Shown here: positions 1-64,000 of the stretch, piece after piece
How positions within the stretch are numbered: the first letter of the stretch is position 1
Layout of the letters: each line of letters begins with the position of its first letter
Source of the DNA: Silvanigrella paludirubra
Lineage (GTDB): Bacteria > Bdellovibrionota_B > Oligoflexia > Silvanigrellales > Silvanigrellaceae
DNA length: 64,000 bases
Direction of reading: 5' to 3'
Assembly (NCBI RefSeq): GCF_009208775.1
Contig: NZ_WFLM01000003.1
Span: 473,374-537,373 of the forward strand
Translations under genes and position numbers: made by a program
Notes under the pieces: generated by a model
Told to the model about the DNA's origin: nothing
Database searches by the model: none
Seen by the model: the letters and a program-made list of their open reading frames with translations, nothing else

Positions 1-2
1 AT

Positions 3-1346
3 GCGTATAATAATTATCCTGGGCCAAGTATTTATTTAGGCCAAAATTCAACAACTTCAAAAAGCGATAGTACTGGAACTGGATCTCCCATGCCGTTTGC
101 TAATGCAACAAATGGCTCTGCTTATTCGCAACAAGTAGATAATGTTTATATAACGCAAGCATATTTTTCTTATCAAACCGCAATTGGTTTGTTGCGTGCA
201 GGTAGAATGCCTAGACATTGGGGGCTAGGCATATATAAAAACTCGGAATGGACACCATATTCTGGGTTACCATCTACATCTGATGCTATTTCCTTAACAG
301 GTGATTTTAATGCATTTGATGTTTCTGCTTATTATGAAAAATATTCTGAAGGAGTTGGCGGAACTTCTAATGACTCTAAAGGTAACGCATTTACACTTGA
401 GGCGCGATTAAAATCTGATCCAGCAGATGTAGCAAGTTCTGGTGTGAGTCAAGAATTAGGAGTATTATTTTCCAAGTTTACTCATGGTAAATCTAATACA
501 ACTTTGAATATTTTAGATGTTTATGCAAAATTTTATTTTTCAAGTTTTTATATTGGTGGTGAATTATTATATCCTACAGGATCAACGCAAAGTCCAAATT
601 ACCAAAATTTAGGAGGAGCTTCTGCGTGTTCTTATGTTCAAGATGGAACAACTCCTGGTTCTATAACTTGTGTTAGTCAAAAAATATCTGCCTTAGCTGC
701 ATTATTAAAACTAAAATATCAAATTAATGCAAATGATAGTACTTCTTTGGCTTCAACTGAAAAAGCTCAGAAAATTCTTGGAACAGAAGAAAGAAAATCT
801 TCTCATGTAATTGGTATGTGGTCTGGTTATGTCAGTGGAGGGAATAATCAATTTAACTCCCCTGGTACATCTGGAAGTACGAATGACATAACAGCTCTTA
901 ATATGAATTCAAATATTCAACCTTCATTTTTAATGTTTAATAATACTCTTCCTGCGGTAAATGGAATGCCTGGTGGATCATTAACAAATACAACTTTTGT
1001 TCGATTAGATTATACATATGAAAATCCAATTTTTGGATCAATTGGTCCTGTGTTTGTTTGGGGTGTCTTAAATAATTTAAATCAAAATTATAATGCTCAA
1101 AATACACTTTGCAAAAATAATTCGCCATCTGTTGATCCAAATAGTCCAACAAATGTTTTATGTGTTGGTGGAAATAGCAATTTAGGCTTTGAAGCAGATG
1201 TTTCCTATCGTTATACAACCCTAGATAGGGTAACGTTTGGATTCGATGCAGGGTATTGGTTTGTTGGTAATGCTTGGCAAGTTTATAATCAAAGTTTAAT
1301 AAATGGGGTTTATGGTATGAGAGCTTCAGTATCTACTGAGTTTTAA
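3..1346 (+). CDS. Outer-membrane beta-barrel protein, 5'-truncated by window edge
   Basis: The frame is open to the left edge of the window, so the true start and signal peptide lie outside; about 447 residues are visible. The first in-window ATG (position 90) is not a credible start because coding sequence continues upstream of it. The chain is rich in Gly, Ser, Asn, Thr and aromatic residues in alternating patterns. It has a GRMPRHWGLGIYKN segment typical of porin-like barrels and ends in Val-Ser-Thr-Glu-Phe; a C-terminal Phe is the usual Bam recognition signal of outer-membrane barrels. Substrate is not predictable. It converges with the M23 peptidase gene, with only 4 bases between the stops. 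Barrel identity is an inference from composition and the C-terminus. Confidence 0.75.
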   Translation, partial: AYNNYPGPSIYLGQNSTTSKSDSTGTGSPMPFANATNGSAYSQQVDNVYITQAYFSYQTAIGLLRAGRMPRHWGLGIYKNSEWTPYSGLPSTSDAISLTGDFNAFDVSAYYEKYSEGVGGTSNDSKGNAFTLEARLKSDPADVASSGVSQELGVLFSKFTHGKSNTTLNILDVYAKFYFSSFYIGGELLYPTGSTQSPNYQNLGGASACSYVQDGTTPGSITCVSQKISALAALLKLKYQINANDSTSLASTEKAQKILGTEERKSSHVIGMWSGYVSGGNNQFNSPGTSGSTNDITALNMNSNIQPSFLMFNNTLPAVNGMPGGSLTNTTFVRLDYTYENPIFGSIGPVFVWGVLNNLNQNYNAQNTLCKNNSPSVDPNSPTNVLCVGGNSNLGFEADVSYRYTTLDRVTFGFDAGYWFVGNAWQVYNQSLINGVYGMRASVSTEF

Positions 1347-1350
1347 TACT

Positions 1351-2367
1351 CTACCATAAAACGATAAAGTTTTCGGGATCATGTTTTTTTCCATTTACTT
1401 CAATTTCATAATGTACATGTGGTCCCGTACTATGTCCTGTATTTCCTACAGCGGCAATAATATCTCCTTTTTTAATTTTTGCCCCTTCTTTCGCGTAAAT
1501 AATACTTGTATGTGCATATCTAGTTACCATTTTTTTCTCATGAATAATTTCTATAAATTTTCCAAAATCATCTGATTGGCTCACTCTAAGAACAATTCCA
1601 TTCGCTGTGGCGTAAATTGGAGAGCCTTTTGGTGCTGCAATGTCTAATCCAAAATGAATTCGTCCTTGACCTGAAAAGGGGCTTACACGCCAACCAAAAG
1701 TTGAAGTTAATCTTCCTCGCACAGGAGCGATATCTGGAATGCTCTGAAGTTTTAGAGCATTTTTTTGTGCTTCTACTAAAAAGTGTTTTAAATCCTCTAG
1801 TTGTTTAGAGGTTCTGAATTCGGATTCCTGGGCTATGTCAAATAAGGACTTTAACTCTAAACTTTCGTATTTTAATCCGGTTACTTTATTCGAAATTTCA
1901 TACTCTTCTTTTGTTAATGGCCCAATCCCAGAAGGAATAATAGATTCATTTTGTGATGTACTTTTAGAATTCGTTCCTGATTTTCTGTCGTCAGAACGTG
2001 TTGTTACTTTTTTTATTTTATCAGAATAATAATTAACCTGATTAACAGTATCTTGTATATTTCTTATTTTTGAATTTAATGCCTCAACTTCGCTTTGGAG
2101 TCCAAGACTTTCATCTCTAAGATTTTCTAATTCAAGCGTTGTTTTCATATTTATTATATAGTTTGCGGTCATTAATATTGCTATTGTTAAAATAGAAGTA
2201 GAAACTAATAATATAAATGGTGGTAATATTCCAGGAATATGGAAGATATGTGTTTTACCTGTTTTTTTCGAAATATATAAAATAGTATGTGTGTCGAAAA
2301 ATTTCTTTTTTAAATTATCTTTGTACTTATAGTTAATTTTTTTAGGGCCTTTTTTTGAAAATAGCAC
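1351..2367 (-). CDS. Membrane-anchored M23 (LytM-type) peptidoglycan endopeptidase
   Basis: A zinc endopeptidase family protein expected to cut peptide cross-links of murein in the periplasm. Near the N-terminus is one hydrophobic segment (GILPPFILLVSTSILTIAIL), then a coiled-coil stretch (LENLRDESLGLQSEVEALNSKI), a linker, and a C-terminal M23 domain. The domain carries the zinc-ligand motifs HFGLD and HVHYE and the typical GNTGHSTGPH sequence, so it looks catalytically competent. I chose the GTG at 2367 because a perfect GGAGGT (2374-2379) sits 6 bases before it. The longer frame from a GTG at 2400 would place that site inside the gene and has no good site of its own. Role in growth or division is not decidable here. 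Confidence 0.9.
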   Translation of the reverse strand: MLFSKKGPKKINYKYKDNLKKKFFDTHTILYISKKTGKTHIFHIPGILPPFILLVSTSILTIAILMTANYIINMKTTLELENLRDESLGLQSEVEALNSKIRNIQDTVNQVNYYSDKIKKVTTRSDDRKSGTNSKSTSQNESIIPSGIGPLTKEEYEISNKVTGLKYESLELKSLFDIAQESEFRTSKQLEDLKHFLVEAQKNALKLQSIPDIAPVRGRLTSTFGWRVSPFSGQGRIHFGLDIAAPKGSPIYATANGIVLRVSQSDDFGKFIEIIHEKKMVTRYAHTSIIYAKEGAKIKKGDIIAAVGNTGHSTGPHVHYEIEVNGKKHDPENFIVLW

Positions 2368-2485
2368 TAAACAACCTCCAGCTTGGGTTAATATACCCAC
2401 CGTAGGCTTTATCGGATTTTTTTAAGTAAGAATGTAGAAAGAATTGCCTAGCAATATTAACATGATAGTAGGAAGTATTTTTGTG

Positions 2486-2562
2486 TGGCCTGGCCGGCGC
2501 GATTCGAACACGCGACCATCGGATTAGAAATCCGATGCTCTATCCAGCTGAGCTACGGCCAG
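2486..2562 (-). tRNA. tRNA-Arg (anticodon UCU)
   Basis: Read on the minus strand, 77 bases fold into a complete cloverleaf. The acceptor stem is CTGGCCG/CGGCCAG, the D stem GCTC/GAGC, and the anticodon stem TCGGA/TCCGA with loop TTTCTAA (anticodon TCT). The T arm is GCGTG-TTCGAAT-CGCGC, followed by discriminator G and an encoded CCA. It reads AGA, the preferred arginine codon of this AT-rich genome. It lies between the M23 peptidase gene and lptD. Confidence 0.97.
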
Positions 2563-2622
2563 AACACACGGTTATTTGGTTAGCATAGGTTAATAAGATT
2601 TGTAAAGCTTTTCAGAGAAAAT

Positions 2623-5600
2623 TCAATTCGTAAGATTTCTGTTAATATAATCGCCAAGTTGTGGAGTGGTTTGCGTATAGCCAAAAAACCTAAAAGTAAG
2701 TGTCAAAGCATATGTTGCTAAATTTTCTGGAACACCAGCAGGCTTATTTCTTGCAATCGTAAGATCTAAACAATTTTGTAGGTTTAAAAAAGTTATATTT
2801 TGAGAAGATCCATAGGCTTTACCATTACTTAAGTCTGTATTTGTGGCTGTGGGGTCTGTATTTTCTGACCACTGATAACCAAATTGCAGCCACGCTACAG
2901 GTGTATAAGTTACTCCCGCTGTTTGTTGCGTCTTTTTTATAAAACTATTTTGGTTTTGATTAGTTGGGTCAATAACAAATTGTTGATTATTTGTATAAGA
3001 AATATTTAAACCATATGGTAGTTCAGCATTTACTGACAATGATGTCGTGTTTATTCTATGGTAGTATTGATTATAAGTTGTAGAAAAAACTCCTCTAATT
3101 GGTATTATGGGATTTAAATTTACTGTAGCGGACGCAGAGATATCGGTATATTTTTGTGCAGGAACAGGAGAAACGGTTGGGCCAGCTAAGGCGTTAGTCT
3201 CATTTGCTGTTTTGTCAGCCATTAAATTATATCCTGTAGAAACAGAAAGAGATAAAGGAGTCATTTTCCAAATAATATTTTTAGAATAATAACTTCCAGA
3301 AGGCCAAACATAATTTTGTTTAAATTCATTTGATGAAATTTTTTCATAATAATTATCTAATTCCTTTTTTGCCCATAAATCAAATATTTTAGAAGCATTT
3401 GAGTCTGATGAAAATTGATAAATTTCATTCGAATTAGAGGAAATATTTAAATTATTGTCGGTTATTATTTCGTTAAAAAAACTAAGATTCGCTACACCTG
3501 GCTCTTCATTAATAGGAAGCCTGGAAATGGGATCTTTTGATTCAACAAACTCTTCTTTTTCAATGGTCCAAGAAAGCATTGCTCCAAAATTTATAATGGA
3601 AGAACTCACAGTTTTATCTTGGTCATACCAAAGTTGATATGTATTAGGATAATTAGAACTTCTTGTTACTGAAGGTATATGGTTTATGTCTATAAATGGG
3701 ACAAGATTTTGAGTTATTTTTCCTTTTGTAGAGTTATCTTCATTAACTAAATTTAAACTTGAATATAAAGGAACATCTAAATGAGCTTTATATATTAAAT
3801 ATCCCAAGTATGGTTGAACATCTTGGTAAGGATATGAATCTGGAAAATAATATTGAGTTCCTACAGCTGTCGTAGAAATATTAGCATTTACATAATCATT
3901 TGCTGGAATAGGTAAAGATACTGTTGATGAGGTAAATACTCTGTTACCTTGAGCATATGGGTCATTTGGATTTTTTTGGCCACCAGGTATATAACTACTT
4001 GTTTGATTTGAACCTAAAGGGGAAAAAACATTTTGTGCAAGAGGAATGAAATTTTGTTGATTTTTTCTTGTAATATTTTCAAATGTTGAGTTACTGCTAA
4101 ATATCAGAGGTAAATTAAAGTAACGATCAGGAAGAATGTCAATTTCTATTTTTGGAGTTTTATTTGGAGTAGTTGATGCATCTGGTGCAAAAAGATCTTT
4201 TGTAGTTTGTCCTTGAGCAGAGATAGTTATATTATCTCCATAGTATTCGGTTGATAATTCTTGATTTAAAAACCTTCTAGATGCTGAAGATGTATCACCA
4301 TAAACGGCTGCTGTTGGATTGACATTTGGATTGTTGCTAGAATAATCAGAAAGATAAGTATTATCACTTACAAATTCCGCGTTTGTTTTTAAGGCGGCTT
4401 TTTCAAGAATTGGGATATTAATTGAACTACCTGAGTACCATCTATCTTGTAGTCTATTTCCTCTAAAGCTATCATACATAGATTGTGTTGCTGGGTCAGA
4501 ACTTTGAGCAATTGCATTATTTACATTCGAGTTATTTGTGTCCCATTTATTTTGGTAATTTTTATCTTTTATAAATTTAGCTTCTGTTCTTAATTGACTA
4601 TCTTCTTCTATTTGAAAACGAAACTCACCTGTAATTTGTGAACCGCTGCTACTAAAATATTCATAAGATATTGAACTGTCAGCGTGTGGACCCATTACTA
4701 TAAATAAAGGAACAGTTGTTGCTGTGCCTGCATTTGTGCTTGTATAAGAATTAGGTGGTAATAATCCAGTTTCTCTTTTATTTTTAATTGGAAACTTTAA
4801 CCAAGGTGAATAAAAGACAGGAATAGAAAACAAATCAAACGTAACATCTTTCATTGTAATATAATTATCTAATTCAATATTAGCATCTTGAGTACTAAAA
4901 CCATAAATAGGAGGTTCATTGTAAGGACTGCAGTTACAAGGAGTTATTATGGCATTATTTAAGATTAATGTTTTATTATCTTTTTGAACAATTTGTGAAG
5001 CAGCAACTTTTACGTACCCTTTGATAGCAGAAAAATTTACAACTTGATCCACCATTTCGGGATTATCTTTATTGAATTTTTCAACTGCTTGTCTTCTTTC
5101 TATTAATTTTTCTCGGTCTTTTTCTGGTAAGGCTGCTAGTATCGCATTTGGTTGAAACTGTGTTCGAGTAAGTCTTGCTAATAATCTACTATATTTACTT
5201 CTAAGTTCTGATAATTGAGAAGAATAAACTGTGTCGTTCTTTTTTTTTATATTTTTTAGGTTTAAAAGCTTTGCATATTCTTCTCTAATAGATTTTAAAT
5301 CATTTTCAATTTCTTTTGTTCTTTTTTCTTTTGCTTTTTCAAAAGCAATTTCAGCTTTTGTTAAGCCTAAAGTAATTTCAGAAACTTTTTCCTCAGTGAC
5401 TTTAGGGTCAGAAAAAATTTGAGCATCATCCATTCTAAATTGTTTTGTATTTATATCAAAAACGATTCTTGAAGCTACAGCTTTTTGTTTGTTATTTATT
5501 AAATTAACATTTCCTTCAGCGGTAATGAGGCCAATTTTTTTCTGACTTATTATTTTATTTGCAGATATATAAACATTTCCAATTAAAATTATAGCATTTC

Positions 5601-5790
5601 CATCAAAACTAAAAGTTTCAGAATTTTTATTAATTTTAATTTCATCAGCATCATAAAATAACCAATTGGGCAATTGATTTGAATTTTGTATATTTTGTGC
5701 GAAAGAAATATTATTAAATATAAATGGAAAAATAAAAGTAAAATTTATAATAATGAATATTTTTTTTATAAATTTCTTTTTTATATTCAC
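2623..5790 (-). CDS. lptD: LPS-assembly outer-membrane protein LptD
   Basis: Forms the outer-membrane translocon that inserts lipopolysaccharide into the outer leaflet, with LptE. The 1055-residue protein has a signal peptide ending about SFA-QN, an OstA/LptA-like N-terminal domain from about residue 40, and a C-terminal barrel. The family hallmark around YITMKDVTFDLFSIPVFYSP and FPIKNKRETGLLPP is clear. Three cysteines are visible after the signal region: a CNC pair near 285-287 and one near 1007, which could form the domain-to-barrel disulfide. A charged helical insertion of about 95 residues (roughly 140-235) interrupts the N-terminal domain and is unusual. The start is GTG, overlapping the folC stop by four bases (GTGA), which suggests translational coupling. 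Confidence 0.95.
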   Translation of the reverse strand: MNIKKKFIKKIFIIINFTFIFPFIFNNISFAQNIQNSNQLPNWLFYDADEIKINKNSETFSFDGNAIILIGNVYISANKIISQKKIGLITAEGNVNLINNKQKAVASRIVFDINTKQFRMDDAQIFSDPKVTEEKVSEITLGLTKAEIAFEKAKEKRTKEIENDLKSIREEYAKLLNLKNIKKKNDTVYSSQLSELRSKYSRLLARLTRTQFQPNAILAALPEKDREKLIERRQAVEKFNKDNPEMVDQVVNFSAIKGYVKVAASQIVQKDNKTLILNNAIITPCNCSPYNEPPIYGFSTQDANIELDNYITMKDVTFDLFSIPVFYSPWLKFPIKNKRETGLLPPNSYTSTNAGTATTVPLFIVMGPHADSSISYEYFSSSGSQITGEFRFQIEEDSQLRTEAKFIKDKNYQNKWDTNNSNVNNAIAQSSDPATQSMYDSFRGNRLQDRWYSGSSINIPILEKAALKTNAEFVSDNTYLSDYSSNNPNVNPTAAVYGDTSSASRRFLNQELSTEYYGDNITISAQGQTTKDLFAPDASTTPNKTPKIEIDILPDRYFNLPLIFSSNSTFENITRKNQQNFIPLAQNVFSPLGSNQTSSYIPGGQKNPNDPYAQGNRVFTSSTVSLPIPANDYVNANISTTAVGTQYYFPDSYPYQDVQPYLGYLIYKAHLDVPLYSSLNLVNEDNSTKGKITQNLVPFIDINHIPSVTRSSNYPNTYQLWYDQDKTVSSSIINFGAMLSWTIEKEEFVESKDPISRLPINEEPGVANLSFFNEIITDNNLNISSNSNEIYQFSSDSNASKIFDLWAKKELDNYYEKISSNEFKQNYVWPSGSYYSKNIIWKMTPLSLSVSTGYNLMADKTANETNALAGPTVSPVPAQKYTDISASATVNLNPIIPIRGVFSTTYNQYYHRINTTSLSVNAELPYGLNISYTNNQQFVIDPTNQNQNSFIKKTQQTAGVTYTPVAWLQFGYQWSENTDPTATNTDLSNGKAYGSSQNITFLNLQNCLDLTIARNKPAGVPENLATYALTLTFRFFGYTQTTPQLGDYINRNLTN

Positions 5791-7112
5791 TCAGTTCCTC
5801 GATGAAAGGAAATTCCAAAACGTTCCATAGCAGCTCCAATAAAAGCTATTGATCCTGTAATCACAATTGGTAAATCTTGTTTTTGATTCATTGCGCTTTC
5901 TAGCGCATGATCTAAATTTTTAATTGATGAACAAGATATACTATCATATTTAGATTTAAACATATTAAAATAGTTTGAAATATTTTCTGAAATCTCTGAT
6001 CTTTGAGATGAAATTTCGGTAAATATAACAGAATCTGCAATTTCAGGTATTAATGACAGAGTTTTTTTCCAGTCCTTGTCACTTAAACTGGCAAAAATCA
6101 AAACACATTTTACTTTTGAAAAGGGAGATTGAAAATATTCATTTACAAAATATTGAAAGCCCTCTGGATTATGTGAGGCATCAAAAATTACGGTTCTTTC
6201 GTTTATTTTTCTAATATCAAAACGACCAGGCCATTCTGTGTTTAATATAGATTTTTCAAGAATTTTTGGGTCAACTTCAAAATTTTTATTTAATTCGTTT
6301 TTAATACTTTCTACAGCATGTAAAGCAGTTCTTAAATTTATTATATTTAATTTTGCAAAATTAAAATTATTTTTTGAATTTAATGTTTGAGTTATTTGGT
6401 TTTCAAATATTTGAGGTAATTTATCTTTAGTATGTATGATATTTGCGCCCGTAATTTGGAGAGTTTCCATTAAACCTTCTAAGGCTTCTTCAGAAATATG
6501 GTTTATAATAAAAGGTTTATTTCTTCTTGAGACAAAAGATTTGTCTGATGAAATTTTCTGTAATGTTTTTCCTAGAAAATCGGTATGTTCTAAGCTTACA
6601 CTTGTAAGAATACTTACTAATGGCGATATACTATTAGTGCTATCATAAAGACCACCTAAACCAACTTCACAGATTAGAAAATCTATTTTTTCTTTTAAAA
6701 AAGTGAGTAAGGCTGTTGCGGTCAGAATTTCAAATAAACTAGCATCAGGAAGTCTAACTTTTGTGATATCTATAATAATATTTAAATTATTTTCCAGATT
6801 ATTTTCGCTTATTGGAATTCCGTTTATTCTGATTCTTTCATTTGGATGAATTAAGTGAGGAGAGGTATATAATCCTGTTTTTAAATCATGATGTCTTAAA
6901 ATAGATTCGATAAAAGCACATGTTGTACCCTTGCCGTTACTTCCTGTAACTAAAACAGAGGGAATTTGAAAGATTCCTTCTTCAATCCAGTCTTGCAAAA
7001 GTATTTGAAGCCTATGCGCTCCCGGAATAATTTTGCCTCTCACTCTATCAAAGTAAGGTTCTAAAATTGAATTTTTTTTCACATTACTTTGTGAAGGTAA
7101 TTTATATGTCAT
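5787..7112 (-). CDS. folC: Folylpolyglutamate synthase / dihydrofolate synthase
   Basis: Adds glutamate to dihydropteroate and folates using ATP in the cytoplasm (Mur ligase superfamily). Of the 441 residues, the P-loop is GSNGKGTTC near residue 57; SPHLIHPNERIRING and the VGLGGLYDSTN segment follow, then the C-terminal-domain motif DASHNPEGF. These are in normal order and at normal length. The gene starts at ATG 7112, about 20 bases after the accD stop, and overlaps the lptD start. accD-folC adjacency is common in bacteria, and accD-folC-lptD look co-transcribed here. Confidence 0.95.
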   Translation of the reverse strand: MTYKLPSQSNVKKNSILEPYFDRVRGKIIPGAHRLQILLQDWIEEGIFQIPSVLVTGSNGKGTTCAFIESILRHHDLKTGLYTSPHLIHPNERIRINGIPISENNLENNLNIIIDITKVRLPDASLFEILTATALLTFLKEKIDFLICEVGLGGLYDSTNSISPLVSILTSVSLEHTDFLGKTLQKISSDKSFVSRRNKPFIINHISEEALEGLMETLQITGANIIHTKDKLPQIFENQITQTLNSKNNFNFAKLNIINLRTALHAVESIKNELNKNFEVDPKILEKSILNTEWPGRFDIRKINERTVIFDASHNPEGFQYFVNEYFQSPFSKVKCVLIFASLSDKDWKKTLSLIPEIADSVIFTEISSQRSEISENISNYFNMFKSKYDSISCSSIKNLDHALESAMNQKQDLPIVITGSIAFIGAAMERFGISFHRGTE

Positions 7113-7131
7113 ATTTTAAATTACTTTTTAA

Positions 7132-7992
7132 TTATTTCTTTTTAGCAATTGGACCACATAAAATATTTAATGTTCTTGTAAGCGTTTCTTTCATTTCAGG
7201 GCGCTTTACAATTCTATCAACTACTCCGTGTTCAAAACAAAATTCAGCTGTTTGAAAATTATCTGGTAACTTTTGACGAATAATATTTTCAATTACTCTT
7301 CTACCAGCAAATCCAATTGTTGATTTAGGTTCAGCATAATTGACATCTCCTAACATAGCAAAACTTGCTGCAACTCCCCCTGTTGTTGGATCACAAAGAA
7401 TACTTATGAAAGGAAGTCCAGCTTCTTTATGCAAAGCAATTGCTGCAGATGTTTTTGCCATTTGCATTAAGGAAATAAGTCCTTCATGCATACGTGCTCC
7501 ACCACTACTGCTTACTAAAATTACAGGCATTTTATTTTTTCTAGCTCTGGCGAACATTCTATGAATTCTTTCTCCAACAACTGAACCCATACTGCCACCC
7601 ATCCAGAAAAAATCTAACACACCAATTGCAATTGGTCTGTCATTCATTAATCCTGCGCCGGTTAAAATAGCGTCATATTTTTTTGTCTTTTTTGCCATAT
7701 TTATTAATCGGTCTTGGTAAGAGCGTCCATCATCAAACTCAAGTGGATTCGTACTGCATAAAGTATGATCCCATTCAAAAAATGTATTATTATCTATAAG
7801 AAGTTCAATGCGGTGTTCTCCTGGTAGCCTATGGTGGTAGCTACAAGTTGGACATACAAGATGGTTTTCTTCAAGATCAGATATTAAAACAATTTCGGAG
7901 CATGAAGGACATTTTTCCCAAACACCACTTGGCAGAGATTTTTTCTCTGATACATCTTGAAGTTTTGCTGGTTCGCGCGATAGCCATCCCAT
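7132..7992 (-). CDS. accD: Acetyl-CoA carboxylase carboxyltransferase subunit beta
   Basis: Beta subunit of the carboxyltransferase that makes malonyl-CoA for fatty-acid synthesis. The N-terminal zinc ribbon has cysteines at 28, 31, 47 and 50, followed by the crotonase-like fold with VSSSGGARMHEG and DPTTGGVAASFAMLGD. The start MGWLSREPAKL at 7992 is preceded at 8 bases by a perfect GGAGGT (8001-8006) and matches the family's usual beginning. The longer frame from an ATG at 8037 adds 15 residues across that site and is rejected. It leads the accD-folC-lptD run and is divergent from tamB. Confidence 0.96.
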   Translation of the reverse strand: MGWLSREPAKLQDVSEKKSLPSGVWEKCPSCSEIVLISDLEENHLVCPTCSYHHRLPGEHRIELLIDNNTFFEWDHTLCSTNPLEFDDGRSYQDRLINMAKKTKKYDAILTGAGLMNDRPIAIGVLDFFWMGGSMGSVVGERIHRMFARARKNKMPVILVSSSGGARMHEGLISLMQMAKTSAAIALHKEAGLPFISILCDPTTGGVAASFAMLGDVNYAEPKSTIGFAGRRVIENIIRQKLPDNFQTAEFCFEHGVVDRIVKRPEMKETLTRTLNILCGPIAKKK

Positions 7993-8035
7993 GTTTAGTA
8001 ACCTCCTCGACAGAATACGGTGGGTAGTCCATAAC

Positions 8036-8072
8036 AAAGTGTGAGCATAAGGTCAAAACTCACGCGCACTTT
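8036..8072. promoter_or_regulatory. Bulged inverted repeat in the accD/tamB divergent region
   Basis: AAAGTGTGAG (8036-8045) faces CTCACGCGCACTTT (8059-8072). The arms match as AAAGTG and TGAG halves, with a four-base CGCG insertion in the right arm. It lies between two divergent genes, so it could be an operator for either side. A fitting extended -10 for tamB (TGCTATCAT, 8084-8092) lies just beyond it. Function is inferred from position only. Confidence 0.3.
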
Positions 8073-8130
8073 ATGAAAGCGAATGCTATCATAAAAGTTA
8101 AATTAAACCTTCTACGAAGGATGAATTTAA

Positions 8131-11100
8131 GTGATTAAGTTTTTAAAACGTGTGATAATATTCTTAATAGTTTCATTTATATCTCTTAATGCTGTTGTCT
8201 TTTTTGTTTTAAATAGTCAGACTGTGCAACATGCTATAGTTGAATATATTAATATAAATTATTTCAATAAGCAGAAATTGGAATTGGGGTTAGGCTCATT
8301 AAGCTTGAATTTTCTTAGTGGTTCATTAAATCTTAATGAGGTATATATTAAGGAAAAAGATAAAAAAAATGATTCATTAAAAGAATTTAAGCTTAGTTTA
8401 AATCAGCTTACAGTATCATTTGATGTATTTTCTTCTTATATTAAAAGAATTCCTGTAATTCAGAAAATTATACTAAGAGGTAGTGATATAAATTTATCTT
8501 ATGATTCATCAAATAAATTAATTATCCCAGAATTTTTAAATTTTAACAAAAATGACAATGAAGATTTGGATATTCCCAAACTAATCCAAGATAATATGAC
8601 TCATATTCCTTTTGAAATTGAAGGCATTAATTTAAAATTTAGCTTAGGTTCAATAGAGCAAAAAAATTATCAAAAAATTTCAATATCACATTTAGAAATA
8701 AAAAAAACGATAAATCAAAAAGGAATTCCTGCCTTAAAATCAAATATTCTTATAACGGATTCTGAAGTTATTTTCCCATGGTTGATTGATAAAATATCTT
8801 TAAATTTAATAGATATTAATTTATTAATAGCTTCAGACGGTTCTTTATTAATTGAAAATTTGGAATTAAAAAGTAATTTAGCAGAATTGCAAACTGATAT
8901 AAGAGGGATTATTTCGAGCAATATTCTGGATTCCTCATATGTAGCAAATGTTAAAAAATTAGATTTAAATTCAAAAGAAGTTTTTCATTTATTAGAAATG
9001 AGTTCATCTGGTAGAGCAGTTCTTTCTGGAATTGTAATTTCAGGAAAAAAAATTACAGATGAACCCATTTTTAATGGAAGAATAAAATGGAATGATTTTA
9101 AATTAAAACAATTTGACATTTACTCTGGTGAAGCCGATCTTTATTATAAAGATAAAACAATCAATTATTCAAATGCAAAAATTAAAACTTTAAAAGAGGG
9201 AAAAATTTTATCTAAAGGATTTTTTCAACTATATGATAAATTTTATTTTGAAAATAAAGCAGAAATTATAAAGTTTTCTTTTGCTGAGTTAATTCATGGT
9301 TTAGGGGTTCCTTTTACACCTATTGAATTTTCAATTAACTCTAAAGAAATGTTTGTTTCAGGATATATTCAAAGTTTAGATCATAAAAAAGTTTTTGAAT
9401 TATTCGCAAATGGAAAAGGCTCTGCTAATAGCATGATTGTGACATCTTTTCCTGACCAAGTGGGTCGCGATCCTATTCCTAATATTGATTTTGATTTGAA
9501 TTTAACAGCCAATGTTTTGGGATTAGCTTTAGATAGTACAAAGGCCTATATAACAAAATCAAAATTGGGCGATCAGGGTGAAGTTGATGTTAAAAAAGGA
9601 TACATTGATTTTACTCCTATTAAAGGAATTGCAGTAAATACTAATTTAATTGGAAGCCAAATAAATTTATCATTTTTAAATTATTTTTTAAAATTTAAAA
9701 CAACTGGCGTAGGTAGTTTTATTGGAGATGTAACGGTAAAACCAGGTTCAACGGATGTTGTTTTTGAAGGAGATGCTGAAGCGAATGATGGAGAAATGTT
9801 TGGATTAAAATTTCATAATTATAAAGGAAAATTAGGTTTAAATTCAAAAAATGTTTGGACAAAAGATTCAATAATACAATTAAGCGATATTGATAAATTA
9901 AAATTTTTAAATATTTATATAAAAGAAGCTAATATTGAATATAATAATTTAAATTCTAAAATTGTTGCTTATTCTGATGCAGGTGATTTATCTGTTTTGT
10001 CTTATTCAAGTTCTTATTGGCTTAATCCTTTATTTCATAATTCATCAGGAAAATTAAATAAATTAAGCGTTAATATGTCTGGTCTTTTGCTTCATCTTTC
10101 AACTTGGGATTTAAATTTAAATTCAGATATAGATAATTTAAAATTTATTAATGGAGAAGTTAAAAAATCAAAAATAAATTTAAGCTGTAATACTGGAGTT
10201 TGTTCTAATTCTTTATTATCATTTACTGGATTAAAAGAAAAAAATAATCCAGAAGAATCTTTAAACTCTTTGCCTTTTGTTTTGATAGAATTAATACGAT
10301 TTTCATTTGATGATTCTGTTTTTAGAGCAAAATTTAATAATGTTCCTTTAGGAATGTTTTCAAATGATAAAGACAAAAAAATACAAGGTTATTTAAATTC
10401 TAGTATTCAAATGACAGGAAAATGGGATAATCTTGGCGGATATATGAATTCTCAAGTTTATAAGTTTAAATATAATGAATTTCATATTGGTGATTTTTCT
10501 TTTAATGCTTATCCTAATGATCAAAAACAGATAGTTTTTGATATGAAATCATTTAGCAATCAATTTTTAATAAAATATATTATGCCTAATAATATTCAGG
10601 GGCAATCATTTTTAAATATAGATTTATTGGATTTTGATGCAACAGCTTTTTTAACTGATGAATTAAGATCTCAATATGGCTTATTTTCACAATTTACAGC
10701 TAGCATAAAAATGAATGGACTTACTCCTTTTAATAATTTTCATGATAAAAATTGGATTCATAATTGGAAAGGGCAAGGAATTATTGAGTCTGGGAGTTTG
10801 CAATTAGGAAAAATGTTATTTGAATTATCAAACAATAATGAAATTTTATTTGATGGTAAAGAACTAAAACTCAGTCCTCTATCATTTAATGGGCAATTAG
10901 GAAAGTTTGAAATTGGTAAAAGTAATATTAATTTCTTTGAAAATCATATTAATACATCGATTTATATTAATGCAAGCTTAAATAAAGTTGATCAAATGGC
11001 TGATTTTTTTGGACCATCTGAAGGTAGTTTAAATGGGCAGTTTAATATAAATGGAAAATTAAATGATATAAAAACTACCGGTGATTTAGTTTTAGATGCA

Positions 11101-12327
11101 AAAGTTTTATCTCTTAAAAATTATCAACCTGCTTTTACGAATTTATATGGAAGACTAGAATTTAATGGAAATAAACTTGAATTAAATACATTTAATGCTG
11201 TGAAAGGAACCGGCACGGTTAATGGTGCTGGAAGTATTGATTTTTCTACTTTATTTAAAGAAAATCCAGAATCTCCAAATTTATATTTTAAATTTTCTGC
11301 TAGAAATGCGGATTTAAGATTACAAATTCCAATTTTTCAAGTAGTAGACACAAATTTTGATGCAGATATTTTATTTTCAGGAAACGAAAAACCTTATAAT
11401 ATAAGTGGTGATGTTAATTTTAAAAAATTAAGAATTTTTAAAGATATTGGTTGTAGTGAAATTGCAAATCAAATTATAGCAATGACAAACAATGTAAATC
11501 CTCAACTGGTATCAAGTAATCCCTTTGCTAGCTTTAATATAAATTTTCAGGGAATTAATTCATTAATAATGCAAACTCAATGTGTCCGAGGAAGATTTTC
11601 TACTTCACCTTCTGTGAACTTATCTGGTGATTCTTCTAACCCTGTTTTAGTAGGGAACTTTACTACAGATTCAGCAAATCTTTTTCTATTAAAAAGTCGA
11701 TTTGAAGTAAAAAGAGGAGATTTTAATTTTATCGAAATGCAAAAATATGATCCAAATATTGATATTCAAATGGAATCCAGAATTGCTTCGTATACAATTA
11801 CAGCAACTTTAAATGGAAGATTTAGTCACCCTAAAATTGATTTAAGTATTTTACCTCCAAATCTTCCAAATGGAGATAGAATGAATCAGACAGATATTAT
11901 TTCGATAATTTCTACGGGACAAATTCCAACTCAAAGTTCCAGTGGAAACCTTTTGTCTGCTTCTACGAGTGTTTTTTCTTTTTTTGGTGGTGGTGTTGCG
12001 GATCTAGGTTTTTTAAATAATACCTTAAGTACGGTAACAGGGGGACTCGTTGATAATATTAATGTGGTTCCTATTTCTCAAAATGGACAATACAGTTGGA
12101 GAGCTACGGCAAGTCGTTCTGTTACTGAAAGAATTAATCTTGGTGTAAGTTATCAAGGTCAAACTGGAGATGCTGGGCCTTCACAAATAATTTACGCAAA
12201 TTATTTTTTAAATGATGTGATTAGTCTTTTTAGTTCTTATTCACTGACAAATCCATCTGTTTCTACACAACAACAATCTAGAGATGATTTAACAGGTGGA
12301 TTGAGGTTTCGATTTGGAAGTCAATAA
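8131..12327 (+). CDS. tamB: TamB-family translocation and assembly module protein (AsmA/DUF490 type)
   Basis: A 1398-residue inner-membrane-anchored periplasmic protein. TamB-family proteins span the envelope as a long beta-taco and are implicated in outer-membrane protein assembly or phospholipid transport. One N-terminal signal anchor (VIIFLIVSFISLNAVVFFVL) precedes a very long beta-rich body of repeating SLNLNEVYIKE-type strands. The C-terminal 300 residues match the TamB (DUF490) domain style: GNFTTDSANLFLLKSRFEVKRGDFNF, DPNIDIQMESRI and a final GGLRFRFGSQ. It starts at GTG 8131 with AGGA about 10 bases upstream. Its last 14 bases overlap the next gene, an Omp85 protein, giving the usual tamB-tamA pairing in reverse order. 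Confidence 0.9.
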   Translation: MIKFLKRVIIFLIVSFISLNAVVFFVLNSQTVQHAIVEYININYFNKQKLELGLGSLSLNFLSGSLNLNEVYIKEKDKKNDSLKEFKLSLNQLTVSFDVFSSYIKRIPVIQKIILRGSDINLSYDSSNKLIIPEFLNFNKNDNEDLDIPKLIQDNMTHIPFEIEGINLKFSLGSIEQKNYQKISISHLEIKKTINQKGIPALKSNILITDSEVIFPWLIDKISLNLIDINLLIASDGSLLIENLELKSNLAELQTDIRGIISSNILDSSYVANVKKLDLNSKEVFHLLEMSSSGRAVLSGIVISGKKITDEPIFNGRIKWNDFKLKQFDIYSGEADLYYKDKTINYSNAKIKTLKEGKILSKGFFQLYDKFYFENKAEIIKFSFAELIHGLGVPFTPIEFSINSKEMFVSGYIQSLDHKKVFELFANGKGSANSMIVTSFPDQVGRDPIPNIDFDLNLTANVLGLALDSTKAYITKSKLGDQGEVDVKKGYIDFTPIKGIAVNTNLIGSQINLSFLNYFLKFKTTGVGSFIGDVTVKPGSTDVVFEGDAEANDGEMFGLKFHNYKGKLGLNSKNVWTKDSIIQLSDIDKLKFLNIYIKEANIEYNNLNSKIVAYSDAGDLSVLSYSSSYWLNPLFHNSSGKLNKLSVNMSGLLLHLSTWDLNLNSDIDNLKFINGEVKKSKINLSCNTGVCSNSLLSFTGLKEKNNPEESLNSLPFVLIELIRFSFDDSVFRAKFNNVPLGMFSNDKDKKIQGYLNSSIQMTGKWDNLGGYMNSQVYKFKYNEFHIGDFSFNAYPNDQKQIVFDMKSFSNQFLIKYIMPNNIQGQSFLNIDLLDFDATAFLTDELRSQYGLFSQFTASIKMNGLTPFNNFHDKNWIHNWKGQGIIESGSLQLGKMLFELSNNNEILFDGKELKLSPLSFNGQLGKFEIGKSNINFFENHINTSIYINASLNKVDQMADFFGPSEGSLNGQFNINGKLNDIKTTGDLVLDAKVLSLKNYQPAFTNLYGRLEFNGNKLELNTFNAVKGTGTVNGAGSIDFSTLFKENPESPNLYFKFSARNADLRLQIPIFQVVDTNFDADILFSGNEKPYNISGDVNFKKLRIFKDIGCSEIANQIIAMTNNVNPQLVSSNPFASFNINFQGINSLIMQTQCVRGRFSTSPSVNLSGDSSNPVLVGNFTTDSANLFLLKSRFEVKRGDFNFIEMQKYDPNIDIQMESRIASYTITATLNGRFSHPKIDLSILPPNLPNGDRMNQTDIISIISTGQIPTQSSSGNLLSASTSVFSFFGGGVADLGFLNNTLSTVTGGLVDNINVVPISQNGQYSWRATASRSVTERINLGVSYQGQTGDAGPSQIIYANYFLNDVISLFSSYSLTNPSVSTQQQSRDDLTGGLRFRFGSQ

Positions 12328-15300
12328 ATTTATAAAATATATCATCATAATTTTAATGTTTAATTTTGATTTTTTTGTTTATTCACAGATTGGTAGAAAC
12401 AAATTAGTAGAACCGTCTGAAAAAGCAAAAAGTGTTGAACTTCATTTATTTGTTGATGGTAAAGAAACAGAATTTTATTCAGATATGTTAAATACTTTAT
12501 CTAATGTTCCTTTAAATGAGTTAGATGAAGCTATTATTTCTGAATTGATTGAAACTAAACTATATCAAAATGTTGAAGTAGAAAAGTTACTAACTGCTGA
12601 TAATGAATTAATATTTGTTGCTAAGGCATTTACTATTAAACGTATTCAAGAAGTAATTATGAATGGTCTTTCAAATTATGAGGCCTCAGAATATTTAAGA
12701 ATTATATCCACACAAAAGGGTCAGCCCTTTAACGAATCTGTTTTGAAATCTGATAAAGAAAAATTAGAAAAGAATTTAAACGAACATGGATACCTGAACG
12801 CAAAGATAGAATCAGTTACTGTTAATGAAGTTTCAAGTGAATATGTTCAGGTTAATTTTAATATTGAAAAAAAGAACCCGTGTAGAGTAGACCAAGTTTT
12901 AATTGAAGATTCTTTATCAAATATTTTGAATTTTTTAACAGTGCCTATAGAAACGGGATCAATCTGTGATTTTAAATCTATAAGAGAAACCTTAGAAATA
13001 CAAAAAGAAAATTATTTAGAACAGGGTTATTTACAAGCAAATGTTAAGATAAAAGATATTTCTTATTCTGCTAATAAAGAAAGCGCTAAAATTGTTCTTC
13101 AAATTGATAGAGGGCCAAAAACAACTTTTCAAATTTATGATCAGGATAGCGGCTTATTAAATCAAGACTTTTTAATAACTAAACAAGGTTTAACCTATTC
13201 AGATATTATTTTAATGTCTGATAGTGATTTATTATCAATATTAACAAGTTTTTATCAAAAACAAGGTTATGCTTTTCCAAATATTTCTGGACCTGAAAGA
13301 ATAGTTGATAAAAATGGAAATACAATTCTCAAATTTTTATTAAAAAAAGGACCTCTTGTAAAAATTGGTAAAATAAACTTTATAGGAATTCTTCCTGTTA
13401 GCGAAGATAAAGTATTAGAGTATATTGGACTTGAAAAAGGTTTTTTTTCAACAGGAATTCCTTTTTCAAAAGACAATATTTCTGATTATAGAGATAAATT
13501 GAGAAATTTATATTTAGAAGAAGGTTATGCTGATGTTCAAGTAGCAATGCCAGATTTTATTCCTTCACAAGATAAATCAGAAATGAATTTAATTTTTAGA
13601 ATAGACAGGGGTAGTAAGTATACAATCAATGAAATTAAAATTGATGGTGCACCTAAAGGTTTTGAATTAGATAAAAAGAAATTAGCTTTAATATTAGAAT
13701 CAGGTACTTCTTTAAGTTATTTAAAAAGAAAAAACTATATAGATGAAATAAGAAGACAATTATTATTACGCGGATATTTATATAATCAAATATTAATTAA
13801 TCAGAATTTAATTTCATCTAATTCTGAAATTAAAAAAATAGATTTGACATTTAATATTATTCCTGGGCCTATCGTCCGTATTCGTAAAATTTATGTAGAT
13901 AGTGATATTATTGGTAAAAATAATGCAATAATTTCTTCATCTAATTTAGAATCGGGAGATGTTTTTTCTCAAGAGAGTTTTGACAATGCAAGATTAAGAA
14001 TTTTGAAGCATGATTTGTTTTCCTCTGTTTATGTAGAAGCATTAGATAACTCTGCTTTAGAAAGAAAAGATCTACGAATAGATATTATAATACATGCTCG
14101 AGCAAAAACGGGATATTCGTTAGGATTATCACCACAGTTTTCAACGTATCGTGGATATATTTTTGCAGTAGATTTTACTTTAAATAAACTTAATGATGAT
14201 GGGTTAAGATTCTTTTCAAATGCTTCTGTTTCGCAAGAAAAGCAGCAACAAACATTTGCTTCATCAGAAACAAGACAAATATTAGGAAGGCAAATTAGCC
14301 TAGGTCTTTCTGAATCATTATTTAAATTAGGTCCTATTGTTACACCAATTGATATGAGTTCGACATTTGGGTATCAAGTTGCAGCAGAATCACTAACAAA
14401 TCGCGAATATTTTACAATTAATTTAAGTGGTGAATGGAAACCTTCCTTTTTTGATTTAAACTGGACTTTTAGACAGTCGATTATTCAAGAAAATTCTAAG
14501 TCTACAAGTTCTGAAAGTGCAGTTGTTCAAACCATAGAAAGTCCTTCCATTTCAATAAAAGAATTACTTTCTAGTATTACTTTGGATACAAGAAATAATA
14601 TTGCATGGCCTACATCGGGATCTTTATATAATATTCAGGCTGGTTTTGCTCGATTTGGATTAGGATCGCAAGTTCAATTTAATAGATATAATTTTTCAGT
14701 AGATTCTTTTTTTCCTATTTATAAAAAACTCAGTGGAGCTGTTTCTATCGGTGGAAAATTTATAATGGATACGGTTAACGAGAGTGGTTCCACTGTAACT
14801 CCTCCAGCATCAAGACGTTCTACTCTTTCTGATGCAGCTCTTGTTAGAGGTTTTCCTGAATCTGGAACACCTCCAGGTCCTTTATTGTGGATTCATTACG
14901 CAAATAATGGTGTTGCGAATTGTAACACTCAATTAGCTTCTTTGGGCGCAACAAATTTGTTGTATATGAAAGCAGAATCTAGATACAGATTTAATGAAGT
15001 ATTTGGCATGGTTTTATTTGCAGACTCTGCAGCAAATTATTTTACTCAGCAGGAAACAAATCAAATAAATGCGCAAATGAATAGTCAAGTTGCTGCCGCC
15101 CAAGCTTCTACAACACAATGCGTGCCAGATGGTGCTTCTTTAATTACTCCGAGCCCAGTAAATCTCCGAAACCTTAATTTTATAGAACAATATTGGCAAG
15201 AAGCTTATGTTTCTACAGGAATTGGTTTTCGCCTTATTTTAGGAAATTACGCGACAATTAATTTAGACTACGGCTATCCATTAAAGGATCCTTCTTCAGG

Positions 15301-15442
15301 TTCATCGGATTGTGTTTCCCCTGCAGAGGCTTTAAATTCTAGTTCTCCTCCTAAATGTGTAACTAGAATTCAAGATTCTAATTTTACTGGTTTTTTAAAA
15401 TTTAAAGGGGCAATTCATTTAAAAATTGGAGCTCAATTTTAG
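12314..15442 (+). CDS. Omp85-family (TamA/BamA-like) outer-membrane protein with about seven POTRA domains
   Basis: A 1042-residue protein with a signal sequence (YIIIILMFNFDFFVYS), a long periplasmic arm and a C-terminal 16-strand-type barrel. By eye the arm holds seven consecutive POTRA-like units, at about 38-110, 112-190, 192-278, 275-355, 350-440, 438-525 and 522-600. Several have the helix ending GYLNA, GYLQA, GYADV or GYLYN. The barrel has the Omp85 loop-6 motif VRGFPES and ends in Phe. Start is TTG 12314 with GAGG upstream; it overlaps tamB, so the two products probably work together as a TamA-TamB complex. BamA identity is less likely from context but not excluded. E. coli TamA has three POTRAs and BamA five. 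Confidence 0.88.
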   Translation: MEVNKFIKYIIIILMFNFDFFVYSQIGRNKLVEPSEKAKSVELHLFVDGKETEFYSDMLNTLSNVPLNELDEAIISELIETKLYQNVEVEKLLTADNELIFVAKAFTIKRIQEVIMNGLSNYEASEYLRIISTQKGQPFNESVLKSDKEKLEKNLNEHGYLNAKIESVTVNEVSSEYVQVNFNIEKKNPCRVDQVLIEDSLSNILNFLTVPIETGSICDFKSIRETLEIQKENYLEQGYLQANVKIKDISYSANKESAKIVLQIDRGPKTTFQIYDQDSGLLNQDFLITKQGLTYSDIILMSDSDLLSILTSFYQKQGYAFPNISGPERIVDKNGNTILKFLLKKGPLVKIGKINFIGILPVSEDKVLEYIGLEKGFFSTGIPFSKDNISDYRDKLRNLYLEEGYADVQVAMPDFIPSQDKSEMNLIFRIDRGSKYTINEIKIDGAPKGFELDKKKLALILESGTSLSYLKRKNYIDEIRRQLLLRGYLYNQILINQNLISSNSEIKKIDLTFNIIPGPIVRIRKIYVDSDIIGKNNAIISSSNLESGDVFSQESFDNARLRILKHDLFSSVYVEALDNSALERKDLRIDIIIHARAKTGYSLGLSPQFSTYRGYIFAVDFTLNKLNDDGLRFFSNASVSQEKQQQTFASSETRQILGRQISLGLSESLFKLGPIVTPIDMSSTFGYQVAAESLTNREYFTINLSGEWKPSFFDLNWTFRQSIIQENSKSTSSESAVVQTIESPSISIKELLSSITLDTRNNIAWPTSGSLYNIQAGFARFGLGSQVQFNRYNFSVDSFFPIYKKLSGAVSIGGKFIMDTVNESGSTVTPPASRRSTLSDAALVRGFPESGTPPGPLLWIHYANNGVANCNTQLASLGATNLLYMKAESRYRFNEVFGMVLFADSAANYFTQQETNQINAQMNSQVAAAQASTTQCVPDGASLITPSPVNLRNLNFIEQYWQEAYVSTGIGFRLILGNYATINLDYGYPLKDPSSGSSDCVSPAEALNSSSPPKCVTRIQDSNFTGFLKFKGAIHLKIGAQF

Positions 15443-15524
15443 CTCAAATAAAAAAAAGCTTTTATTTTTATCTAATTTAATAGAAGTTAATTCCTTCTAT
15501 TTTGTGCTTTTGTTTGGAGTTTTC

Positions 15525-16604
15525 ATGAGCAATCTTTCATCGTTCTTTCCTCATTCTAGATTAGCAAAATTAAGGATAGATTTCCCCTTTTTTATAGCCC
15601 CTATGGTCGGGTTATCTCATGTTGCTTTTCGTGAATTGATTAAAAGCTATACTCCTCATAATATAAATGCTCTAAAATTCACAGAGATGCTTTCCACAAG
15701 AAAAATTCCGAATGAAAAATTAGAAACCACAAATGAATTAAAAACTGCTATTAATGAATCTTATTTTATACCGCAGCTATTAGGAAATGAAGAAAGATTT
15801 ATTGCTCCTAGTATTGAAAAACTTATGACAAAAATGCCATGGGGATTTGATATAAATATGGGGTGTCCCGTTTCTCATACATTAAAACACAATTGGGGTG
15901 TTCGATTAATGGGAGACAAAGATTATGCTGCAAATGTTGTTCGCATTGTTAAAAAACACTCACCCATTCCTGTTAGCGTAAAGTTACGCGGAGGTATTTC
16001 AGAAGAAGAAAATTTTGAATATCTGCATTCTTTTGCAGAAACCCTTCAAAATGCAGGTGCCGATTTTCTTACTATTCACGCTAGAACAAGAGCACAAAAG
16101 CATAGCGGTGATGCAAATTGGAATCTCGTTTCTCAGGTTAGAAATTTGTTAGAAATTCCAGTTATAGCCAATGGAGATATTCAAACAGCTCAAGATGCTA
16201 TCTGTCTATTAAATGAGTATGGAGTTGACGGAGCCATGATCGCCAGAGCAGCAACGGCTCGACCCTGGATTATTTGGCAAATTTCAGAGCTACTTGGTAA
16301 TAAAGAAACTCCAATAGGTTATGAAGGTCTTAAAGCCCCAAATACTCCTGAAGAAGAAGGCTTAGAGTATGCAAAAGCTTGCTTAAAATTGATCTCTATT
16401 TTTGCTGATTACTTTCAAGATGAAGAGTATATTTTGGAAAAATTTAGATTTTATACTGCAACGGGGGCGCGCTGGTTTCAGTTTGGACATCATTTTTGGC
16501 GTTTGTCGATGAGAGCAAGAAGTGTAGCTGAATTAAGAGACACTGTTTATGAATTTTCACAAAACTGTGAGAATCCAATGAGTAATAGAATAAAAATGAT
16601 TTGA
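15525..16604 (+). CDS. tRNA-dihydrouridine synthase
   Basis: A flavoenzyme reducing uridines in tRNA loops to dihydrouridine with NADPH. In the 359-residue form the FMN-binding FIAPMVG lies at 22-29. The catalytic cysteine is C114 in DINMGCPV, followed by KLRGG, the ANGDI phosphate-binding segment and the C-terminal helical tRNA-binding part. I chose ATG 15525, which has GGAG five bases upstream and gives a normal family start. The longer frame from 15426 overlaps the upstream barrel gene and adds 33 unlike residues. Which Dus class (A, B or C) it belongs to is not settled from motifs. Confidence 0.93.
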   Translation: MSNLSSFFPHSRLAKLRIDFPFFIAPMVGLSHVAFRELIKSYTPHNINALKFTEMLSTRKIPNEKLETTNELKTAINESYFIPQLLGNEERFIAPSIEKLMTKMPWGFDINMGCPVSHTLKHNWGVRLMGDKDYAANVVRIVKKHSPIPVSVKLRGGISEEENFEYLHSFAETLQNAGADFLTIHARTRAQKHSGDANWNLVSQVRNLLEIPVIANGDIQTAQDAICLLNEYGVDGAMIARAATARPWIIWQISELLGNKETPIGYEGLKAPNTPEEEGLEYAKACLKLISIFADYFQDEEYILEKFRFYTATGARWFQFGHHFWRLSMRARSVAELRDTVYEFSQNCENPMSNRIKMI

Positions 16605-16697
16605 AAAAGCTCATCTGTCAAAATCTCATCATTTAAAGTAATTTTTATGCAATAGCCCTGACGTATTTAATGAAATACTAAATATGTCGAGGTTATT

Positions 16698-17339
16698 ATG
16701 AATAATTTAAAAAGAAATATAATTAATCAAATTAAAATTTTAAAATACTTATTTTTAATAACAAGTTTTAATGTTAATGCAGAAACTAATTATTTGCCAC
16801 CAGATCCATATTTAATTATTGGTGAAAATAATGAAATAAATAGCGCAGATGAAATATCAAAAAAAATTTCTCAGCTTCAAGACAAAAATAAAGAAATGAG
16901 ATCGAAAATATTATCTTTACAAGATGCCTTAATTTCAAAATTTAAAGATCGAATAGAGCTTAAAATAGAAGTTATATCAAACTATGAAAAACCAAATTCT
17001 CAATTTGGATTTATAGAATTATCAGCAATAATGAACAATATTTCAATTATACATTATTCAAAGCCCGTGTTTTTTGAAAAAAATATCAATTTACCTATTT
17101 TTAATGGTCCACTTCCTGTTGGAGTTTACAATATTAAAGTTCATGCTTTAGTTGGTCAATTAAATAATAATTGGCCTTATGTTTTACCACAAGGAAGGTG
17201 GATAATAGATAAAAATATTGAAGTAGTAGGAACTCTAAATTCGGCTATTCATAATATAAAATTAATTCTTAAGCAAAATAAATTAACAAAAATTCCAGAA
17301 TTTGAAATAGAAAAAGAAGAGCTTAAGGAAAATTTATAA
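16698..17339 (+). CDS. Predicted exported protein of unknown function, first gene of a four-gene operon
   Basis: 213 residues with a signal peptide (LKYLFLITSFNVNA-ET). A short coiled coil follows (about 45-75, EISKKISQLQDKNKEMRSKILSLQDAL), then a beta-rich domain containing LPVGVYNIKVHALVGQLNNNWPYVLPQG and a charged tail. I do not recognise the family. It has a good GAGG ribosome-binding site. Its TAA overlaps the next ATG by one base (TAATG), so it is coupled to the TPR genes downstream and probably belongs to the same periplasmic assembly. Confidence 0.75.
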   Translation: MNNLKRNIINQIKILKYLFLITSFNVNAETNYLPPDPYLIIGENNEINSADEISKKISQLQDKNKEMRSKILSLQDALISKFKDRIELKIEVISNYEKPNSQFGFIELSAIMNNISIIHYSKPVFFEKNINLPIFNGPLPVGVYNIKVHALVGQLNNNWPYVLPQGRWIIDKNIEVVGTLNSAIHNIKLILKQNKLTKIPEFEIEKEELKENL

Positions 17340-19861
17340 TGAGAAAAATTTTAATTATTCTTATTATTCAATTTTTCATTTTTAAATATACATATTGTAA
17401 AGATTTTGAACTATCTGCATCAGAAGAAAGTATTTTTTCAGATGTTGAAAGTATAAGAGTGTTACAATGGAAAAAAATAAGAAGCATTGATACTCAATTA
17501 GATTCTATAAAAGGTAAAATATTAGGTCTATCTTATATTTCAAATGTTTCTGATCCAAATTCAAATAACTATATATTAGAAAAATCTCCTCTTGGTTTAA
17601 GAAATGATGTTGTACGAGTAAAAATGAATTTACTTAAAGCACAAGATCATCTTTATCTAGGTGATCCTTTAATAGCTATAAATATTATAGAAAAAGAGAT
17701 GCAATATATAGATCCAAGAAATAGAGGTTATATATCTTGGGCAAATCAAATACTTTTTGAAGCAAATAGGCAGCTTAAAAATCATAATGTAACAAGTAAT
17801 ATTTGCTTAAAAATGTTAGTTATTGGAGGTTATGAAGAAGATCTCTTTCCAGATAAATGGCGTTTATCATGTTCAATGGAATTTCTGCAGGAAACTAAAA
17901 TTAGAAAAGAGAATAATACTCTTCCAGATTTCAAAGAAAATTTAATAATTTGGAGTAATTCTCCTGTAATAAAAAGAGATTCAAAAAATATGATAATGAG
18001 TGCAATTTATATCTCACTTGCACTCCGTAATCTATATTTAAATAATATAAATTCCATAAGTTATTTAGAAGAAGCAATTGGTCATACAAAACCTGGTAAT
18101 AATTATATTGCCAAAGCTTATTTAGCTCTTTCTCTTTTAAAGTATGAAATAGGAAAAAAAGAAGAAGCATTGTCTTTAATAAGATTTCTTTCCGGAGACT
18201 TTAAAGGATATGGTGAGAACTTAAAATATTTTGAAAAAGATGACATGAGTCGAATTGTAGCAAGACTTTGTTTAGCCCGTTTTCATGCCTCTATGTTTAA
18301 TTTGATAGCTGCAGAAACTTGGTATCATGATGTCTTAATTGAAAATAAAATAACTGGAATTGAGTTATTAGAAAAAGAAAAAAGAAAATCTCATTTAGAG
18401 TATGCCCATATTTTATATTTAAGAAAAAATTATCTTGAAAGTGCAAGACAGTACAAAGAAGCAATTGAATATGGAAATCAAGAAATAATAAATTTGAAAG
18501 ATGAGAAAATATATGAAAAAAATAATGAAGTAAAAACATCTAAGTTTATTTTGGCTAAAATTCTTTCTAAAACATCAAAAAGAAATTATGAAGCAGAAGT
18601 TCAACTAGTAGAATTATTAAGTGAAACTGAAGCTGATATTGCATTTTTAGAAAAAATAAAAAATGACTACTCTAAATCAAACGAAGAAGGTGTTGAAAAT
18701 ATTTTGGCTTTAGCCAGTTTAGCCGAAGAGTATGGTATAAAAAATGAATTAGTAACAAATGCTTTAAATTTTAGAAGAGCATATTATCATTTAGAAAATG
18801 AAATTTCTATAATAAGATCTGATTTAGCTAATGCAATTAATTTAGCTGAATATACTTATAGTGGCATTTTAGAGGTTAGAGCAATATCTTCTCTTACTAA
18901 ATTAAAAAATATATTAGACGAGTTTAAAATAATTATTTTAGATTTGGATAAACTAGAATATCAATTTTGGAACATGAAAAAACCTGGAATAGAATTTGCT
19001 AAACAAAATAGATTTGAATTAATAAAAAGATTTATTTCTATGGATGATGATATTACTAAATATAAATTAAAAGCAGAAATCGACGATAAAATTTATAATC
19101 CAAAGCTACCAGGATCTTTGCAAAGTTTGAGTCGTAATATGAACAATATGAATTCTGAAATGTCGAGTGTAAATTACTTATTTACATTAAACGATAATAA
19201 AATTCCAAAAAAAGCAGAAAATGAGGATATTGATATTTTAGAGAAAAACTATTCGAAATTTACATTTGATAAATTGTATAAAGATTTAATTAAATATACT
19301 ATAGAAGAAAGAACCTTTCAATTATCAAGAAGTCTAAAACCATCTTCTTCATTGATTTTTGAAAAGCAATCTAATATTGTAGAATCTACAATGAATAATA
19401 TATATAATCTTCATTTAAGAAATAGAGAAGAAGCTTTTTCTATTGGAGATAACGAAATATTAGATGCAACTAGAAATTCATGGGATAATTTATTCTCTAG
19501 CTATAAACAGTTACTGATCGCAATATCAAATATAAAAGATAGAATTATAAATGAAAGAAAAGAAATATTAAATAAAGTAGAACAAATTAATAACCATACT
19601 CTTCAAGAAGAAGTTACATTAGAAAAATTAAAAAAATCTATATTGAATGAATATGTATCAATTTCAAAAGAATTAGTTAATCAAATTGATCCTAGAGCTA
19701 AAGAATTTAAAGATTACGTTAATATTTCTTTATCAGATCATAATAAAGGAATTTATGACTTAAAAAAGGATAGAGATGAAGAAATTAAAAAAGCTTCAGA
19801 AGAAAGAGGTAATTGGTTGAATTCTTTACGCCAATCTTTAAATATGGATCTAATGCGATGA
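17339..19861 (+). CDS. Large exported helical (TPR-like/coiled-coil) protein
   Basis: 840 residues with a signal peptide (ILIILIIQFFIFKYTYC). The mature chain is almost entirely helical. The N-terminal half shows TPR-like pairs such as AKAYLALSLLKYEIGKKEEALSLI and LEYAHILYLRKNYLESARQYKEAIEYG. The C-terminal third is highly charged and probably coiled coil (IKDRIINERKEILNKVEQINNHTLQEEVTL..., broken here). No catalytic motif is visible. It shares TAATG with the gene before and ATGA with the gene after. The set resembles TPR-rich envelope machinery such as the myxobacterial Glt gliding proteins, but that is a weak inference. Confidence 0.75.
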   Translation: MRKILIILIIQFFIFKYTYCKDFELSASEESIFSDVESIRVLQWKKIRSIDTQLDSIKGKILGLSYISNVSDPNSNNYILEKSPLGLRNDVVRVKMNLLKAQDHLYLGDPLIAINIIEKEMQYIDPRNRGYISWANQILFEANRQLKNHNVTSNICLKMLVIGGYEEDLFPDKWRLSCSMEFLQETKIRKENNTLPDFKENLIIWSNSPVIKRDSKNMIMSAIYISLALRNLYLNNINSISYLEEAIGHTKPGNNYIAKAYLALSLLKYEIGKKEEALSLIRFLSGDFKGYGENLKYFEKDDMSRIVARLCLARFHASMFNLIAAETWYHDVLIENKITGIELLEKEKRKSHLEYAHILYLRKNYLESARQYKEAIEYGNQEIINLKDEKIYEKNNEVKTSKFILAKILSKTSKRNYEAEVQLVELLSETEADIAFLEKIKNDYSKSNEEGVENILALASLAEEYGIKNELVTNALNFRRAYYHLENEISIIRSDLANAINLAEYTYSGILEVRAISSLTKLKNILDEFKIIILDLDKLEYQFWNMKKPGIEFAKQNRFELIKRFISMDDDITKYKLKAEIDDKIYNPKLPGSLQSLSRNMNNMNSEMSSVNYLFTLNDNKIPKKAENEDIDILEKNYSKFTFDKLYKDLIKYTIEERTFQLSRSLKPSSSLIFEKQSNIVESTMNNIYNLHLRNREEAFSIGDNEILDATRNSWDNLFSSYKQLLIAISNIKDRIINERKEILNKVEQINNHTLQEEVTLEKLKKSILNEYVSISKELVNQIDPRAKEFKDYVNISLSDHNKGIYDLKKDRDEEIKKASEERGNWLNSLRQSLNMDLMR

Positions 19862-22800
19862 AAAAAATAGTATTCATTTTTTTAATATTCATGCATAATT
19901 TAATTTATTCAGAAGAAAATTATTTTATCCCTATAATTAATGACGATACAAAATTGATTACAAGAAAAGAAGAATTTAACATGAGAAGTGATCAGCAAAT
20001 TAAAAAAATATTTCGAGATATATTTGATTTGCATTTTTTAACATGGAAAGAAGAGTTTAAAAGAGAAATTAATTCAAATGAAAAAAATTATGATGCGATT
20101 GATAATTATGAACTTGATGAAAATAAGAAAATTGAAGATGAAAAGCTAAATAAATCGATTGAAATATTAAAAAAAATTATAAAAGAAAAAAATAGTAAAT
20201 TACCCTATTCTGAAGCTTGTTTTAAATTAGCTTTATTTTCTTATATTACAAAAAGAACTGATGCAGAAGCTAGCAGGGAAATATTAGATAATGGTTTAAA
20301 AGTTTTAACCAACTCTGAAGATAATAAAAGACTTTATGTTCGAATGAATTTATTTGCAGGTGATCTGGCACTTAAAAGTGAAAAATATCAAGCAGCAAAA
20401 AAATATTTTAATAATATTATAAATATAAAATTAGAATCTGAAGAATATAGAGAAGAAATTATTAGATCATATATTGGTTTTGGTGATGCTGAATTTGAAT
20501 TATTTCACTTTGCAGAAGCAAATATTTCTTATAAAAATGCATTAAAATTTAGTAAAAATTTTATAGGATATAGTGAAAATAAATATGCTTTATTAATAGG
20601 TGAAATAAAATTAAGGTTAATTTGGTCTTCATATAGGAATGCAGATTATGTTTTAGCAACAGAGTATGCTCAAGATTTTTCAAGAGAAAAAGGAAGATAT
20701 AATAATCTTCTTCCTAAAATAGCAATAGAAGATGTTATTAGAGTTGGGGCTTTATCTTTATATGAAAGAAAAGACCAAAATTTTTATATTACTTTAGCTC
20801 AAGATAAAGCAGCTGGTGATTTTGCAAAAAAAATGATTATAAATTCTTTTTATTATTATATCGCAGCTGGATATTCTATTGATGTTGAAAAATATGCAGC
20901 ACCAATTGAAAAATATTTTTTATCAACAAGATTGTTTCCTGATTTCATTAAAGCAAGATTAGTTGCATTAAATAAGTTAGATAATACAAATAAATATAAT
21001 GAAATAGCTTATTATGGTACTGCTTTTATTGCAAAGGATTCTATATGGAAATCAAGATATCTTTTGACAGAAATGGAAGAAGAAAATAGAAGTGCTATGA
21101 TTCAAAATCTTTCATTACAGTCAGGAAGTTACTATTATAATTTAGGTGTATCTACAAAATCGAGAAGTAACTTTTTAAAAAGTGCTGAAATATATCATGC
21201 AAGGATTTTAGAGAATTTTGAAGGAGATTTAAGAGGCGTCTTATTTCAATCTTATGCTCAGTCATTAATGATGGCTGGAGATTATAATTTGGCATGGGAT
21301 GCTTCTGAAGAAAGTCTTAAGCACCCATTGGATCAAAATAATTTAAAAATATCTTGGTTTCAATTGGTGAATATTTCTCGAATGCAAAGTGAGGATGTCA
21401 CATCAACAGATACAATAGAATTTAAAAAATATGAAAAAGCAGTCGATGGATTTATTGCTCATTTTCCTGCTGATCCTCAAGCTAGACTTTCTTTGTTTGA
21501 ATGTGGAAAACGTGCAGAATTATTAAATGATTTTGAAAATGCAAAAAATCGCTATGAAAAAATACTATCTTCTCCGCCATTATATTTTAAAGAGCAGTCA
21601 CAAGCAGAAAAAGATAAAGTTTCATTAGCTCTTGCAAACCTTTACATAAAAATGGGTGCAAAAGAAAAATTTATTTCGGATGCGGCTGGTTCTTTGGAAA
21701 AAATTTCTTCTGAAAATAAAATTTCTGATGAAATAAATAAAGTAATTATAATTAATAATTATAAATTAGCTTTGGAACATGCAATTAATTTAAAAGAAAA
21801 AGGTGAGCTTGTTAATTCAGCTAAATTTTTAGAGTTATGGTCAAAAAATTACAAAAATAATTTAAATTCTAGTGATGGGCTTTTATTATCAATACACGAA
21901 TTTGCTTTTCTTCAAAACTGGGATCATGTTCAAACTCTTACTGAGTATTTTATTGAAACATATCCTAATGATAGCAAAATAAATGAAATTATTTATTGGA
22001 GAGCACGTGCATCTGACATGTTATTGCAATTTTCACTAGCAGCAACTCTATATGATAAATCTTCGTTTAATGATGATAAATACCCAGATTTGGAAAAGAA
22101 AATATTTGCTTTAAAAAGAGCTTATGAAATTTATAGCTTAATTCAACTAGATGAAAATGTTCCTAGAATTATAGAAAAAATAGCTAATTTAGAAAGTAAA
22201 AAAAATATAGATAAAAATGAAGTAGGACTTTTAGAATTAACCGCAGCGGATAAATTTCTTGAACAAAAAAAGTATTTATTTGCTAATAAAATTTATAAAT
22301 ATTTGTCGTTAAAAAATAACATTTCAGTTTATATTAAAGAAAGAGCAACAATTGGTATTTATACTTCAGAACTCTATTTATCTAAAAATAGAAATACTTC
22401 AGAAACTAAATTTGACAGATATGTATCAAATCTTTTAAATAATAATAAAACAAACAATTTAAGTTTATTAAAGTTATCAAATGATGCAATTTTAGCTTTA
22501 AATAGTTTTGATAACGAAAAATTTGAAATGGATAATAATAAAAATTTTTCAGAAATAAATCTTAATAACATAAAAAATATGGATATAAGTAGAAATTTTA
22601 CATTAAAAAGATTAAATTATTTATCAAAATATAAAAATCAAGAAAGCGCTATGTCTCATACAAGTACTCTATTAGGAAAAATGAGTTTGGTTATAAGTGA
22701 TTCTTATTCACAACTTTATAAATATAAAGATAAAAAAGATATTTATTTAGTAAAATCAAATCAGCTGCAATCTGATGCAAAAAAATATTTATATAATGCT

Positions 22801-22995
22801 TTATCAATTTCAAAAAATTCATCTAGTGATAATTTATTATTATCAAGTCTTTTATCAAGATATTCTAAGAGAAGTTTTAATGTTTCACCTCAAGCAGATA
22901 TTCAAGACCATCAAAAATCAATGTTTATTTTAGAGTATTTACCTTCTTCTATGGGCTTAGTAAGTCAAGTTTCAGATTCGGGAGGTATAAAATGA
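19858..22995 (+). CDS. Large periplasmic tetratricopeptide-repeat protein
   Basis: 1045 residues starting at ATG 19858, which overlaps the preceding stop as ATGA; the 15 extra residues of the longer frame from 19813 are rejected. A signal peptide (KKIVFIFLIFMHNLIYS-EE) is followed by many TPR-type helix pairs. Examples are RLYVRMNLFAGDLALKSEKY with AKKYFNNII, and LRGVLFQSYAQSLMMAGDYN with AWDASEESL. YPNDSKINEIIYWRARASDM is a typical outer TPR. It is coupled to the following lipoprotein by ATGA. Its size and position before a TPR lipoprotein recall GltD-GltE of Myxococcus; I rate that as speculation. Confidence 0.8.
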   Translation: MKKIVFIFLIFMHNLIYSEENYFIPIINDDTKLITRKEEFNMRSDQQIKKIFRDIFDLHFLTWKEEFKREINSNEKNYDAIDNYELDENKKIEDEKLNKSIEILKKIIKEKNSKLPYSEACFKLALFSYITKRTDAEASREILDNGLKVLTNSEDNKRLYVRMNLFAGDLALKSEKYQAAKKYFNNIINIKLESEEYREEIIRSYIGFGDAEFELFHFAEANISYKNALKFSKNFIGYSENKYALLIGEIKLRLIWSSYRNADYVLATEYAQDFSREKGRYNNLLPKIAIEDVIRVGALSLYERKDQNFYITLAQDKAAGDFAKKMIINSFYYYIAAGYSIDVEKYAAPIEKYFLSTRLFPDFIKARLVALNKLDNTNKYNEIAYYGTAFIAKDSIWKSRYLLTEMEEENRSAMIQNLSLQSGSYYYNLGVSTKSRSNFLKSAEIYHARILENFEGDLRGVLFQSYAQSLMMAGDYNLAWDASEESLKHPLDQNNLKISWFQLVNISRMQSEDVTSTDTIEFKKYEKAVDGFIAHFPADPQARLSLFECGKRAELLNDFENAKNRYEKILSSPPLYFKEQSQAEKDKVSLALANLYIKMGAKEKFISDAAGSLEKISSENKISDEINKVIIINNYKLALEHAINLKEKGELVNSAKFLELWSKNYKNNLNSSDGLLLSIHEFAFLQNWDHVQTLTEYFIETYPNDSKINEIIYWRARASDMLLQFSLAATLYDKSSFNDDKYPDLEKKIFALKRAYEIYSLIQLDENVPRIIEKIANLESKKNIDKNEVGLLELTAADKFLEQKKYLFANKIYKYLSLKNNISVYIKERATIGIYTSELYLSKNRNTSETKFDRYVSNLLNNNKTNNLSLLKLSNDAILALNSFDNEKFEMDNNKNFSEINLNNIKNMDISRNFTLKRLNYLSKYKNQESAMSHTSTLLGKMSLVISDSYSQLYKYKDKKDIYLVKSNQLQSDAKKYLYNALSISKNSSSDNLLLSSLLSRYSKRSFNVSPQADIQDHQKSMFILEYLPSSMGLVSQVSDSGGIK

Positions 22996-24170
22996 AAATA
23001 AAAAATAAAATATTTATATGGATAATTGTGTTTATTTTTTTTATTTCATGTACATCTTCAAAACATATTGAGGAATTAGAAGATAATAACAATACTGAAT
23101 TTCAAGCAGAATCAGATTTATTAAATTTACCTTATTATAGTCCTTTTTTCTATTATCCTGAATCTACAATTCGTTCGCAAAGAAAATTAGCCAGCGATAA
23201 ATTTACTCCATATGATATATTAAATTATTTAAAGCCTAAAACAGAAACAGAAAAACTATTAGAAGATAATTTTTTAGATCCAGAATTATTTAAGTCTATT
23301 CCAAGTAATCTTGATGTTATCGCAAGTACAATTCATGACCTTCAAAGAGGTGATACACAAAAAGCAATTGAAAAAAATAAAAATATTTTAAATAATTTGG
23401 AAAGAAATAGGACAAAAACACTAAATGAGGATTATGGAGTATCTCCATTTAGGGAGGCATCTCTTATTTTAGCAATTGCTTATTTACAAGAAGGAGATGA
23501 AAATCAAGCTATCCAAATTTTAGAAAAATTGGTTACTTATTCTAATACGTGGTCTCCAATTTATATGGTACTTGGTGATTATTACTATAATAAAAAGGCT
23601 TATTCTTTATCGCTAAATGTTGCTACAAAAGGGATAGATAAGTGTAATGAAAAGTTATCTTATTTATATGTTTTGCAAACTAAGTCTTTTCGAGGAGTGG
23701 GTGATATTATAAGAGCAAAACAAACACTAAATAGAGCTCTTGTTTTATTTCCAAAAAATGGTGATATCGAGCTTTGGAGTGGCATTATAGACTATGACCA
23801 AAAGGATTATGATTCAGCATGTAAACATTTTAATGCTGCATACGAATTAAATTTTATGAATCCCTATATTGCGCATAATTATTCATATTGCTTAATAAAA
23901 AGTAATCAATATGATTTAGCCAATGAAGTTTTAATGAAAGCAATAACAAATTCGCCTTCACAGGCTCACTTATATTTTTTAAATGGTGTATTAGAGAATT
24001 TAAGACATAATTTTTATGCCGCTCAAAAATCATGGCAAACTTATTTAAGCCTAGCAGATGATACTGATCCAAATTATAAAACAGTAATATTCAAGCTCTC
24101 TCAAATGGAATTAAATGAAAAAGATTCTACAGAGGAGCTTGTTTATCCATCTAGCTCTTCACCTAAGTGA
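22992..24170 (+). CDS. TPR-repeat lipoprotein, last gene of the operon
   Basis: 392 residues. The N-terminus is a lipoprotein signal, IIVFIFFISC-TSSK, with a Phe-Ile-Ser-Cys lipobox, so it is probably lipid-anchored. From about residue 150 come TPR units: FREASLILAIAYLQEGDENQ, WSPIYMVLGDYYYNKKAYS, NGDIELWSGIIDYDQKDYDS, NPYIAHNYSYCLIKSNQYDL and SQAHLYFLNGVLENLRHNFY. It starts within the previous stop (ATGA). It probably serves as the outer-membrane scaffold for the two large periplasmic proteins encoded before it. Function is unassigned. Confidence 0.82.
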   Translation: MKIKNKIFIWIIVFIFFISCTSSKHIEELEDNNNTEFQAESDLLNLPYYSPFFYYPESTIRSQRKLASDKFTPYDILNYLKPKTETEKLLEDNFLDPELFKSIPSNLDVIASTIHDLQRGDTQKAIEKNKNILNNLERNRTKTLNEDYGVSPFREASLILAIAYLQEGDENQAIQILEKLVTYSNTWSPIYMVLGDYYYNKKAYSLSLNVATKGIDKCNEKLSYLYVLQTKSFRGVGDIIRAKQTLNRALVLFPKNGDIELWSGIIDYDQKDYDSACKHFNAAYELNFMNPYIAHNYSYCLIKSNQYDLANEVLMKAITNSPSQAHLYFLNGVLENLRHNFYAAQKSWQTYLSLADDTDPNYKTVIFKLSQMELNEKDSTEELVYPSSSSPK

Positions 24171-24176
24171 AACACA

Positions 24177-24205
24177 TTGACTTTTTCTTGTTTGATTTGT
24201 AGTAT
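24177..24205 (+). promoter_or_regulatory. Sigma-70-type promoter of the RRM gene
   Basis: TTGACT (24177-24182) and TAGTAT (24200-24205) are separated by exactly 17 bases, close to consensus. Transcription would begin near 24212. That leaves an untranslated leader of about 130 bases before the RRM protein gene. Confidence 0.6.
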
Positions 24206-24225
24206 TTATGTCACCAGCACGCTCA

Positions 24226-24261
24226 ATTCGTGGTTGAAGTTTAAAAAAAATCAAACCGAAT
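24226..24261 (+). other. Hairpin in the long leader of the RRM gene
   Basis: ATTCGTGGTTGA pairs with TCAAACCGAAT across a 13-base A-rich loop, with one bulge and one mismatch. It lies inside the predicted untranslated leader. A regulatory role such as temperature response or autoregulation is inferred from the behaviour of other small bacterial RNA-binding protein genes. Confidence 0.4.
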
Positions 24262-24341
24262 GGGCTTATCTGCTTGGTGTATTTTGAAGTTTTGCGTTCA
24301 TTCTCTTTTCATAAAGAGGACGCTCCTTGGAGGCATGTCTC

Positions 24342-24644
24342 ATGGCTAAGAAGTTATATGTAGGAAACCTTCCTTTTAGTTGTACTGATGCTGAGCTTTC
24401 ACAAGCTTTTGCTAATTATGGTGCTGTTACTAGCGCTCGTGTTGTCACTGATCGTGAAACTGGGCACAGCAAAGGTTTTGGTTTTGTTGAAATGGATCAA
24501 GAAGATGATGCCCTCAAGGCTGTAGAAAACTTAAATGGCAAACCCTTTATGGGTCGTCCTCTGACAGTAAATGAAGCTAGACCACGTGAAGAAGGAAAAC
24601 GCGAAGGTTCGTATAATCGTCGTGGGTATGATGCGAGAACATAA
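24342..24644 (+). CDS. Small RRM-domain RNA-binding protein
   Basis: A 100-residue protein that is essentially one RNA recognition motif. RNP2 is LYVGNLPF (about 5-12) and RNP1 is KGFGFVEM (about 44-51), both with the aromatic residues needed for RNA stacking. A short basic tail (REEGKREGSYNRRGYDART) follows. The start is ATG 24342, 8 bases after GGAGG (24329-24333); the longer frame begins at a TTG inside that site. Such stand-alone RRM proteins occur in cyanobacteria, Bacteroidota and several proteobacteria, often cold-induced. Monocistronic, with its own promoter and terminator. RNA target unknown. Confidence 0.93.
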   Translation: MAKKLYVGNLPFSCTDAELSQAFANYGAVTSARVVTDRETGHSKGFGFVEMDQEDDALKAVENLNGKPFMGRPLTVNEARPREEGKREGSYNRRGYDART

Positions 24645-24662
24645 TTCGCATTACTTTAAAGC

Positions 24663-24713
24663 AAAAAAAGAAAGAGACAATAAATAAACTTTTATTGTCT
24701 CTTTCTTTTTTTT
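24663..24713 (+). terminator. Strong intrinsic terminator
   Basis: A perfect 15-bp stem, GAAAGAGACAATAAA (24670-24684) with TTTATTGTCTCTTTC (24691-24705), closes a 6-base loop. It is flanked by an A-run on the left and a T-run to 24713 on the right. It ends the RRM transcript and could act in both directions. Confidence 0.9.
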
Positions 24714-25062
24714 GGGGAGTTATTATAACATTTGTAATTATAAAATTTAAGATAATAGTTTATTTGTTATGAATTTATGCATATGTATAATAATACAAAT
24801 AATTATACAATTTAAACATTTAATTTTAAAAAAAAAATTAAATGTTTATCAAATTATAGACTTAAAATTTATAGATTTAAAACTGTATATTTTTTTTTCT
24901 TTATGTTAATTGAGTCTACAAGAGGAACTTCAGTAAGTAATATTAAGCTTATACTGGTTTTGAATTATAATTATTCCACTGTTAGTTATCTTGAACCTAA
25001 ACTTAAAAATATGGTACTTATGATATTGAAATGAAATATTAACAACATTGTTTTGGTGTATT
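24714..25062. other. Non-coding gap before the polysaccharide cluster
   Basis: About 350 bases of very AT-rich sequence without a credible gene. A TATAAT at 24966-24971 with TTAAGC 17 bases upstream (24943-24948) is a possible promoter for the polysaccharide operon, but such matches are frequent at this base composition. No JUMPstart/ops element was seen. Confidence 0.5.
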
Positions 25063-26475
25063 ATGTATAGAAATTTTTTGAAGCAAAATTATTACTATTT
25101 TTTTCTTTTTCTAATTGTAGCTGATGTTCTTATTATTTCAATTTCAGAATTTTTATCATCAATTCTTGTTTTAGATCAAGTATTAAATTTTACTCAAATT
25201 TTTAAAAATTTAATTGTTGTTTCAATTTTTATGTTTCCTTTTCTTTCTTATTTTGGAGTTTATTCTCCTTTTAGAAGAGCAAATTATATTCAGATTTGTA
25301 AGAAAATCATATTAGCGCATATATCTTTTTTTATTGTATTCTCCACAATTGTTTATCTTATAAATCAAAATACTTTTATTTTTAAAGTAACTTGGATTTC
25401 AGTTTTTGTCAGTATTTCCTTTTTCATGTTTATTTTTTCAAGATTGCTTTTATTAACTGTCCTAAGATTTTTAAGAAAAAGAAGTTTTAATACAAGATCG
25501 ATTTTGATCATTGGTACTGGGGAAATGGCAGAAAAAATACATGTGCGATTCCTAGAATTTCTTTGGACAGGATATAGAGTAATTGGATTTATAAATCATG
25601 AACAATCTAATGAATTTGAACAAAAAAGTTTTAATGGTGTTCCGATATACAATAAACCAAAAGATCTATCTAAGTGGATTGAGGAACATTCTGTTGAAGA
25701 GATCTGGTTTGCTTTACCACTAAGTCTAGATGGTGAAATTAAAGATTTACTTTGGGAGTTACGGCATAAACCCATTCCAAAAAGATATGTTCCAGATATG
25801 TTTGCTTTAAATGTAATTACATCTTCAATCGGACAAATTGAAGACATCCCCATTTTAGATTTAGAAGATTCAAGAATTATAGGAAAATCAATTATAATAA
25901 AAGATATTTTAGATAAATCTCTTGCCTTAATTATATTAATTTTAATTTCTCCTTTAATGATTGGTATTGCAATTGCAATTAAAGTTACCAGTAAGGGCCC
26001 TATTATTTTTAAACAAAAAAGATATGGTATTTATGGAAATGTATTTAATGTTTATAAATTTCGATCTATGAAAATGCATACTGAAAAAAATATTATACAA
26101 CAAGCTCAAAAAAATGATCCAAGATTAACTATTATTGGAGGGTTTTTAAGAAGAACAAGTTTAGATGAACTTCCGCAATTTATTAATGTACTTCAAGGAA
26201 AAATGTCTATAGTTGGGCCAAGACCTCATGCAGTAAGTCATAATGAGTATTACAAAGATTTAGTTACTTTATATATGCAAAGGCATCTCATTAAACCAGG
26301 TATCACAGGACTTGCACAGGTAAATGGTTCTCGTGGTGAAACAGATACTGTGGAAAAAATGCAAAAAAGAGTTGATTTTGACATGGATTACATTAAAAAC
26401 TGGAGTGTTTTTTTGGATTTAAAAATTATATTTCTTACAATATTCAAGGGATTTTTCAATAAAAACGCATATTAA
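25063..26475 (+). CDS. Undecaprenyl-phosphate sugar phosphotransferase (WbaP/WcaJ-type initiating enzyme)
   Basis: Starts repeat-unit synthesis by moving a sugar-1-phosphate, often glucose or galactose, from a UDP-sugar to undecaprenyl phosphate at the inner membrane. The 470-residue protein has about four N-terminal membrane helices and a central nucleotide-binding-like CoA-binding domain (about 140-250). The C-terminal Bac_transf domain has a reentrant helix (LALIILILISPLMIGIAIA), then KSIIIKDILDK, VYKFRSM, RRTSLDELPQ, IVGPRPH and KPGITGLAQVNG. Start ATG 25063 was chosen over an upstream TTG (25048), though both ribosome sites are weak. First gene of the wzb-wza-wzc-type operon. Confidence 0.92.
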   Translation: MYRNFLKQNYYYFFLFLIVADVLIISISEFLSSILVLDQVLNFTQIFKNLIVVSIFMFPFLSYFGVYSPFRRANYIQICKKIILAHISFFIVFSTIVYLINQNTFIFKVTWISVFVSISFFMFIFSRLLLLTVLRFLRKRSFNTRSILIIGTGEMAEKIHVRFLEFLWTGYRVIGFINHEQSNEFEQKSFNGVPIYNKPKDLSKWIEEHSVEEIWFALPLSLDGEIKDLLWELRHKPIPKRYVPDMFALNVITSSIGQIEDIPILDLEDSRIIGKSIIIKDILDKSLALIILILISPLMIGIAIAIKVTSKGPIIFKQKRYGIYGNVFNVYKFRSMKMHTEKNIIQQAQKNDPRLTIIGGFLRRTSLDELPQFINVLQGKMSIVGPRPHAVSHNEYYKDLVTLYMQRHLIKPGITGLAQVNGSRGETDTVEKMQKRVDFDMDYIKNWSVFLDLKIIFLTIFKGFFNKNAY

Positions 26476-26517
26476 TTATATAATAATATTTATTAAAAAT
26501 TAAAAAAGAGAATTTAA

Positions 26518-26967
26518 ATGAATAAAATAAATTCAGTTTTATTAGTTTGTATTGGTAATATTTGCAGAAGTCCTTATGCTGAAACAAAGCTTAAAGAGAT
26601 GATTAAGAACTCTAATTTAGAGAATTTTAATATTTCTTCTGCAGGCATAAATGCAATGATTGGTGAATCTGCGACTTTAAATTCAATTAAGGTAGCTAAA
26701 GAAAATAACTTAGACCTTTCAGCTCATATTGCAAAGCAATTAACTATATATCATGTAAAGCAATATGAATTAATTCTTGTTATGGAAGAAGAGCAAAAAA
26801 AATGGATAGAGAAAAAGTTTCCATTTTCATTTGGTAAAGTTCACTTAATTGGGAAATGGAATAATGAAATTATTTATGATCCATATCAAAAACCCTATCC
26901 TGCATTTGTAGAAATGGCTAAAAAAATAGATTTATGTTTACTTGATTGGTTAGAAAAATTTAAATAA
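26518..26967 (+). CDS. wzb: Low-molecular-weight protein-tyrosine phosphatase (Wzb-like)
   Basis: 149 residues with the P-loop CIGNICRSPYAE (CX5R, about 11-16) and the general-acid loop DPYQKP near residue 121, both intact. It is expected to dephosphorylate the tyrosine cluster of the Wzc kinase encoded two genes downstream, and so to control polymer assembly. Located 42 bases after the initiating transferase and 20 before wza. Confidence 0.93.
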   Translation: MNKINSVLLVCIGNICRSPYAETKLKEMIKNSNLENFNISSAGINAMIGESATLNSIKVAKENNLDLSAHIAKQLTIYHVKQYELILVMEEEQKKWIEKKFPFSFGKVHLIGKWNNEIIYDPYQKPYPAFVEMAKKIDLCLLDWLEKFK

Positions 26968-26987
26968 TATTTAAGGAATAATTTTTT

Positions 26988-28193
26988 ATGGAGTTTTTGA
27001 GAAATTTTAGAGTGTCGGTTATTTTAAAGCTAAATTTAGTTTTAACAAGTGGATGCGTTTTTGCTCCAGGAATGCATGTAGAAGATCCTATTGAACAAGT
27101 TTCTAAAAATGGGGATATCGTCACCCCAAAAATTCAGCAAATTAATGCTAGATTTATTAAAGATAAATTAACTAAAGATAATGAACAAAAAATAATTTTA
27201 AAAAATAATTACTTAGCTCCTAATGGATTTACTCAAGACTCTAATGGATATACATATAGAATTGGCTCTCAAGATGTTATTAGTATTGTTGTTTGGGATC
27301 ATCCTAATTTAACCAATCCAACTCTAAATGATGGTGTCAGTTCTTCAAAATCAATGCCTTCAAATATTTCATCGTCTCTAGGAATTTCAGTAGATCAAAA
27401 TGGAAATATTTTTTATCCTTATATAGGAGAAATAAAAGTAGCAGGATTATCTATTCCTGAGTTAAGAGTTTTAATTACTAAAAAACTATCCATCTTCTTA
27501 AAAAATCCACAAATTAATGTTACAGTAAACGAATTTAACAGTCAAAAAGTAGCTGTGGTAGGTGCTGTTACAACACCAAGAGTGATCCCAATAACAAATA
27601 CTCCTTTAACCATTTTAAATGCAATTACTTTAACAGGAGGACCAATTCGTTGTGGAGTTAATCAAAATAATAATGTCGTTGAAACAGAATGTTCGGATTT
27701 AACTGCTGTAACAATTAAAAGAGGAAATGTAAGTGTTTTAGTGGATTTAACAACTTTAGAATCACCCAAAGGCACATCTGAAAATTGGATTTTAAAAGAC
27801 GGTGATGTTGTAACAGTTCCAAGTAATATTAAAACACAGGTGTTTGTTCTTGGAGCAGTTAATGCACCAGGAGCTTATAATATAAATAATGGAAAACTTG
27901 CATTGTTAGATGTTATTGGAAACTCAAAAGGTTTTTCTAATCAATCATCCCCTGAATATACATATATTATTCGTAATTTTTATAATGAACCTGAAATTTA
28001 TGCTATAAATCTTCGATCGCCAGACTCGCTTTTGTTAGCTGGGCAGTTTTATTTGAAACCAAAAGATATTGTATATGCTTCAAAATCTAAACTTGTTCAA
28101 TTTAATGAAGTCATGAGTCTTGTAACACCATCAATGAATACAATTAATCAAGGTGTTAGTACTGCTGTCGGAATTAAAACATTAAGCAATTAA
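26988..28193 (+). CDS. wza: Outer-membrane polysaccharide export lipoprotein (Wza-like)
   Basis: 401 residues. The lipobox LTSGC lies near residue 24, followed by the polysaccharide-export domain (YRIGSQDVISIVVWDHPNL, then VDQNGNIFYPYIGEIKVAGL). Two SLBB-type domains follow: KVAVVGAVTTPRVIPITNT and QVFVLGAVNAPGAYNINNG. It should form the octameric outer-membrane channel for the polymer. AAGGA ribosome site before ATG 26988. The neighbours wzb and wzc complete the export-control set. Confidence 0.94.
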   Translation: MEFLRNFRVSVILKLNLVLTSGCVFAPGMHVEDPIEQVSKNGDIVTPKIQQINARFIKDKLTKDNEQKIILKNNYLAPNGFTQDSNGYTYRIGSQDVISIVVWDHPNLTNPTLNDGVSSSKSMPSNISSSLGISVDQNGNIFYPYIGEIKVAGLSIPELRVLITKKLSIFLKNPQINVTVNEFNSQKVAVVGAVTTPRVIPITNTPLTILNAITLTGGPIRCGVNQNNNVVETECSDLTAVTIKRGNVSVLVDLTTLESPKGTSENWILKDGDVVTVPSNIKTQVFVLGAVNAPGAYNINNGKLALLDVIGNSKGFSNQSSPEYTYIIRNFYNEPEIYAINLRSPDSLLLAGQFYLKPKDIVYASKSKLVQFNEVMSLVTPSMNTINQGVSTAVGIKTLSN

Positions 28194-28207
28194 AATTAGG
28201 GTTTAAT

Positions 28208-30451
28208 ATGAAAAATGATGAAATTATCTCTCGAAATCCAAAATATAAAATGGAACTACAATATACCGACATAAAGAAATTAATAATATTTGTTACAGAA
28301 AAGAAATGGAAGATTATTATTATATCTTTGCTTTTTGGTTTTTCTGTTTTAATTTTTAGTTTTTTTAAACTACCTACATTCAAAACATCTTTATTATTAG
28401 ATTTAAATTCAAGTAAGGGTTCTGCTACACTGTCGAATTTAGTAAGTAAAATCAATCCAATTTTACCGCAAGAAGACTCTGCTTATGAAGAAGAGTCAGC
28501 TATTATTAGATCATATGCTGTTCTTGCTCCAGTCATAAAAGAGCTAAAGTTAGATATTAGAGCAGATGTTAAGCTTTTTCCTATAATTGGAAAATTATTT
28601 TATTTTAATTATAAAGATGAAGGATTAACTAATGATGGGTTAGCAGCACCTGTCATGAATTTAGATCAATTTGCTTGGGGTGGAGAAATTATAAATATCA
28701 ATTATTTTCAAGTTCCTGATAGCATGAAGGGTGATAATTTTACTATTGTTTACTTAGGTGAAAATAAATTTAATTTATTTGATAATAATGGGAATAAATT
28801 AATATCTGGTAAAATGAACGAAAAATTAATTCATAAGGTTTATAAAGAAGAAATTTCAATTAATATTAAACAAATTAAGGCAAGACCAGGAATTAAATTT
28901 AATATAAAACAATTATCAATGGATAATGCAATTGAAGATTTGTTAAAAAATTTAAATATTTCAAGTTCTGGAAAAAAATCAGATTTAATTTCTTTATCAT
29001 ATCAAGGAACAAATCCTCTAAATACAGCGAAAATACTAAATGCAATTGCTGAATCAGCCGTTATTCAGGATATTTATCAAAAGCAGGAGCAAGCAAAAAG
29101 AACTCTTGATTTTTTAAGAAAGCATGAGCCAAAAGTTCGAATGGATTTATCTAATGCAGAAACGTTACTTCACGAGTATAGGGCAAAAACGGGTAACGTT
29201 GCTCTTGATCAAGAAACTAAGATTACAATGGATACAATTGCTCTTTTACAGGGTCAGATTTCGCAATTATTAATACAAAAAGGGCAAGTAGAACAAAAAT
29301 ATACAGACCAAAGTTTACAAATTAAAGATGTGAATACAACTTTAGATAAATTGAAGCAAGAAAAAGATAAATATGAAAAAAAATTGAAATCTCTTCCAAA
29401 TGCAGATCAAATTGCATTGAATTTAATGAGAGATGTTGATATTCAAAATCAAATTTATGTAAATCTTGTTGAAAAAATTCAACAGTTTGAGCTTTTAAAA
29501 GCAGGTACAGTTGGTGATTTATCTATTATAAGTTATGCTTTTAAACCATTAAAGCCATCAGAAGTTTCAAAAGTACTATTATTTTTTATTTCAGTTGTAT
29601 TAGCTGGAATATCTTCTATAGCAGTTATTTTAATTCGAAAATTCTTTTTTTCGGGTATTCAAGACCCACATTTAATCGAAGAAAAATTCAATATAACATG
29701 TCTTGCTTCTTTAAATACAAGTATTTTACAGAAACAACAAATTTTTAATTTAAGTAAAAATAAAATTAAAAATCTTAAGTTCTTAACTGAGATGGATTCA
29801 TTTGATTTAACTCTTGAAAGTTTAAGAAGTTTAAGAACAAATTTAGGATATCAAAACCAATTTTCAAATAATAAAGTAGTTGTTTTTTTAAGCCCTAAAC
29901 CTAATGCAGGGAAAACTTTTATTTCAGCAAATTTTGCAAATGTATTAGCAGAAGCTGGGAAAAAAGTTTTATTAATAGATGGAGATTTAAGAAGAGGAAC
30001 TTTACTAAACTATTTTGACTCTAAAAGTTCTCCGAGAGGGTTATCTGATTTATTAATTCATAATTTAAATATTAATGATTTAATTTTGAAAACTAGAATT
30101 AAAAATTTAGATTTTTTGCCTCGAGGTAATTATTTTGATAAAATTACATCTCTTATTGAATCTTCAAATATAGAACAAGTAATGAAAGAAATTTCCCCTT
30201 CTTATGATTATATTGTTATAGATACACCACCAATATTATCCATTTCTGATGCTTTTCATTTTTGCAAATATAAAGCGTTTTCAATTATTATTTTTGGAAA
30301 TGAATCTCATGATGAAAAAGAAATATTAGTTTCATTAAAGAAATTTAATATGTCTTGCGAAGAATTAAACGGGTTTATTTTCAATAATGTTTCAGAAAGG
30401 TTGAGCGATTGTTCAAATAGATATTCTTATAAATATTTAAGCAATGATTAA
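28208..30451 (+). CDS. wzc: Polysaccharide co-polymerase / BY-type tyrosine autokinase (Wzc-like)
   Basis: 747 residues. The Wzz domain is flanked by membrane helices (about 35-55 and 450-475), with a coiled-coil periplasmic part. The cytoplasmic kinase domain has Walker A SPKPNAGKT (about 562-570), Walker A' VLLIDGDLRRG and Walker B YIVIDTPP. The C-terminus has a short tyrosine cluster (NRYSYKYLSND), the autophosphorylation tail acted on by Wzb. The Walker A has Asn-Ala where most family members have Gly-X before GK. It controls chain length and export with Wza. Confidence 0.93.
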   Translation: MKNDEIISRNPKYKMELQYTDIKKLIIFVTEKKWKIIIISLLFGFSVLIFSFFKLPTFKTSLLLDLNSSKGSATLSNLVSKINPILPQEDSAYEEESAIIRSYAVLAPVIKELKLDIRADVKLFPIIGKLFYFNYKDEGLTNDGLAAPVMNLDQFAWGGEIININYFQVPDSMKGDNFTIVYLGENKFNLFDNNGNKLISGKMNEKLIHKVYKEEISINIKQIKARPGIKFNIKQLSMDNAIEDLLKNLNISSSGKKSDLISLSYQGTNPLNTAKILNAIAESAVIQDIYQKQEQAKRTLDFLRKHEPKVRMDLSNAETLLHEYRAKTGNVALDQETKITMDTIALLQGQISQLLIQKGQVEQKYTDQSLQIKDVNTTLDKLKQEKDKYEKKLKSLPNADQIALNLMRDVDIQNQIYVNLVEKIQQFELLKAGTVGDLSIISYAFKPLKPSEVSKVLLFFISVVLAGISSIAVILIRKFFFSGIQDPHLIEEKFNITCLASLNTSILQKQQIFNLSKNKIKNLKFLTEMDSFDLTLESLRSLRTNLGYQNQFSNNKVVVFLSPKPNAGKTFISANFANVLAEAGKKVLLIDGDLRRGTLLNYFDSKSSPRGLSDLLIHNLNINDLILKTRIKNLDFLPRGNYFDKITSLIESSNIEQVMKEISPSYDYIVIDTPPILSISDAFHFCKYKAFSIIIFGNESHDEKEILVSLKKFNMSCEELNGFIFNNVSERLSDCSNRYSYKYLSND

Positions 30452-30489
30452 CTATTCCAGTTGATATTATTTATATAAGGTTGAAAAAT

Positions 30490-31491
30490 ATGAAAATATT
30501 ATTTCTTGTAGGTATATATCCTCCTAAAATTTGTGGAATTGGAGACTATACTTATAAATTAAAAATGAAACTAGATGAAAAAAATATTGAAACTAAAGTT
30601 CTTGATGGCCTAAATTGGAAAACAAATCCTTTTAAAATATATAAAATTATAAAAAAATATAATCCGGATATTATTCATATTCAATATCCACTCACAGGAT
30701 TGTCCGCGCATATATTATTATTAATGTGCTTTTTGAAATATAAAATATTAATAACTGCTCATGAATTTGCCGAAACCCATTGGACTAGAAAAATATCAAT
30801 GTTTATTTTTCCTCTATCAAAAGCTATTATTTGGACAACAAATTTAGAACTAAATAATTTTAAAAAATATTTTCCCATAAGAATTCCCTGTAAACATAAA
30901 GTGATTCCTATTGCAAGTAATATTCCATTTATTGAATCCAAACCATATTTTCAAAGAGATAAAATTATGGGTTTTTTTGGTGGAATTAGGCCTTCAAAAG
31001 GTTTAGAAGAGTTTTTTGAACTTGTTGAGTTATTAGAAAAAGAAAATAGTTTTAAAATAAAAGTTATTGGTTCAACTTCAGAAATTTATATGGATTATTT
31101 TAATTCAATTAAACAAAAATACTCTCACTATGATATTGAATGGAATTTAAATCTAAGTGAAAAAGATGTGGCTTTAGAGTTGAGTAAAATGAAGTATATT
31201 TATTTACCTTTTGAAGATGGAGCCTCAGAAAGAAGAGGCTCATTGTTAGCTGCCATCGGAAATGGTGCTTGCGTAATTTCTACAGCTGGTAAATATTTAA
31301 CTCCCATTATTAAATCATCAATACATATTGCTGATACGCATTTAATGGCTAAAGAAATTATTGAAAATGCAGAAAAAAATTTCAATGTGGAAAGTAAAAA
31401 TGGAATGAATGAAGTAAAAAAATATTATAACTGGGATAAGATAATTAATTTAAATATAGACTTGTACAAAGAAGTTTTAAAAAATTCCTAA
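30490..31491 (+). CDS. Glycosyltransferase, GT4-like
   Basis: 333 residues from ATG 30490; AAGG lies about 9 bases upstream, and the earlier TTG at 30481 is rejected. The N-terminal Rossmann half has LVGIYPPKICGIGDYTYKL and NPDIIHIQYPLTG. The C-terminal half has MGFFGGIRPSKGLEEFFELV and a PFEDGASERRGSLLAAIGNG segment near the usual donor-binding EX7E site. Adds a sugar to the lipid-linked repeat unit in the cytoplasm; sugar specificity unknown. Between wzc and the polymerase gene. Confidence 0.85.
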   Translation: MKILFLVGIYPPKICGIGDYTYKLKMKLDEKNIETKVLDGLNWKTNPFKIYKIIKKYNPDIIHIQYPLTGLSAHILLLMCFLKYKILITAHEFAETHWTRKISMFIFPLSKAIIWTTNLELNNFKKYFPIRIPCKHKVIPIASNIPFIESKPYFQRDKIMGFFGGIRPSKGLEEFFELVELLEKENSFKIKVIGSTSEIYMDYFNSIKQKYSHYDIEWNLNLSEKDVALELSKMKYIYLPFEDGASERRGSLLAAIGNGACVISTAGKYLTPIIKSSIHIADTHLMAKEIIENAEKNFNVESKNGMNEVKKYYNWDKIINLNIDLYKEVLKNS

Positions 31492-31503
31492 AAAAGAAAA
31501 ATT

Positions 31504-32808
31504 ATGATTAATATCTATTATAAAAATGTTTTAGAGTCTCTATATGTATATATATTATTTTTTTTATTATGTTATAATGATTTTATTTCTGGAGTTATTT
31601 TTGGAGCATTAGCTTCTAGTCCAGTTCTTTTTTTAGTCCCATTTTTCGCAATTTTAGAAGTATATTATATTATTAAATATAGAAAAATTGAGTATAGTAA
31701 AATGGATATATATATAATTTCATTTTTAATTTTCTCAATTTTTATTAGTATTTTTTATATATTCTTTTTTATGTTATTGAGAGGAACGGATTCATTCCAA
31801 AATGCGTCCTATTTTTTCAGGTTTACATCTTATTTAATAACAATAAGTGCATTATTTATTACATATAGACATTCAAAATATATTTTTATTAATTTTAAAC
31901 CAATGAATATTTATTTTGGTATTTTTGCAATAACACTTACACAAATATTAATATTAATAATTGAAATAATGACTATGCCAAATGCGTTTTCATTTTTACA
32001 TTTTGTTTATCCCGCTCCTTATTTTGGAATAAGATTATTGGCTTATGAAGCTAGTGTTTCTGCTTTCATAGTTCCTGTTTTAATTGCAATTGCATTATAC
32101 TACAGTAATTTTGTCAGAAAATCTAAAATTTCATCTTTTATATGTATTTCATTTTTTGTTTTTTACTCAATTGTAACAACTTCAAAAGGATTTTTGCTTT
32201 CTAATTTTTTAACTATAGGATTGTTTTTATTCGTTTTATTTTTCTTTTATAAAAATAAAACTAGAAACTTTATAATTATTTTTCTTGTAATTTGCTTCAT
32301 TCCAATATTTTTAATTTATTTTTATCCCATATTTATAGAAAAAATGACTTCTGAAAACCAAGCATTAACTTTCTCAACTCGATTTTTAGATACTATTTCT
32401 GGCGTTTTTGGACTCATTGATTATCCATTAGGACATGGGTTTGGAGTTCATCAAGAAGCTCTTTTGGAGTTATACTCAAGTAATTCAAATAAATTAAACT
32501 TCATTCTAGGATCAAATATTGATATCTCCGAAATATCTCGTTTTTCTTATGATAATAGGGGGCTAGATAATAAAAGTTTGTTTTCATTTGCTTTAAATAT
32601 TAGCGGTATTTTTGCTTTATATTTAATGTATCAAATTTTAAAATTTTTCTTAACTAAAAATTTTGTGAGTCATATTCAACTTTATTTATTTTTATATGTT
32701 GTTTTGTCTTTAACTTTTTTTATCTCATTTAATGGAAATTATTTGTTAGCTGTTTATATTGCATTTTTAGAAATCAATGTTTTTATTCCAAAGCAAAATA
32801 ACGTTTAA
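31504..32808 (+). CDS. Wzy-like polysaccharide polymerase (multi-pass membrane protein)
   Basis: 434 residues with about 10-12 membrane helices and a large loop near 280-350. That loop contains a DYPLGHGFGVHQEA segment, the place where Wzy/O-antigen-ligase proteins carry their active loop. These proteins are poorly conserved, so the call rests on topology, length and position in a Wzx/Wzy-type cluster. It would join undecaprenol-linked repeat units in the periplasm. A ligase rather than polymerase role cannot be excluded. Confidence 0.75.
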   Translation: MINIYYKNVLESLYVYILFFLLCYNDFISGVIFGALASSPVLFLVPFFAILEVYYIIKYRKIEYSKMDIYIISFLIFSIFISIFYIFFFMLLRGTDSFQNASYFFRFTSYLITISALFITYRHSKYIFINFKPMNIYFGIFAITLTQILILIIEIMTMPNAFSFLHFVYPAPYFGIRLLAYEASVSAFIVPVLIAIALYYSNFVRKSKISSFICISFFVFYSIVTTSKGFLLSNFLTIGLFLFVLFFFYKNKTRNFIIIFLVICFIPIFLIYFYPIFIEKMTSENQALTFSTRFLDTISGVFGLIDYPLGHGFGVHQEALLELYSSNSNKLNFILGSNIDISEISRFSYDNRGLDNKSLFSFALNISGIFALYLMYQILKFFLTKNFVSHIQLYLFLYVVLSLTFFISFNGNYLLAVYIAFLEINVFIPKQNNV

Positions 32809-32824
32809 GATTTAAAGAATAGGA

Positions 32825-33958
32825 TCATTTTAAATCATAAGTTTTACTATTAATAAAATTCATAAGATTATTTTTAAAAATTTCTTTGGAAAACCTTTTT
32901 GCATTTTGCAAACAATCATTGGGTAATATTTTATCTTTAAGCGATTCAAAATAATGTATCGAATCTACCAAAGATTCTACTGTTTGCTCTTTAAATAAAA
33001 TTCCTGTTGGATTGTTGCTGTTGCCAATATTATTTACAATTTCGCAAGCCCCACCTTGACCATTAGCAATAACCGGTGTTCCACATGCTTGAGCTTCAAC
33101 AAGTGATATTCCAAAATCTTCTCTACCTGGAAAGATAAATCCTCTTGCTTTAGAAATTATTTTAGCAATGGTTTCTTTACTTTGATATCCAATAAATTCT
33201 ATGTTAGGAAGCGACATTTTTTTTAATTTATTTTCACAAGTTCCTGAACCAATAACAATTAGCTTTTTTCCTAAAATATTAAATGCTTTAATTGCAATAT
33301 CAAAGCGTTTATAAGGCTCCATTCTTCCAACTATAACGTAATAATCTTCTTTAGATTCACTAAAATAGCTAGAAAATAAATCAATATCAACTGGAGGATG
33401 AATTACATGTGAATCTACTAAGTGTATTTTTTTGTTCCAGTTAGACACAAATTTTGAATTTGAAATAGTGTAATCAGGCCTGCTTGAGGCAATGGAGTCC
33501 CACATTCTGACTTTATGAGATAGCCATTCTTTAAATATTCCTAAGATATTTCCTTGAGTATAATTTGATTTTTCTTCATAAAGATATTTTAATCCTCTAG
33601 CTTGCAAATAACTAAAATGAATTTGATTGGGGTATGTTATAACACCCCTTGCTACTGCATGGGATGAGGAAATAACAAGGTCATATTTTCCTAAATTAAA
33701 TGATTCTATTGCCATTGGCATAAATGGTAAATAGATTCGATATAATTTTTTTGCAAAAGGTAGTTTTTGTATGAATGAAGTGCTTGCTTTTTTGCCTTTA
33801 ACAAAAAATCTTTGTTTGTCATCTAAAAAATCAATTAAGGAAAAAATATCACAATTTGGATAGCATTCAATTATCTGTTCTACGACTCTTTCAGCTCCTC
33901 CGTATACAGTTAACCAATCAATTACGAGAGCAACTTTAATATCTGAATTCTTTGACAT
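32825..33958 (-). CDS. Glycosyltransferase family 4 protein (copy A of a paralogous pair)
   Basis: 377 residues, GT-B fold. The N-terminal motif is DWLTVYGGAERVVEQIIECY; the donor site includes VGRMEPYKRFDIAI, GSGTCENKLKKM and PGREDFGISLVEAQACGTP (EX7E-type). It is very similar along its whole length to the protein encoded at 41936-43099, including near-identical N-terminal 100 residues. AGG ribosome site before ATG 33958. Both copies are on the minus strand and bracket the 34.2-41.9 kb block. Confidence 0.9.
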   Translation of the reverse strand: MSKNSDIKVALVIDWLTVYGGAERVVEQIIECYPNCDIFSLIDFLDDKQRFFVKGKKASTSFIQKLPFAKKLYRIYLPFMPMAIESFNLGKYDLVISSSHAVARGVITYPNQIHFSYLQARGLKYLYEEKSNYTQGNILGIFKEWLSHKVRMWDSIASSRPDYTISNSKFVSNWNKKIHLVDSHVIHPPVDIDLFSSYFSESKEDYYVIVGRMEPYKRFDIAIKAFNILGKKLIVIGSGTCENKLKKMSLPNIEFIGYQSKETIAKIISKARGFIFPGREDFGISLVEAQACGTPVIANGQGGACEIVNNIGNSNNPTGILFKEQTVESLVDSIHYFESLKDKILPNDCLQNAKRFSKEIFKNNLMNFINSKTYDLK

Positions 33959-34217
33959 AGATACCTATAAAATTATTAAAATAAAATATTTTACATTTTT
34001 TATAGATTAAACAAAAAATGTAATTTAATCTATATCAAAATGTAATGAAAAAGAAATTTATATTTATTAGTATAAAAATTGAAATATTTGATTTTATATT
34101 ATGTATTTCATATAATTATAAAATATTAAATAAAAAACATTTATCTTAAATGATTAAATTTATTAAAAAAATATTTTTTGTTATTTTGCTTTGGACCCTA
34201 TTTGAATTAATAAACTA

Positions 34218-35414
34218 TTATAAAAGTTTTTGTTCAAATTCTTTGATATTAAATAATAAGCGATTATCTTTCAAAATAAAATCATTTTTTACTTGAATAA
34301 AGGGCTTTATATTAACATTACTATTGAGAAAAGAATTCACTAATTTTAGTAATTCCTCTGGATTGAAACAAGATAATTCTTTGAAGTCATTTTTGAGATC
34401 ATAATATAAACCAACTGTTTTCTTATATTTTTCATAATCATGCATGTATAATATAAAAGGCTTACCAGTCACAGAATAATCTATAAATAAGCTTGAATAA
34501 TCTGTGATAAGAACATCGCAGATATTCATTAAAGGATAGGGATCTGGTTCTTTATAAATATAAATCTTATTTTTAGAGCTTTCATCTAAATGTAATTGAG
34601 AGCCAATAACATGACCCTTATAAATAATAATACAATTTTCTAAAGATTGAAGACTTTTTAATGTAGTAATAATTTCTTTAGAATCGTCATATTGTCTATA
34701 CGTTGGAGCATAGACTATAAGCTTCATGCCCTCTTTTTTAAATTTTTCCAGATTTTTTAATTCTTGATTATATAAAATATCAGAATTTACATCTGAAAAA
34801 TTTTTGTCAAAAGCTAGATACCTAGGGAAACCTATCTTTTGACAATGATCTAAGGGCTTTTGAAATGCATGACTAAGCATACATTTATCGCCACCTACTA
34901 ACAGCTGATCGCAATATGAGTAGTTTAATTGTGGATAAAAATAAAATAAAATCTTTTTAAATATACTATTATTACGTTGTATATCATTAACAACCTTCTT
35001 TAGCGGAACACCATGCCATAGCTGTATAACCGAAACTCTATTCATAAAAATAGGGGAAAGGTCATATGTTCCATGCGATAAAAAAAACTTTTTTGCAAAG
35101 ATTAAATAATAAAATGCCTTTAATGTATAAAAATATTCTATATTTAAGTTATATTCTTTTTTAAATTTTAATAAACTTTTTTCTTTAACAAGATAAATAA
35201 ATTTGGGATTATTTCTATAATTTAATAATAAATACTTAGAATTATCATTAATAAGTTTTCCAGAAGCAGCTGATAATACATAGTATTTTCCATTTATTAA
35301 TCTTGTTTTTCTTAATAGACCGAGAAATAAATAAAGTGGATAAAATAAGATTGACACAAATAAAGAAATCTTGTTACTAATTAAATGTATCAAGAATTTC
35401 TTGTTTTTTCCCAT
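34218..35414 (-). CDS. CDP-glycerol:poly(glycerophosphate) glycerophosphotransferase-like protein (TagB/TagF family)
   Basis: 398 residues. Family motifs are FLSHGTYDLSP, VIQLWHGVPLKKV, IVYAPTYRQYDDS, and VLITDYSSLFIDYSVTGKPFI in the C-terminal donor domain. Known members move glycerol-phosphate or ribitol-phosphate from a CDP-alditol to a membrane-linked acceptor. A TagD-like cytidylyltransferase is encoded two genes upstream on the same strand. The pair suggests glycerol-phosphate decoration or backbone in this Gram-negative polymer. Starts at ATG 35414 with AAGGAT upstream. Confidence 0.88.
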   Translation of the reverse strand: MGKNKKFLIHLISNKISLFVSILFYPLYLFLGLLRKTRLINGKYYVLSAASGKLINDNSKYLLLNYRNNPKFIYLVKEKSLLKFKKEYNLNIEYFYTLKAFYYLIFAKKFFLSHGTYDLSPIFMNRVSVIQLWHGVPLKKVVNDIQRNNSIFKKILFYFYPQLNYSYCDQLLVGGDKCMLSHAFQKPLDHCQKIGFPRYLAFDKNFSDVNSDILYNQELKNLEKFKKEGMKLIVYAPTYRQYDDSKEIITTLKSLQSLENCIIIYKGHVIGSQLHLDESSKNKIYIYKEPDPYPLMNICDVLITDYSSLFIDYSVTGKPFILYMHDYEKYKKTVGLYYDLKNDFKELSCFNPEELLKLVNSFLNSNVNIKPFIQVKNDFILKDNRLLFNIKEFEQKLL

Positions 35415-35480
35415 AAATATTATCCTTTAGCTCAAAATGATATAGCTTCGAAATGTAATTAAATAAATTATAAATATTAA

Positions 35481-37022
35481 TTACACTTCATCTATTCCTA
35501 GAACTTGTAAATTAAAATTAAACCAACGATCCATTGGTGTGTCACCTTTTATAAAAGGTGGAATAACTTCTTCTAGTTTAACAGGAAATCCAACTTTTTT
35601 TCTCTCAATAATTTCTTTCGGAATGATATCTTTAAAAATTCTTTTCAGAGGTGCTTTTACGATTCCATCTTTCATTCGGTAATTAAAAGGAACTCCAGCC
35701 ATTCTCTCTATTAGTCTATAATCAACAAAAGGTTCTCGAGCTTCAACGGAGCAAAGCATTGTAGAATTATCAAGACGTCTTAATAAGCCATGTAAGTGAG
35801 CGGTTTGAAAAAATGCGGCCACAATACTAATGGGCTCTGAGAAATGCATAAAAGGCTCTAAAGCATCTTCTATTATTTCTAAATCTTTTACTGAGCCATA
35901 AGCATAAAGATCTGCAAATTTCTCAATATTAAAAGTTTTAGTTTCATTTGCCCAACGAAATATGCGATCGTAACCAAAAAAGAGTTCATCCGCACCTTCT
36001 CCAGAAAGGATAACTGTATTTTTTTGCTTTACCTTTTTCGTCATTAAATAGATAAGGACTTCATTTGGGACAGAAAAAGGTTCCATACGTAATTTTATAA
36101 GTTTTTTTGCAGTTTCATAAAATTCTTCAGCATTATACTCAACTTCATGATGTTGAGAGGAGCATGACTTTGCGGCAAGGGCTGCATAATCAAACTCATT
36201 ATTTGTTTTACTTCCAATTGTCCAAGTATGTTCTGTCCCAGATAGTTTAGCTATAATTGTAGAATCTATTCCACCACTTAAATATGATCCAACAGGAACA
36301 TCGGAAACAAGACGGCAACGAACTGAATCTTCAATAAGGTAACGAAGCTCTTCATCGGTAGGAGCTGCTTGCTCTATTTTTTGGAATTTCCAATAACTAT
36401 TTATTCTATTATCTTTATAAAATGATCCAGCTGGAAACATTTTTATATTTTTATATATTGTTCTTCCGTTAAAGAAAGTTCTCAATAATCGATATTGTTT
36501 AAGTGCAACTGGATCAATCTTTGTTTCGCTTGTTAGTTTAATGATAGAAGAAATTTCTGAAGAGAAAATAAGAGTCTCATCATGATCATAGTAATAAAGT
36601 GGTTTTACACCTAAACGATCTCTTGCTGCAAAAATATTTTTTTCAATAGTATCATAAATAACAAATGCAAAAATTCCATTTAACTGATCTAAACATTTTA
36701 TACCAAGTTTTATGTATAACTTTATTAAAAGTTCAGTATCTGAAGATGTTTTTAATTGAATTCCATATTTATTTGCGAGTTCAAGATAATTATAAATTTC
36801 TCCGTTATAAATAAGAATATATCGACCATCTTCAGATGAAAAAGGCTGATTGCTTCTTGGATTAATATCAATTATTGATAGCCTATTATGACCAAGATAA
36901 ACATTATTATCTTGATATATTTTTCCAGAAACATCTGGCCCTCTATGCTCCATAAGCATTAGACTGGCAAGAAAGTCAGACTTTTGAATATTGTTTAATT
37001 TAGCAAATAATAACCCGCACAT
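35481..37022 (-). CDS. Asparagine synthetase-like glutamine amidotransferase (AsnB family)
   Basis: 513 residues beginning MCGLLFA, so Cys2 is the glutaminase nucleophile after Met removal. I moved the start from 37034 to ATG 37022, which has GAGGG six bases upstream and exposes Cys2. The N-terminal Ntn glutaminase domain has MEHRGPD, GHNRLSIID and YNGEIYNY. The C-terminal synthetase domain has the PP-loop SGGIDST, then SGEGADELFFGY and EAREPFVDY. In polysaccharide clusters such enzymes often amidate sugar acids rather than make free asparagine. That role is inferred from its position between tagD-like and glycerophosphotransferase-like genes. Confidence 0.88.
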   Translation of the reverse strand: MCGLLFAKLNNIQKSDFLASLMLMEHRGPDVSGKIYQDNNVYLGHNRLSIIDINPRSNQPFSSEDGRYILIYNGEIYNYLELANKYGIQLKTSSDTELLIKLYIKLGIKCLDQLNGIFAFVIYDTIEKNIFAARDRLGVKPLYYYDHDETLIFSSEISSIIKLTSETKIDPVALKQYRLLRTFFNGRTIYKNIKMFPAGSFYKDNRINSYWKFQKIEQAAPTDEELRYLIEDSVRCRLVSDVPVGSYLSGGIDSTIIAKLSGTEHTWTIGSKTNNEFDYAALAAKSCSSQHHEVEYNAEEFYETAKKLIKLRMEPFSVPNEVLIYLMTKKVKQKNTVILSGEGADELFFGYDRIFRWANETKTFNIEKFADLYAYGSVKDLEIIEDALEPFMHFSEPISIVAAFFQTAHLHGLLRRLDNSTMLCSVEAREPFVDYRLIERMAGVPFNYRMKDGIVKAPLKRIFKDIIPKEIIERKKVGFPVKLEEVIPPFIKGDTPMDRWFNFNLQVLGIDEV

Positions 37023-37056
37023 AATAACCCTCAAAACGGAAAAATTTGATTTATTT

Positions 37057-37482
37057 TTATTGCCTGTTATCTAAACGAAGATTTTGTAACGTTTGATTAA
37101 TAATTGTAGAAGAAGTTCCTTTAAGGTATGGGAAAAAAATAATTTTAACACCCACTTCTTTAAATTGTTTTTCATAGTCAGACCATTTGTCTGAAGAGTA
37201 CCAATCATCGCCAACAATCATTACATCAAATTTAACTTTTCTCCATACTTCAAATTTATCCATACTCTCTTGAGCAATTACGGAATCAACGTATTTAACG
37301 CTTCTAATGATTTCAACTCTTTCATGAAATGGAATTACAGCTTTCTTGTGTTTATATGAAACAAGTTCGTCAGTAGTAACGCCGACAATTAACTTATCGC
37401 AAATTGATTTTGCATTTCTAAGTAAATTTAAATGACCAATATGAAATAGATCAAAAACTCCTGTAGTGTAACCTAAAAGCAT
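37057..37482 (-). CDS. Glycerol-3-phosphate cytidylyltransferase-like protein (TagD type)
   Basis: 141 residues, a single nucleotidyltransferase domain. The motifs GVFDLFHIGHLNLLRNAK (HXGH) and GDDWYSSDKW fit, and a C-terminal GTSSTIINQTL stands in place of the ISTTKIK signature. The usual RTEGISTT-like part is conserved, which favours CDP-glycerol over other CDP- or ADP-products. It would make CDP-glycerol for the TagB/F-like transferase encoded 1.6 kb downstream in the same direction. GAGAGG ribosome site before ATG 37482. Confidence 0.85.
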   Translation of the reverse strand: MLLGYTTGVFDLFHIGHLNLLRNAKSICDKLIVGVTTDELVSYKHKKAVIPFHERVEIIRSVKYVDSVIAQESMDKFEVWRKVKFDVMIVGDDWYSSDKWSDYEKQFKEVGVKIIFFPYLKGTSSTIINQTLQNLRLDNRQ

Positions 37483-38545
37483 AAAAACCTCTCTTTTAAT
37501 AAAACAGCAAATAATAAAATGTTTTAGTAAAATAAGTAAAAAACTTTTATCAATGCAAATTAAAGTTAATAAACAATAATTGGATTGATCAAATAGCTTT
37601 ATCTTATTTATTATTTATTACTAAATAAAAGACAACAGAGAATCTACAAATTTACATACAAAGCTAACTTATCAATTTGTACCTTACTACCAGCAATTTT
37701 TTTTCTCAACTTTCTAGTCACTAAAATTATCTACTATTTTAAAATTTATGATTTCGGATGAAAAAATTTTCATAACTTGTTTATTTTTATTTTAAAAAGA
37801 TCTTATAAAATAACAAAAAAAACCAAATATATTATTATTATTAAAAATTAATAACTAAAAATTTATAATAAAATATTTGAGTTGCTAGAGTTTATTTGAA
37901 TAAATGTAAATTAATTGGTTAGTAAAATATTCATTAAAATAATCCAAAAATTTTTGCTAATTTTTTTTTGTGATATTTTAAAAAATCATATTTAATAAGT
38001 TATAAAAAAGAAATAATAATTTTTAAATATTAGTAATTGAAAGATAACTATAGTTACCAAAAAATTTTTATTTTGTATCTTAAGCATAAATAAACAAATA
38101 TTATAATTTATATATTATCAATATTATAATTTTTCAAAAAAAATTAAAATTTAAACAAGAAAAAACATCTTATAAATCAATTATATTCAAATCAGTTAAG
38201 CAAATAGATTTGTTTGCTTAAAGGTATTTAATATAGTACTCATTAATCTGATTTAGAAATTTTAAAACCAAGGTTTGAGTTAAGAATGTAAGTAGCAAGC
38301 TTTAAAGCAAATGGCAAAAAGTTAGTTCTTAACATAGTTTGAAAAATTACAAGAATGATTTTTAAATTCATTTGAATTTTATTTGCTTTATGTTATATCA
38401 TTTAATGAAAATTTATAGATTTATTATATGATTATTTACATTTACAAAGGGGTAAGTATTAAAATCTACTCAATCATAAATTAAATAGATTGAGATAGAT
38501 TATATTTTTTATAAATCGAATTTAAAAATAAATTGGAAAATTAAA
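37483..38545. other. 1.06-kb gene-free, extremely AT-rich gap
   Basis: Lies between the divergent TagD-like and Wzx-like genes. No frame of useful length, no RNA gene, no clear terminator and no JUMPstart element were seen. It consists mainly of A/T runs with many promoter-like hexamers by chance. It probably holds both divergent promoters and may be a nucleoid-protein silencing target or a scar of cassette exchange. Nothing more specific can be supported. Confidence 0.6.
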
Positions 38546-39844
38546 GTGAATTTTTTTAAAATGAAACAAATCTTTCAAAGAAACCAGATATTAAAAGATA
38601 AATTTTCTAATGCAATTTTATTGTCTATCTCACAAATTATATCACTTATTTTTAATTTTTTAGCAATTTTAATTATTGCGAGAGAAAATACCTTAGAAAA
38701 TTTTGGAGTATTTTCCATTTGCTTAACAATTTATAATATTTTAGCAATATTTTCTGAACTTGGAATCTATGGTAATATAGGAACAAGTCTGTCAAAAAAT
38801 AAATTCAATGAAAATGATTTATTTGGTTTTTCTATATTAGTTTCATTGGTTTTATCGTTAGTTTTTTTAATTTCTCTATCAATCATTTATCCAATTATAA
38901 ATATTTTTTATAATGATAGTTTAAAATTATTAATATTAAATTCAGGAATAATATCGTTTTCATTTTTATTTGCATATGCTCTTCCTTTTATTATGACTGG
39001 GTCTGAAAAAATTAAAATATTTAGTTTATTTAATTTTTCTAATAACTTTATTTATTTTATTTTTGTTATTTTTCAAACATATATATTAAAAGATAAGAAT
39101 ATTTCTTCATATATAAATTATAAGTCACTATCAATAATAATTGGTATAATATTAGTATTTTTGATTTTAAAACCAAGGTTTAAAAATCAAAAAGTAATTT
39201 TTAAGAATATTTATTCAGATTGGAAAAAGTTTGGATTTCATTGTTTTTTAGGAAGATTATATAATTCTACGATTCCTTTTTTACTTGTCCTGCTTGTTGG
39301 GTATATACTTAGTGAAAAAAGTGCAGCAATTTTTAGAGTGTCTTTTAATTTTATTAATCCATTATTACTTGTTTTTCTTTCATTTACACAGACTATGGCA
39401 AAAAAAGTTTCTAATTTACCTTCAATTCCTAAAAATACATTTTATTCAAATATATTAATTTCTTTATTTTTAGTTTTGGGTTCTGCAATTGGTGGTTTTA
39501 TCTTAATAGAATATTTTCTTGGAGAAAAATATAAAAGCTCGTTACCTTTATTCTTAATTATGCTGATTTGCTGCTTTTTATATGGAAATTATAGGATGTA
39601 TTATGAATGGTTAGTTTTAAATGGACATGGGAAAATGGTTATGAATGCATCAAGATTTGCATTTTTATTTATAGCATTATTTTCAATTCCTTTAATGAAG
39701 ATTTTTGATATTTATGGAGCTCCTATTGCACTTGTTGGAAGTTTTTCAGTTTGTACAATATTTGTCTTTTATTATTATAGGTCAGTTTTAAAAGAAGTTA
39801 ATTTTGCTAAAAAACCTGAATTACTTGACTCATTTAATAAATAA
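38546..39844 (+). CDS. Wzx-like polysaccharide flippase (MOP superfamily)
   Basis: 432 residues with about 12 membrane helices. The N-terminal helix pair (NAILLSISQIISLIFNFLAILIIARENTLENFGVFSICLTIYN, split by a polar turn) is typical of Wzx/RfbX flippases. It would move undecaprenol-linked repeat units to the periplasmic face for the polymerase. It could start at GTG 38546 or at ATG 38561; the former has a GGA-containing stretch upstream. First plus-strand gene after the long gap. Confidence 0.85.
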   Translation: MNFFKMKQIFQRNQILKDKFSNAILLSISQIISLIFNFLAILIIARENTLENFGVFSICLTIYNILAIFSELGIYGNIGTSLSKNKFNENDLFGFSILVSLVLSLVFLISLSIIYPIINIFYNDSLKLLILNSGIISFSFLFAYALPFIMTGSEKIKIFSLFNFSNNFIYFIFVIFQTYILKDKNISSYINYKSLSIIIGIILVFLILKPRFKNQKVIFKNIYSDWKKFGFHCFLGRLYNSTIPFLLVLLVGYILSEKSAAIFRVSFNFINPLLLVFLSFTQTMAKKVSNLPSIPKNTFYSNILISLFLVLGSAIGGFILIEYFLGEKYKSSLPLFLIMLICCFLYGNYRMYYEWLVLNGHGKMVMNASRFAFLFIALFSIPLMKIFDIYGAPIALVGSFSVCTIFVFYYYRSVLKEVNFAKKPELLDSFNK

Positions 39845-39892
39845 TAAATTTGATTATGGATAAGTATTTAATTTGATTTACTGGAGTATTGT

Positions 39893-41923
39893 ATGGAAAA
39901 TAAAACCGCTCATATAAAATACAGGCCTGATATAGATGGTATAAGAGCTATTGCAATTATTCTAACTTTATTTTTCCATGCAAAAATACCTTATTTTTCA
40001 GGAGGCTTTATAGGAGTCGATGTTTTTTTTGTAATATCAGGTTTTTTAATTACAAGTATTATTCTTAAAAATTTAAATTCAAATTCTTTCAGCTTTAAAG
40101 AATTTTATATTAGGCGCGTTAAACGAATTTTTCCTGTTCTTATAGTTGTTCTAATATCGGTATGGCTTATTGGATGGAATTATTTTTTATTAGATGAATT
40201 TAAGCTTTTAAATAAGCATTTAGCAGCAGGAACTGTTTTCTCATCAAATTTAGTGCTATTTTTTGAGTCTGGAAATTATTTTGCAGCGTCTTCAGAATCT
40301 AAACTTCTTTTACATTTATGGTCTCTAGCAATCGAAGAGCAATTTTATTTATTTTGGCCACTTTCATTATTTATTATTTGGAAATTTCAGAAACATGTCT
40401 TAAAAATTATTTTTGCTATTATTATCATTTCATTTATTTTAAACATTTATACTATTAGTTTTAATAAAGTCATGGCATTTTATTTTCCATTTACAAGATT
40501 TTGGGAGTTATTAATTGGTGGTTTTCTTGCTTATTTAAATTTATTTAAAAAGAATTCAATTGATATTTATATTGATAATATATTAAATAAATTTTATATA
40601 TCTATAAATGCTTCAAACTTAAAATCTATATTAGGAATCTCTCTTATAATTTTAGGTCTTGTTTTTTGTTCAAATTCAGAAATATTATATCCTGGATTTT
40701 GGGCATTATTTCCAGTTATTGGTTCTTTTTTGTTAATTTTTTCAGATCAAAATTCATTTATAAATAAATATTTTTTAAGTAATAGAGTTATGGTTTTTAT
40801 AGGTGGATTAAGTTATTCTCTTTATTTGTGGCATTGGCCAATCTTAGCTTTTTCAAATACAATTAATGGAGGCGAATCTTCATTAATCACAAATACATTT
40901 TGTTTATTTATTTCTTTAATTTTGTCTTATTTAAGTTATATTTTAATAGAAAAACCTATTAGGTTTTCTGAGAGAAAACTGACCCTAAATATTTTAATAT
41001 TTACTCCAATTATTATTGGTATAATAACTTCGCTTTTATACTTTTATAAGGTCAAGCCACTTAGCTCTCACGATCCATTAATTACAAAAATCAATGATTC
41101 CTTAATTGATTGGACAGCTCCAAATGCCCATATTTATGAAATATATGAAAAATCTAATCCAAAAAATCATAATAATGGAAAAGTTTTGTATTGGGGTGAC
41201 AGTAATATGGGTCAATATTGGTCAAGAATTGAAAAAATTCAAAATGAGCATCCTGAAAATAGCAAATCCATACTTTTTGCTTATCAGACGGGTTGTTTTC
41301 CTGTTTTGCATGTGTCTAAAATAAACGAAGTAGATTGTTTAAAATGGAGTGAAAAAATTTACAAATTGAGAAACGATCCTGAAATAGATACGGTCGTTTT
41401 AGCAGCAAATTGGCATGCCTTATATGAAGCAAAAGGCATTGTTTTTAATGATATAAATAACCACGAAGAACAAATTTTCTATAATTCTGTAGCGATGAAT
41501 AAATTTTTTAATCAGCTAAGTAGTCAAGTTAAGGCATTCAAAGAAAATAGGAAAAAAGTATATTTAATTTTAAATATTCCAGTTGGAAAAGAATATTCAC
41601 CAAAATCATTGCTTACTCGCTCATTTATAAATGGTATTAAAATAAACGAGAAAAAGTTTGTAGATAATCCTAAATTTATGAGTGAAAATCTTTTAATTTC
41701 TAGCAAATTGAAAAAAATAGCAGATGAAAATGGGGCAATTATAATTGATCCAACAAAACTCCTTTGCCATAATTCATCATGTCAGGTTATGACAAACGAT
41801 TTTTATCCAATCTATTTAGATTCAACTCATTTAAACGCTTCATATGTAAGAGAAAATGCTTCTTTTATAGATGAAACTTTATTAATACATGAGAAGTCAT
41901 TTGAAAATTCAAAAATTAATTAA
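39893..41923 (+). CDS. O-acyltransferase with C-terminal SGNH domain (OafA type)
   Basis: 676 residues. The N-terminal acyltransferase-3 domain of about 10 membrane helices starts RPDIDGIRAIAIILTLFFHA, with GVDVFFVISGFLI and the RXXR-like RRVKRIFPV. A C-terminal periplasmic SGNH domain follows from about 400, with GDSN near 434 and DSTH near 642 giving the catalytic Ser and Asp-His. It should add acetyl or a similar acyl group to the exported polysaccharide. GGAG ribosome site before ATG 39893; 48 bases after the flippase gene. Confidence 0.92.
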   Translation: MENKTAHIKYRPDIDGIRAIAIILTLFFHAKIPYFSGGFIGVDVFFVISGFLITSIILKNLNSNSFSFKEFYIRRVKRIFPVLIVVLISVWLIGWNYFLLDEFKLLNKHLAAGTVFSSNLVLFFESGNYFAASSESKLLLHLWSLAIEEQFYLFWPLSLFIIWKFQKHVLKIIFAIIIISFILNIYTISFNKVMAFYFPFTRFWELLIGGFLAYLNLFKKNSIDIYIDNILNKFYISINASNLKSILGISLIILGLVFCSNSEILYPGFWALFPVIGSFLLIFSDQNSFINKYFLSNRVMVFIGGLSYSLYLWHWPILAFSNTINGGESSLITNTFCLFISLILSYLSYILIEKPIRFSERKLTLNILIFTPIIIGIITSLLYFYKVKPLSSHDPLITKINDSLIDWTAPNAHIYEIYEKSNPKNHNNGKVLYWGDSNMGQYWSRIEKIQNEHPENSKSILFAYQTGCFPVLHVSKINEVDCLKWSEKIYKLRNDPEIDTVVLAANWHALYEAKGIVFNDINNHEEQIFYNSVAMNKFFNQLSSQVKAFKENRKKVYLILNIPVGKEYSPKSLLTRSFINGIKINEKKFVDNPKFMSENLLISSKLKKIADENGAIIIDPTKLLCHNSSCQVMTNDFYPIYLDSTHLNASYVRENASFIDETLLIHEKSFENSKIN

Positions 41924-41935
41924 ATCGTTTTTGTT

Positions 41936-43099
41936 TTAGGCTCGTTTTTTATTTTCAATTTTATTTTTAAATGATCTAAACATTATTTTTTGATTGATAA
42001 AATCTTTAAATGATTTTTTAAATGTTTCTTTTGAAAATCTTTTTGCATTTTCAAGACAATGTATGGGCTGAATATTTACTAAACCAGATTCAAACAATTC
42101 AATTGCTTTTAAAATACTTTCCTTACTTTGATCTTCAAATAAAATTCCAGTCGGTTTATTTGTAACTCCAATATGATTTACAACTTCTAAGGCTCCTCCT
42201 TGGGCAAAGGCAATTACTGGTGTTCCGCAGGCTTGTGATTCAAGCATTGAAATTCCAAAGCCTTCACAACCAGCTTGTAAAAATGCTTTTGATTTTGAAA
42301 GAATTTCAGCAATTTCAATTTGATTTCTGAATCCTACAAATGATATATTGTCATTTGCAAGTTTTTTTAATTCTTTTTCAATAGAACCAGACCCAATTAT
42401 AATTAATTTTTTATTTGATGAATTAAAAGCTTCAATGATAAGGTCGAATCTTTTAATAGGTTCCAATCTTCCTACTGCAACATAAGTATCACGTTTTTCT
42501 TCATTAAAATATTTTATAAAATTGTCTAAATAAACAGGTGGATAAATTACTTTAGATTTTACACCAACAATTTTTTCATTCCATTCTGAAACATATTCAG
42601 AATTTGCAATAGTATAATCCGCTCTTTTTGAAGCAATAAAATCCCATTTTCTTAATTTATATAATAAAAACTCTTTTAAAATTTTAAATTTACTTCCAAT
42701 CGAGTAGATATTTTTATCATGATAAGCATATCTTAAGCCCGGTGCTTGTAGGTAAGTAATATGAAGCTGGTGATGGTAAGTGATTACACCTCTGGCAACT
42801 GCGTGTGAAGAAGAAATAATTAAATCATAATCATGTAAATTAAATGATTCAATTGCTAAAGGCATTAAAGGTAAATAAATTCTATAGTATTTTTTTGCAA
42901 AAGGTAGTTTTTGTATAAATGATGTTTTTGCTTTTTTTCCTTTTACAAAAAATCTTTGTTCATCATTTAAAAAATCAATTAAAGAATAAATATCACAATT
43001 CGGATAACATTCTATTATTTGCTCAACTACTCTTTCTGCTCCACCATAAACAGTTAGCCAATCAACAACAAGAGCTACCTTTAACTCATTATTCTTCAC
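41936..43099 (-). CDS. Glycosyltransferase family 4 protein (copy B of a paralogous pair)
   Basis: 387 residues, same architecture as the protein at 32825-33958: DWLTVYGGAERVVEQIIECY, VGRLEPIKRFDLII, GSGSIEKELKKL and AGCEGFGISMLESQACGTP. Divergence is concentrated in the acceptor half and in a 10-residue C-terminal tail. GTG start at 43099 behind GGAATAAAAC. Likely a duplicate that has kept or changed sugar specificity. Converges with the acyltransferase gene, 12 bases apart. Confidence 0.9.
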   Translation of the reverse strand: MKNNELKVALVVDWLTVYGGAERVVEQIIECYPNCDIYSLIDFLNDEQRFFVKGKKAKTSFIQKLPFAKKYYRIYLPLMPLAIESFNLHDYDLIISSSHAVARGVITYHHQLHITYLQAPGLRYAYHDKNIYSIGSKFKILKEFLLYKLRKWDFIASKRADYTIANSEYVSEWNEKIVGVKSKVIYPPVYLDNFIKYFNEEKRDTYVAVGRLEPIKRFDLIIEAFNSSNKKLIIIGSGSIEKELKKLANDNISFVGFRNQIEIAEILSKSKAFLQAGCEGFGISMLESQACGTPVIAFAQGGALEVVNHIGVTNKPTGILFEDQSKESILKAIELFESGLVNIQPIHCLENAKRFSKETFKKSFKDFINQKIMFRSFKNKIENKKRA

Positions 43100-43292
43100 G
43101 TTTTATTCCATTTCTTATTAATATGTGTCATTTTTATATTTAATAAAAATTTAATTTATAATATTGAATTGATTAGTAATTATTAAACTATAATAATTTT
43201 AATTTCAAGAGATTTGTAAGAAAAGAATAGTTGTTATTTTTGTTTTTATTGTTAAATTATATTAAAGTATTTATTCAGTATAAAATATTATA

Positions 43293-44828
43293 TTATTCTA
43301 AATCGGAGAATTTTAAATTTGTCGCTCTTTCCCATGCTATAACACCGCTTATGGAACTGGATACAATTCCTTGACCAGGAAATACAGAATCTCCTACAAA
43401 AAATAATTTTGAAGATTTATTTGGATGTTTATAAACAGAAGGAATCGACTTAAAAATAATATCATATGCATTTGTAATCATGCCTCCAACTTTACCTTTA
43501 TCTCTATATGTAAATTTTTCATAAGTAGAAGGAGAGGCAAACTCACAATTTTGTATTTTAATTTTCAAAGTTTTTTCAATTCTAGCAATAAGTTTATTTT
43601 TATAGAATTCTTTTTTTTGGTGGTCATATTGATTTATTTTAAAATGTATTGTTGCGGTAAAGCATCTAATATTATTATTTTGTTCTTTTTTATAAACAGA
43701 TAAATACAAAGAACTTTTTAATTCTTCTATTTCGTTTTCTTCAAAGAAAATTTGGTGATACCATGGGCCAATTGGATAAGTTTCTTTATGTTCAAAATAT
43801 CCAAAAAGCGCACAGGCACCCCATGATGATTTATTTTTAATTTTATGGCTTAATTTCTTTTTAAAAGAATTTTCTTCTTTATAAATTTTTAAAAAATTCC
43901 AAACAGTTATATTTAAAAATAAATTTTTATTTGCAAGAATTTTTTTTCTTATATTTTTTTTTCTGTCTAAAATACATAGAATAAATCCATTTTTATCTTC
44001 TTCTATAGATAAAAGCTCATGTTGATAATTTATTTTAATACCTTTATCTTGAATTTGAAAAGCAAGATCCATAAAGTACGATCTCATTCCTCCATTTAAA
44101 CGATAAATTCCATAATTTAATATACTAATACCCATACTTCCAAATATCCAAGGCACATATTTCATTTTATTTTGGACAGTATCAAGTAAAAGCGAGTTTA
44201 AGATATCATGACTTTTTTTAAAATTGTTTTTTAGGCCTAATAATTTACAAACTGTTAAATAGGATAAAAAAAATGTAGAAAATAGAATTAATTTATTTTT
44301 CATTCTAAAAAAAATAGCTAAATTTTGAAATAATTCTTTAATTGAATTAATTGGTAATTTAGGTATATATTTTAAATTAACCCAAATTTCCTTACTTGTT
44401 AAATTTGAAAAATGGATAATATTTTTTAACACTCTCTCTTCATTTTCTTCTAGTTTACCATCAGTTATCTTTATATTTGCTCTTGAATCTATAGAGATTG
44501 ATGTATTATCATTTGGAAAATGAAAGTAAATATTTTCAATTTTTTCACTATCAGGAAATTTTATTATTTCTTTTTTATTAAGGCAGTAAATTTTATTTTG
44601 AATTTCTCCATTTTGAATTGCTACAAGTTGAGTAGCACCAACATCAAAAACTCTTTTAGGATTTCCTCTTGCAAAATAACCTCCGCAACCTCCAGGTGCA
44701 AAATGTTGTTCAAATAAAACCGTATTATTTTTATTTGAATTCTCGCTTAATAATTTTGCAACGGCAATTCCTCCCGCTCCTGCTCCAATAATAACATTAT
44801 CAAATTCTTCGTCAAATTCTATTTTCAT
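43293..44828 (-). CDS. FAD-dependent carotenoid desaturase/isomerase/ketolase-like oxidoreductase (CrtI/CrtO superfamily)
   Basis: 511 residues. The dinucleotide motif is DNVIIGAGAGGIAVAKLL, followed by FEQHFAPGGCGGYFARG. The FAD-contact C-terminus FVGDSVFPGQGIVSSSISGVIAWERA is characteristic of CrtI, CrtO and the retinol-saturase relatives. Two more members of this superfamily are encoded in the same cluster (47268 and 52483), so this one probably performs a late step. It ends a minus-strand trio with two SDR-type genes; the gap to the upstream gene is two bases. Which reaction it catalyses cannot be told from motifs. Confidence 0.82.
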   Translation of the reverse strand: MKIEFDEEFDNVIIGAGAGGIAVAKLLSENSNKNNTVLFEQHFAPGGCGGYFARGNPKRVFDVGATQLVAIQNGEIQNKIYCLNKKEIIKFPDSEKIENIYFHFPNDNTSISIDSRANIKITDGKLEENEERVLKNIIHFSNLTSKEIWVNLKYIPKLPINSIKELFQNLAIFFRMKNKLILFSTFFLSYLTVCKLLGLKNNFKKSHDILNSLLLDTVQNKMKYVPWIFGSMGISILNYGIYRLNGGMRSYFMDLAFQIQDKGIKINYQHELLSIEEDKNGFILCILDRKKNIRKKILANKNLFLNITVWNFLKIYKEENSFKKKLSHKIKNKSSWGACALFGYFEHKETYPIGPWYHQIFFEENEIEELKSSLYLSVYKKEQNNNIRCFTATIHFKINQYDHQKKEFYKNKLIARIEKTLKIKIQNCEFASPSTYEKFTYRDKGKVGGMITNAYDIIFKSIPSVYKHPNKSSKLFFVGDSVFPGQGIVSSSISGVIAWERATNLKFSDLE

Positions 44829-44830
44829 TT

Positions 44831-46219
44831 TTAAACTTTTTTATTTTGAATTTTTATGAGATGTTTATTAAATAAATACATAACCATTTTATGAAAACTA
44901 GCTTGAAATATCCTATAAATTGGCCAAGGTAATGAAGGATAATAGTCATGAATTGCAGCAATTGCAGACTGTTCATGTGGGCTAATTCTAAACTCAAATC
45001 TTGCTGGAGGATAATCTTTTTTAATAACAAGGAGTCCACCTTTTATATAAAAAAGTTGTCTATCTGTAGAGCTTCTATCATCTGAAAACTCGAATGTTAA
45101 TAAATTGATTTTTAGAAAAGTAAAACGAACAATATTATTGTTAACTTTAGACCGTATTATTGTGAAAAATACTTTTGGAAGCCAATTAATATACTCTTTT
45201 CCTAATCTGATTGAATCCCAACCCATTGGCAAATTTAATCTTTGAACTGTTCTTACTTTATTTTCTTCAAATGTTTTTCTTCTCGGTTTTATTTCATTTT
45301 TTTCTTCATTTTCAATTGCTCTTTGTAATGAGTCATTTAATGATATTGGATTTGGTATATAATTATTAAAATAAAGGGAATGATTTGCTTTCAAGTCATA
45401 TTTTAAACTATCAATAAGTGGTGATATTGTATAATAATCAATACCAGTAATTATATAAAGCCATAATTTTGAAAGACCTAAATTAAAAAACGGTAATGTT
45501 ATTAATGTTCTTTTTAGTTTCATTAACGTAGCAATTTTAATAATCAATTCATTATAGGATATTAATTCTGTACCATGTATATCAATAACTTTATTATATA
45601 CTTCTTTATTTCCAACACAAAGTTTAATAAATTGGATAACATCATTAACATCAACTGGCTGTGAAAGTGATTTTGTCCATTTTGGTGTTGTCATTATTTT
45701 TAAAGTTTTTACTAACCGGTAGACAATTTGAAATGAACTTCCTCCAGACCCAATAATAATTCCAGCTCTTATACAAGTTAAAGGTATACCTGAACAAGTT
45801 AAGACAATTTCAACTTCATTTCTACTTTTTAAATGTCTTGATATTCCATAATTTATTTCTGGAATAATGCCACCTAAATAAATAATATGTTTAATATTAT
45901 TTTTTAGTGCGGAACGTCTAACGTTATCAGCAATAATTAGATCAAGGTCATCAAAAGTGCTTTGAGTTAACCTGCTTCCTTTTGTCATAGAATGAATAAG
46001 ATATAAAATATAATCACAATCTTGAAATGCAATTTCAGCTTCTTTTAAATTAAATAAATCGCATGAAAACCATTGTACATCTGAATTTAGACTATTTGTT
46101 GTGGGAAGGTTTCGACATAATGCTCTAATTCTAAAATTTTTTGATAATTCTTCAATTGCGTATATACCAATAAAACCACTTGCTCCTGCAATGGCTATTC
46201 TAGGTTTAGTCATAATCAT
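44831..46219 (-). CDS. SDR-family NAD(P)-binding protein with C-terminal DUF2867-like domain
   Basis: 462 residues. The N-terminal atypical SDR domain has IAGASGFIGIYAIEEL (GXXGXXG), DCDYILYLIHSM, and IKHIIYLGGI in place of the usual Tyr-containing site. The C-terminal part, with LPMGWDSIRLGKEY, DRSSTDRQLFYIKGGLL, RFEFRISP and ALPWPIYR-like LPWPIYRIFQASFH, resembles the DUF2867 domain. An alternative start is ATG 46213. Located between a short SDR gene and a carotenoid oxidoreductase gene, so a tailoring or regulatory role in pigment synthesis is plausible but unproven. Confidence 0.78.
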   Translation of the reverse strand: MIMTKPRIAIAGASGFIGIYAIEELSKNFRIRALCRNLPTTNSLNSDVQWFSCDLFNLKEAEIAFQDCDYILYLIHSMTKGSRLTQSTFDDLDLIIADNVRRSALKNNIKHIIYLGGIIPEINYGISRHLKSRNEVEIVLTCSGIPLTCIRAGIIIGSGGSSFQIVYRLVKTLKIMTTPKWTKSLSQPVDVNDVIQFIKLCVGNKEVYNKVIDIHGTELISYNELIIKIATLMKLKRTLITLPFFNLGLSKLWLYIITGIDYYTISPLIDSLKYDLKANHSLYFNNYIPNPISLNDSLQRAIENEEKNEIKPRRKTFEENKVRTVQRLNLPMGWDSIRLGKEYINWLPKVFFTIIRSKVNNNIVRFTFLKINLLTFEFSDDRSSTDRQLFYIKGGLLVIKKDYPPARFEFRISPHEQSAIAAIHDYYPSLPWPIYRIFQASFHKMVMYLFNKHLIKIQNKKV

Positions 46220-46225
46220 TATTCT

Positions 46226-46966
46226 TTATAGTTTATGAGGTGTTCTAACGTGAGTTAAACCACCATCGACAGAAATAATTTGACCTGTAATGAATGAGCT
46301 TTTTTGATCTAATAAAAATGAAATTGTATTTGCAATATCTTCTGGCTCCCCTATTCTTTTAATTGCATTAAACGAAATTGTAGATTTTACTGCTATTTCA
46401 TTTTGAACTAAAAACTTGGCCATTTTGGTATTCGTTAAGGATGGGGCTATACAATTTACTCTAATTCCAAAGTTGGCATAGGATATAGATAAACTCCTAG
46501 TTAAAGACTCAACAGCACCTTTTGCTGCTGATATTGCTTCATGATTCATTAGTCCAACTTGTGCTGCAACTGAAGATATAAGTACAATATTTCCTGATTT
46601 TTGTTTTTGCATTATTGGCAATATAATTTTTAAAGCGTAATAAATACTATTTAAATTCAAATCCATAATTTGATTCCACTCATTAAGAGAGGTATTATGC
46701 AAGGATTTGAGTGTAATTGATCCAATTAAATGAACGTATTCATCAATAGAATTATGTTCGTTTAAAATCTCATGAATTGCTTGTTGAATTTCTTCTGGAT
46801 TTGTTGCATTAGCTTGATATATAAATTTGTTATAATTATTCTCTTCTAAGTTTGATTTATCTTTTACAATTAGAGCAATATTTTTATTGTTGGTTTCAAT
46901 TTCATATAATTTTTTACCAATTGATGAATTACCGCCATTTATTACTAATGTTTTTTTGTTACTCAT
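46226..46966 (-). CDS. Short-chain dehydrogenase/reductase with altered active site
   Basis: 246 residues. The cofactor loop is GGNSSIGKKL, followed by DLNLNSIYYALK (the Asn helix), VLISSVAAQ (catalytic Ser), and HEAISAAKGAVESL where YXXXK is expected. The catalytic Tyr is replaced by Ile while the Lys is kept. The C-terminal SVDGGLTH is normal. The protein may bind NAD(P) without classical SDR chemistry, or may belong to a subfamily with a different proton donor. First gene of the minus-strand trio, divergent from the main carotenoid operon. Confidence 0.85.
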   Translation of the reverse strand: MSNKKTLVINGGNSSIGKKLYEIETNNKNIALIVKDKSNLEENNYNKFIYQANATNPEEIQQAIHEILNEHNSIDEYVHLIGSITLKSLHNTSLNEWNQIMDLNLNSIYYALKIILPIMQKQKSGNIVLISSVAAQVGLMNHEAISAAKGAVESLTRSLSISYANFGIRVNCIAPSLTNTKMAKFLVQNEIAVKSTISFNAIKRIGEPEDIANTISFLLDQKSSFITGQIISVDGGLTHVRTPHKL

Positions 46967-47267
46967 TTTTGTTACTTTCTAAATTATAATTTTTAGTTAA
47001 TTCGTATTTTAAATAAATTTAAAAAACTAAATAATTTCAATTCATAATTTTTACTTATATTTTAAAAACTGTAAATATTCAAGTTTGAAAATATGCAAAA
47101 ATAATACATTGTAAAAAAGATATAAAAATTTTTAAAGTGGTAAGCTTAATTGATAATTAAAATATATTTAATAATAATTTCATTCAAAAAGTTGAGGATA
47201 TACTAAATTTATGGTATCTGAAAAACCGTGAATATAAAGTGATTTAATTATATTTAGGGGATAACTT
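46967..47267. other. Divergent control region between the two carotenoid transcripts
   Basis: About 300 AT-rich bases. TATACT at 47199-47204 and TTGAGG-17-TATCTG (47192-47220) are possible promoter elements for the rightward operon; neither has both boxes close to consensus. AGGGG (47256-47260) is the ribosome-binding site of the next gene. No gene is seen. Confidence 0.4.
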
Positions 47268-48764
47268 ATTAAAGTAGCAATCATTGGTTCTGGTGTAGGC
47301 GGTTTGTCAATAGCTTCACTTCTTTCTAAAGAAGGTTTTAAAATAGATGTTTTTGAATCTGCTGAAACATATGGTGGAAAAATGTTTCGTTACACAAATG
47401 AAGATGGTATCTCTTGGGATACAGGCCCTACTTTAATATCATTGCCCAATGAAATTTATCAAATTTTTAAAATTTTAAAAAAAAATCCACCTGAATTAAT
47501 TCCATTGCTTACAGGTTGTAGATTACTTTTTAGTGATCAAACAGATTGGTCGTTACCAATTGGTTTAAATCAACTTGTTTCTTTTTACCAAAAAATAGAT
47601 CAAAATATTTCAAGACAATTTGAAGAAGTTATGAAAATTTCATCTTCTATTTATGAATTTGCTGAAGATCATATATTTCATGTTGACCCTCCATCTTATT
47701 TTCAGCTTGGGTTAAAATCATTGTCATCTGGATTATTTTTAAAGTACCCTAAAATTACATTAACCCCCTATTCTAAGGTAGTTGATTCTTTAATAACAAA
47801 TTCAAATTTAAGAGAATTTTTTTATCACTTTGCAAGTTACGTTGGCATGAATCCTGATGAAGCTCAAGGCGGGATACTAAGTGTAGCTCATGTCGAGTTA
47901 AATTCTGAAATCGTTTTTCCAAAAGGTGGAGTGTATAATATAGCAGAGCATTTATATAAAGCTGCTTTAGATTATAATGCGAAATTTCATTTTAATTCAA
48001 AAGTAATTTCTGTTAAATTAAATGAAAACTTTAAACATGGAAGCAACCTTAAATTAACTTTTGAAAAAGAACATAAAATTAATGAATGTATTTATGACAT
48101 TATTATATCTAATAGTGATCCTTATGTAGCATCCAAGACATGGTTAGAAATACCTTCAATTAAAAAAATATTTAATTCAAAACTTGAAAAAAAACAATTT
48201 AGACCTTCTGAAAGTCAATTTGTGATTTTATTTGATTTGGAAGATGAAATAGATCTTGATCATCATATAAAAATTTTTCCTGAAAGTTGGAGAAAGAGTT
48301 TTATTGAAGTATGTGAAAAAAATCAAATTCCAAATGACCCTTGTGTTTATTTAGTTTGGCCACATGCAACAGATAAAAGTGTTTCTTCTCGTGTTTTATT
48401 TATATCTGCTATGGCTCCAAATACATTAGCGGAAGTTAAGTGGGATGATAATTTTATAAATAAATATTCAGAGAAAATTTTAAATATTTGTAGAACTAGA
48501 TTAAGCATGAAATTAAAAGGAAAAATATTTAAGGTTATAACTCCAAACGAGTTAGAAGTTAGAGCTAACAGTCTCAATGGAGGAATATATAGTGCTACTT
48601 GTTCATCCTTTCAGCCTATGAATTTTCATTTTTCAGGATTAACCGATACTCAGAATTTATATTTTGTGGGTGCTGGTGTTCATCCTGGCGCTGGTGTTAC
48701 CATGGTAATGAAATCTGCTAGAAGAATTGCAGACCATATCTTAAAAAAATTTGCCAATAGGTAA
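47268..48764 (+). CDS. Carotenoid desaturase (CrtD/CrtI-like) with apparent ATT start codon
   Basis: 498 residues if started at ATT 47268, seven bases after AGGGG. This start is needed to include the FAD motif VAIIGSGVGGLSIASLL. The first conventional codon, TTG 47304, lies inside that motif, and an in-frame TAA precedes it at 47262. Further motifs are FESAETYGGKMFRY, SWDTGPTLISLP, and the C-terminal VGAGVHPGAGVTMVMKSARRIA typical of CrtI/CrtD enzymes. Beside a CrtC-type hydratase, a CrtD-like 3,4-desaturase role on 1-hydroxy carotenoids is the best guess. A CrtI-like early step is the alternative. Confidence 0.85.
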   Translation: MKVAIIGSGVGGLSIASLLSKEGFKIDVFESAETYGGKMFRYTNEDGISWDTGPTLISLPNEIYQIFKILKKNPPELIPLLTGCRLLFSDQTDWSLPIGLNQLVSFYQKIDQNISRQFEEVMKISSSIYEFAEDHIFHVDPPSYFQLGLKSLSSGLFLKYPKITLTPYSKVVDSLITNSNLREFFYHFASYVGMNPDEAQGGILSVAHVELNSEIVFPKGGVYNIAEHLYKAALDYNAKFHFNSKVISVKLNENFKHGSNLKLTFEKEHKINECIYDIIISNSDPYVASKTWLEIPSIKKIFNSKLEKKQFRPSESQFVILFDLEDEIDLDHHIKIFPESWRKSFIEVCEKNQIPNDPCVYLVWPHATDKSVSSRVLFISAMAPNTLAEVKWDDNFINKYSEKILNICRTRLSMKLKGKIFKVITPNELEVRANSLNGGIYSATCSSFQPMNFHFSGLTDTQNLYFVGAGVHPGAGVTMVMKSARRIADHILKKFANR

Positions 48765-48768
48765 TGCT

Positions 48769-49314
48769 ATGTTAATTGAATATAAATTATTATCTTGTTT
48801 ATTTTTATTATTATTTTTAATAGTAGCATCAATTGATGGTTTATATTTTCATTTATACAAATATAAATTGTACGCTAGAGAAGACTCTAGAAAAGAGCAT
48901 TTATTACATACTTTAAATTCTTTTCTTTTTCCATGGTCTATTTATTTTTTATTTTTGGATGAATTTAAAGGAATCTATTTGTGGTTTGGTATTTTTTTAA
49001 CTCTTATAAGTTTAATTATTGAATATATGGACGTTTTTGAAGAAAATAAAAGTAGAAAAACAATCGGTGGTTTGACAAGTCTTGAATACTCAATGCATTT
49101 CGGTATGTCTGCTTTAAGAGCAATATATACTACCTTAATTCTTGTTTCAAAACCTAAAGAAGATTGGTTTTTAACTAGTTCTAATATCATACAAAATACT
49201 TCAAGTGATTTATATATGAAATATTTTTTATATCCTGTAATTTTAATGGGTTTATTTGTTGCTGGATTGCATTTTGTGTTGATATTTTATAAAAAAGAGA
49301 TTAAAACTATATGA
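48769..49314 (+). CDS. Integral membrane protein of unknown function in the carotenoid operon
   Basis: 181 residues from ATG 48769, four bases after the previous stop; the longer TTG frame from 48751 overlaps that gene. About five hydrophobic segments are visible. The polar loops carry charged and His residues (REDSRKEHLLHTLN, EYSMHFG). There is no match to the short PXE(E/D) lycopene cyclases that I can see, and I do not recognise the family. It overlaps the GGPP synthase start as ATGA, so it is firmly within the pigment operon and may be a new tailoring or membrane-organising factor. Confidence 0.7.
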   Translation: MLIEYKLLSCLFLLLFLIVASIDGLYFHLYKYKLYAREDSRKEHLLHTLNSFLFPWSIYFLFLDEFKGIYLWFGIFLTLISLIIEYMDVFEENKSRKTIGGLTSLEYSMHFGMSALRAIYTTLILVSKPKEDWFLTSSNIIQNTSSDLYMKYFLYPVILMGLFVAGLHFVLIFYKKEIKTI

Positions 49315-50450
49315 GTAATTTAATTAATGATCCTTATGTTAATGATTTAAAATATTTTTCGGATAAATTAAATTATTTTTTAGATTCTGAATTATATGAA
49401 ATTTTATATGAAGACAATAAAGATATTCAAACTATTCTTCAAAAATATTTAATTCAAACAGCACGAAGTTCTTTTTCAACACAGGCTAAAAGAATAAGAC
49501 CAATGCTATGTTATTGGCTTTTTAGAAATTTTTATATGCAAGGAAATTTTACAGAAAAATTATCAAATATAAAACTAAGCGAAAAAAAAATATTCGAAAA
49601 AATGAATAAAGTTGCAATAACAATTGAAATCCTTCACAGCGCAAGTCTTGTGGTTGATGATATTGAAGATGATAGTAAAGAAAGAAGAGGACAAGAATCT
49701 CTTCATGTTAAATATGGAATGCCACAAGCATTAAATACAGCAAATTGGATGTATTTTTTAGCATTAAAATACGTTCCACAAAGTTTAAAATCTATTGTAA
49801 TGGATACCTTATTTGATTGTCATATAGGCCAAGCACTAGATTTAAGTAGTAAAAATACAGAAACTACTTATCATCATTTTTTATTATCTGAAAATGAAAG
49901 ATGGGAATTTTATGAAAGATGTGCCGAATTAAAAACTTCAAAGTTAATATCTCTTGCTTTTGACTGTGCTAAAAAAATATTGAATATAAATAAAAATGAC
50001 ATTATTATTCTTGAAAATGTATTTAGAATATACGGAATTATATACCAAATATTTGATGATATTAAGAATTTTATACCAGAATTAAATCGTGATAAATTAT
50101 ATGAAGATTTAAACTCAGGAATGAGAAGTGCTGTTGTATTATGCTTTTTAGATATTTTAACAGAAGATGAAAAAATTCAAATGAATAATGAACTCATTAA
50201 TAATCGTTTTAAAGAATATTTTTTAAATCATGCAAAAAAATTCAATGCTTTAGAAAAGTGTTTTTATAAGGCTTCATATCTACTTCATTTAAATTCAATA
50301 CAACTAGATTCTGTTCATTTTAATAAAGAATCTAGAGAGTATTTATCTGAAATTATTGAAAAACCATTTGATGAAATAAAAAAGAAAATATTTTCTATGA
50401 TACACCTTAAATATAATAAATCTATAGTAAAAGAAAATTATGCATTATGA
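49311..50450 (+). CDS. crtE: Geranylgeranyl-diphosphate synthase-like polyprenyl synthetase
   Basis: 379 residues, an all-helical isoprenyl diphosphate synthase supplying the C20 precursor for phytoene. The first Asp-rich motif is DDIEDDSKERRG, followed by GMPQALNTANWMYFLAL. This pattern is closer to the eukaryotic type-III GGPP synthases (DDIEDNS...RRG, then INSANYVYF) than to the usual bacterial DDXXXXD enzymes. The second motif is IFDDIKN, where the last Asp is Asn. Coupled by ATGA overlaps to both neighbours. Product chain length is inferred from the carotenoid context. Confidence 0.88.
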   Translation: MSNLINDPYVNDLKYFSDKLNYFLDSELYEILYEDNKDIQTILQKYLIQTARSSFSTQAKRIRPMLCYWLFRNFYMQGNFTEKLSNIKLSEKKIFEKMNKVAITIEILHSASLVVDDIEDDSKERRGQESLHVKYGMPQALNTANWMYFLALKYVPQSLKSIVMDTLFDCHIGQALDLSSKNTETTYHHFLLSENERWEFYERCAELKTSKLISLAFDCAKKILNINKNDIIILENVFRIYGIIYQIFDDIKNFIPELNRDKLYEDLNSGMRSAVVLCFLDILTEDEKIQMNNELINNRFKEYFLNHAKKFNALEKCFYKASYLLHLNSIQLDSVHFNKESREYLSEIIEKPFDEIKKKIFSMIHLKYNKSIVKENYAL

Positions 50451-52486
50451 AAATACTTGAAATTCAAGACGCTGAAATTGCAAAAATTGAAAATCAGGAT
50501 CCTATAATTCTTTCAAAAATTAAAAATAATGTATTTTATGAGTGGTTTTATCTAGAAATTAATAAGGAAGATTTACATGTTATTTTAATTCTTTCATTGA
50601 AAGATTGTTTTGAGATAAAAAATACTAATTCTTCTGAGAATTCCTCAATATATTTTACGTGTTATTACAAAAATAAAATTGTGGGTTATAGTTATTCTTT
50701 TTTTGAGGGAAATGAAGAAAAAGAATTTAAAGAAAAAATATTTAAATGGTTTAATTTAGAAACTCCTTCTTTAGAGCTTTGGTTTCCTGATCATTCTTTA
50801 AAGAAGTATATTCAATTATCTATAGATTACCCAAGAGATGTTTCATGTATTAAAACAAATAAAGATATTGATTTAGGATCAAATAAAAAGCATTTTTGGC
50901 AATTTATTTCATATAAAAATAATGCGAATGGATTTATAAAAATATTTGATTTATCACCTAAATTTGATTTAACAAATATCTGTAAAAGAAAATCTAATTT
51001 TTATGATTTTCCTTTAAGTATAAAACTTTCAAAAAGAAATACAAATTTATATAAATTTGAAAATGCAAATCTATATTTTGATCATAATGCGGGTTTTGAA
51101 TCGCTTTATTCTATTAAAGATAATTGGTATTGGTGGCATGCTAGAAATAAAAATGAATATGAAGTTAATTATTTTTTTCCACATATTGAAAAAATGTTTC
51201 ATATTGGATTTATAAATAATGAATTAACTTCTAAAATACACTCAATATCAAAAAAAGAACTAATATTAAAAAACTCAAATACTTTTTTTGGTCTTTCTTA
51301 TCCTAAAAAAATAAATTCAATCGCATTTAATGAAATCCAATTTAATAAAACGATTGAATCTGCGCCCTTTTATTATAGAGCAAAATCTGTTGATAATATT
51401 TTATCAACTATAGAGGTTTTAAATCCTAAGAAGATTATAAATGATTGGAATCAAAAATTACTTTATTCTAGAAAAATTCATATTCTAAAAAATATTTCAA
51501 GTGAATCAGAAATTAGTTCTTATTTAAACTTTTCTAAAATATGCAAAAAAATAACTTGGAATCATGGAAAATCATTTTATATATCATCATTAGTGTTGCC
51601 TATAGAGCAAAGAAATAGTTCTTATTTTATTTATACTCTATGTAGATTAATAGATGACGCTACTGATGAAAATATTTTATTAAATGAACCTGGTTCAAAA
51701 TTTTCAACTCAACTTTTAAATGTCTTTTGGTCGGATGATATAGAAATATTGGATGATTTTATTCCGTTATTGATAAAAAATATATCATTAAGCTTATATT
51801 CTGTAATTAATTATGATTCTGCCCTAGATTTTATCATGAACTCACGGTTATTAATTAAGAATCTTTCTTTAGAAAAAGTATATTTCGAAGACCTTATTTC
51901 TGGGCAGTTAATGGATGAACATTTTTCACAGCCATTAAATATTTCCGATTTTAATTTATATTGTTATCGTGTAGCAGGCGTAGTAGGCATTATGATGTCT
52001 AAAATATTTAGAACACAAAAAAGCCCTATTGCATTAAATGCAGCAGAAAAGCTGGGTTCTGCAATGCAAATAACTAATATCTTAAGAGATGTAAAAGAAG
52101 ATTACGATAAAAAAAGAATTTATATTCCAATTTCATTATTTCAAAAACATAAAATTGAAAATTCATTAGATTTTTTCTCGAATGAAGTAAATAAACAAAA
52201 TAAAATTGAAATCATAAAAGATCTATCAGATATAGCCATATTATATTATTGTGAGTCTTTAGAAGGTATAAAATATATACCTTCTTTTCGAGCTCGTCTT
52301 TGTGTAAAGCTAATGGTTGCTGTATATGGATCTATTCTTGGGAAAATATTAATTGATAAATCTGTTATTTTTAAGAAAAGAATTGTTATATCTCATTTTA
52401 AAAAAATGATTATATTTTTAAAAGTAGTAATTGGTTTTCATCCTTTAAAAGTAGCAAAACTAATTAGTAAAGAGGAATTACCGTGA
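50447..52486 (+). CDS. Fusion of CrtC-like carotenoid 1,2-hydratase and phytoene synthase (CrtB)
   Basis: 679 residues with two enzymes in one chain. Residues 1 to about 345 resemble CrtC hydratases: FYEWFYLEI, LYFDHNAGFESL, WYWWHARNKNEYEVNYFFP and APFYYRAKSV. Residues from about 360 are a phytoene/squalene synthase: HGKSFYISSLVLP, CRLIDDATDE near 398-407 (first Asp-rich motif), YRVAGVVGIMMSKIF, and QITNILRDVKEDYDKKRIYIP near 540-560 (second motif). All phytoene-synthase active-site motifs look intact. Only one long open frame is present, with no internal ribosome site noted. It joins the first committed step with a late hydration step. Overlaps both neighbours (ATGA, GTGA). Confidence 0.85.
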   Translation: MKILEIQDAEIAKIENQDPIILSKIKNNVFYEWFYLEINKEDLHVILILSLKDCFEIKNTNSSENSSIYFTCYYKNKIVGYSYSFFEGNEEKEFKEKIFKWFNLETPSLELWFPDHSLKKYIQLSIDYPRDVSCIKTNKDIDLGSNKKHFWQFISYKNNANGFIKIFDLSPKFDLTNICKRKSNFYDFPLSIKLSKRNTNLYKFENANLYFDHNAGFESLYSIKDNWYWWHARNKNEYEVNYFFPHIEKMFHIGFINNELTSKIHSISKKELILKNSNTFFGLSYPKKINSIAFNEIQFNKTIESAPFYYRAKSVDNILSTIEVLNPKKIINDWNQKLLYSRKIHILKNISSESEISSYLNFSKICKKITWNHGKSFYISSLVLPIEQRNSSYFIYTLCRLIDDATDENILLNEPGSKFSTQLLNVFWSDDIEILDDFIPLLIKNISLSLYSVINYDSALDFIMNSRLLIKNLSLEKVYFEDLISGQLMDEHFSQPLNISDFNLYCYRVAGVVGIMMSKIFRTQKSPIALNAAEKLGSAMQITNILRDVKEDYDKKRIYIPISLFQKHKIENSLDFFSNEVNKQNKIEIIKDLSDIAILYYCESLEGIKYIPSFRARLCVKLMVAVYGSILGKILIDKSVIFKKRIVISHFKKMIIFLKVVIGFHPLKVAKLISKEELP

Positions 52487-54024
52487 AAAAATATGATGCT
52501 ATCGTTGTTGGTGCTGGTTTTGGTGGTTTATCTAGTGCGTTAACTTTACAAAGCATGGGACTTTCTGTTGCTCTTATAGAAGCTCTAGACAAAGTTGGTG
52601 GAAGAGCTTATGTAGAAAATAAAAATGGATATCTTTTTGATAGGGGGCCTTCAATAATAACAGCCCCTTTTTTAATAGATGATATTTTTCAAATGTCCGG
52701 AGTGAACAGAGAAGATTATTGTAAGTTTGTTCCCGTGGATCCTTATTATAATGTTGTTTTTCACGACGGAACAAATATAGCGCACTATAATTCTCAAGAT
52801 AAGTTTTTAAATGAAATAAATAAAATTTCTCCAGATGAAGTTGAAGGTGTGAAAGCTTTTTTTGCACATGCTGAAAAAATATTCCAAAAAGGTTTTGTTG
52901 AATTAGGTGATAAAAATTTTTCAAATCCTTATTCTATGTTGGGTGTTGCGCCACAGCTTTTAAAATTGAATGCTGTTAGACCAGTATATTCTATGGTTTC
53001 AAAATTTGTTAAAAATGAAAAAGTAAGACAATTTTTAAGTTTTCATCCTTTATTAATTGGTGGAAATCCTTTTAGAGCTTCTGCAGTTTATAGTCTAATT
53101 AATAGATTAGAAAGAGCCTATGGTGTCTTTCATCCTATAGGAGGAATGAATAAACTTGCAGAAGCTTTTGATAAAAGATTTAGAGAATTAGGTGGTGTTA
53201 CCTTTTTATCCTCTCCTGTGGAATCTGTTTCAAAAAATCTTTCTGGAGATTTTGTTGTAGAAACTTCAAATCAAACTTTAGTTTCTAATAAATTACTCGT
53301 AAATGCAGATATGCATCGTTTTGTGAAAACAGTCTTAAAAGGGAATGCATATCCTAAAAAATTATCACGTAAATTATCTAGAGCTGATTTAAGTATGTCT
53401 GCATTTTTGATGTACTTTGGTACAAATAAACAATGGCCTGAAATGTGCCAGCATACAATTGCTTTAGGGCCGCGTTACAAAGAATTATTAGAAGATATCT
53501 TTATTAAAAAAATAGAGTTTGAAGATTTTAGTGTTTATATCCATATTCCTACTCGCTCAGATCCGAGTTTGGCTCCCAAGGGTGGCGAAGTCATTTATGC
53601 CCTTGTTCCAGTTGCTAATTTAGCAAGTCAAACAAATTGGGATTCCTATAAAAATGTGATTGCTGATAAAGTAAGAACTTTTTTAGAAGATAAATTTTTA
53701 CCAGGTTTAAAATCTTCGATAGTAGAAGAAAGTATTTTTACTCCAGTTGATTTTGATACAACCTTAAGAAGCCACTTAGGTAACGCATTTGGTTTAGAAC
53801 CATGGATTTTACAAAGTGCGGGATTTCGTCCGTCTAATTCTTCACCTGAAATCGATGGTCTTTATTTTGTGGGTGCAAATACACAACCTGGTGCGGGATT
53901 GCCTGGCGTTATATTAAGCTCTCGTATTACTTGTCGTTTAGTTGCAAAAGATATTGGGTCTGAAAAAATGCCGGCACTTTTAGCAAATTTACCTTCAACA
54001 TTTTCCTATATCAATCTTTATTAA
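52483..54024 (+). CDS. crtI: Phytoene desaturase
   Basis: 513 residues, GTG start overlapping the previous TGA. The FAD motif is DAIVVGAGFGGLSSAL (about 5-20), followed by VGGRAYVENKNGYLFDRGPSIITAP. HPIGGMNKLAEAF and the C-terminal FVGANTQPGAGLPGVILSSR are the CrtI signature. It carries out successive desaturations of phytoene at the membrane. It follows the CrtC-CrtB fusion, so substrate could be passed on directly. Noticeably less AT-biased than its neighbours. Confidence 0.93.
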   Translation: MKKYDAIVVGAGFGGLSSALTLQSMGLSVALIEALDKVGGRAYVENKNGYLFDRGPSIITAPFLIDDIFQMSGVNREDYCKFVPVDPYYNVVFHDGTNIAHYNSQDKFLNEINKISPDEVEGVKAFFAHAEKIFQKGFVELGDKNFSNPYSMLGVAPQLLKLNAVRPVYSMVSKFVKNEKVRQFLSFHPLLIGGNPFRASAVYSLINRLERAYGVFHPIGGMNKLAEAFDKRFRELGGVTFLSSPVESVSKNLSGDFVVETSNQTLVSNKLLVNADMHRFVKTVLKGNAYPKKLSRKLSRADLSMSAFLMYFGTNKQWPEMCQHTIALGPRYKELLEDIFIKKIEFEDFSVYIHIPTRSDPSLAPKGGEVIYALVPVANLASQTNWDSYKNVIADKVRTFLEDKFLPGLKSSIVEESIFTPVDFDTTLRSHLGNAFGLEPWILQSAGFRPSNSSPEIDGLYFVGANTQPGAGLPGVILSSRITCRLVAKDIGSEKMPALLANLPSTFSYINLY

Positions 54025-54040
54025 TGGAACCATATTATTC

Positions 54041-54787
54041 ATGAATGCTGATCATAAAAAAGGTATAATATTAGGATTAGGTTACGTTGCTGGTTTTTAT
54101 TTAAAAAAAAATCCTCATTACGTTTGGACAAGTAGAAAGTTAAAAGAAAATACTGAAAATTCATTTTATTTTGATCTGTTAGATAAAGATAGTTGGAAAA
54201 ATATAATTAATTTTGATGATATATTATGGACTTTTCCTGCTGTAAAAAATAAAAATGAAATTGAAAATTGTTTAACTTTTTTTGATTTGTATTTAAAAAA
54301 TAAAAATGTAATTGTTTTATCTACAACTTCTGCATATAAAAGTGAAATTGAAAATGAAGAAATAAATGAAAATTCTAAATTAAATTTAGATGAACCTCGA
54401 ATTTATGCAGAAGAAGAACTTAGAAAAAAAGGGGCTTTAATTTTACATCTTTCTGGTATTCTTGGGCCTGAAAGATATCCTAAAAACTGGTATGAAAAAA
54501 AACGTGTTAAGTATGGTGAAAATATTTTAAATTATATTCATGTTGAAGATATTATTTATTTTACTAGTAAGTTATTTAAGAATTATAAATTCTATGAACG
54601 GTTTAATTTAACTTCTGGTGATTACAAAACACATAATCAAATTTCAAAATCATTAAAATACGATGCCATATTTGAATTTCCAAATTTAACAAATGGAAGT
54701 AAAAAGGTAATGAATCATAAAATTCTAGAATTTTTGAATGAAAACTCTTACCAGTTTAAAAAATATCCTGAAAATTGTGAAATTTAA
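54041..54787 (+). CDS. Rossmann-fold (YeeZ-like/NAD-epimerase-like) protein
   Basis: 248 residues. N-terminal IILGLGYVAGFYL is a GXGXXG-like dinucleotide site. ILWTFPAVKN, VIVLSTTSAYKSE and EEELRKKGALILHLSGILGPERYP resemble the SDR relatives that include YeeZ. The substrate is unknown. It lies 16 bases after crtI and four before the methyltransferase gene, so it is probably a pigment-tailoring or sugar-processing enzyme. Function not assigned. Confidence 0.72.
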   Translation: MNADHKKGIILGLGYVAGFYLKKNPHYVWTSRKLKENTENSFYFDLLDKDSWKNIINFDDILWTFPAVKNKNEIENCLTFFDLYLKNKNVIVLSTTSAYKSEIENEEINENSKLNLDEPRIYAEEELRKKGALILHLSGILGPERYPKNWYEKKRVKYGENILNYIHVEDIIYFTSKLFKNYKFYERFNLTSGDYKTHNQISKSLKYDAIFEFPNLTNGSKKVMNHKILEFLNENSYQFKKYPENCEI

Positions 54788-54790
54788 TAT

Positions 54791-55729
54791 ATGAATGAAA
54801 ACAATAATTGTCCTATATGTGATTATTCTAACTCTGAATTTTTCGTTTCTTCTAAAGTACAAATGCAAAATAATGATTCTATATTTTCGTTTCATAAGTG
54901 TTTAAACTGTGATTCTATTTATTTATATGATCCTCCAAAAGAACAAGATTTGTCTCATTTTTATGATGAAAATTATTTACCATATTCCAGCGATAATATC
55001 TGGGGAAAATATACTAATTTAGTGAAAAAATGGCAATTGATGTTAGATAAAAGACGTATAAATTTTTTATTAGATTTAAATAAAAAATTTGATAAAGAAA
55101 CACGTATTTTAGATTTTGGTTGTGGGCATCCCTCCTTTTTGTATGAATTGGAAAAAAAAACAGGATGGAAATGTTTTGGATATGATTTTTCAAATAATGG
55201 ATGGATAAAACATAAAAATACTTTTGATAAAATTAACTTGTATTCAGGTGATTTTAATGAAATTGAATTTAAAAATAAATTTAATATAATTACGATGTGG
55301 CATAGTTTAGAACATCATTTTAATCCTAAGCAATTGCTTAAGAGATTACATGACATATCTTTGGAAGAGTCTTTATTAATTATAGAAGTCCCGAATTTTA
55401 ATTCCTTATCTAGAAAAATTCAAAAAGAGAACTGGGCTGGATTTCATACCCCACGTCACAGTGTTATTTATTCTCCAAAGTCTATTGAATTATTATTAGA
55501 AAATTCGGGCTGGAAGGTAGAAAGAATTTTAAATTATGGAACTTTAGATGCTTATATATTTTGGTGGTTGGGTGAAATTGAAAAAAAGAATATATCCAAA
55601 AATGAAATAAAATCTTTAGAAAAATACTTTTCTCATTTTTTATTATTTAAAGTTTTATATTTTCCAATTTTTCTATTTGAAAAATATTTTAGTTTTGGTT
55701 TAATGACAATTATTTGTAGTAAAAAGTAA
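54791..55729 (+). CDS. Class I SAM-dependent methyltransferase with N-terminal Cys4 zinc-binding site
   Basis: 312 residues. An N-terminal zinc knuckle, CPICDYSNSEFF and CLNCDSIYLY, is followed by the SAM-binding motif ILDFGCGHPSFLYELEKKTG (near 100-120). Then come a WHSLEHHFNPKQLL post-motif and a C-terminal ENWAGFHTPRHSVIYSP typical of the Methyltransf_23 group. In a carotenoid operon with a hydratase, O-methylation of the new hydroxyl (a CrtF-like role) is possible. Sequence similarity to CrtF itself is not evident. Confidence 0.85.
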   Translation: MNENNNCPICDYSNSEFFVSSKVQMQNNDSIFSFHKCLNCDSIYLYDPPKEQDLSHFYDENYLPYSSDNIWGKYTNLVKKWQLMLDKRRINFLLDLNKKFDKETRILDFGCGHPSFLYELEKKTGWKCFGYDFSNNGWIKHKNTFDKINLYSGDFNEIEFKNKFNIITMWHSLEHHFNPKQLLKRLHDISLEESLLIIEVPNFNSLSRKIQKENWAGFHTPRHSVIYSPKSIELLLENSGWKVERILNYGTLDAYIFWWLGEIEKKNISKNEIKSLEKYFSHFLLFKVLYFPIFLFEKYFSFGLMTIICSKK

Positions 55730-55933
55730 TTTTTTAAGTAAAATGTTATAAAAATTCTCTCCCTATATTTTAGTAGATTTTATATAAGTGCTTATTTTTA
55801 TTTATTAATAATAAACTAATGATTAATCTTGTTATGTTTTCTTGACGATTTTCTTTGCTATTACTAGTCTTTCAATCGTATTAGACCTTTCTTAGGCCTT
55901 AATTAGTCTATTTTTTTAATTGAAAGTTTGTAT

Positions 55934-57049
55934 ATGTTAGATTTTTTTGGCATTAATAAAAAAAATTTTAGTATTAAAAATGATGAAATACTATCGATTC
56001 ACTATTTAAGAGGCATTGCAGCTCTTCTTGTTGCTCTATATCATTTAGCGGAATCTAAGGAAACTCCTCTAGCGTTAGTTAGTGTATCCAAATGGATGGC
56101 AAGTGGAGTCGATGTCTTTTTTGTAATTAGCGGTTTTGTTATTTATTTAAACTATTTAAATAAAAATCTATCTCCTTTAAGCTTTCTTATTCGCCGATTT
56201 ATTAGAGTTATTCCTTTATATTGGATTTTTCTAATTATGTTAATAATATTGAATTTTTTATTTCCTAAATTAGCTTTTAATAATGTTTCAATTAATTTTG
56301 AATCTGTATATAAATCACTGCTATTTATACCTTATTTTGATATTAAGAATCATGAAATATGGCCTATCTTAATTCCTGGCTGGACATTGAACTATGAAAT
56401 TTTCTTTTATTTATTATTTTCATTTTTTCTTTTTAAAACTAAAAAGCATATTTTAATATCAATGGCTGTTATATTTTCTATACTTCTTATCACTGGCTTT
56501 TTAATTAAAACAAATAATGCTATATTATTGACCTATACTAACCCCCTTTTACTTGAATTTTTATCTGGAATGTTTCTTGCAAATTTATACTTTAGAAGTA
56601 AATTTTTTGAATCTAAATCATTATTAATTTCTATTAGTTTTATTTTAATAGGAATAACTGGCTTTATGCTATTTAAAGATTTAACCGTTAGAGGTATATC
56701 TTGGGGTGTTCCTGCTACTTTAGTTGTTATTGGCTGTTTAATGATAGAAAAAAATAATAAATTTAAATATTATAAAATACCATATTTACTTGGAAGTTCC
56801 TCTTATTCTATTTATTTAAGTCATCTTTTTACTCTTGGACTTGTTAAGTATATTTTTATAAAACTTAAATTAGGTTATAATACACCATTATCATTTTTAT
56901 TTTTAACTTTATTTTCTTTAATTAGTATAGCATTTGTAGGAATAATTGTTCATATTATTGTCGAAAAGCCAATTATAAAATTACTATTAAAATATGTTTA
57001 TTTAGGAGAAAAGAGAACAAATAAAAAAATACTTGTTGATAATCAATAA
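55934..57049 (+). CDS. Acyltransferase-3 family membrane protein
   Basis: 371 residues from ATG 55934; GAAAG lies upstream, and the TTG at 55928 is rejected. About ten membrane helices. HYLRGIAALLVALYHLAES holds the family His, followed by GVDVFFVISGFVIY and the RRFIRVIPLYW motif. No SGNH domain, unlike the paralogue at 39893. Separated from the methyltransferase gene by about 200 AT-rich bases. It may acylate a carotenoid glycoside or an envelope glycan; the substrate cannot be read from sequence. Confidence 0.88.
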   Translation: MLDFFGINKKNFSIKNDEILSIHYLRGIAALLVALYHLAESKETPLALVSVSKWMASGVDVFFVISGFVIYLNYLNKNLSPLSFLIRRFIRVIPLYWIFLIMLIILNFLFPKLAFNNVSINFESVYKSLLFIPYFDIKNHEIWPILIPGWTLNYEIFFYLLFSFFLFKTKKHILISMAVIFSILLITGFLIKTNNAILLTYTNPLLLEFLSGMFLANLYFRSKFFESKSLLISISFILIGITGFMLFKDLTVRGISWGVPATLVVIGCLMIEKNNKFKYYKIPYLLGSSSYSIYLSHLFTLGLVKYIFIKLKLGYNTPLSFLFLTLFSLISIAFVGIIVHIIVEKPIIKLLLKYVYLGEKRTNKKILVDNQ

Positions 57050-57068
57050 TATTTTTATTATAAATTAT

Positions 57069-58502
57069 TTATGACTTATTGTTCATTTCAAATATTTCTC
57101 TTTTATGGATTTCGCCATGAAGAATAATACTATCTATATCATTATAAGCTTCTATCTCTTCTAATGGATTTTTATTTAATAAAACGAGATTTGCAATTTT
57201 TCCTTCCTGTATAGAACCTATTTTATTTTGTAGTCTTAAAAATTTAGCATTATTTATTGTTAAAGCTTCTAGTAATCTTTTATGGCTGACTCCTGCTTTG
57301 ATCCAATTTTGTATTTCATAGTATCCATTTAAACCTGGGGGGTTTGAATAAATAGGGGCTGAAGGTGTATCACTTCCAAATATTAAAAAACCATTATTTT
57401 TATTGATATAGCTTAAAGATTGAATTCCATTATTATATACCTTTTCCATATCTGCTAAATTACTTTCAGAGGTAATTTCATTTTCAAACCATTTTCCATC
57501 ATTTGATTTATAAAATTGAATTAAATTTTTAGGTATTACTTTTTCTAAAAGAGGATCGTTTAAATAATTTGAATCGAATAACGAAACCAAGCCTTTCATA
57601 ACTTGTGTAGTTGGTTGGTATGCCATTTTATTTAAAATAACTTGGTCTAAGACATTTTTTACTGCCAGTGGAATTTTATCGTTCTCGCTTTTTGTTTGCC
57701 ATCTCCATAGCCCATGAGCGAATCCATCTGCTCCTACATTTATTGCCATTTGAAAAGATTCTAAAGAATTAGCATGAATTAAAACGGGTAAATTATTTTT
57801 ATGAGCTTCTTTAATTAAAAGTTTTAAATTTTTCTCAGAAGGAACAGGAAGTTTTTTATTTGGAGAAAAGCCACTTTCATAATGTGTTTTTACCACAATC
57901 CCATTTCTCTCTATAATCCCTTTTATCGCATTTTTGGGAGAATGTTTTTCTTCTTCATCTCTATTATGACTATTAATAAAGTTAGGAACATTTTTAAATT
58001 TTTCAGATTCAGGAAAATAAATCATGGGGTAGCCCTGGTACTCTGCAGCAGCACCACCGCAAGTATATAAGTCAGGGTGTTTTTTATTAGATTTAAAAGA
58101 TTTTATGATATCTTCATCTGTTGTAAATAGATCAACAATTGTAGTAAATCCATGATAAAGATAACTGTGTGGCAGTTGCTTCCGGTAATTTTTAACTAAT
58201 TCTGGATATTTTTTTTCTTGTTCAGAGCTAAGACCTGGGACAAGATTAATATGATTATGAGAATCAATTAATCCAGGAATTAAATATTTATTTTTTCCAT
58301 CAATGACTTTTATTGCTTTCTCGTTTTTTGGATGCCCTTCTTTGACTTTTGTGATCTTACCTTTATCAATTTCAATATGACCTAAATATGGTTTGAAATT
58401 ATTTTCGTATGTCAAAATATTAATATTTTTAATAATAAGATCTTGTCCAATCGCAGAAATTTGTATTGTTGTTGAGAGAAATAAAAAAAAATATTTAAGC
58501 AT
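57069..58502 (-). CDS. Exported amidohydrolase (imidazolonepropionase-like)
   Basis: 477 residues with a signal peptide (LKYFFLFLSTTIQISAIG). The amidohydrolase core has GLIDSHNHINL (HXH metal ligands near 81-83), VVKTHYESG (candidate carboxylated or bridging Lys), PVLIHANS and GFAHGLWRW (His ligands) and FGSDTPS (catalytic Asp). Metal site complete. GAGG ribosome site before ATG 58502. Relatives hydrolyse cyclic amides or dipeptides; the substrate here is unknown. Stands alone between the acyltransferase and DUF4153-like genes. Confidence 0.87.
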   Translation of the reverse strand: MLKYFFLFLSTTIQISAIGQDLIIKNINILTYENNFKPYLGHIEIDKGKITKVKEGHPKNEKAIKVIDGKNKYLIPGLIDSHNHINLVPGLSSEQEKKYPELVKNYRKQLPHSYLYHGFTTIVDLFTTDEDIIKSFKSNKKHPDLYTCGGAAAEYQGYPMIYFPESEKFKNVPNFINSHNRDEEEKHSPKNAIKGIIERNGIVVKTHYESGFSPNKKLPVPSEKNLKLLIKEAHKNNLPVLIHANSLESFQMAINVGADGFAHGLWRWQTKSENDKIPLAVKNVLDQVILNKMAYQPTTQVMKGLVSLFDSNYLNDPLLEKVIPKNLIQFYKSNDGKWFENEITSESNLADMEKVYNNGIQSLSYINKNNGFLIFGSDTPSAPIYSNPPGLNGYYEIQNWIKAGVSHKRLLEALTINNAKFLRLQNKIGSIQEGKIANLVLLNKNPLEEIEAYNDIDSIILHGEIHKREIFEMNNKS

Positions 58503-58597
58503 AAAAACCTCTTTTATAGTATATAAAACAAATCAAACTACTTTAGATTTATTAATTAGTAAATTTATAAGAGATTGAATTTATGAGAGGTGGAAAA

Positions 58598-60421
58598 ATG
58601 TATCTAAATAAAATTATTTTAAAACTTAAATTTAATGAAACCTTTATTTCATTATTAAGATTTCCAGTAACCCTTCTTTTTTCTTTTATAGCTACTTTTT
58701 TAAGTATTTACATGGATAGATTTTATCAAATTAATTCCGATAATTTTCATATTGTAAATGGAATTATGTCTTGTGCTTTAGGAATTCCTCTTTCATTATC
58801 CTTTTATTTGTTTTTTGAGAGATTAAAATTTAAAGGTAAAAAAATAATAGCAGGTATTTCATCATTATTCGTTATTTTAATATATTATTACAATTCAAGT
58901 TTTGATCATTCATTAAATAATATATATAAATATATCCAAATTTTTATCTTATTGCATTTGGTTTTGTCATTTAGTCCTTTCATTTTAAAAAAAGAATTAA
59001 ATGGGTTTTGGCAATTTAATCGAATTCTTTTGCAAAGAATATCTTTGTCTATTTTTTATTCAGCAATTATTTTTATATTTATTATGATTGCAATTCAAAC
59101 TTGTATTTATTTATTTGAGTTTAATGTTAAATCAATTTTATATTATAATATATTCTTTTTTTGTTTATTTATAATTCAAACTTGGTTTTTTGTTTTGGGT
59201 ATCCCAAAGAATATAAATTCTTTAAATACAATAGAGCTTTATCCTTCATTCTTAAAATTTTTTACTCAAAACATTTTAGTACCTATTGTCTTATCCTACT
59301 TTATAATTCTTTATATTTATATGTTTAAAATATTATTGTTGTGGGATTTGCCTAAAGGACTTATAGGATGGTTGGTTTCCATTTTAGGGATATTAGGAAT
59401 ATTAACTAAATTATTGATCAATAAAGATTTTAATAAATCTTCTACAAAGTGGGTCGTTTTTTTTAGTAAATATTTTCATTTTTTAATGTTTCCTCTTTTA
59501 GGAATGTTATTTATTGGATTATATTTAAGAATTGCAGATTATGGAATCACAGAAAATCGTTATATCCTATTGGTATTGGCACTTTGGTTACTTTTAATTT
59601 CCTTATTCTATGTTATCTCAAAGTCAAAAAATCTTAAAATTATACCAATATCTTTATCTATTGTATTTTTAATTTCTCTCGTCGGTCCATGGAGCATTTA
59701 TAGTCTATCTTTTAAAAGCCAATTCAATATTGCAAAATCTTTTTTAATTCAAAATAAAATTTTGGTTGATAATCAAATTCAAAAATCACCAATTTCTCTT
59801 ACTTTAGTGCAGCGTCAATTAATTAGTAATAAAATTTATTATTTAATTGAAAATCATGGACTAGATTCAGTTAAAGAGATATTTGGTGAAAAAGCAATAA
59901 ATGCTATTAAAGTAAATAAATATAAATACCCTGATTCTAATTTTTTTGCTAAAATACTTTTGGATGGAATTGGAATAAATTATATGGATCAATGGGATAA
60001 GGAGCAATTAAGTGATGAGCTTTTCTTTCATTTAAATTTAAGAAGTTTTCCTTTAGATATTCAAAATTATGATACATTATTAAAGTTTAATTTTTATGAA
60101 AATGAAAATAAAATTACTATTGAAAATTTTAAGCTTGAAATGCATCAAGAAAAATCTGAATTGTCTATTTATAAAGATCAAAAGCTAATCATTACTATTC
60201 CATTAGAATCTTTTTTGAATAATTTAAATTCCGTTAGAGTAAAAGATGATGCAAAGGAAAATCAATTTTATAATATTAAGGATATGACTTTGCATTTTGA
60301 ATCTAAAAATATAGAAGTAAAATTAATATTTGAGCATTTAAGTATCATTAAAATGAATGGTATTTTTAAACTTTCGGTATATTCAGAAGGTACGATTTTA
60401 ATCAAAGAAAAAATAAAATAA
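58598..60421 (+). CDS. DUF4153-like multi-pass membrane protein
   Basis: 607 residues from ATG 58598, seven bases after GAGG; the ATG at 58583 lies before that site. The N-terminal LLRFPVTLLFSFIATFLSIYM is characteristic of DUF4153 proteins. About 10 to 12 helices are followed by a soluble C-terminal region from about 390 with alternating helices and strands. Function unknown in the family. Divergent from the amidohydrolase gene. Confidence 0.8.
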   Translation: MYLNKIILKLKFNETFISLLRFPVTLLFSFIATFLSIYMDRFYQINSDNFHIVNGIMSCALGIPLSLSFYLFFERLKFKGKKIIAGISSLFVILIYYYNSSFDHSLNNIYKYIQIFILLHLVLSFSPFILKKELNGFWQFNRILLQRISLSIFYSAIIFIFIMIAIQTCIYLFEFNVKSILYYNIFFFCLFIIQTWFFVLGIPKNINSLNTIELYPSFLKFFTQNILVPIVLSYFIILYIYMFKILLLWDLPKGLIGWLVSILGILGILTKLLINKDFNKSSTKWVVFFSKYFHFLMFPLLGMLFIGLYLRIADYGITENRYILLVLALWLLLISLFYVISKSKNLKIIPISLSIVFLISLVGPWSIYSLSFKSQFNIAKSFLIQNKILVDNQIQKSPISLTLVQRQLISNKIYYLIENHGLDSVKEIFGEKAINAIKVNKYKYPDSNFFAKILLDGIGINYMDQWDKEQLSDELFFHLNLRSFPLDIQNYDTLLKFNFYENENKITIENFKLEMHQEKSELSIYKDQKLIITIPLESFLNNLNSVRVKDDAKENQFYNIKDMTLHFESKNIEVKLIFEHLSIIKMNGIFKLSVYSEGTILIKEKIK

Positions 60422-60480
60422 TTATTTATTTTTTAATTTTTCCTATGGTTTTTTTTAATGAATTTTTTTGAATTTTGCTA

Positions 60481-60540
60481 GGGATATATTTCCTATGTCA
60501 AAAATATGACATTGTGTTTGACAGTAGGAAATATTTACCC
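60481..60540. repeat. Long imperfect inverted repeat (hairpin)
   Basis: Left arm ATATTTCCTATGTCAAA (60486-60502) pairs with right arm TTTGACAGTAGGAAATAT (60517-60534) with one bulged base. Outer GGG and CCC extend it. A smaller nested TGTCA/TGACA repeat (60496-60500 with 60507-60511, roughly) lies at the tip. No T-run follows, so it is a poor classical terminator. It lies 14 bases from a parA-associated palindrome. Confidence 0.7.
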
Positions 60541-60547
60541 AAAAAAG

Positions 60548-60563
60548 GATGTGACGTCACATC
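60548..60563. repeat. Palindrome copy 1, candidate ParB-like binding site
   Basis: GATGTGACGTCACATC is a perfect 16-bp palindrome. It is identical to the core of the site behind parA; the match extends to 21 bases including the AAATT flank on one side. On the minus strand it is followed by CTTTTTT, so it could also serve as the tcdA terminator. Lies 8 bases beyond the tcdA stop. Confidence 0.55.
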
Positions 60564-60571
60564 AAATTGAA

Positions 60572-61444
60572 TTACCCCTGTCCAAGCTTTAAAACCTTTT
60601 TAAACTCATCATATGTAGGTACTTTTTCAAAAGTATCCCTGTTTTTAAAGTCAATTCCTTTTAAATAATGTTGCAATAGGTCACCAGCAAGCCACATTCC
60701 AAAAATAGGAGGAATATAACTAATGGTTCCAAGCATGACTCTTTTATGCTGGCATGCACCAAATTCTTTTTCTATTGTTGGACAAATACAATTCCATTCA
60801 GTACCTGGAACAGCTTGTTCAGGATCTATCGCTTCTTCTGTTGAATAAACAACTCGAACGCCATTTGTAACTCCAACTTCACGAAGTTTTAAGCGAATTT
60901 GTTTTGCAAATTTATCATTTTTTGTTTCTGAAATATCGGCGCATTTAATTTGTGATGGATCTAGTCTGCTTGCTGAACCCATGGAACTCCAAATAGGAAT
61001 ATCTTTCTTTTTGCATCTTGCGATTAAATCAACTTTTGGAATTAATGTATCTATGCAATCAATAACAGCATCTACGGGTTGCCCTGCCAAACGTTCAGCC
61101 TCTTCAAAAATGAAATCGTTTTTATCGGGATGATGATGTTCATCAATTCCAAAGTAACTTGCCAATGGGTTTATTTTTTGAAGTCTCTCGACTAAAAGAT
61201 CGACTTTCTTTTTACCTACTGTATCTGTAAAGGCATGGATCTGGCGATTTACATTGGTAACACAAACGTCATCATGATCGACTACAGTGACTTTGCCTAC
61301 AGCAGCTCTTGCTATGGCTTCGGCAGCAAAACCACCTACTCCTCCAGCTCCTACGATGAGTACATGTAAATTTCTAAATCTTCCAAGGCCTTCTCTTCCT
61401 ATAAGAAGCTCTAACCTGCTGAAGCGATGATTACGGAATGCCAT
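60572..61444 (-). CDS. tcdA: tRNA threonylcarbamoyladenosine dehydratase
   Basis: Cyclises t6A37 in tRNA to ct6A using ATP (E1-like family). 290 residues beginning with RFSRLELLIGREGL; ATP-binding GAGGVGG at 32-38, then VDHDDVCVTNVNRQ. CIDTLIPKVDLIARCKKK and SSMGSASRLDPSQI are typical TcdA segments. AAGGAT ribosome site before ATG 61444. Its base composition is less AT-biased than the capsule genes. Convergent with the DUF4153-like gene. Confidence 0.93.
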   Translation of the reverse strand: MAFRNHRFSRLELLIGREGLGRFRNLHVLIVGAGGVGGFAAEAIARAAVGKVTVVDHDDVCVTNVNRQIHAFTDTVGKKKVDLLVERLQKINPLASYFGIDEHHHPDKNDFIFEEAERLAGQPVDAVIDCIDTLIPKVDLIARCKKKDIPIWSSMGSASRLDPSQIKCADISETKNDKFAKQIRLKLREVGVTNGVRVVYSTEEAIDPEQAVPGTEWNCICPTIEKEFGACQHKRVMLGTISYIPPIFGMWLAGDLLQHYLKGIDFKNRDTFEKVPTYDEFKKVLKLGQG

Positions 61445-61585
61445 TTTAAATCCTTATATATTCTTTAAGTGAAAGGGGATCCCCCTGAATCTTTTCTTAG
61501 TTACTTTTAAAAAATCTTTCCACAAAAATTTAAAAGGATTTAAAAAAAGAAAATATATAAATTTAATAAAGTTATAATTGATTTG

Positions 61586-61978
61586 TTATTCTATTAAATT
61601 TTGAGGAGCTTTTTGTATGGTGAGGCGTTTCCAACCTTTTATGGATCTTACTATGACAATTGCAGAAGCAAGTAAAAATAATGGAATTGAAAAAATCCAC
61701 CCTATAAAAGGAATGAAACCAAAAACCCATGCTAAAAAATAAAAAATAGAGGCAAACCAAAAGGTTTGAATTTGCCAACGGTAGTGATGGTCAAGCCAGC
61801 TTTCTTTAACCTGTGTTCTAAATAGGTATGTGATTATCAAAGGAATTAAAGAAAAAAGACCGCCTGTAAAAACAGAAATAAGTTGAAGCACGTATACTAC
61901 CATTGATACATTTTCGGTCATGCTTTTTGCAGGCAAATTATTTTGAGATGAATTTTTATAATAATCATTATGTTGCAT
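61586..61978 (-). CDS. DUF4870-like small membrane protein
   Basis: 130 residues. After a polar N-terminus come helices at about 25-50 (MVVYVLQLISVFTGGLFSLIPLII), 70-90 and 95-115 with the intervening SWLDHHYRWQIQTFW. That HHYRWQI turn is the usual DUF4870 (Tic20-like) signature. GAGGAC ribosome site before ATG 61978. Overlaps the end of the partition-partner gene by 11 bases, so it is probably co-transcribed. Function unknown. Confidence 0.85.
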   Translation of the reverse strand: MQHNDYYKNSSQNNLPAKSMTENVSMVVYVLQLISVFTGGLFSLIPLIITYLFRTQVKESWLDHHYRWQIQTFWFASIFYFLAWVFGFIPFIGWIFSIPLFLLASAIVIVRSIKGWKRLTIQKAPQNLIE

Positions 61979-62990
61979 AATCGTCCTCTATCAGGGCTGA
62001 AGTCGCGCCCAAGTGCTTTGAATGATATCGTGAATCTTGAGGTTTTGAAAGCATTTCAGACATTTTAGACATTTCTTCGGATAAGTTTTTAAAGGCTCCC
62101 AAAAGACTCCATTTATCGGATTGCTCTAAATCATTTAAATTTAGAGATTCTAATTGTATTTTTATTTTTTCTAAATTTTCTGTGATATGTCGTATATGAA
62201 CTTTTTGAGTACTAGTATGCGTTAGGTTTGGTTCTTTCCCTAATGTCTTAGATACGATGTTTCTTAATGACTTCACACTTACACTTGTGGGAAGGTTTTC
62301 TAAAATTTTGTTACGTTGGTCACTAGGCACGGGTAACAAAGCTTTAAAATGCTCAAAGCCAAAATCGGTTCTTTGTTTAGAAGAAATATCAAATTCTTCC
62401 GCAACTCGAATATATTGGTTTGCTGTCGTATAATTCATATTTAAATTTTCATCACAAAAAGCTTTCCAGCCAACTTTATTGCCTTCATAAAAGCGCTCTT
62501 TTATTTCTCCAATTAATTTGCCTTTAAGAAAAAAAGCTTCTGTTTGTGCATTATCAATTCTATTTAAAAATGAAATATATTCATTTTTATCCCATTTATT
62601 TCTTTCTAGACGGAGGCGCTCAAAATTGTATTGTATTTTAGTCACTGTGTAGGCTAGATCTTTTTTTTCTACAATGGGACTTGATGGCGTGTTAACGCTA
62701 TCTAAAATGAGCATTTCATTTTCATTTTTTGTTACTTCAATTTCTGCATTTTGTGATTGCAATTCTACCTTAGGTAATTCTTGCGGAGAAGTTTTAATTG
62801 AATGTAAATGAGATGAAATATTTTTTTCTTCATTTGCCGTATTTAAATTAGAATCTATTTTTTGGACTATTTCATTTTGTGATTCTGATGAATTTATTTT
62901 TTGTATTTGCTTATTTTCTTCTGGCTGAATTTCTGGTTCCGTTCTTGAAAATAAACCCCTAAGAGCTTTTTTAGGTTTTTGAATATCCAT
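61968..62990 (-). CDS. Non-canonical ParB-position DNA-binding protein (DUF3102-like)
   Basis: 340 residues. An N-terminal positively charged segment (PKKALRGLFSR) precedes a long polar, probably disordered region to about 110. A helical region at about 145-205 contains KGKLIGEIKERF, GWKAFCDENL and NMNYTTANQYIRVAEEFD. This looks like the helix-turn-helix of DUF3102-type proteins. A second helical part, LLPVPSDQRNKILENLP with VSVKSLRNIV, follows. The usual ParB CTPase motifs (GERR, PXQPR) are absent. AGAGGA before ATG 62990. It follows parA with 88 bases between, which hold palindrome copy 2. Confidence 0.75.
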   Translation of the reverse strand: MDIQKPKKALRGLFSRTEPEIQPEENKQIQKINSSESQNEIVQKIDSNLNTANEEKNISSHLHSIKTSPQELPKVELQSQNAEIEVTKNENEMLILDSVNTPSSPIVEKKDLAYTVTKIQYNFERLRLERNKWDKNEYISFLNRIDNAQTEAFFLKGKLIGEIKERFYEGNKVGWKAFCDENLNMNYTTANQYIRVAEEFDISSKQRTDFGFEHFKALLPVPSDQRNKILENLPTSVSVKSLRNIVSKTLGKEPNLTHTSTQKVHIRHITENLEKIKIQLESLNLNDLEQSDKWSLLGAFKNLSEEMSKMSEMLSKPQDSRYHSKHLGATSALIEDDYAT

Positions 62991-63056
62991 TAAACAATTT
63001 CCTCTCTATTTAAAATCAAAATGAAGTAATTTATTATTAAGCATTTATTTTTTCAG

Positions 63057-63078
63057 TTTGATGTGACGTCACATCAAA
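63057..63078. repeat. Palindrome copy 2, candidate centromere-like/operator site
   Basis: A perfect 22-bp palindrome: the core GATGTGACGTCACATC with TTT before and AAA after. It abuts the parA stop codon and precedes the partner gene by 66 bases. Its orientation-specific 21-base match to copy 1 (60548-60568) exceeds what chance would give in this composition. No T-run follows on the minus strand, so it is not a terminator. The sequence differs from the standard chromosomal parS. Confidence 0.65.
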
Positions 63079-63993
63079 TTATTCCACTTGCGCCTCAAAT
63101 TTATTTTCAGAAGTAACAATAGGGATATCCATTTTATTATTTTGTAAGCATATTTCTTTACTTAAAGATAAGTAATCTTCTGCACCTGTGCAGGAAGGAT
63201 CATAATTTAAAACAGATTTTCTTGCCTTCACCGCTTCAGCAAGTTTTACATTTTGACGAATACACGTTTTAAATACAGAATTTTTTAATAAATCTATGTT
63301 CATTACTTTATCAACAATTTCTCTAGATAGCTTTGTTCGTGAATCAAACATAGTAACAACAAGGCCTGAAATTTTTAACTTTGGATTTAATTCTTCTTTT
63401 ATCAAGCTTATTGTTTCTAATAATAAATTTAATCCATCAAATGCAAAAGGATGCGCTTGTAAAGCGATTTGAACTTCATTAGCCGCATTCAATGCATTTA
63501 CACTAAGTAAACCAAGGCTTGGAGGAGTATCTAAAATAATAAAATCGTAAAGAGGGTGAAGGGGGAGTAAAGCTTTTTTTAAGCGGTTTTCACGACCAAT
63601 TTCGCCCGCCATTCTGCTTTCAAACTCTGATAGTTCAATTGAAGCTGGTGCAATATGTAAATTTTCATATTGAGTTTCTAAAATAACATCTTCAAGATTT
63701 GTTTTTTTAGGTTCTACTAATAATTCAAAGACGCTTTTATCAATATCATTTATATCAATACCAAGACCTGTGGTTGCATTACATTGAGAGTCTAAATCAA
63801 CAACAAGCACTCTTTGACCTAATTTGGCAAGGCCAGCTGCGATATTTATTACTGTTGTTGTCTTGCCGCATCCCCCTTTTTGATTGCAAACAGAAATTAT
63901 TCTTACCGAATTGGGACGCTCATACATTTTTGTCATTGCTTTTGGTATATTTGATTTTGTAGCACCAATTCTTTTTACTTTTTTTTCTGTCAT
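63079..63993 (-). CDS. parA: ParA-family partition ATPase
   Basis: 304 residues. A basic N-terminal extension (about 30 residues) precedes the deviant Walker A KGGCGKTT (39-46). Then come VVDLDSQCNATTGLG (Walker A'), FIILDTPPSLGLLSVNAL (Walker B) and AHPFAFDGLNLLLETI. The order and length fit the Soj/ParA group that drives DNA segregation by nucleoid-bound ATP cycling. The start codon is seven bases from the window edge, so the promoter is not visible. Its partner gene downstream is not a typical ParB. Confidence 0.92.
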   Translation of the reverse strand: MTEKKVKRIGATKSNIPKAMTKMYERPNSVRIISVCNQKGGCGKTTTVINIAAGLAKLGQRVLVVDLDSQCNATTGLGIDINDIDKSVFELLVEPKKTNLEDVILETQYENLHIAPASIELSEFESRMAGEIGRENRLKKALLPLHPLYDFIILDTPPSLGLLSVNALNAANEVQIALQAHPFAFDGLNLLLETISLIKEELNPKLKISGLVVTMFDSRTKLSREIVDKVMNIDLLKNSVFKTCIRQNVKLAEAVKARKSVLNYDPSCTGAEDYLSLSKEICLQNNKMDIPIVTSENKFEAQVE

Positions 63994-64000
63994 TTTTTCT

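Follow-up and report, generated by a model that had tools for sequence, protein, structure and literature searches.

The open reading frame at positions 50447-52486 (+ strand) of the window, that is, of the whole 64,000-nucleotide stretch of Silvanigrella paludirubra DNA that was analysed, appears to unite in one polypeptide two enzymes that serve a single acyclic carotenoid pathway, a CrtC-type hydratase followed by a phytoene synthase; we give this reading a probability of roughly 0.77. The frame runs uninterrupted through 679 codons from an ATG to a TGA, which bears out the first-pass annotation, where a hydratase-like domain and a synthase had been described as joined in frame in one chain. 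It belongs to an operon of five genes, all of them on one strand and densely packed, and overlaps both neighbours by 4 bases.

47268..48764, + strand: desaturase of the CrtI/CrtD family, opening the operon (scores with the TIGR02734 and CrtD models stay under the cut-offs; probable ATT start)
48751..49314, + strand: hydrophobic, probable membrane protein of ~180 aa (conserved in this operon across the 6 genomes compared)
49311..50450, + strand: prenyl diphosphate synthase (best PDB relatives; 4-base overlap with the fusion gene)
50447..52486, + strand: fusion gene, putative CrtC-type hydratase domain and phytoene synthase, 679 aa (continuous ORF; orthologues in 7 near-complete genomes of the genus)
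52483..54024, + strand: CrtI phytoene desaturase (TIGR02734, 493 bits against a cut-off of 238; 4-base overlap with the fusion gene)

Catalytic signature and predicted fold of the N half

The N half was compared with eight CrtC sequences from plasmid-borne carotenoid gene clusters. The elements located in it are the following.

50447..51478, + strand: N half, aa 1-344, putative CrtC/AttH-type two-barrel hydratase domain (catalytic signature; fold search; profile comparison with the 8 CrtC)
50537..50551, + strand: YEWFY, aa 31-35, matching YAWWY of Thiodictyon CrtC (sequence comparison)
50891..50899, + strand: H149-x-W151, equivalent to the essential H239-x-W241 of Rubrivivax CrtC (signature comparison; PMC4717167)
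51074..51133, + strand: Y210-x-D212-x-N-x-G-x3-L-x6-W227-x-W229, equivalent with the same spacing to Y266, D268 (the proton donor), W283 and W285 of Rubrivivax CrtC (PMC4717167, PMC12402844)
51356..51379, + strand: ESAPFYYR, aa 304-311, counterpart of (E/L)DAPFYSR, which lies close to the CrtC C end (comparison with CrtC)

Alanine mutants of Rubrivivax CrtC at H239, W241, Y266 and D268 are inactive (PMC4717167), and substitutions of the cation-stabilising W283 and W285, located at D+15 and D+17, abolish or drastically cut activity (PMC12402844). The corresponding residues H149, W151, Y210, D212, W227 and W229 are invariant in the seven full-length fusions, and equivalents of the first four are also found in a partial copy from a second genus of the family (genome G008). 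The spacing from D212 to W227 and W229 is D+15 and D+17, exactly as from D268 to W283 and W285. H-x-W and then Y-x-D-x-N-x-G-x3-L-x6-W-x-W come in the same order in the full N halves, in the partial G008 copy and in the eight CrtC, and the PFYxR element is common to the full-length N halves and CrtC. The signature Y.D.N.G...L......W.W, which was chosen after seeing the alignment, is expected 9e-8 times per chain of this composition. The fusions differ from CrtC by an insertion of ~35-45 aa between HxW and YxD, the tryptophan of the former lying 58-71 residues before the tyrosine of the latter, against 24-25 in CrtC. From the sequence comparison, W33 of YEWFY is possibly the counterpart of RgCrtC W110.

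The AlphaFold2 model of the N domain has a mean pLDDT of 57 and a pTM of 0.63 and is poor past residue 220, so that the first barrel is better tested than the second. Foldseek returned as its first 17 matches Fsa2, Phm7, CghA and related double-barrel pericyclases exclusively (E 8e-5), with AttH NE1406 ranking after them. VIA-align gave Z scores of 9.6 for 7dmo, 8.8 for AttH, 7.7 for 25-phosphosteroid lyase and 7.2 for kievitone hydratase, and the first unrelated row scored 5.3; the high-scoring structure matches are confined to the CrtC/AttH superfamily. AttH has been the modelling template for CrtC (PMC4717167), and the superfamily matched by the N-domain model is taken, as far as a predicted structure allows, as the one containing CrtC. 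A model of the full-length fusion was useless for this fold search, its match list being filled by the synthase domain.

When the N halves were aligned with the eight CrtC by hhalign, the score was 26.8 (P 0.009), a value attained by a single column shuffle out of 600; the same test gave 18-24 for CrtC against AttH and 19-23 for the N half against AttH. The hhalign probability of the match to CrtC is low (4.5%) because both profiles are shallow, and the case for CrtC therefore rests on the combined evidence.

The domain search of both halves that had been proposed at the outset succeeded for the C half (PF00494) and failed for the N half alone, which has no match in Pfam, NCBIfam or PDB sequences. 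These empty searches were at first taken to speak against CrtC. This was discounted when a control set of three proteins, with annotations as carotenoid 1,2-hydratase or hydroxyneurosporene dehydrogenase, turned out to lack a significant Pfam match as well: as genuine CrtC can go without one, its lack in the N half is no evidence against CrtC. The N half is likewise too diverged to match NF045922, the NCBIfam CrtC equivalog model, which is centred on Rhodobacter-type CrtC; CrtC-type-annotated proteins of Thiodictyon (280 bits) and Novosphingobium (308 bits) fall short of its cut-off of 400 too. A CrtC-profile search of the genomes and the phylum returned noise only, without recovering the N half, and found no standalone CrtC in these genomes. 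The PF04240 membrane domain of CruF was absent from 8 genomes in a search that detected its controls. PF07143 proteins of relatives, considered as a missing link, were rejected as AttH-like and devoid of the full CrtC signature; those at loci L017 and L019 adjoin ABC-transporter-like membrane proteins.

Essential residues, predicted fold and profile comparison agree with the CrtC-like character claimed for the N half in the first-pass annotation, at family level. That it probably belongs to the CrtC/AttH hydratase superfamily, with CrtC as its nearest member, is well supported by the sequence comparison and the model. Nevertheless, the structure matches span the whole superfamily with Diels-Alderases on top, its sequence divergence from CrtC is large, and dN is higher in the N half than in the C half. 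These observations would suit a protein that belongs to the AttH/CrtC/Diels-Alderase lipocalin superfamily without being a carotenoid hydratase, and that instead acts on another isoprenoid, catalyses another reaction such as isomerisation, or serves the synthase as a carotenoid- or membrane-binding carrier. We regard such a function as unlikely, since the N half keeps all the essential CrtC residues together with N-x-G-x3-L, while the full signature is missing from AttH-type proteins of the same phylum, and since a CrtD-like desaturase, of the kind that usually accompanies CrtC, is encoded in the operon.

The synthase half and its operon

The C half is a phytoene/squalene synthase. PF00494 is complete in the C-terminal 335 aa (157.6 bits, E 6.3e-46, profile positions 3-260 of 263), and both Asp-rich motifs are present, so that the claim of a complete synthase domain holds.

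51560..52393, + strand: squalene/phytoene synthase domain, aa 372-649 (PF00494 E 6.3e-46; Foldseek CrtM E 1.7e-10)
51653..51667, + strand: first Asp-rich motif, D403-DAT-D407 (DDATD; sequence, invariant in the fusion alignment)
52088..52102, + strand: second Asp-rich motif, D548-VKE-D552 (DVKED; sequence, both Asp invariant in the fusion alignment)

The CrtB equivalog models score at best 116 bits against the C half, with a cut-off of 550, and the HpnD model 137 bits, with a cut-off of 279. As no equivalog cut-off is passed, the assignment to phytoene synthase (CrtB) rests on the operon, whose gene content (GGPP-synthase-like, CrtI, CrtD-like) makes it look like the acyclic C40 carotenoid type. 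A C40 product would fit the content of the operon, namely the adjacent GGPP-synthase-like gene and CrtI. The best PDB relatives of the prenyl synthase (49311-50450) are GGPP synthases of eukaryote type (yeast, human) and terpene synthases, not bacterial CrtE.

The scores could also be read as those of a C30 pathway, in which the C domain would be a dehydrosqualene synthase (CrtM-like) and the hydratase would act on C30 carotenoids: CrtM provides the best PDB sequence matches of the C domain, and the HpnD model scores above the CrtB models, all below cut-off. This seems quite unlikely, given that the co-transcribed prenyl synthase is nearest to GGPP synthases, that the neighbouring desaturase exceeds the crtI_fam cut-off and that a separate gene of squalene-synthase type is found elsewhere in the genome; the dominance of CrtM in the PDB reflects the few bacterial phytoene synthases solved. 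The squalene-synthase-like gene (L056, 7158-8201) lies outside the carotenoid operon, has TIGR01559 as its best model, below cut-off, and encodes the sole PF00494 protein of the genome besides the fusion. It adjoins a gene for a 482-aa FG-GAP-like protein, a pairing conserved in the genus.

The CrtD-like gene apparently starts with ATT (window positions 47268-47270; also L010, L013, L011 and L012). Five genomes have ATT where G005 and G006 have ATG, preceded by a Shine-Dalgarno-like AGGAGAT or GGGGAT. In the window, G002 and G003 the stretch from the upstream stop to the FAD-binding motif contains no ATG, GTG or TTG, and ORF callers therefore shorten the protein. AUU start codons are rare, and their regulation by IF3 is possible.

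The fused frame within the genus and family

The same fusion, sought in related genomes as had been suggested, turned up in each of the seven near-complete genomes that represent the genus, including those of Spirobacillus cienkowskii and Fluviispira multicolorata. In all of them it is a continuous frame of 679-690 aa that no stop codon interrupts; hence it is neither an assembly artefact nor a chance ORF. Both halves are under purifying selection, with dN/dS well below 1 (G003 against G002: 0.20/1.37 for the N half and 0.07/0.77 for the C half). In G008 the N half is truncated at one contig end and the C half at another, in orientations that fit a single gene, and this second genus probably carries the fusion too, broken by contig ends. 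The ends of crtI and of the synthase are convergent in G008 instead of tandem (L057, 6397-8977), which implies that the operon is rearranged in that genus; contig C5 of the same genome has two more crtI-like genes side by side. No PF00494 protein was detected in five other members of the family (G009-G013), and no relatives of the N half outside the family were found in the phylum search. A scan of a genome collection with a single short pattern gave matches only in Silvanigrellales. Plasmid searches yielded matches to the synthase half alone and nothing resembling the whole fusion.

A relaxed hhalign alignment spans from the YxWxY motif to the C-terminus of CrtC, which places the fusion point at the natural CrtC end, ~28 residues before the synthase domain. 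The junction shows little conservation in the alignment, and in-frame ATG, GTG or TTG codons occur near it in some species, as would be expected if the continuous frame gave rise to separate mature enzymes through proteolysis or internal initiation. However, the frame is intact in all species, and no in-frame start codon occurs at aa 300-382 of the window fusion or at aa 300-420 of that of G003, which makes independent initiation of the synthase unlikely in these species; as a whole, we hold separate mature enzymes to be very unlikely. That the N half is an unrelated domain resembling CrtC by chance, for which the want of a significant profile match in any library could be invoked, deserves next to no credence in view of the ordered signature with identical spacing of its central block, the fold match and the location inside a carotenoid operon.

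Proposed pathway and relation to known systems

On the preferred reading of a hydratase and a phytoene synthase in one chain, the C domain would, judging from its family and operon, convert two GGPP into phytoene, from which the neighbouring CrtI would produce neurosporene or lycopene. D212 of the N domain would protonate the terminal C1-C2 double bond with the assistance of H149, Y210 and the tryptophans; quenching of the cation by water would yield a 1-hydroxy carotenoid, on which the CrtD-like desaturase encoded by the first operon gene probably acts. The fusion may serve to keep the two enzymes on the membrane in equal amounts, and the same may apply to the fungal lycopene cyclase/phytoene synthase. 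There is a slender chance that it also couples the active sites, the hydratase barrel taking its substrate within a CrtI complex or hydrating an early intermediate (phytoene or a GGPP-derived species); such an order of hydroxylation would be new to CrtC pathways and would tie end-group hydration to carbon commitment.

Both enzyme families are already known, and what appears to be new is their fusion, seen here in a family of red-pigmented bacteria. The earlier remark that a CrtC-CrtB fusion has no standard description agrees with our search of open-access papers, where none was found. The N half shares with CrtC (EC 4.2.1.131; Rubrivivax gelatinosus, Thiocapsa, Roseobacter) the elements H-x-W, Y-x-D, W-x-W, N-x-G and PFYxR in order and a CrtD-like desaturase as neighbour, but it is fused to a phytoene synthase. 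Bacterial CrtB and CrtM have the same PF00494 domain and both Asp motifs, but are standalone proteins. The predicted double-barrel fold of the N half is that of AttH, kievitone hydratase, the CghA-Fsa2 Diels-Alderases and 25-phosphosteroid lyase, of which the last three have different substrates.

The closest parallel to the fusion is the fungal lycopene cyclase/phytoene synthase, where the synthase is also C-terminal. The fungal proteins (CrtYB, CarRA, AL-2) likewise unite a late, end-group-modifying enzyme with phytoene synthase in one chain (PMC2889829, PMC3153474), but the partner is a membrane lycopene cyclase instead of a hydratase, the hosts are eukaryotic and the fusion is independent. 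If our reading is right, phytoene synthase has been fused to an end-group enzyme at least twice, the partner being a lycopene cyclase in the fungi and a hydratase in the present case, which would suggest a general advantage in linking the first step to a late one. The N half would be a diverged branch of the CrtC-type hydratases, enzymes that are wanted as cofactor-free catalysts of terpene hydration (PMC12402844). Moreover, the published annotation of the Spirobacillus cienkowskii pathway stops at lycopene (PMC12321486), and the pigments would have to be revised to include 1-hydroxylated and probably 3,4-desaturated carotenoids beyond it.

The ~180-aa hydrophobic protein of the operon (48751-49314), for which a family search returned no coherent known family, has the invariant elements KEHxLH, GGLTxxEYxxHF and DxxEExxSR, and is possibly an unrecognised carotenoid enzyme.

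Follow-up and report, generated by a model that had tools for sequence, protein, structure and literature searches.

The stretch of Silvanigrella paludirubra DNA analysed here (the window, 64,000 nucleotides in length) carries a short gene cluster in which a ParA ATPase is followed by a partner protein, and in which two copies of one palindrome lie between or behind the genes. The features are as follows.

63079-63993, minus strand: ParA ATPase with a deviant Walker A motif (KGGCGKTT), placed apart from the canonical chromosomal Soj clade in a tree
63057-63078, no strand: proposed parS-like site 1, in the parA/partner interval; a perfect 22-bp palindrome with core GATGTGACGTCACATC at 63060-63075
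61968-62990, minus strand: partner (adaptor), ParT-like, 340 aa, without a detectable CTPase domain
62934-62978, minus strand: N-terminal basic motif KPKKALRGLFSRTEP, residues 5-19 of the partner, a proposed ParA-binding peptide
62235-62537, minus strand: predicted ParB/Noc-like DNA-binding domain, partner residues 152-252, with the invariant block YTTxNQYIRV
62373-62393, minus strand: position of the intragenic site of five relatives (FDVTSHQ codons); the window reads FDISSKQ and the site is lost
61586-61978, minus strand: small DUF4870-like protein (Pfam E 0.0035, below the cut-off), co-linear across the genus
60572-61444, minus strand: tcdA-like gene of the ThiF family, at the end of the cluster
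60548-60563, no strand: proposed parS-like site 2, behind tcdA, an exact copy of GATGTGACGTCACATC that may double as a terminator

The initial annotation described a ParA gene with a partner in the parB position, and this arrangement is indeed present; parA lies directly upstream of the partner gene in all 13 partner-bearing genomes. The ParA orthologues encoded at these loci are 59-86% identical to the window ParA and separate from the canonical Soj clade with strong support (99/97). Two long branches among the locus ParAs make long-branch joining possible, and the tree was used for the separation from Soj only. Neither the tcdA-like gene nor the DUF4870-like small protein has an evident role in partition, and the former is probably functionally unrelated to it.

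The partner had also been said to lack the GERR-containing CTPase domain of ParB, and we reached the same result. It has no match in Pfam or NCBIfam at E <= 1 and therefore no ParB_N domain, and family searches did not find the ParB_N CTPase domain (GERR) in the partner or in its homologues. Profile comparison revealed no relation to canonical ParB (P 0.35), the best match of the partner profile to solved structures had an E value of 0.56, and a single-protein scan of genome contigs with the partner added nothing. The DUF3102-like helix-turn-helix (HTH) proposed initially fared less well by sequence than by structure: the PF11300 profile matched 2 of 12 partner homologues, below the Pfam cut-off (best E 0.015), and the Pfam model gave no matches over 58 genomes, but viral DUF3102 proteins match the partner by predicted fold (Foldseek E 6.6e-4). 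The HTH region furthermore resembles phage family PHROG 15609 (11 of 12 members, E down to 4.4e-8).

Structure prediction gave a disordered N terminus containing RGLF, a helix spanning residues 135-167, the HTH domain, a low-confidence linker and helices at 261-315. Both models are predicted to be all-helical and strand-free, and ParB and Noc DNA-binding domains head the fold comparison for each. These models are middling, however (mean pLDDT 63 and 65, pTM 0.40 and 0.42), and derive from the same nine sequences; with mostly helical models, Z scores below about 13 may reflect only a shared arrangement, and the RuBisCO factor Raf1 scores nearly as well as ParB/Noc (Z 10.4). A Foldseek search of the PDB returned nothing significant, the best match being Spo0J-parS (E 0.72). 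Within the N-terminal motif, P6, K8, R11, L13, F14 and T17 are invariant in all 12 partner homologues. We propose this RGLF-containing motif as a ParA-binding peptide, a role inferred by analogy with ParB and ParT (PMC12462528, PMC12260392).

The core of site 1 lies 3 nt past the parA stop codon, before the partner gene, and that of site 2 lies 8 nt past the tcdA stop. As the initial annotation had noted, the two copies share 21 bases (GATGTGACGTCACATCAAATT) and are about 2.5 kb apart (2512 bp). At up to three mismatches, the window contains two matches to GATGTGACGTCACATC against 0.06 expected by chance. A search of the whole 3.93-Mb genome, which had been suggested earlier, located the palindrome at these two places only (<=2 mismatches; reversed-pattern control, 0). 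The locus is some 284-346 kb from dnaA, and the sites are not at the origin. A repeat element was set aside for want of further copies at up to two mismatches, and matS, whose motif is GTGACRNYGTCAC, for its different spacing. The site is not the usual parS, in agreement with the initial annotation: no canonical parS (TGTTTCACGTGAAACA) occurs at the locus (533-538 kb) at up to three mismatches.

The partner is present in 13 of 14 Silvanigrellaceae genomes and in none of 42 other genomes of the class, and a profile search over 58 genomes recovered it in the same 13. Palindromic sites follow the same distribution. At up to one mismatch they are confined to the 13 partner-bearing genomes (56 genomes scanned); the 14 exact sites found in those 56 genomes all fall within the locus, and the outgroup matches each carry two mismatches. 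The half-site pattern GATGTGNNNNCACATC identified 24 sites in the family, of which 23 lie in the locus within 1.66 kb of the partner gene and just one lies elsewhere; the reversed control gave 1 site and the 42 outgroup genomes gave 6. Each genome has one to three sites (a lone site in five genomes), and a site is retained in all 13 loci across a GC range of 27% to 57%, although its position shifts between the parA/partner interval, three places within the partner gene, and the region behind tcdA. Nine of the 23 locus sites, spread over 8 of the 13 genomes, are within the partner coding sequence; those of the window flank the gene instead.

The intragenic copies are informative in their own right. 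In five genomes whose partners are only 37-62% identical pairwise, seven consecutive codons are conserved at 21 of 21 nucleotides and the site is kept, whereas just 6 of 57 other invariant-residue codons are fully identical in the same genomes. The FDVTSHQ peptide is altered in relatives whose sites sit elsewhere. Because the seven codons are identical and the peptide changes where the site lies elsewhere, selection inside the partner gene, as read from these alignments, acts on the DNA.

On balance, we consider it likely, if well short of certain, that the locus is a chromosomal system made up of a ParA, a ParT-like adaptor and a parS-like site, and so probably a second means of DNA segregation in this bacterium. 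The suggestion that the partner is an adaptor for ParA and the palindromes its sites gains support from their co-occurrence, from selection on the intragenic site and from the predicted ParB/Noc-like fold. The gene pair, the site, their linkage, the selection on the site and the losses described below are read directly from sequence and the fold is a prediction, whereas DNA binding, clamp formation, ATPase activation and segregation are inferred.

One alternative casts the partner as an autorepressor or roadblock regulator acting on its own operon, with the palindromes as operators and ParA positioning some cargo other than DNA. The sites are restricted to the operon, and HTH domains of the ParB type and of KorB are able to repress transcription. 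However, none of the 13 loci has a site (<=3 mismatches) upstream of parA within the sequence examined, and a promoter operator was set aside on that ground; the N-terminal peptide, moreover, resembles a ParA-binding motif. We regard this alternative as unlikely.

It is more doubtful still that the locus is a captive partition module left by a plasmid or phage that integrated long ago, with no present role in moving the chromosome. The likeness of the HTH to PHROG 15609 and to viral DUF3102 proteins could be taken this way, as could the fact that the closest described system is plasmid-borne, but the module has been retained, along with a conserved ParA and site, by 13 of the 14 genomes of the family, and the partner has no match in plasmid and phage collections (tblastn) or in IMG/VR viral contigs. 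An ancient plasmid origin of the locus is possible; a recent relic is excluded.

The initial annotation had allowed that the copies might sit only behind genes, as terminators. Indeed, the window's copy behind tcdA matches a terminator-like pattern on the minus strand (the one behind parA does not), and intergenic copies in the genus have stems extended by longer palindromic flanks of varying sequence. Allowing any stem length, a T-rich tail follows 6 of the 14 intergenic copies when only the sense strand is considered and 10 of 14 when either strand is allowed, the latter count taking in all 7 copies behind tcdA, although there was no shuffled control for AT-rich DNA; a stricter count, which accepted only tails following the complete extended stem, left 2 of 14 intergenic and 0 of 9 intragenic copies (one tail was clipped). 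Given the extended stems and the 10 tailed copies, a hairpin or terminator role for some intergenic copies is likely, and those behind tcdA may double as terminators. The intragenic sites, by contrast, have a sense-strand tail in 0 of 9 cases and an antisense tail in 1 of 9. That the palindromes serve merely as RNA hairpins or intrinsic terminators at the ends of parA and tcdA is hardly credible, since 9 of 23 lie in coding sequence, the half-sites are fixed in sequence and only 1 of the 24 sites in the family falls outside the locus; termination can therefore be an added role of the intergenic copies but not the reason for the site.

The proposed ParA-adaptor-site system shares features with several described ones. 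The DNA-binding domain fold of Noc and KorB matches that predicted for the partner, but both of these proteins possess a CTPase domain, and we know of no pairing of either with a ParA of the kind found here. Like canonical ParABS (Soj-Spo0J-parS), the locus combines a ParA ATPase, a similar predicted HTH fold, a basic N-terminal RGL peptide and a palindromic site of the same 16-bp length; unlike it, the partner lacks the ParB_N CTPase, the site and ParA clade are different, and the locus lies 284-346 kb from dnaA in a genome that has canonical ParB and parS as well. A ribbon-helix-helix fold requires a strand, which both partner models lack. SegAB of Sulfolobales (PMC12284271) likewise consists of a ParA orthologue encoded on the chromosome and an adaptor that is not a ParB, and its short palindromic sites, mostly intragenic, cluster close to the segAB genes; but SegB is a ribbon-helix-helix protein, and its site (TCTAGASTCTAGA) occurs 46-49 times genome-wide, as opposed to one to three sites for the partner, whose models are helical.

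The closest counterpart is ParATS of the Streptomyces coelicolor plasmid SCP2, so the adaptor, initially presented as part of a candidate new module, is not of a wholly new kind. According to the study of that system (PMC12260392), ParT is a CTP-independent, ParB-like adaptor without a CTPase domain, was shown to leave parS and gather on adjacent DNA without CTP, and has its 18-bp parS within the parT gene; 44 of 45 of its ParA-paired homologues are in Actinomycetota. Going by the partner models, the two systems have the same architecture, in which ParA adjoins an adaptor made up of a flexible N-terminal peptide, a long helix, an HTH, a linker and a C-terminal part (for dimerization in ParT, with predicted C-terminal helices at this place in the Silvanigrellaceae partner) (PMC12260392). 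In relatives of the window, though not in the window itself, the palindrome sits within the adaptor gene just past the recognition helix, as it does in 8 of 11 parT genes, and hhalign places the two spots about 5 residues or less apart. The alignment is co-linear (probability 10.7%, P 0.0029; unrelated control pair, 0.045), but kinship is not established. The Silvanigrellaceae locus differs in being chromosomal, in its site (GATGTGACGTCACATC versus TGTCTCCAATTGGAGACA in SCP2), in the ParB-like RGLF at the partner N terminus, in having one to three sites that in the window lie outside the gene, and in coinciding, within the genus, with the disappearance of canonical ParA.

That loss bears on whether a canonical ParAB-parS exists elsewhere, a possibility left standing initially and borne out only in part. 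The window's genome has a canonical ParB and two perfect parS, with parS beside parB (C4:254 kb). Soj matches of 71-100% were found in four family genomes (G008, G010, G012 and G013), but the 7 genomes tested from the window's genus, and G009, gave nothing above 43%. The ParA-binding peptide GLGRGLGALL is present in ParB of all four Soj-bearing relatives and missing from ParB in all 6 members of the genus that were examined and in G009. G009 has a second ParA (C349); the gene next to it is unlike the partner. Judging from the genomes, the window's genus has lost canonical ParA and the ParA-binding peptide of ParB while retaining ParB and parS, which strengthens the case for the system at the locus.

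On the preferred reading of the locus, a partner dimer would recognize the 16-20-bp palindrome (half-site TGATGTG) via its ParB/Noc-like HTH, and the long helix before the HTH, together with the C-terminal helices, may form a clamp that leaves the site and gathers on neighbouring DNA without CTP, as does ParT of SCP2. The disordered N terminus (RGLF) would then contact ParA-ATP on the nucleoid and set off hydrolysis of the ATP, and the region some 284-346 kb from dnaA could be transported or kept in place by a gradient of ParA. Since canonical ParA and the ParB peptide are lost and ParB/parS kept, the locus system probably supplies ParA-driven chromosome movement in the window's genus, although there are no segregation data and another ParB-ParA contact is not ruled out. 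Whether the genus was truly rewired, with ParB-parS uncoupled from ParA and the ParA-driven step passed on to a CTP-independent ParA-adaptor-parS system that has a centromere of its own, is more speculative, and we would stop somewhat short of calling it an even bet.

Our searches gave no earlier description of a chromosomal system of this type beyond Actinomycetota, or of the canonical motor being naturally replaced in this way: one open-access library yielded no account of a Silvanigrellaceae ParA-partner system, and the accessible part of the S. cienkowskii genome paper does not mention parB, partition or segregation (PMC12321486). A chromosomal, phylogenetically distant counterpart of ParT whose proposed centromere, in relatives, occupies almost the same place in the adaptor gene suggests a wider origin or spread of CTPase-free adaptors. 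In ParABS, ParB loads SMC and ParA provides movement. Because related genera have both systems and the window's genus has only one Soj-class ParA, the family offers a natural experiment on which of these functions the origin needs.

We examined a parA locus of Silvanigrella paludirubra and conclude that it is very likely a chromosomal system composed of a ParA, a CTPase-free adaptor (here, the partner) and palindromic sites, which would work in the manner of ParATS from the Streptomyces plasmid SCP2 and persists in the genus after loss of the canonical ParA, Soj. Binding of the partner to the sites, clamp formation and segregation are predicted steps. Within the window (contig 4 of its assembly, 473374-537373), the genes are arranged as follows:

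63079-63993, minus strand, parA
61968-62990, minus strand, partner gene (340 aa)
61586-61978, minus strand, DUF4870-like gene
60572-61444, minus strand, tcdA-like gene

The palindrome GATGTGACGTCACATC lies 3 nt past the parA stop, and a second copy lies 8 nt past the tcdA stop. The initial annotation, which proposed these as the sites of a new ParA module, called for a genome-wide search; at up to 2 mismatches, the whole 3.93-Mb assembly held only these two copies (control, 0). By eye, an imperfect inverted repeat, ATTTCCTATGTCAAA / TTTGACAGTAGGAAAT, was also seen in the gap where the DUF4153 and tcdA genes converge (window 60480-60540), and is possibly a terminator.

The partner is present in 13 of the 14 genomes of the family (Silvanigrellaceae), the window's included, the single genome without it (G001) being 72% complete, and in none of 42 from the rest of the class; a profile search of 58 genomes recovered the same 13 carriers. 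Named records with the locus comprise Fluviispira multicolorata, Spirobacillus cienkowskii, Silvanigrellales bins and two bins with vaguer titles. At no more than 1 mismatch, the palindrome is confined to the 13 partner-bearing genomes, every outgroup match having 2 mismatches. When the half-sites were fixed and the centre left free (GATGTGNNNNCACATC), 24 sites were found in the 14 family genomes (reversed pattern, 1), 23 of them in the locus, and 6 in the 42 outgroup genomes. The 23 locus sites, 14 of which are exact, lie no more than 1.66 kb from the partner gene; one genome (G005) has no exact copy, its sites carrying 1 or 2 mismatches. Nine sites are inside the partner gene, including every site of six genomes (G008-G013), and the 14 intergenic sites, between parA and the partner or behind tcdA, all belong to the window's genus. 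In genomes outside that genus, the gene 3′ of the partner is not the DUF4870-like one but encodes a 346- to 409-aa protein that looks secreted (likeness judged by eye; stretches L060-L065).

One alternative is that the palindromes are terminators. The intergenic copies, all in the genus, frequently have extended stems, and 6 of the 14 meet a T-tail rule on the sense strand and 10 on either strand, the latter including all seven copies behind tcdA. The rule is the scan tool's own, accepts any stem length and was applied without a shuffled control. However, a terminator role is unable to account for the intragenic sites, which met the rule in 0/9 cases on the sense strand and 1/9 on the antisense strand. 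The tcdA copies likely have a double role, as site and terminator. Long palindromes of 32 bp and more surround intergenic copies, with flanks that vary between species, as though a hairpin too were being preserved (L049:8215-8246; L050 around 7417-7432).

As regards the palindromic-site system that we favor, the codons TTT GAT GTG ACG TCA CAT CAA are identical at 21/21 nt in five genomes (G006 and G010-G013, three of which belong to one genus), whose partners share 37-62% identity with one another and 32-60% with that of the window. Only 6 of 57 other invariant-residue codons are fully identical in these genomes. In the window's partner, whose sites lie outside the gene, the corresponding residues are FDISSKQ. 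Since the 21 nt are kept in five genomes and the residues are altered where the site is elsewhere, it is the DNA, not the peptide, that is conserved.

A second, canonical parB, which the initial annotation had suggested seeking, was found intact in the window's genome (ParB_N, HTH_ParB and ParB_C) with two perfect canonical parS (G000:C4:253-255 kb, L057) and no ParA beside it. In four relatives (G008, G010, G012 and G013), Soj occupies the same place and is followed by a ParB that opens with the peptide GLGRGLGALL; neither Soj at that place nor this peptide occurs in the window's genus (6/6 genomes examined) or in G009 (longest frames compared; G004 and G011 not included). These six genus genomes retain 2-6 canonical parS and ParB without ParA (L057, L106, L118, L143-L145); in one, G007, six perfect parS lie upstream of parB at intervals of 330-333 bp (L118:9026-10703). 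A search of 12 genomes with Soj gave 71-100% in four relatives and nothing above 43% in seven tested genus genomes and G009. These genomes still have other ParA-family ATPases (about 29-38% identity), a further ATPase of this kind being found in each of nine family genomes (e.g., G003:C1:454987, G007:C1:1914582 and G010:C2:271897), and "only motor" is therefore limited to the Soj class. The partner keeps an RGLF peptide in the same genomes whose ParB is without the ParA-binding peptide.

In all twelve distinct partner homologues, the N terminus carries a common basic motif (KPKKALRGLFTRTEP), after which come a variable region, a block with invariant YTTxNQYIRV and a C-terminal part; 11 of the twelve match PHROG 15609 at the sequence level. 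In AlphaFold2 models of the window and G012 partners, both built from the same nine sequences (mean pLDDT, 63 and 65; pTM, 0.40 and 0.42), a disordered N terminus is followed by a long helix, then by a helical core and finally by helices at the C terminus. VIA-align ranked the DNA-binding domains of ParB, Noc and KorB highest (first model versus Noc 7nfu, Z 10.3, 2.4 Å, 95 residues; second versus Noc 6y93, Z 10.7, 2.3 Å, 110 residues), although for the second model Raf1 scored just under Noc, at Z 10.4; the method's caution covers helical models scoring Z below about 13. Foldseek found no significant match in the PDB and matched viral DUF3102 proteins (E 6.6e-4).

According to the published account (PMC12260392), SCP2 ParT is ParB-like without a CTPase domain, loads at an 18-bp parS within its own gene, diffuses CTP-free and activates ParA via an N-terminal peptide. 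The SCP2 record has one perfect 18-bp palindrome in parT directly past the recognition helix, presumably the published parS. Among 11 parT genes (that of SCP2 plus 10 taken from the 66 other plasmid records that matched, L147-L157; a Deinococcus record, L158, without adjacent parA was left out), 8 have a 14- to 22-bp palindrome (core CCAATTGG) at 42-46% of the gene, in the loop after that helix. ParT and the partner relatives nest unlike sites at nearly the same structural position. Their profile alignment is co-linear through long helix, HTH and loop (P 0.0029, probability 10.7%; partner versus ParB, P 0.35; unrelated control, P 0.045). The likeness in plan is strong, but kinship is unproven. 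Archaeal SegAB, which has a different adaptor, is a second analogue (PMC12284271). Bdellovibrio has three ParAs, with ParA3 paired with ParB (PMC7186360).

In six genus genomes, canonical parS lie 46-62 kb from dnaA and the new sites 284-346 kb from it on the same side (G007 treated as circular). In G007, GC skew over 20 samples flips sign close to dnaA and again around 1.3 Mb; the skew of G003 is noisier, with a flip close to dnaA. The locus therefore is at neither origin nor terminus, being located in the origin-proximal portion of one chromosome arm.
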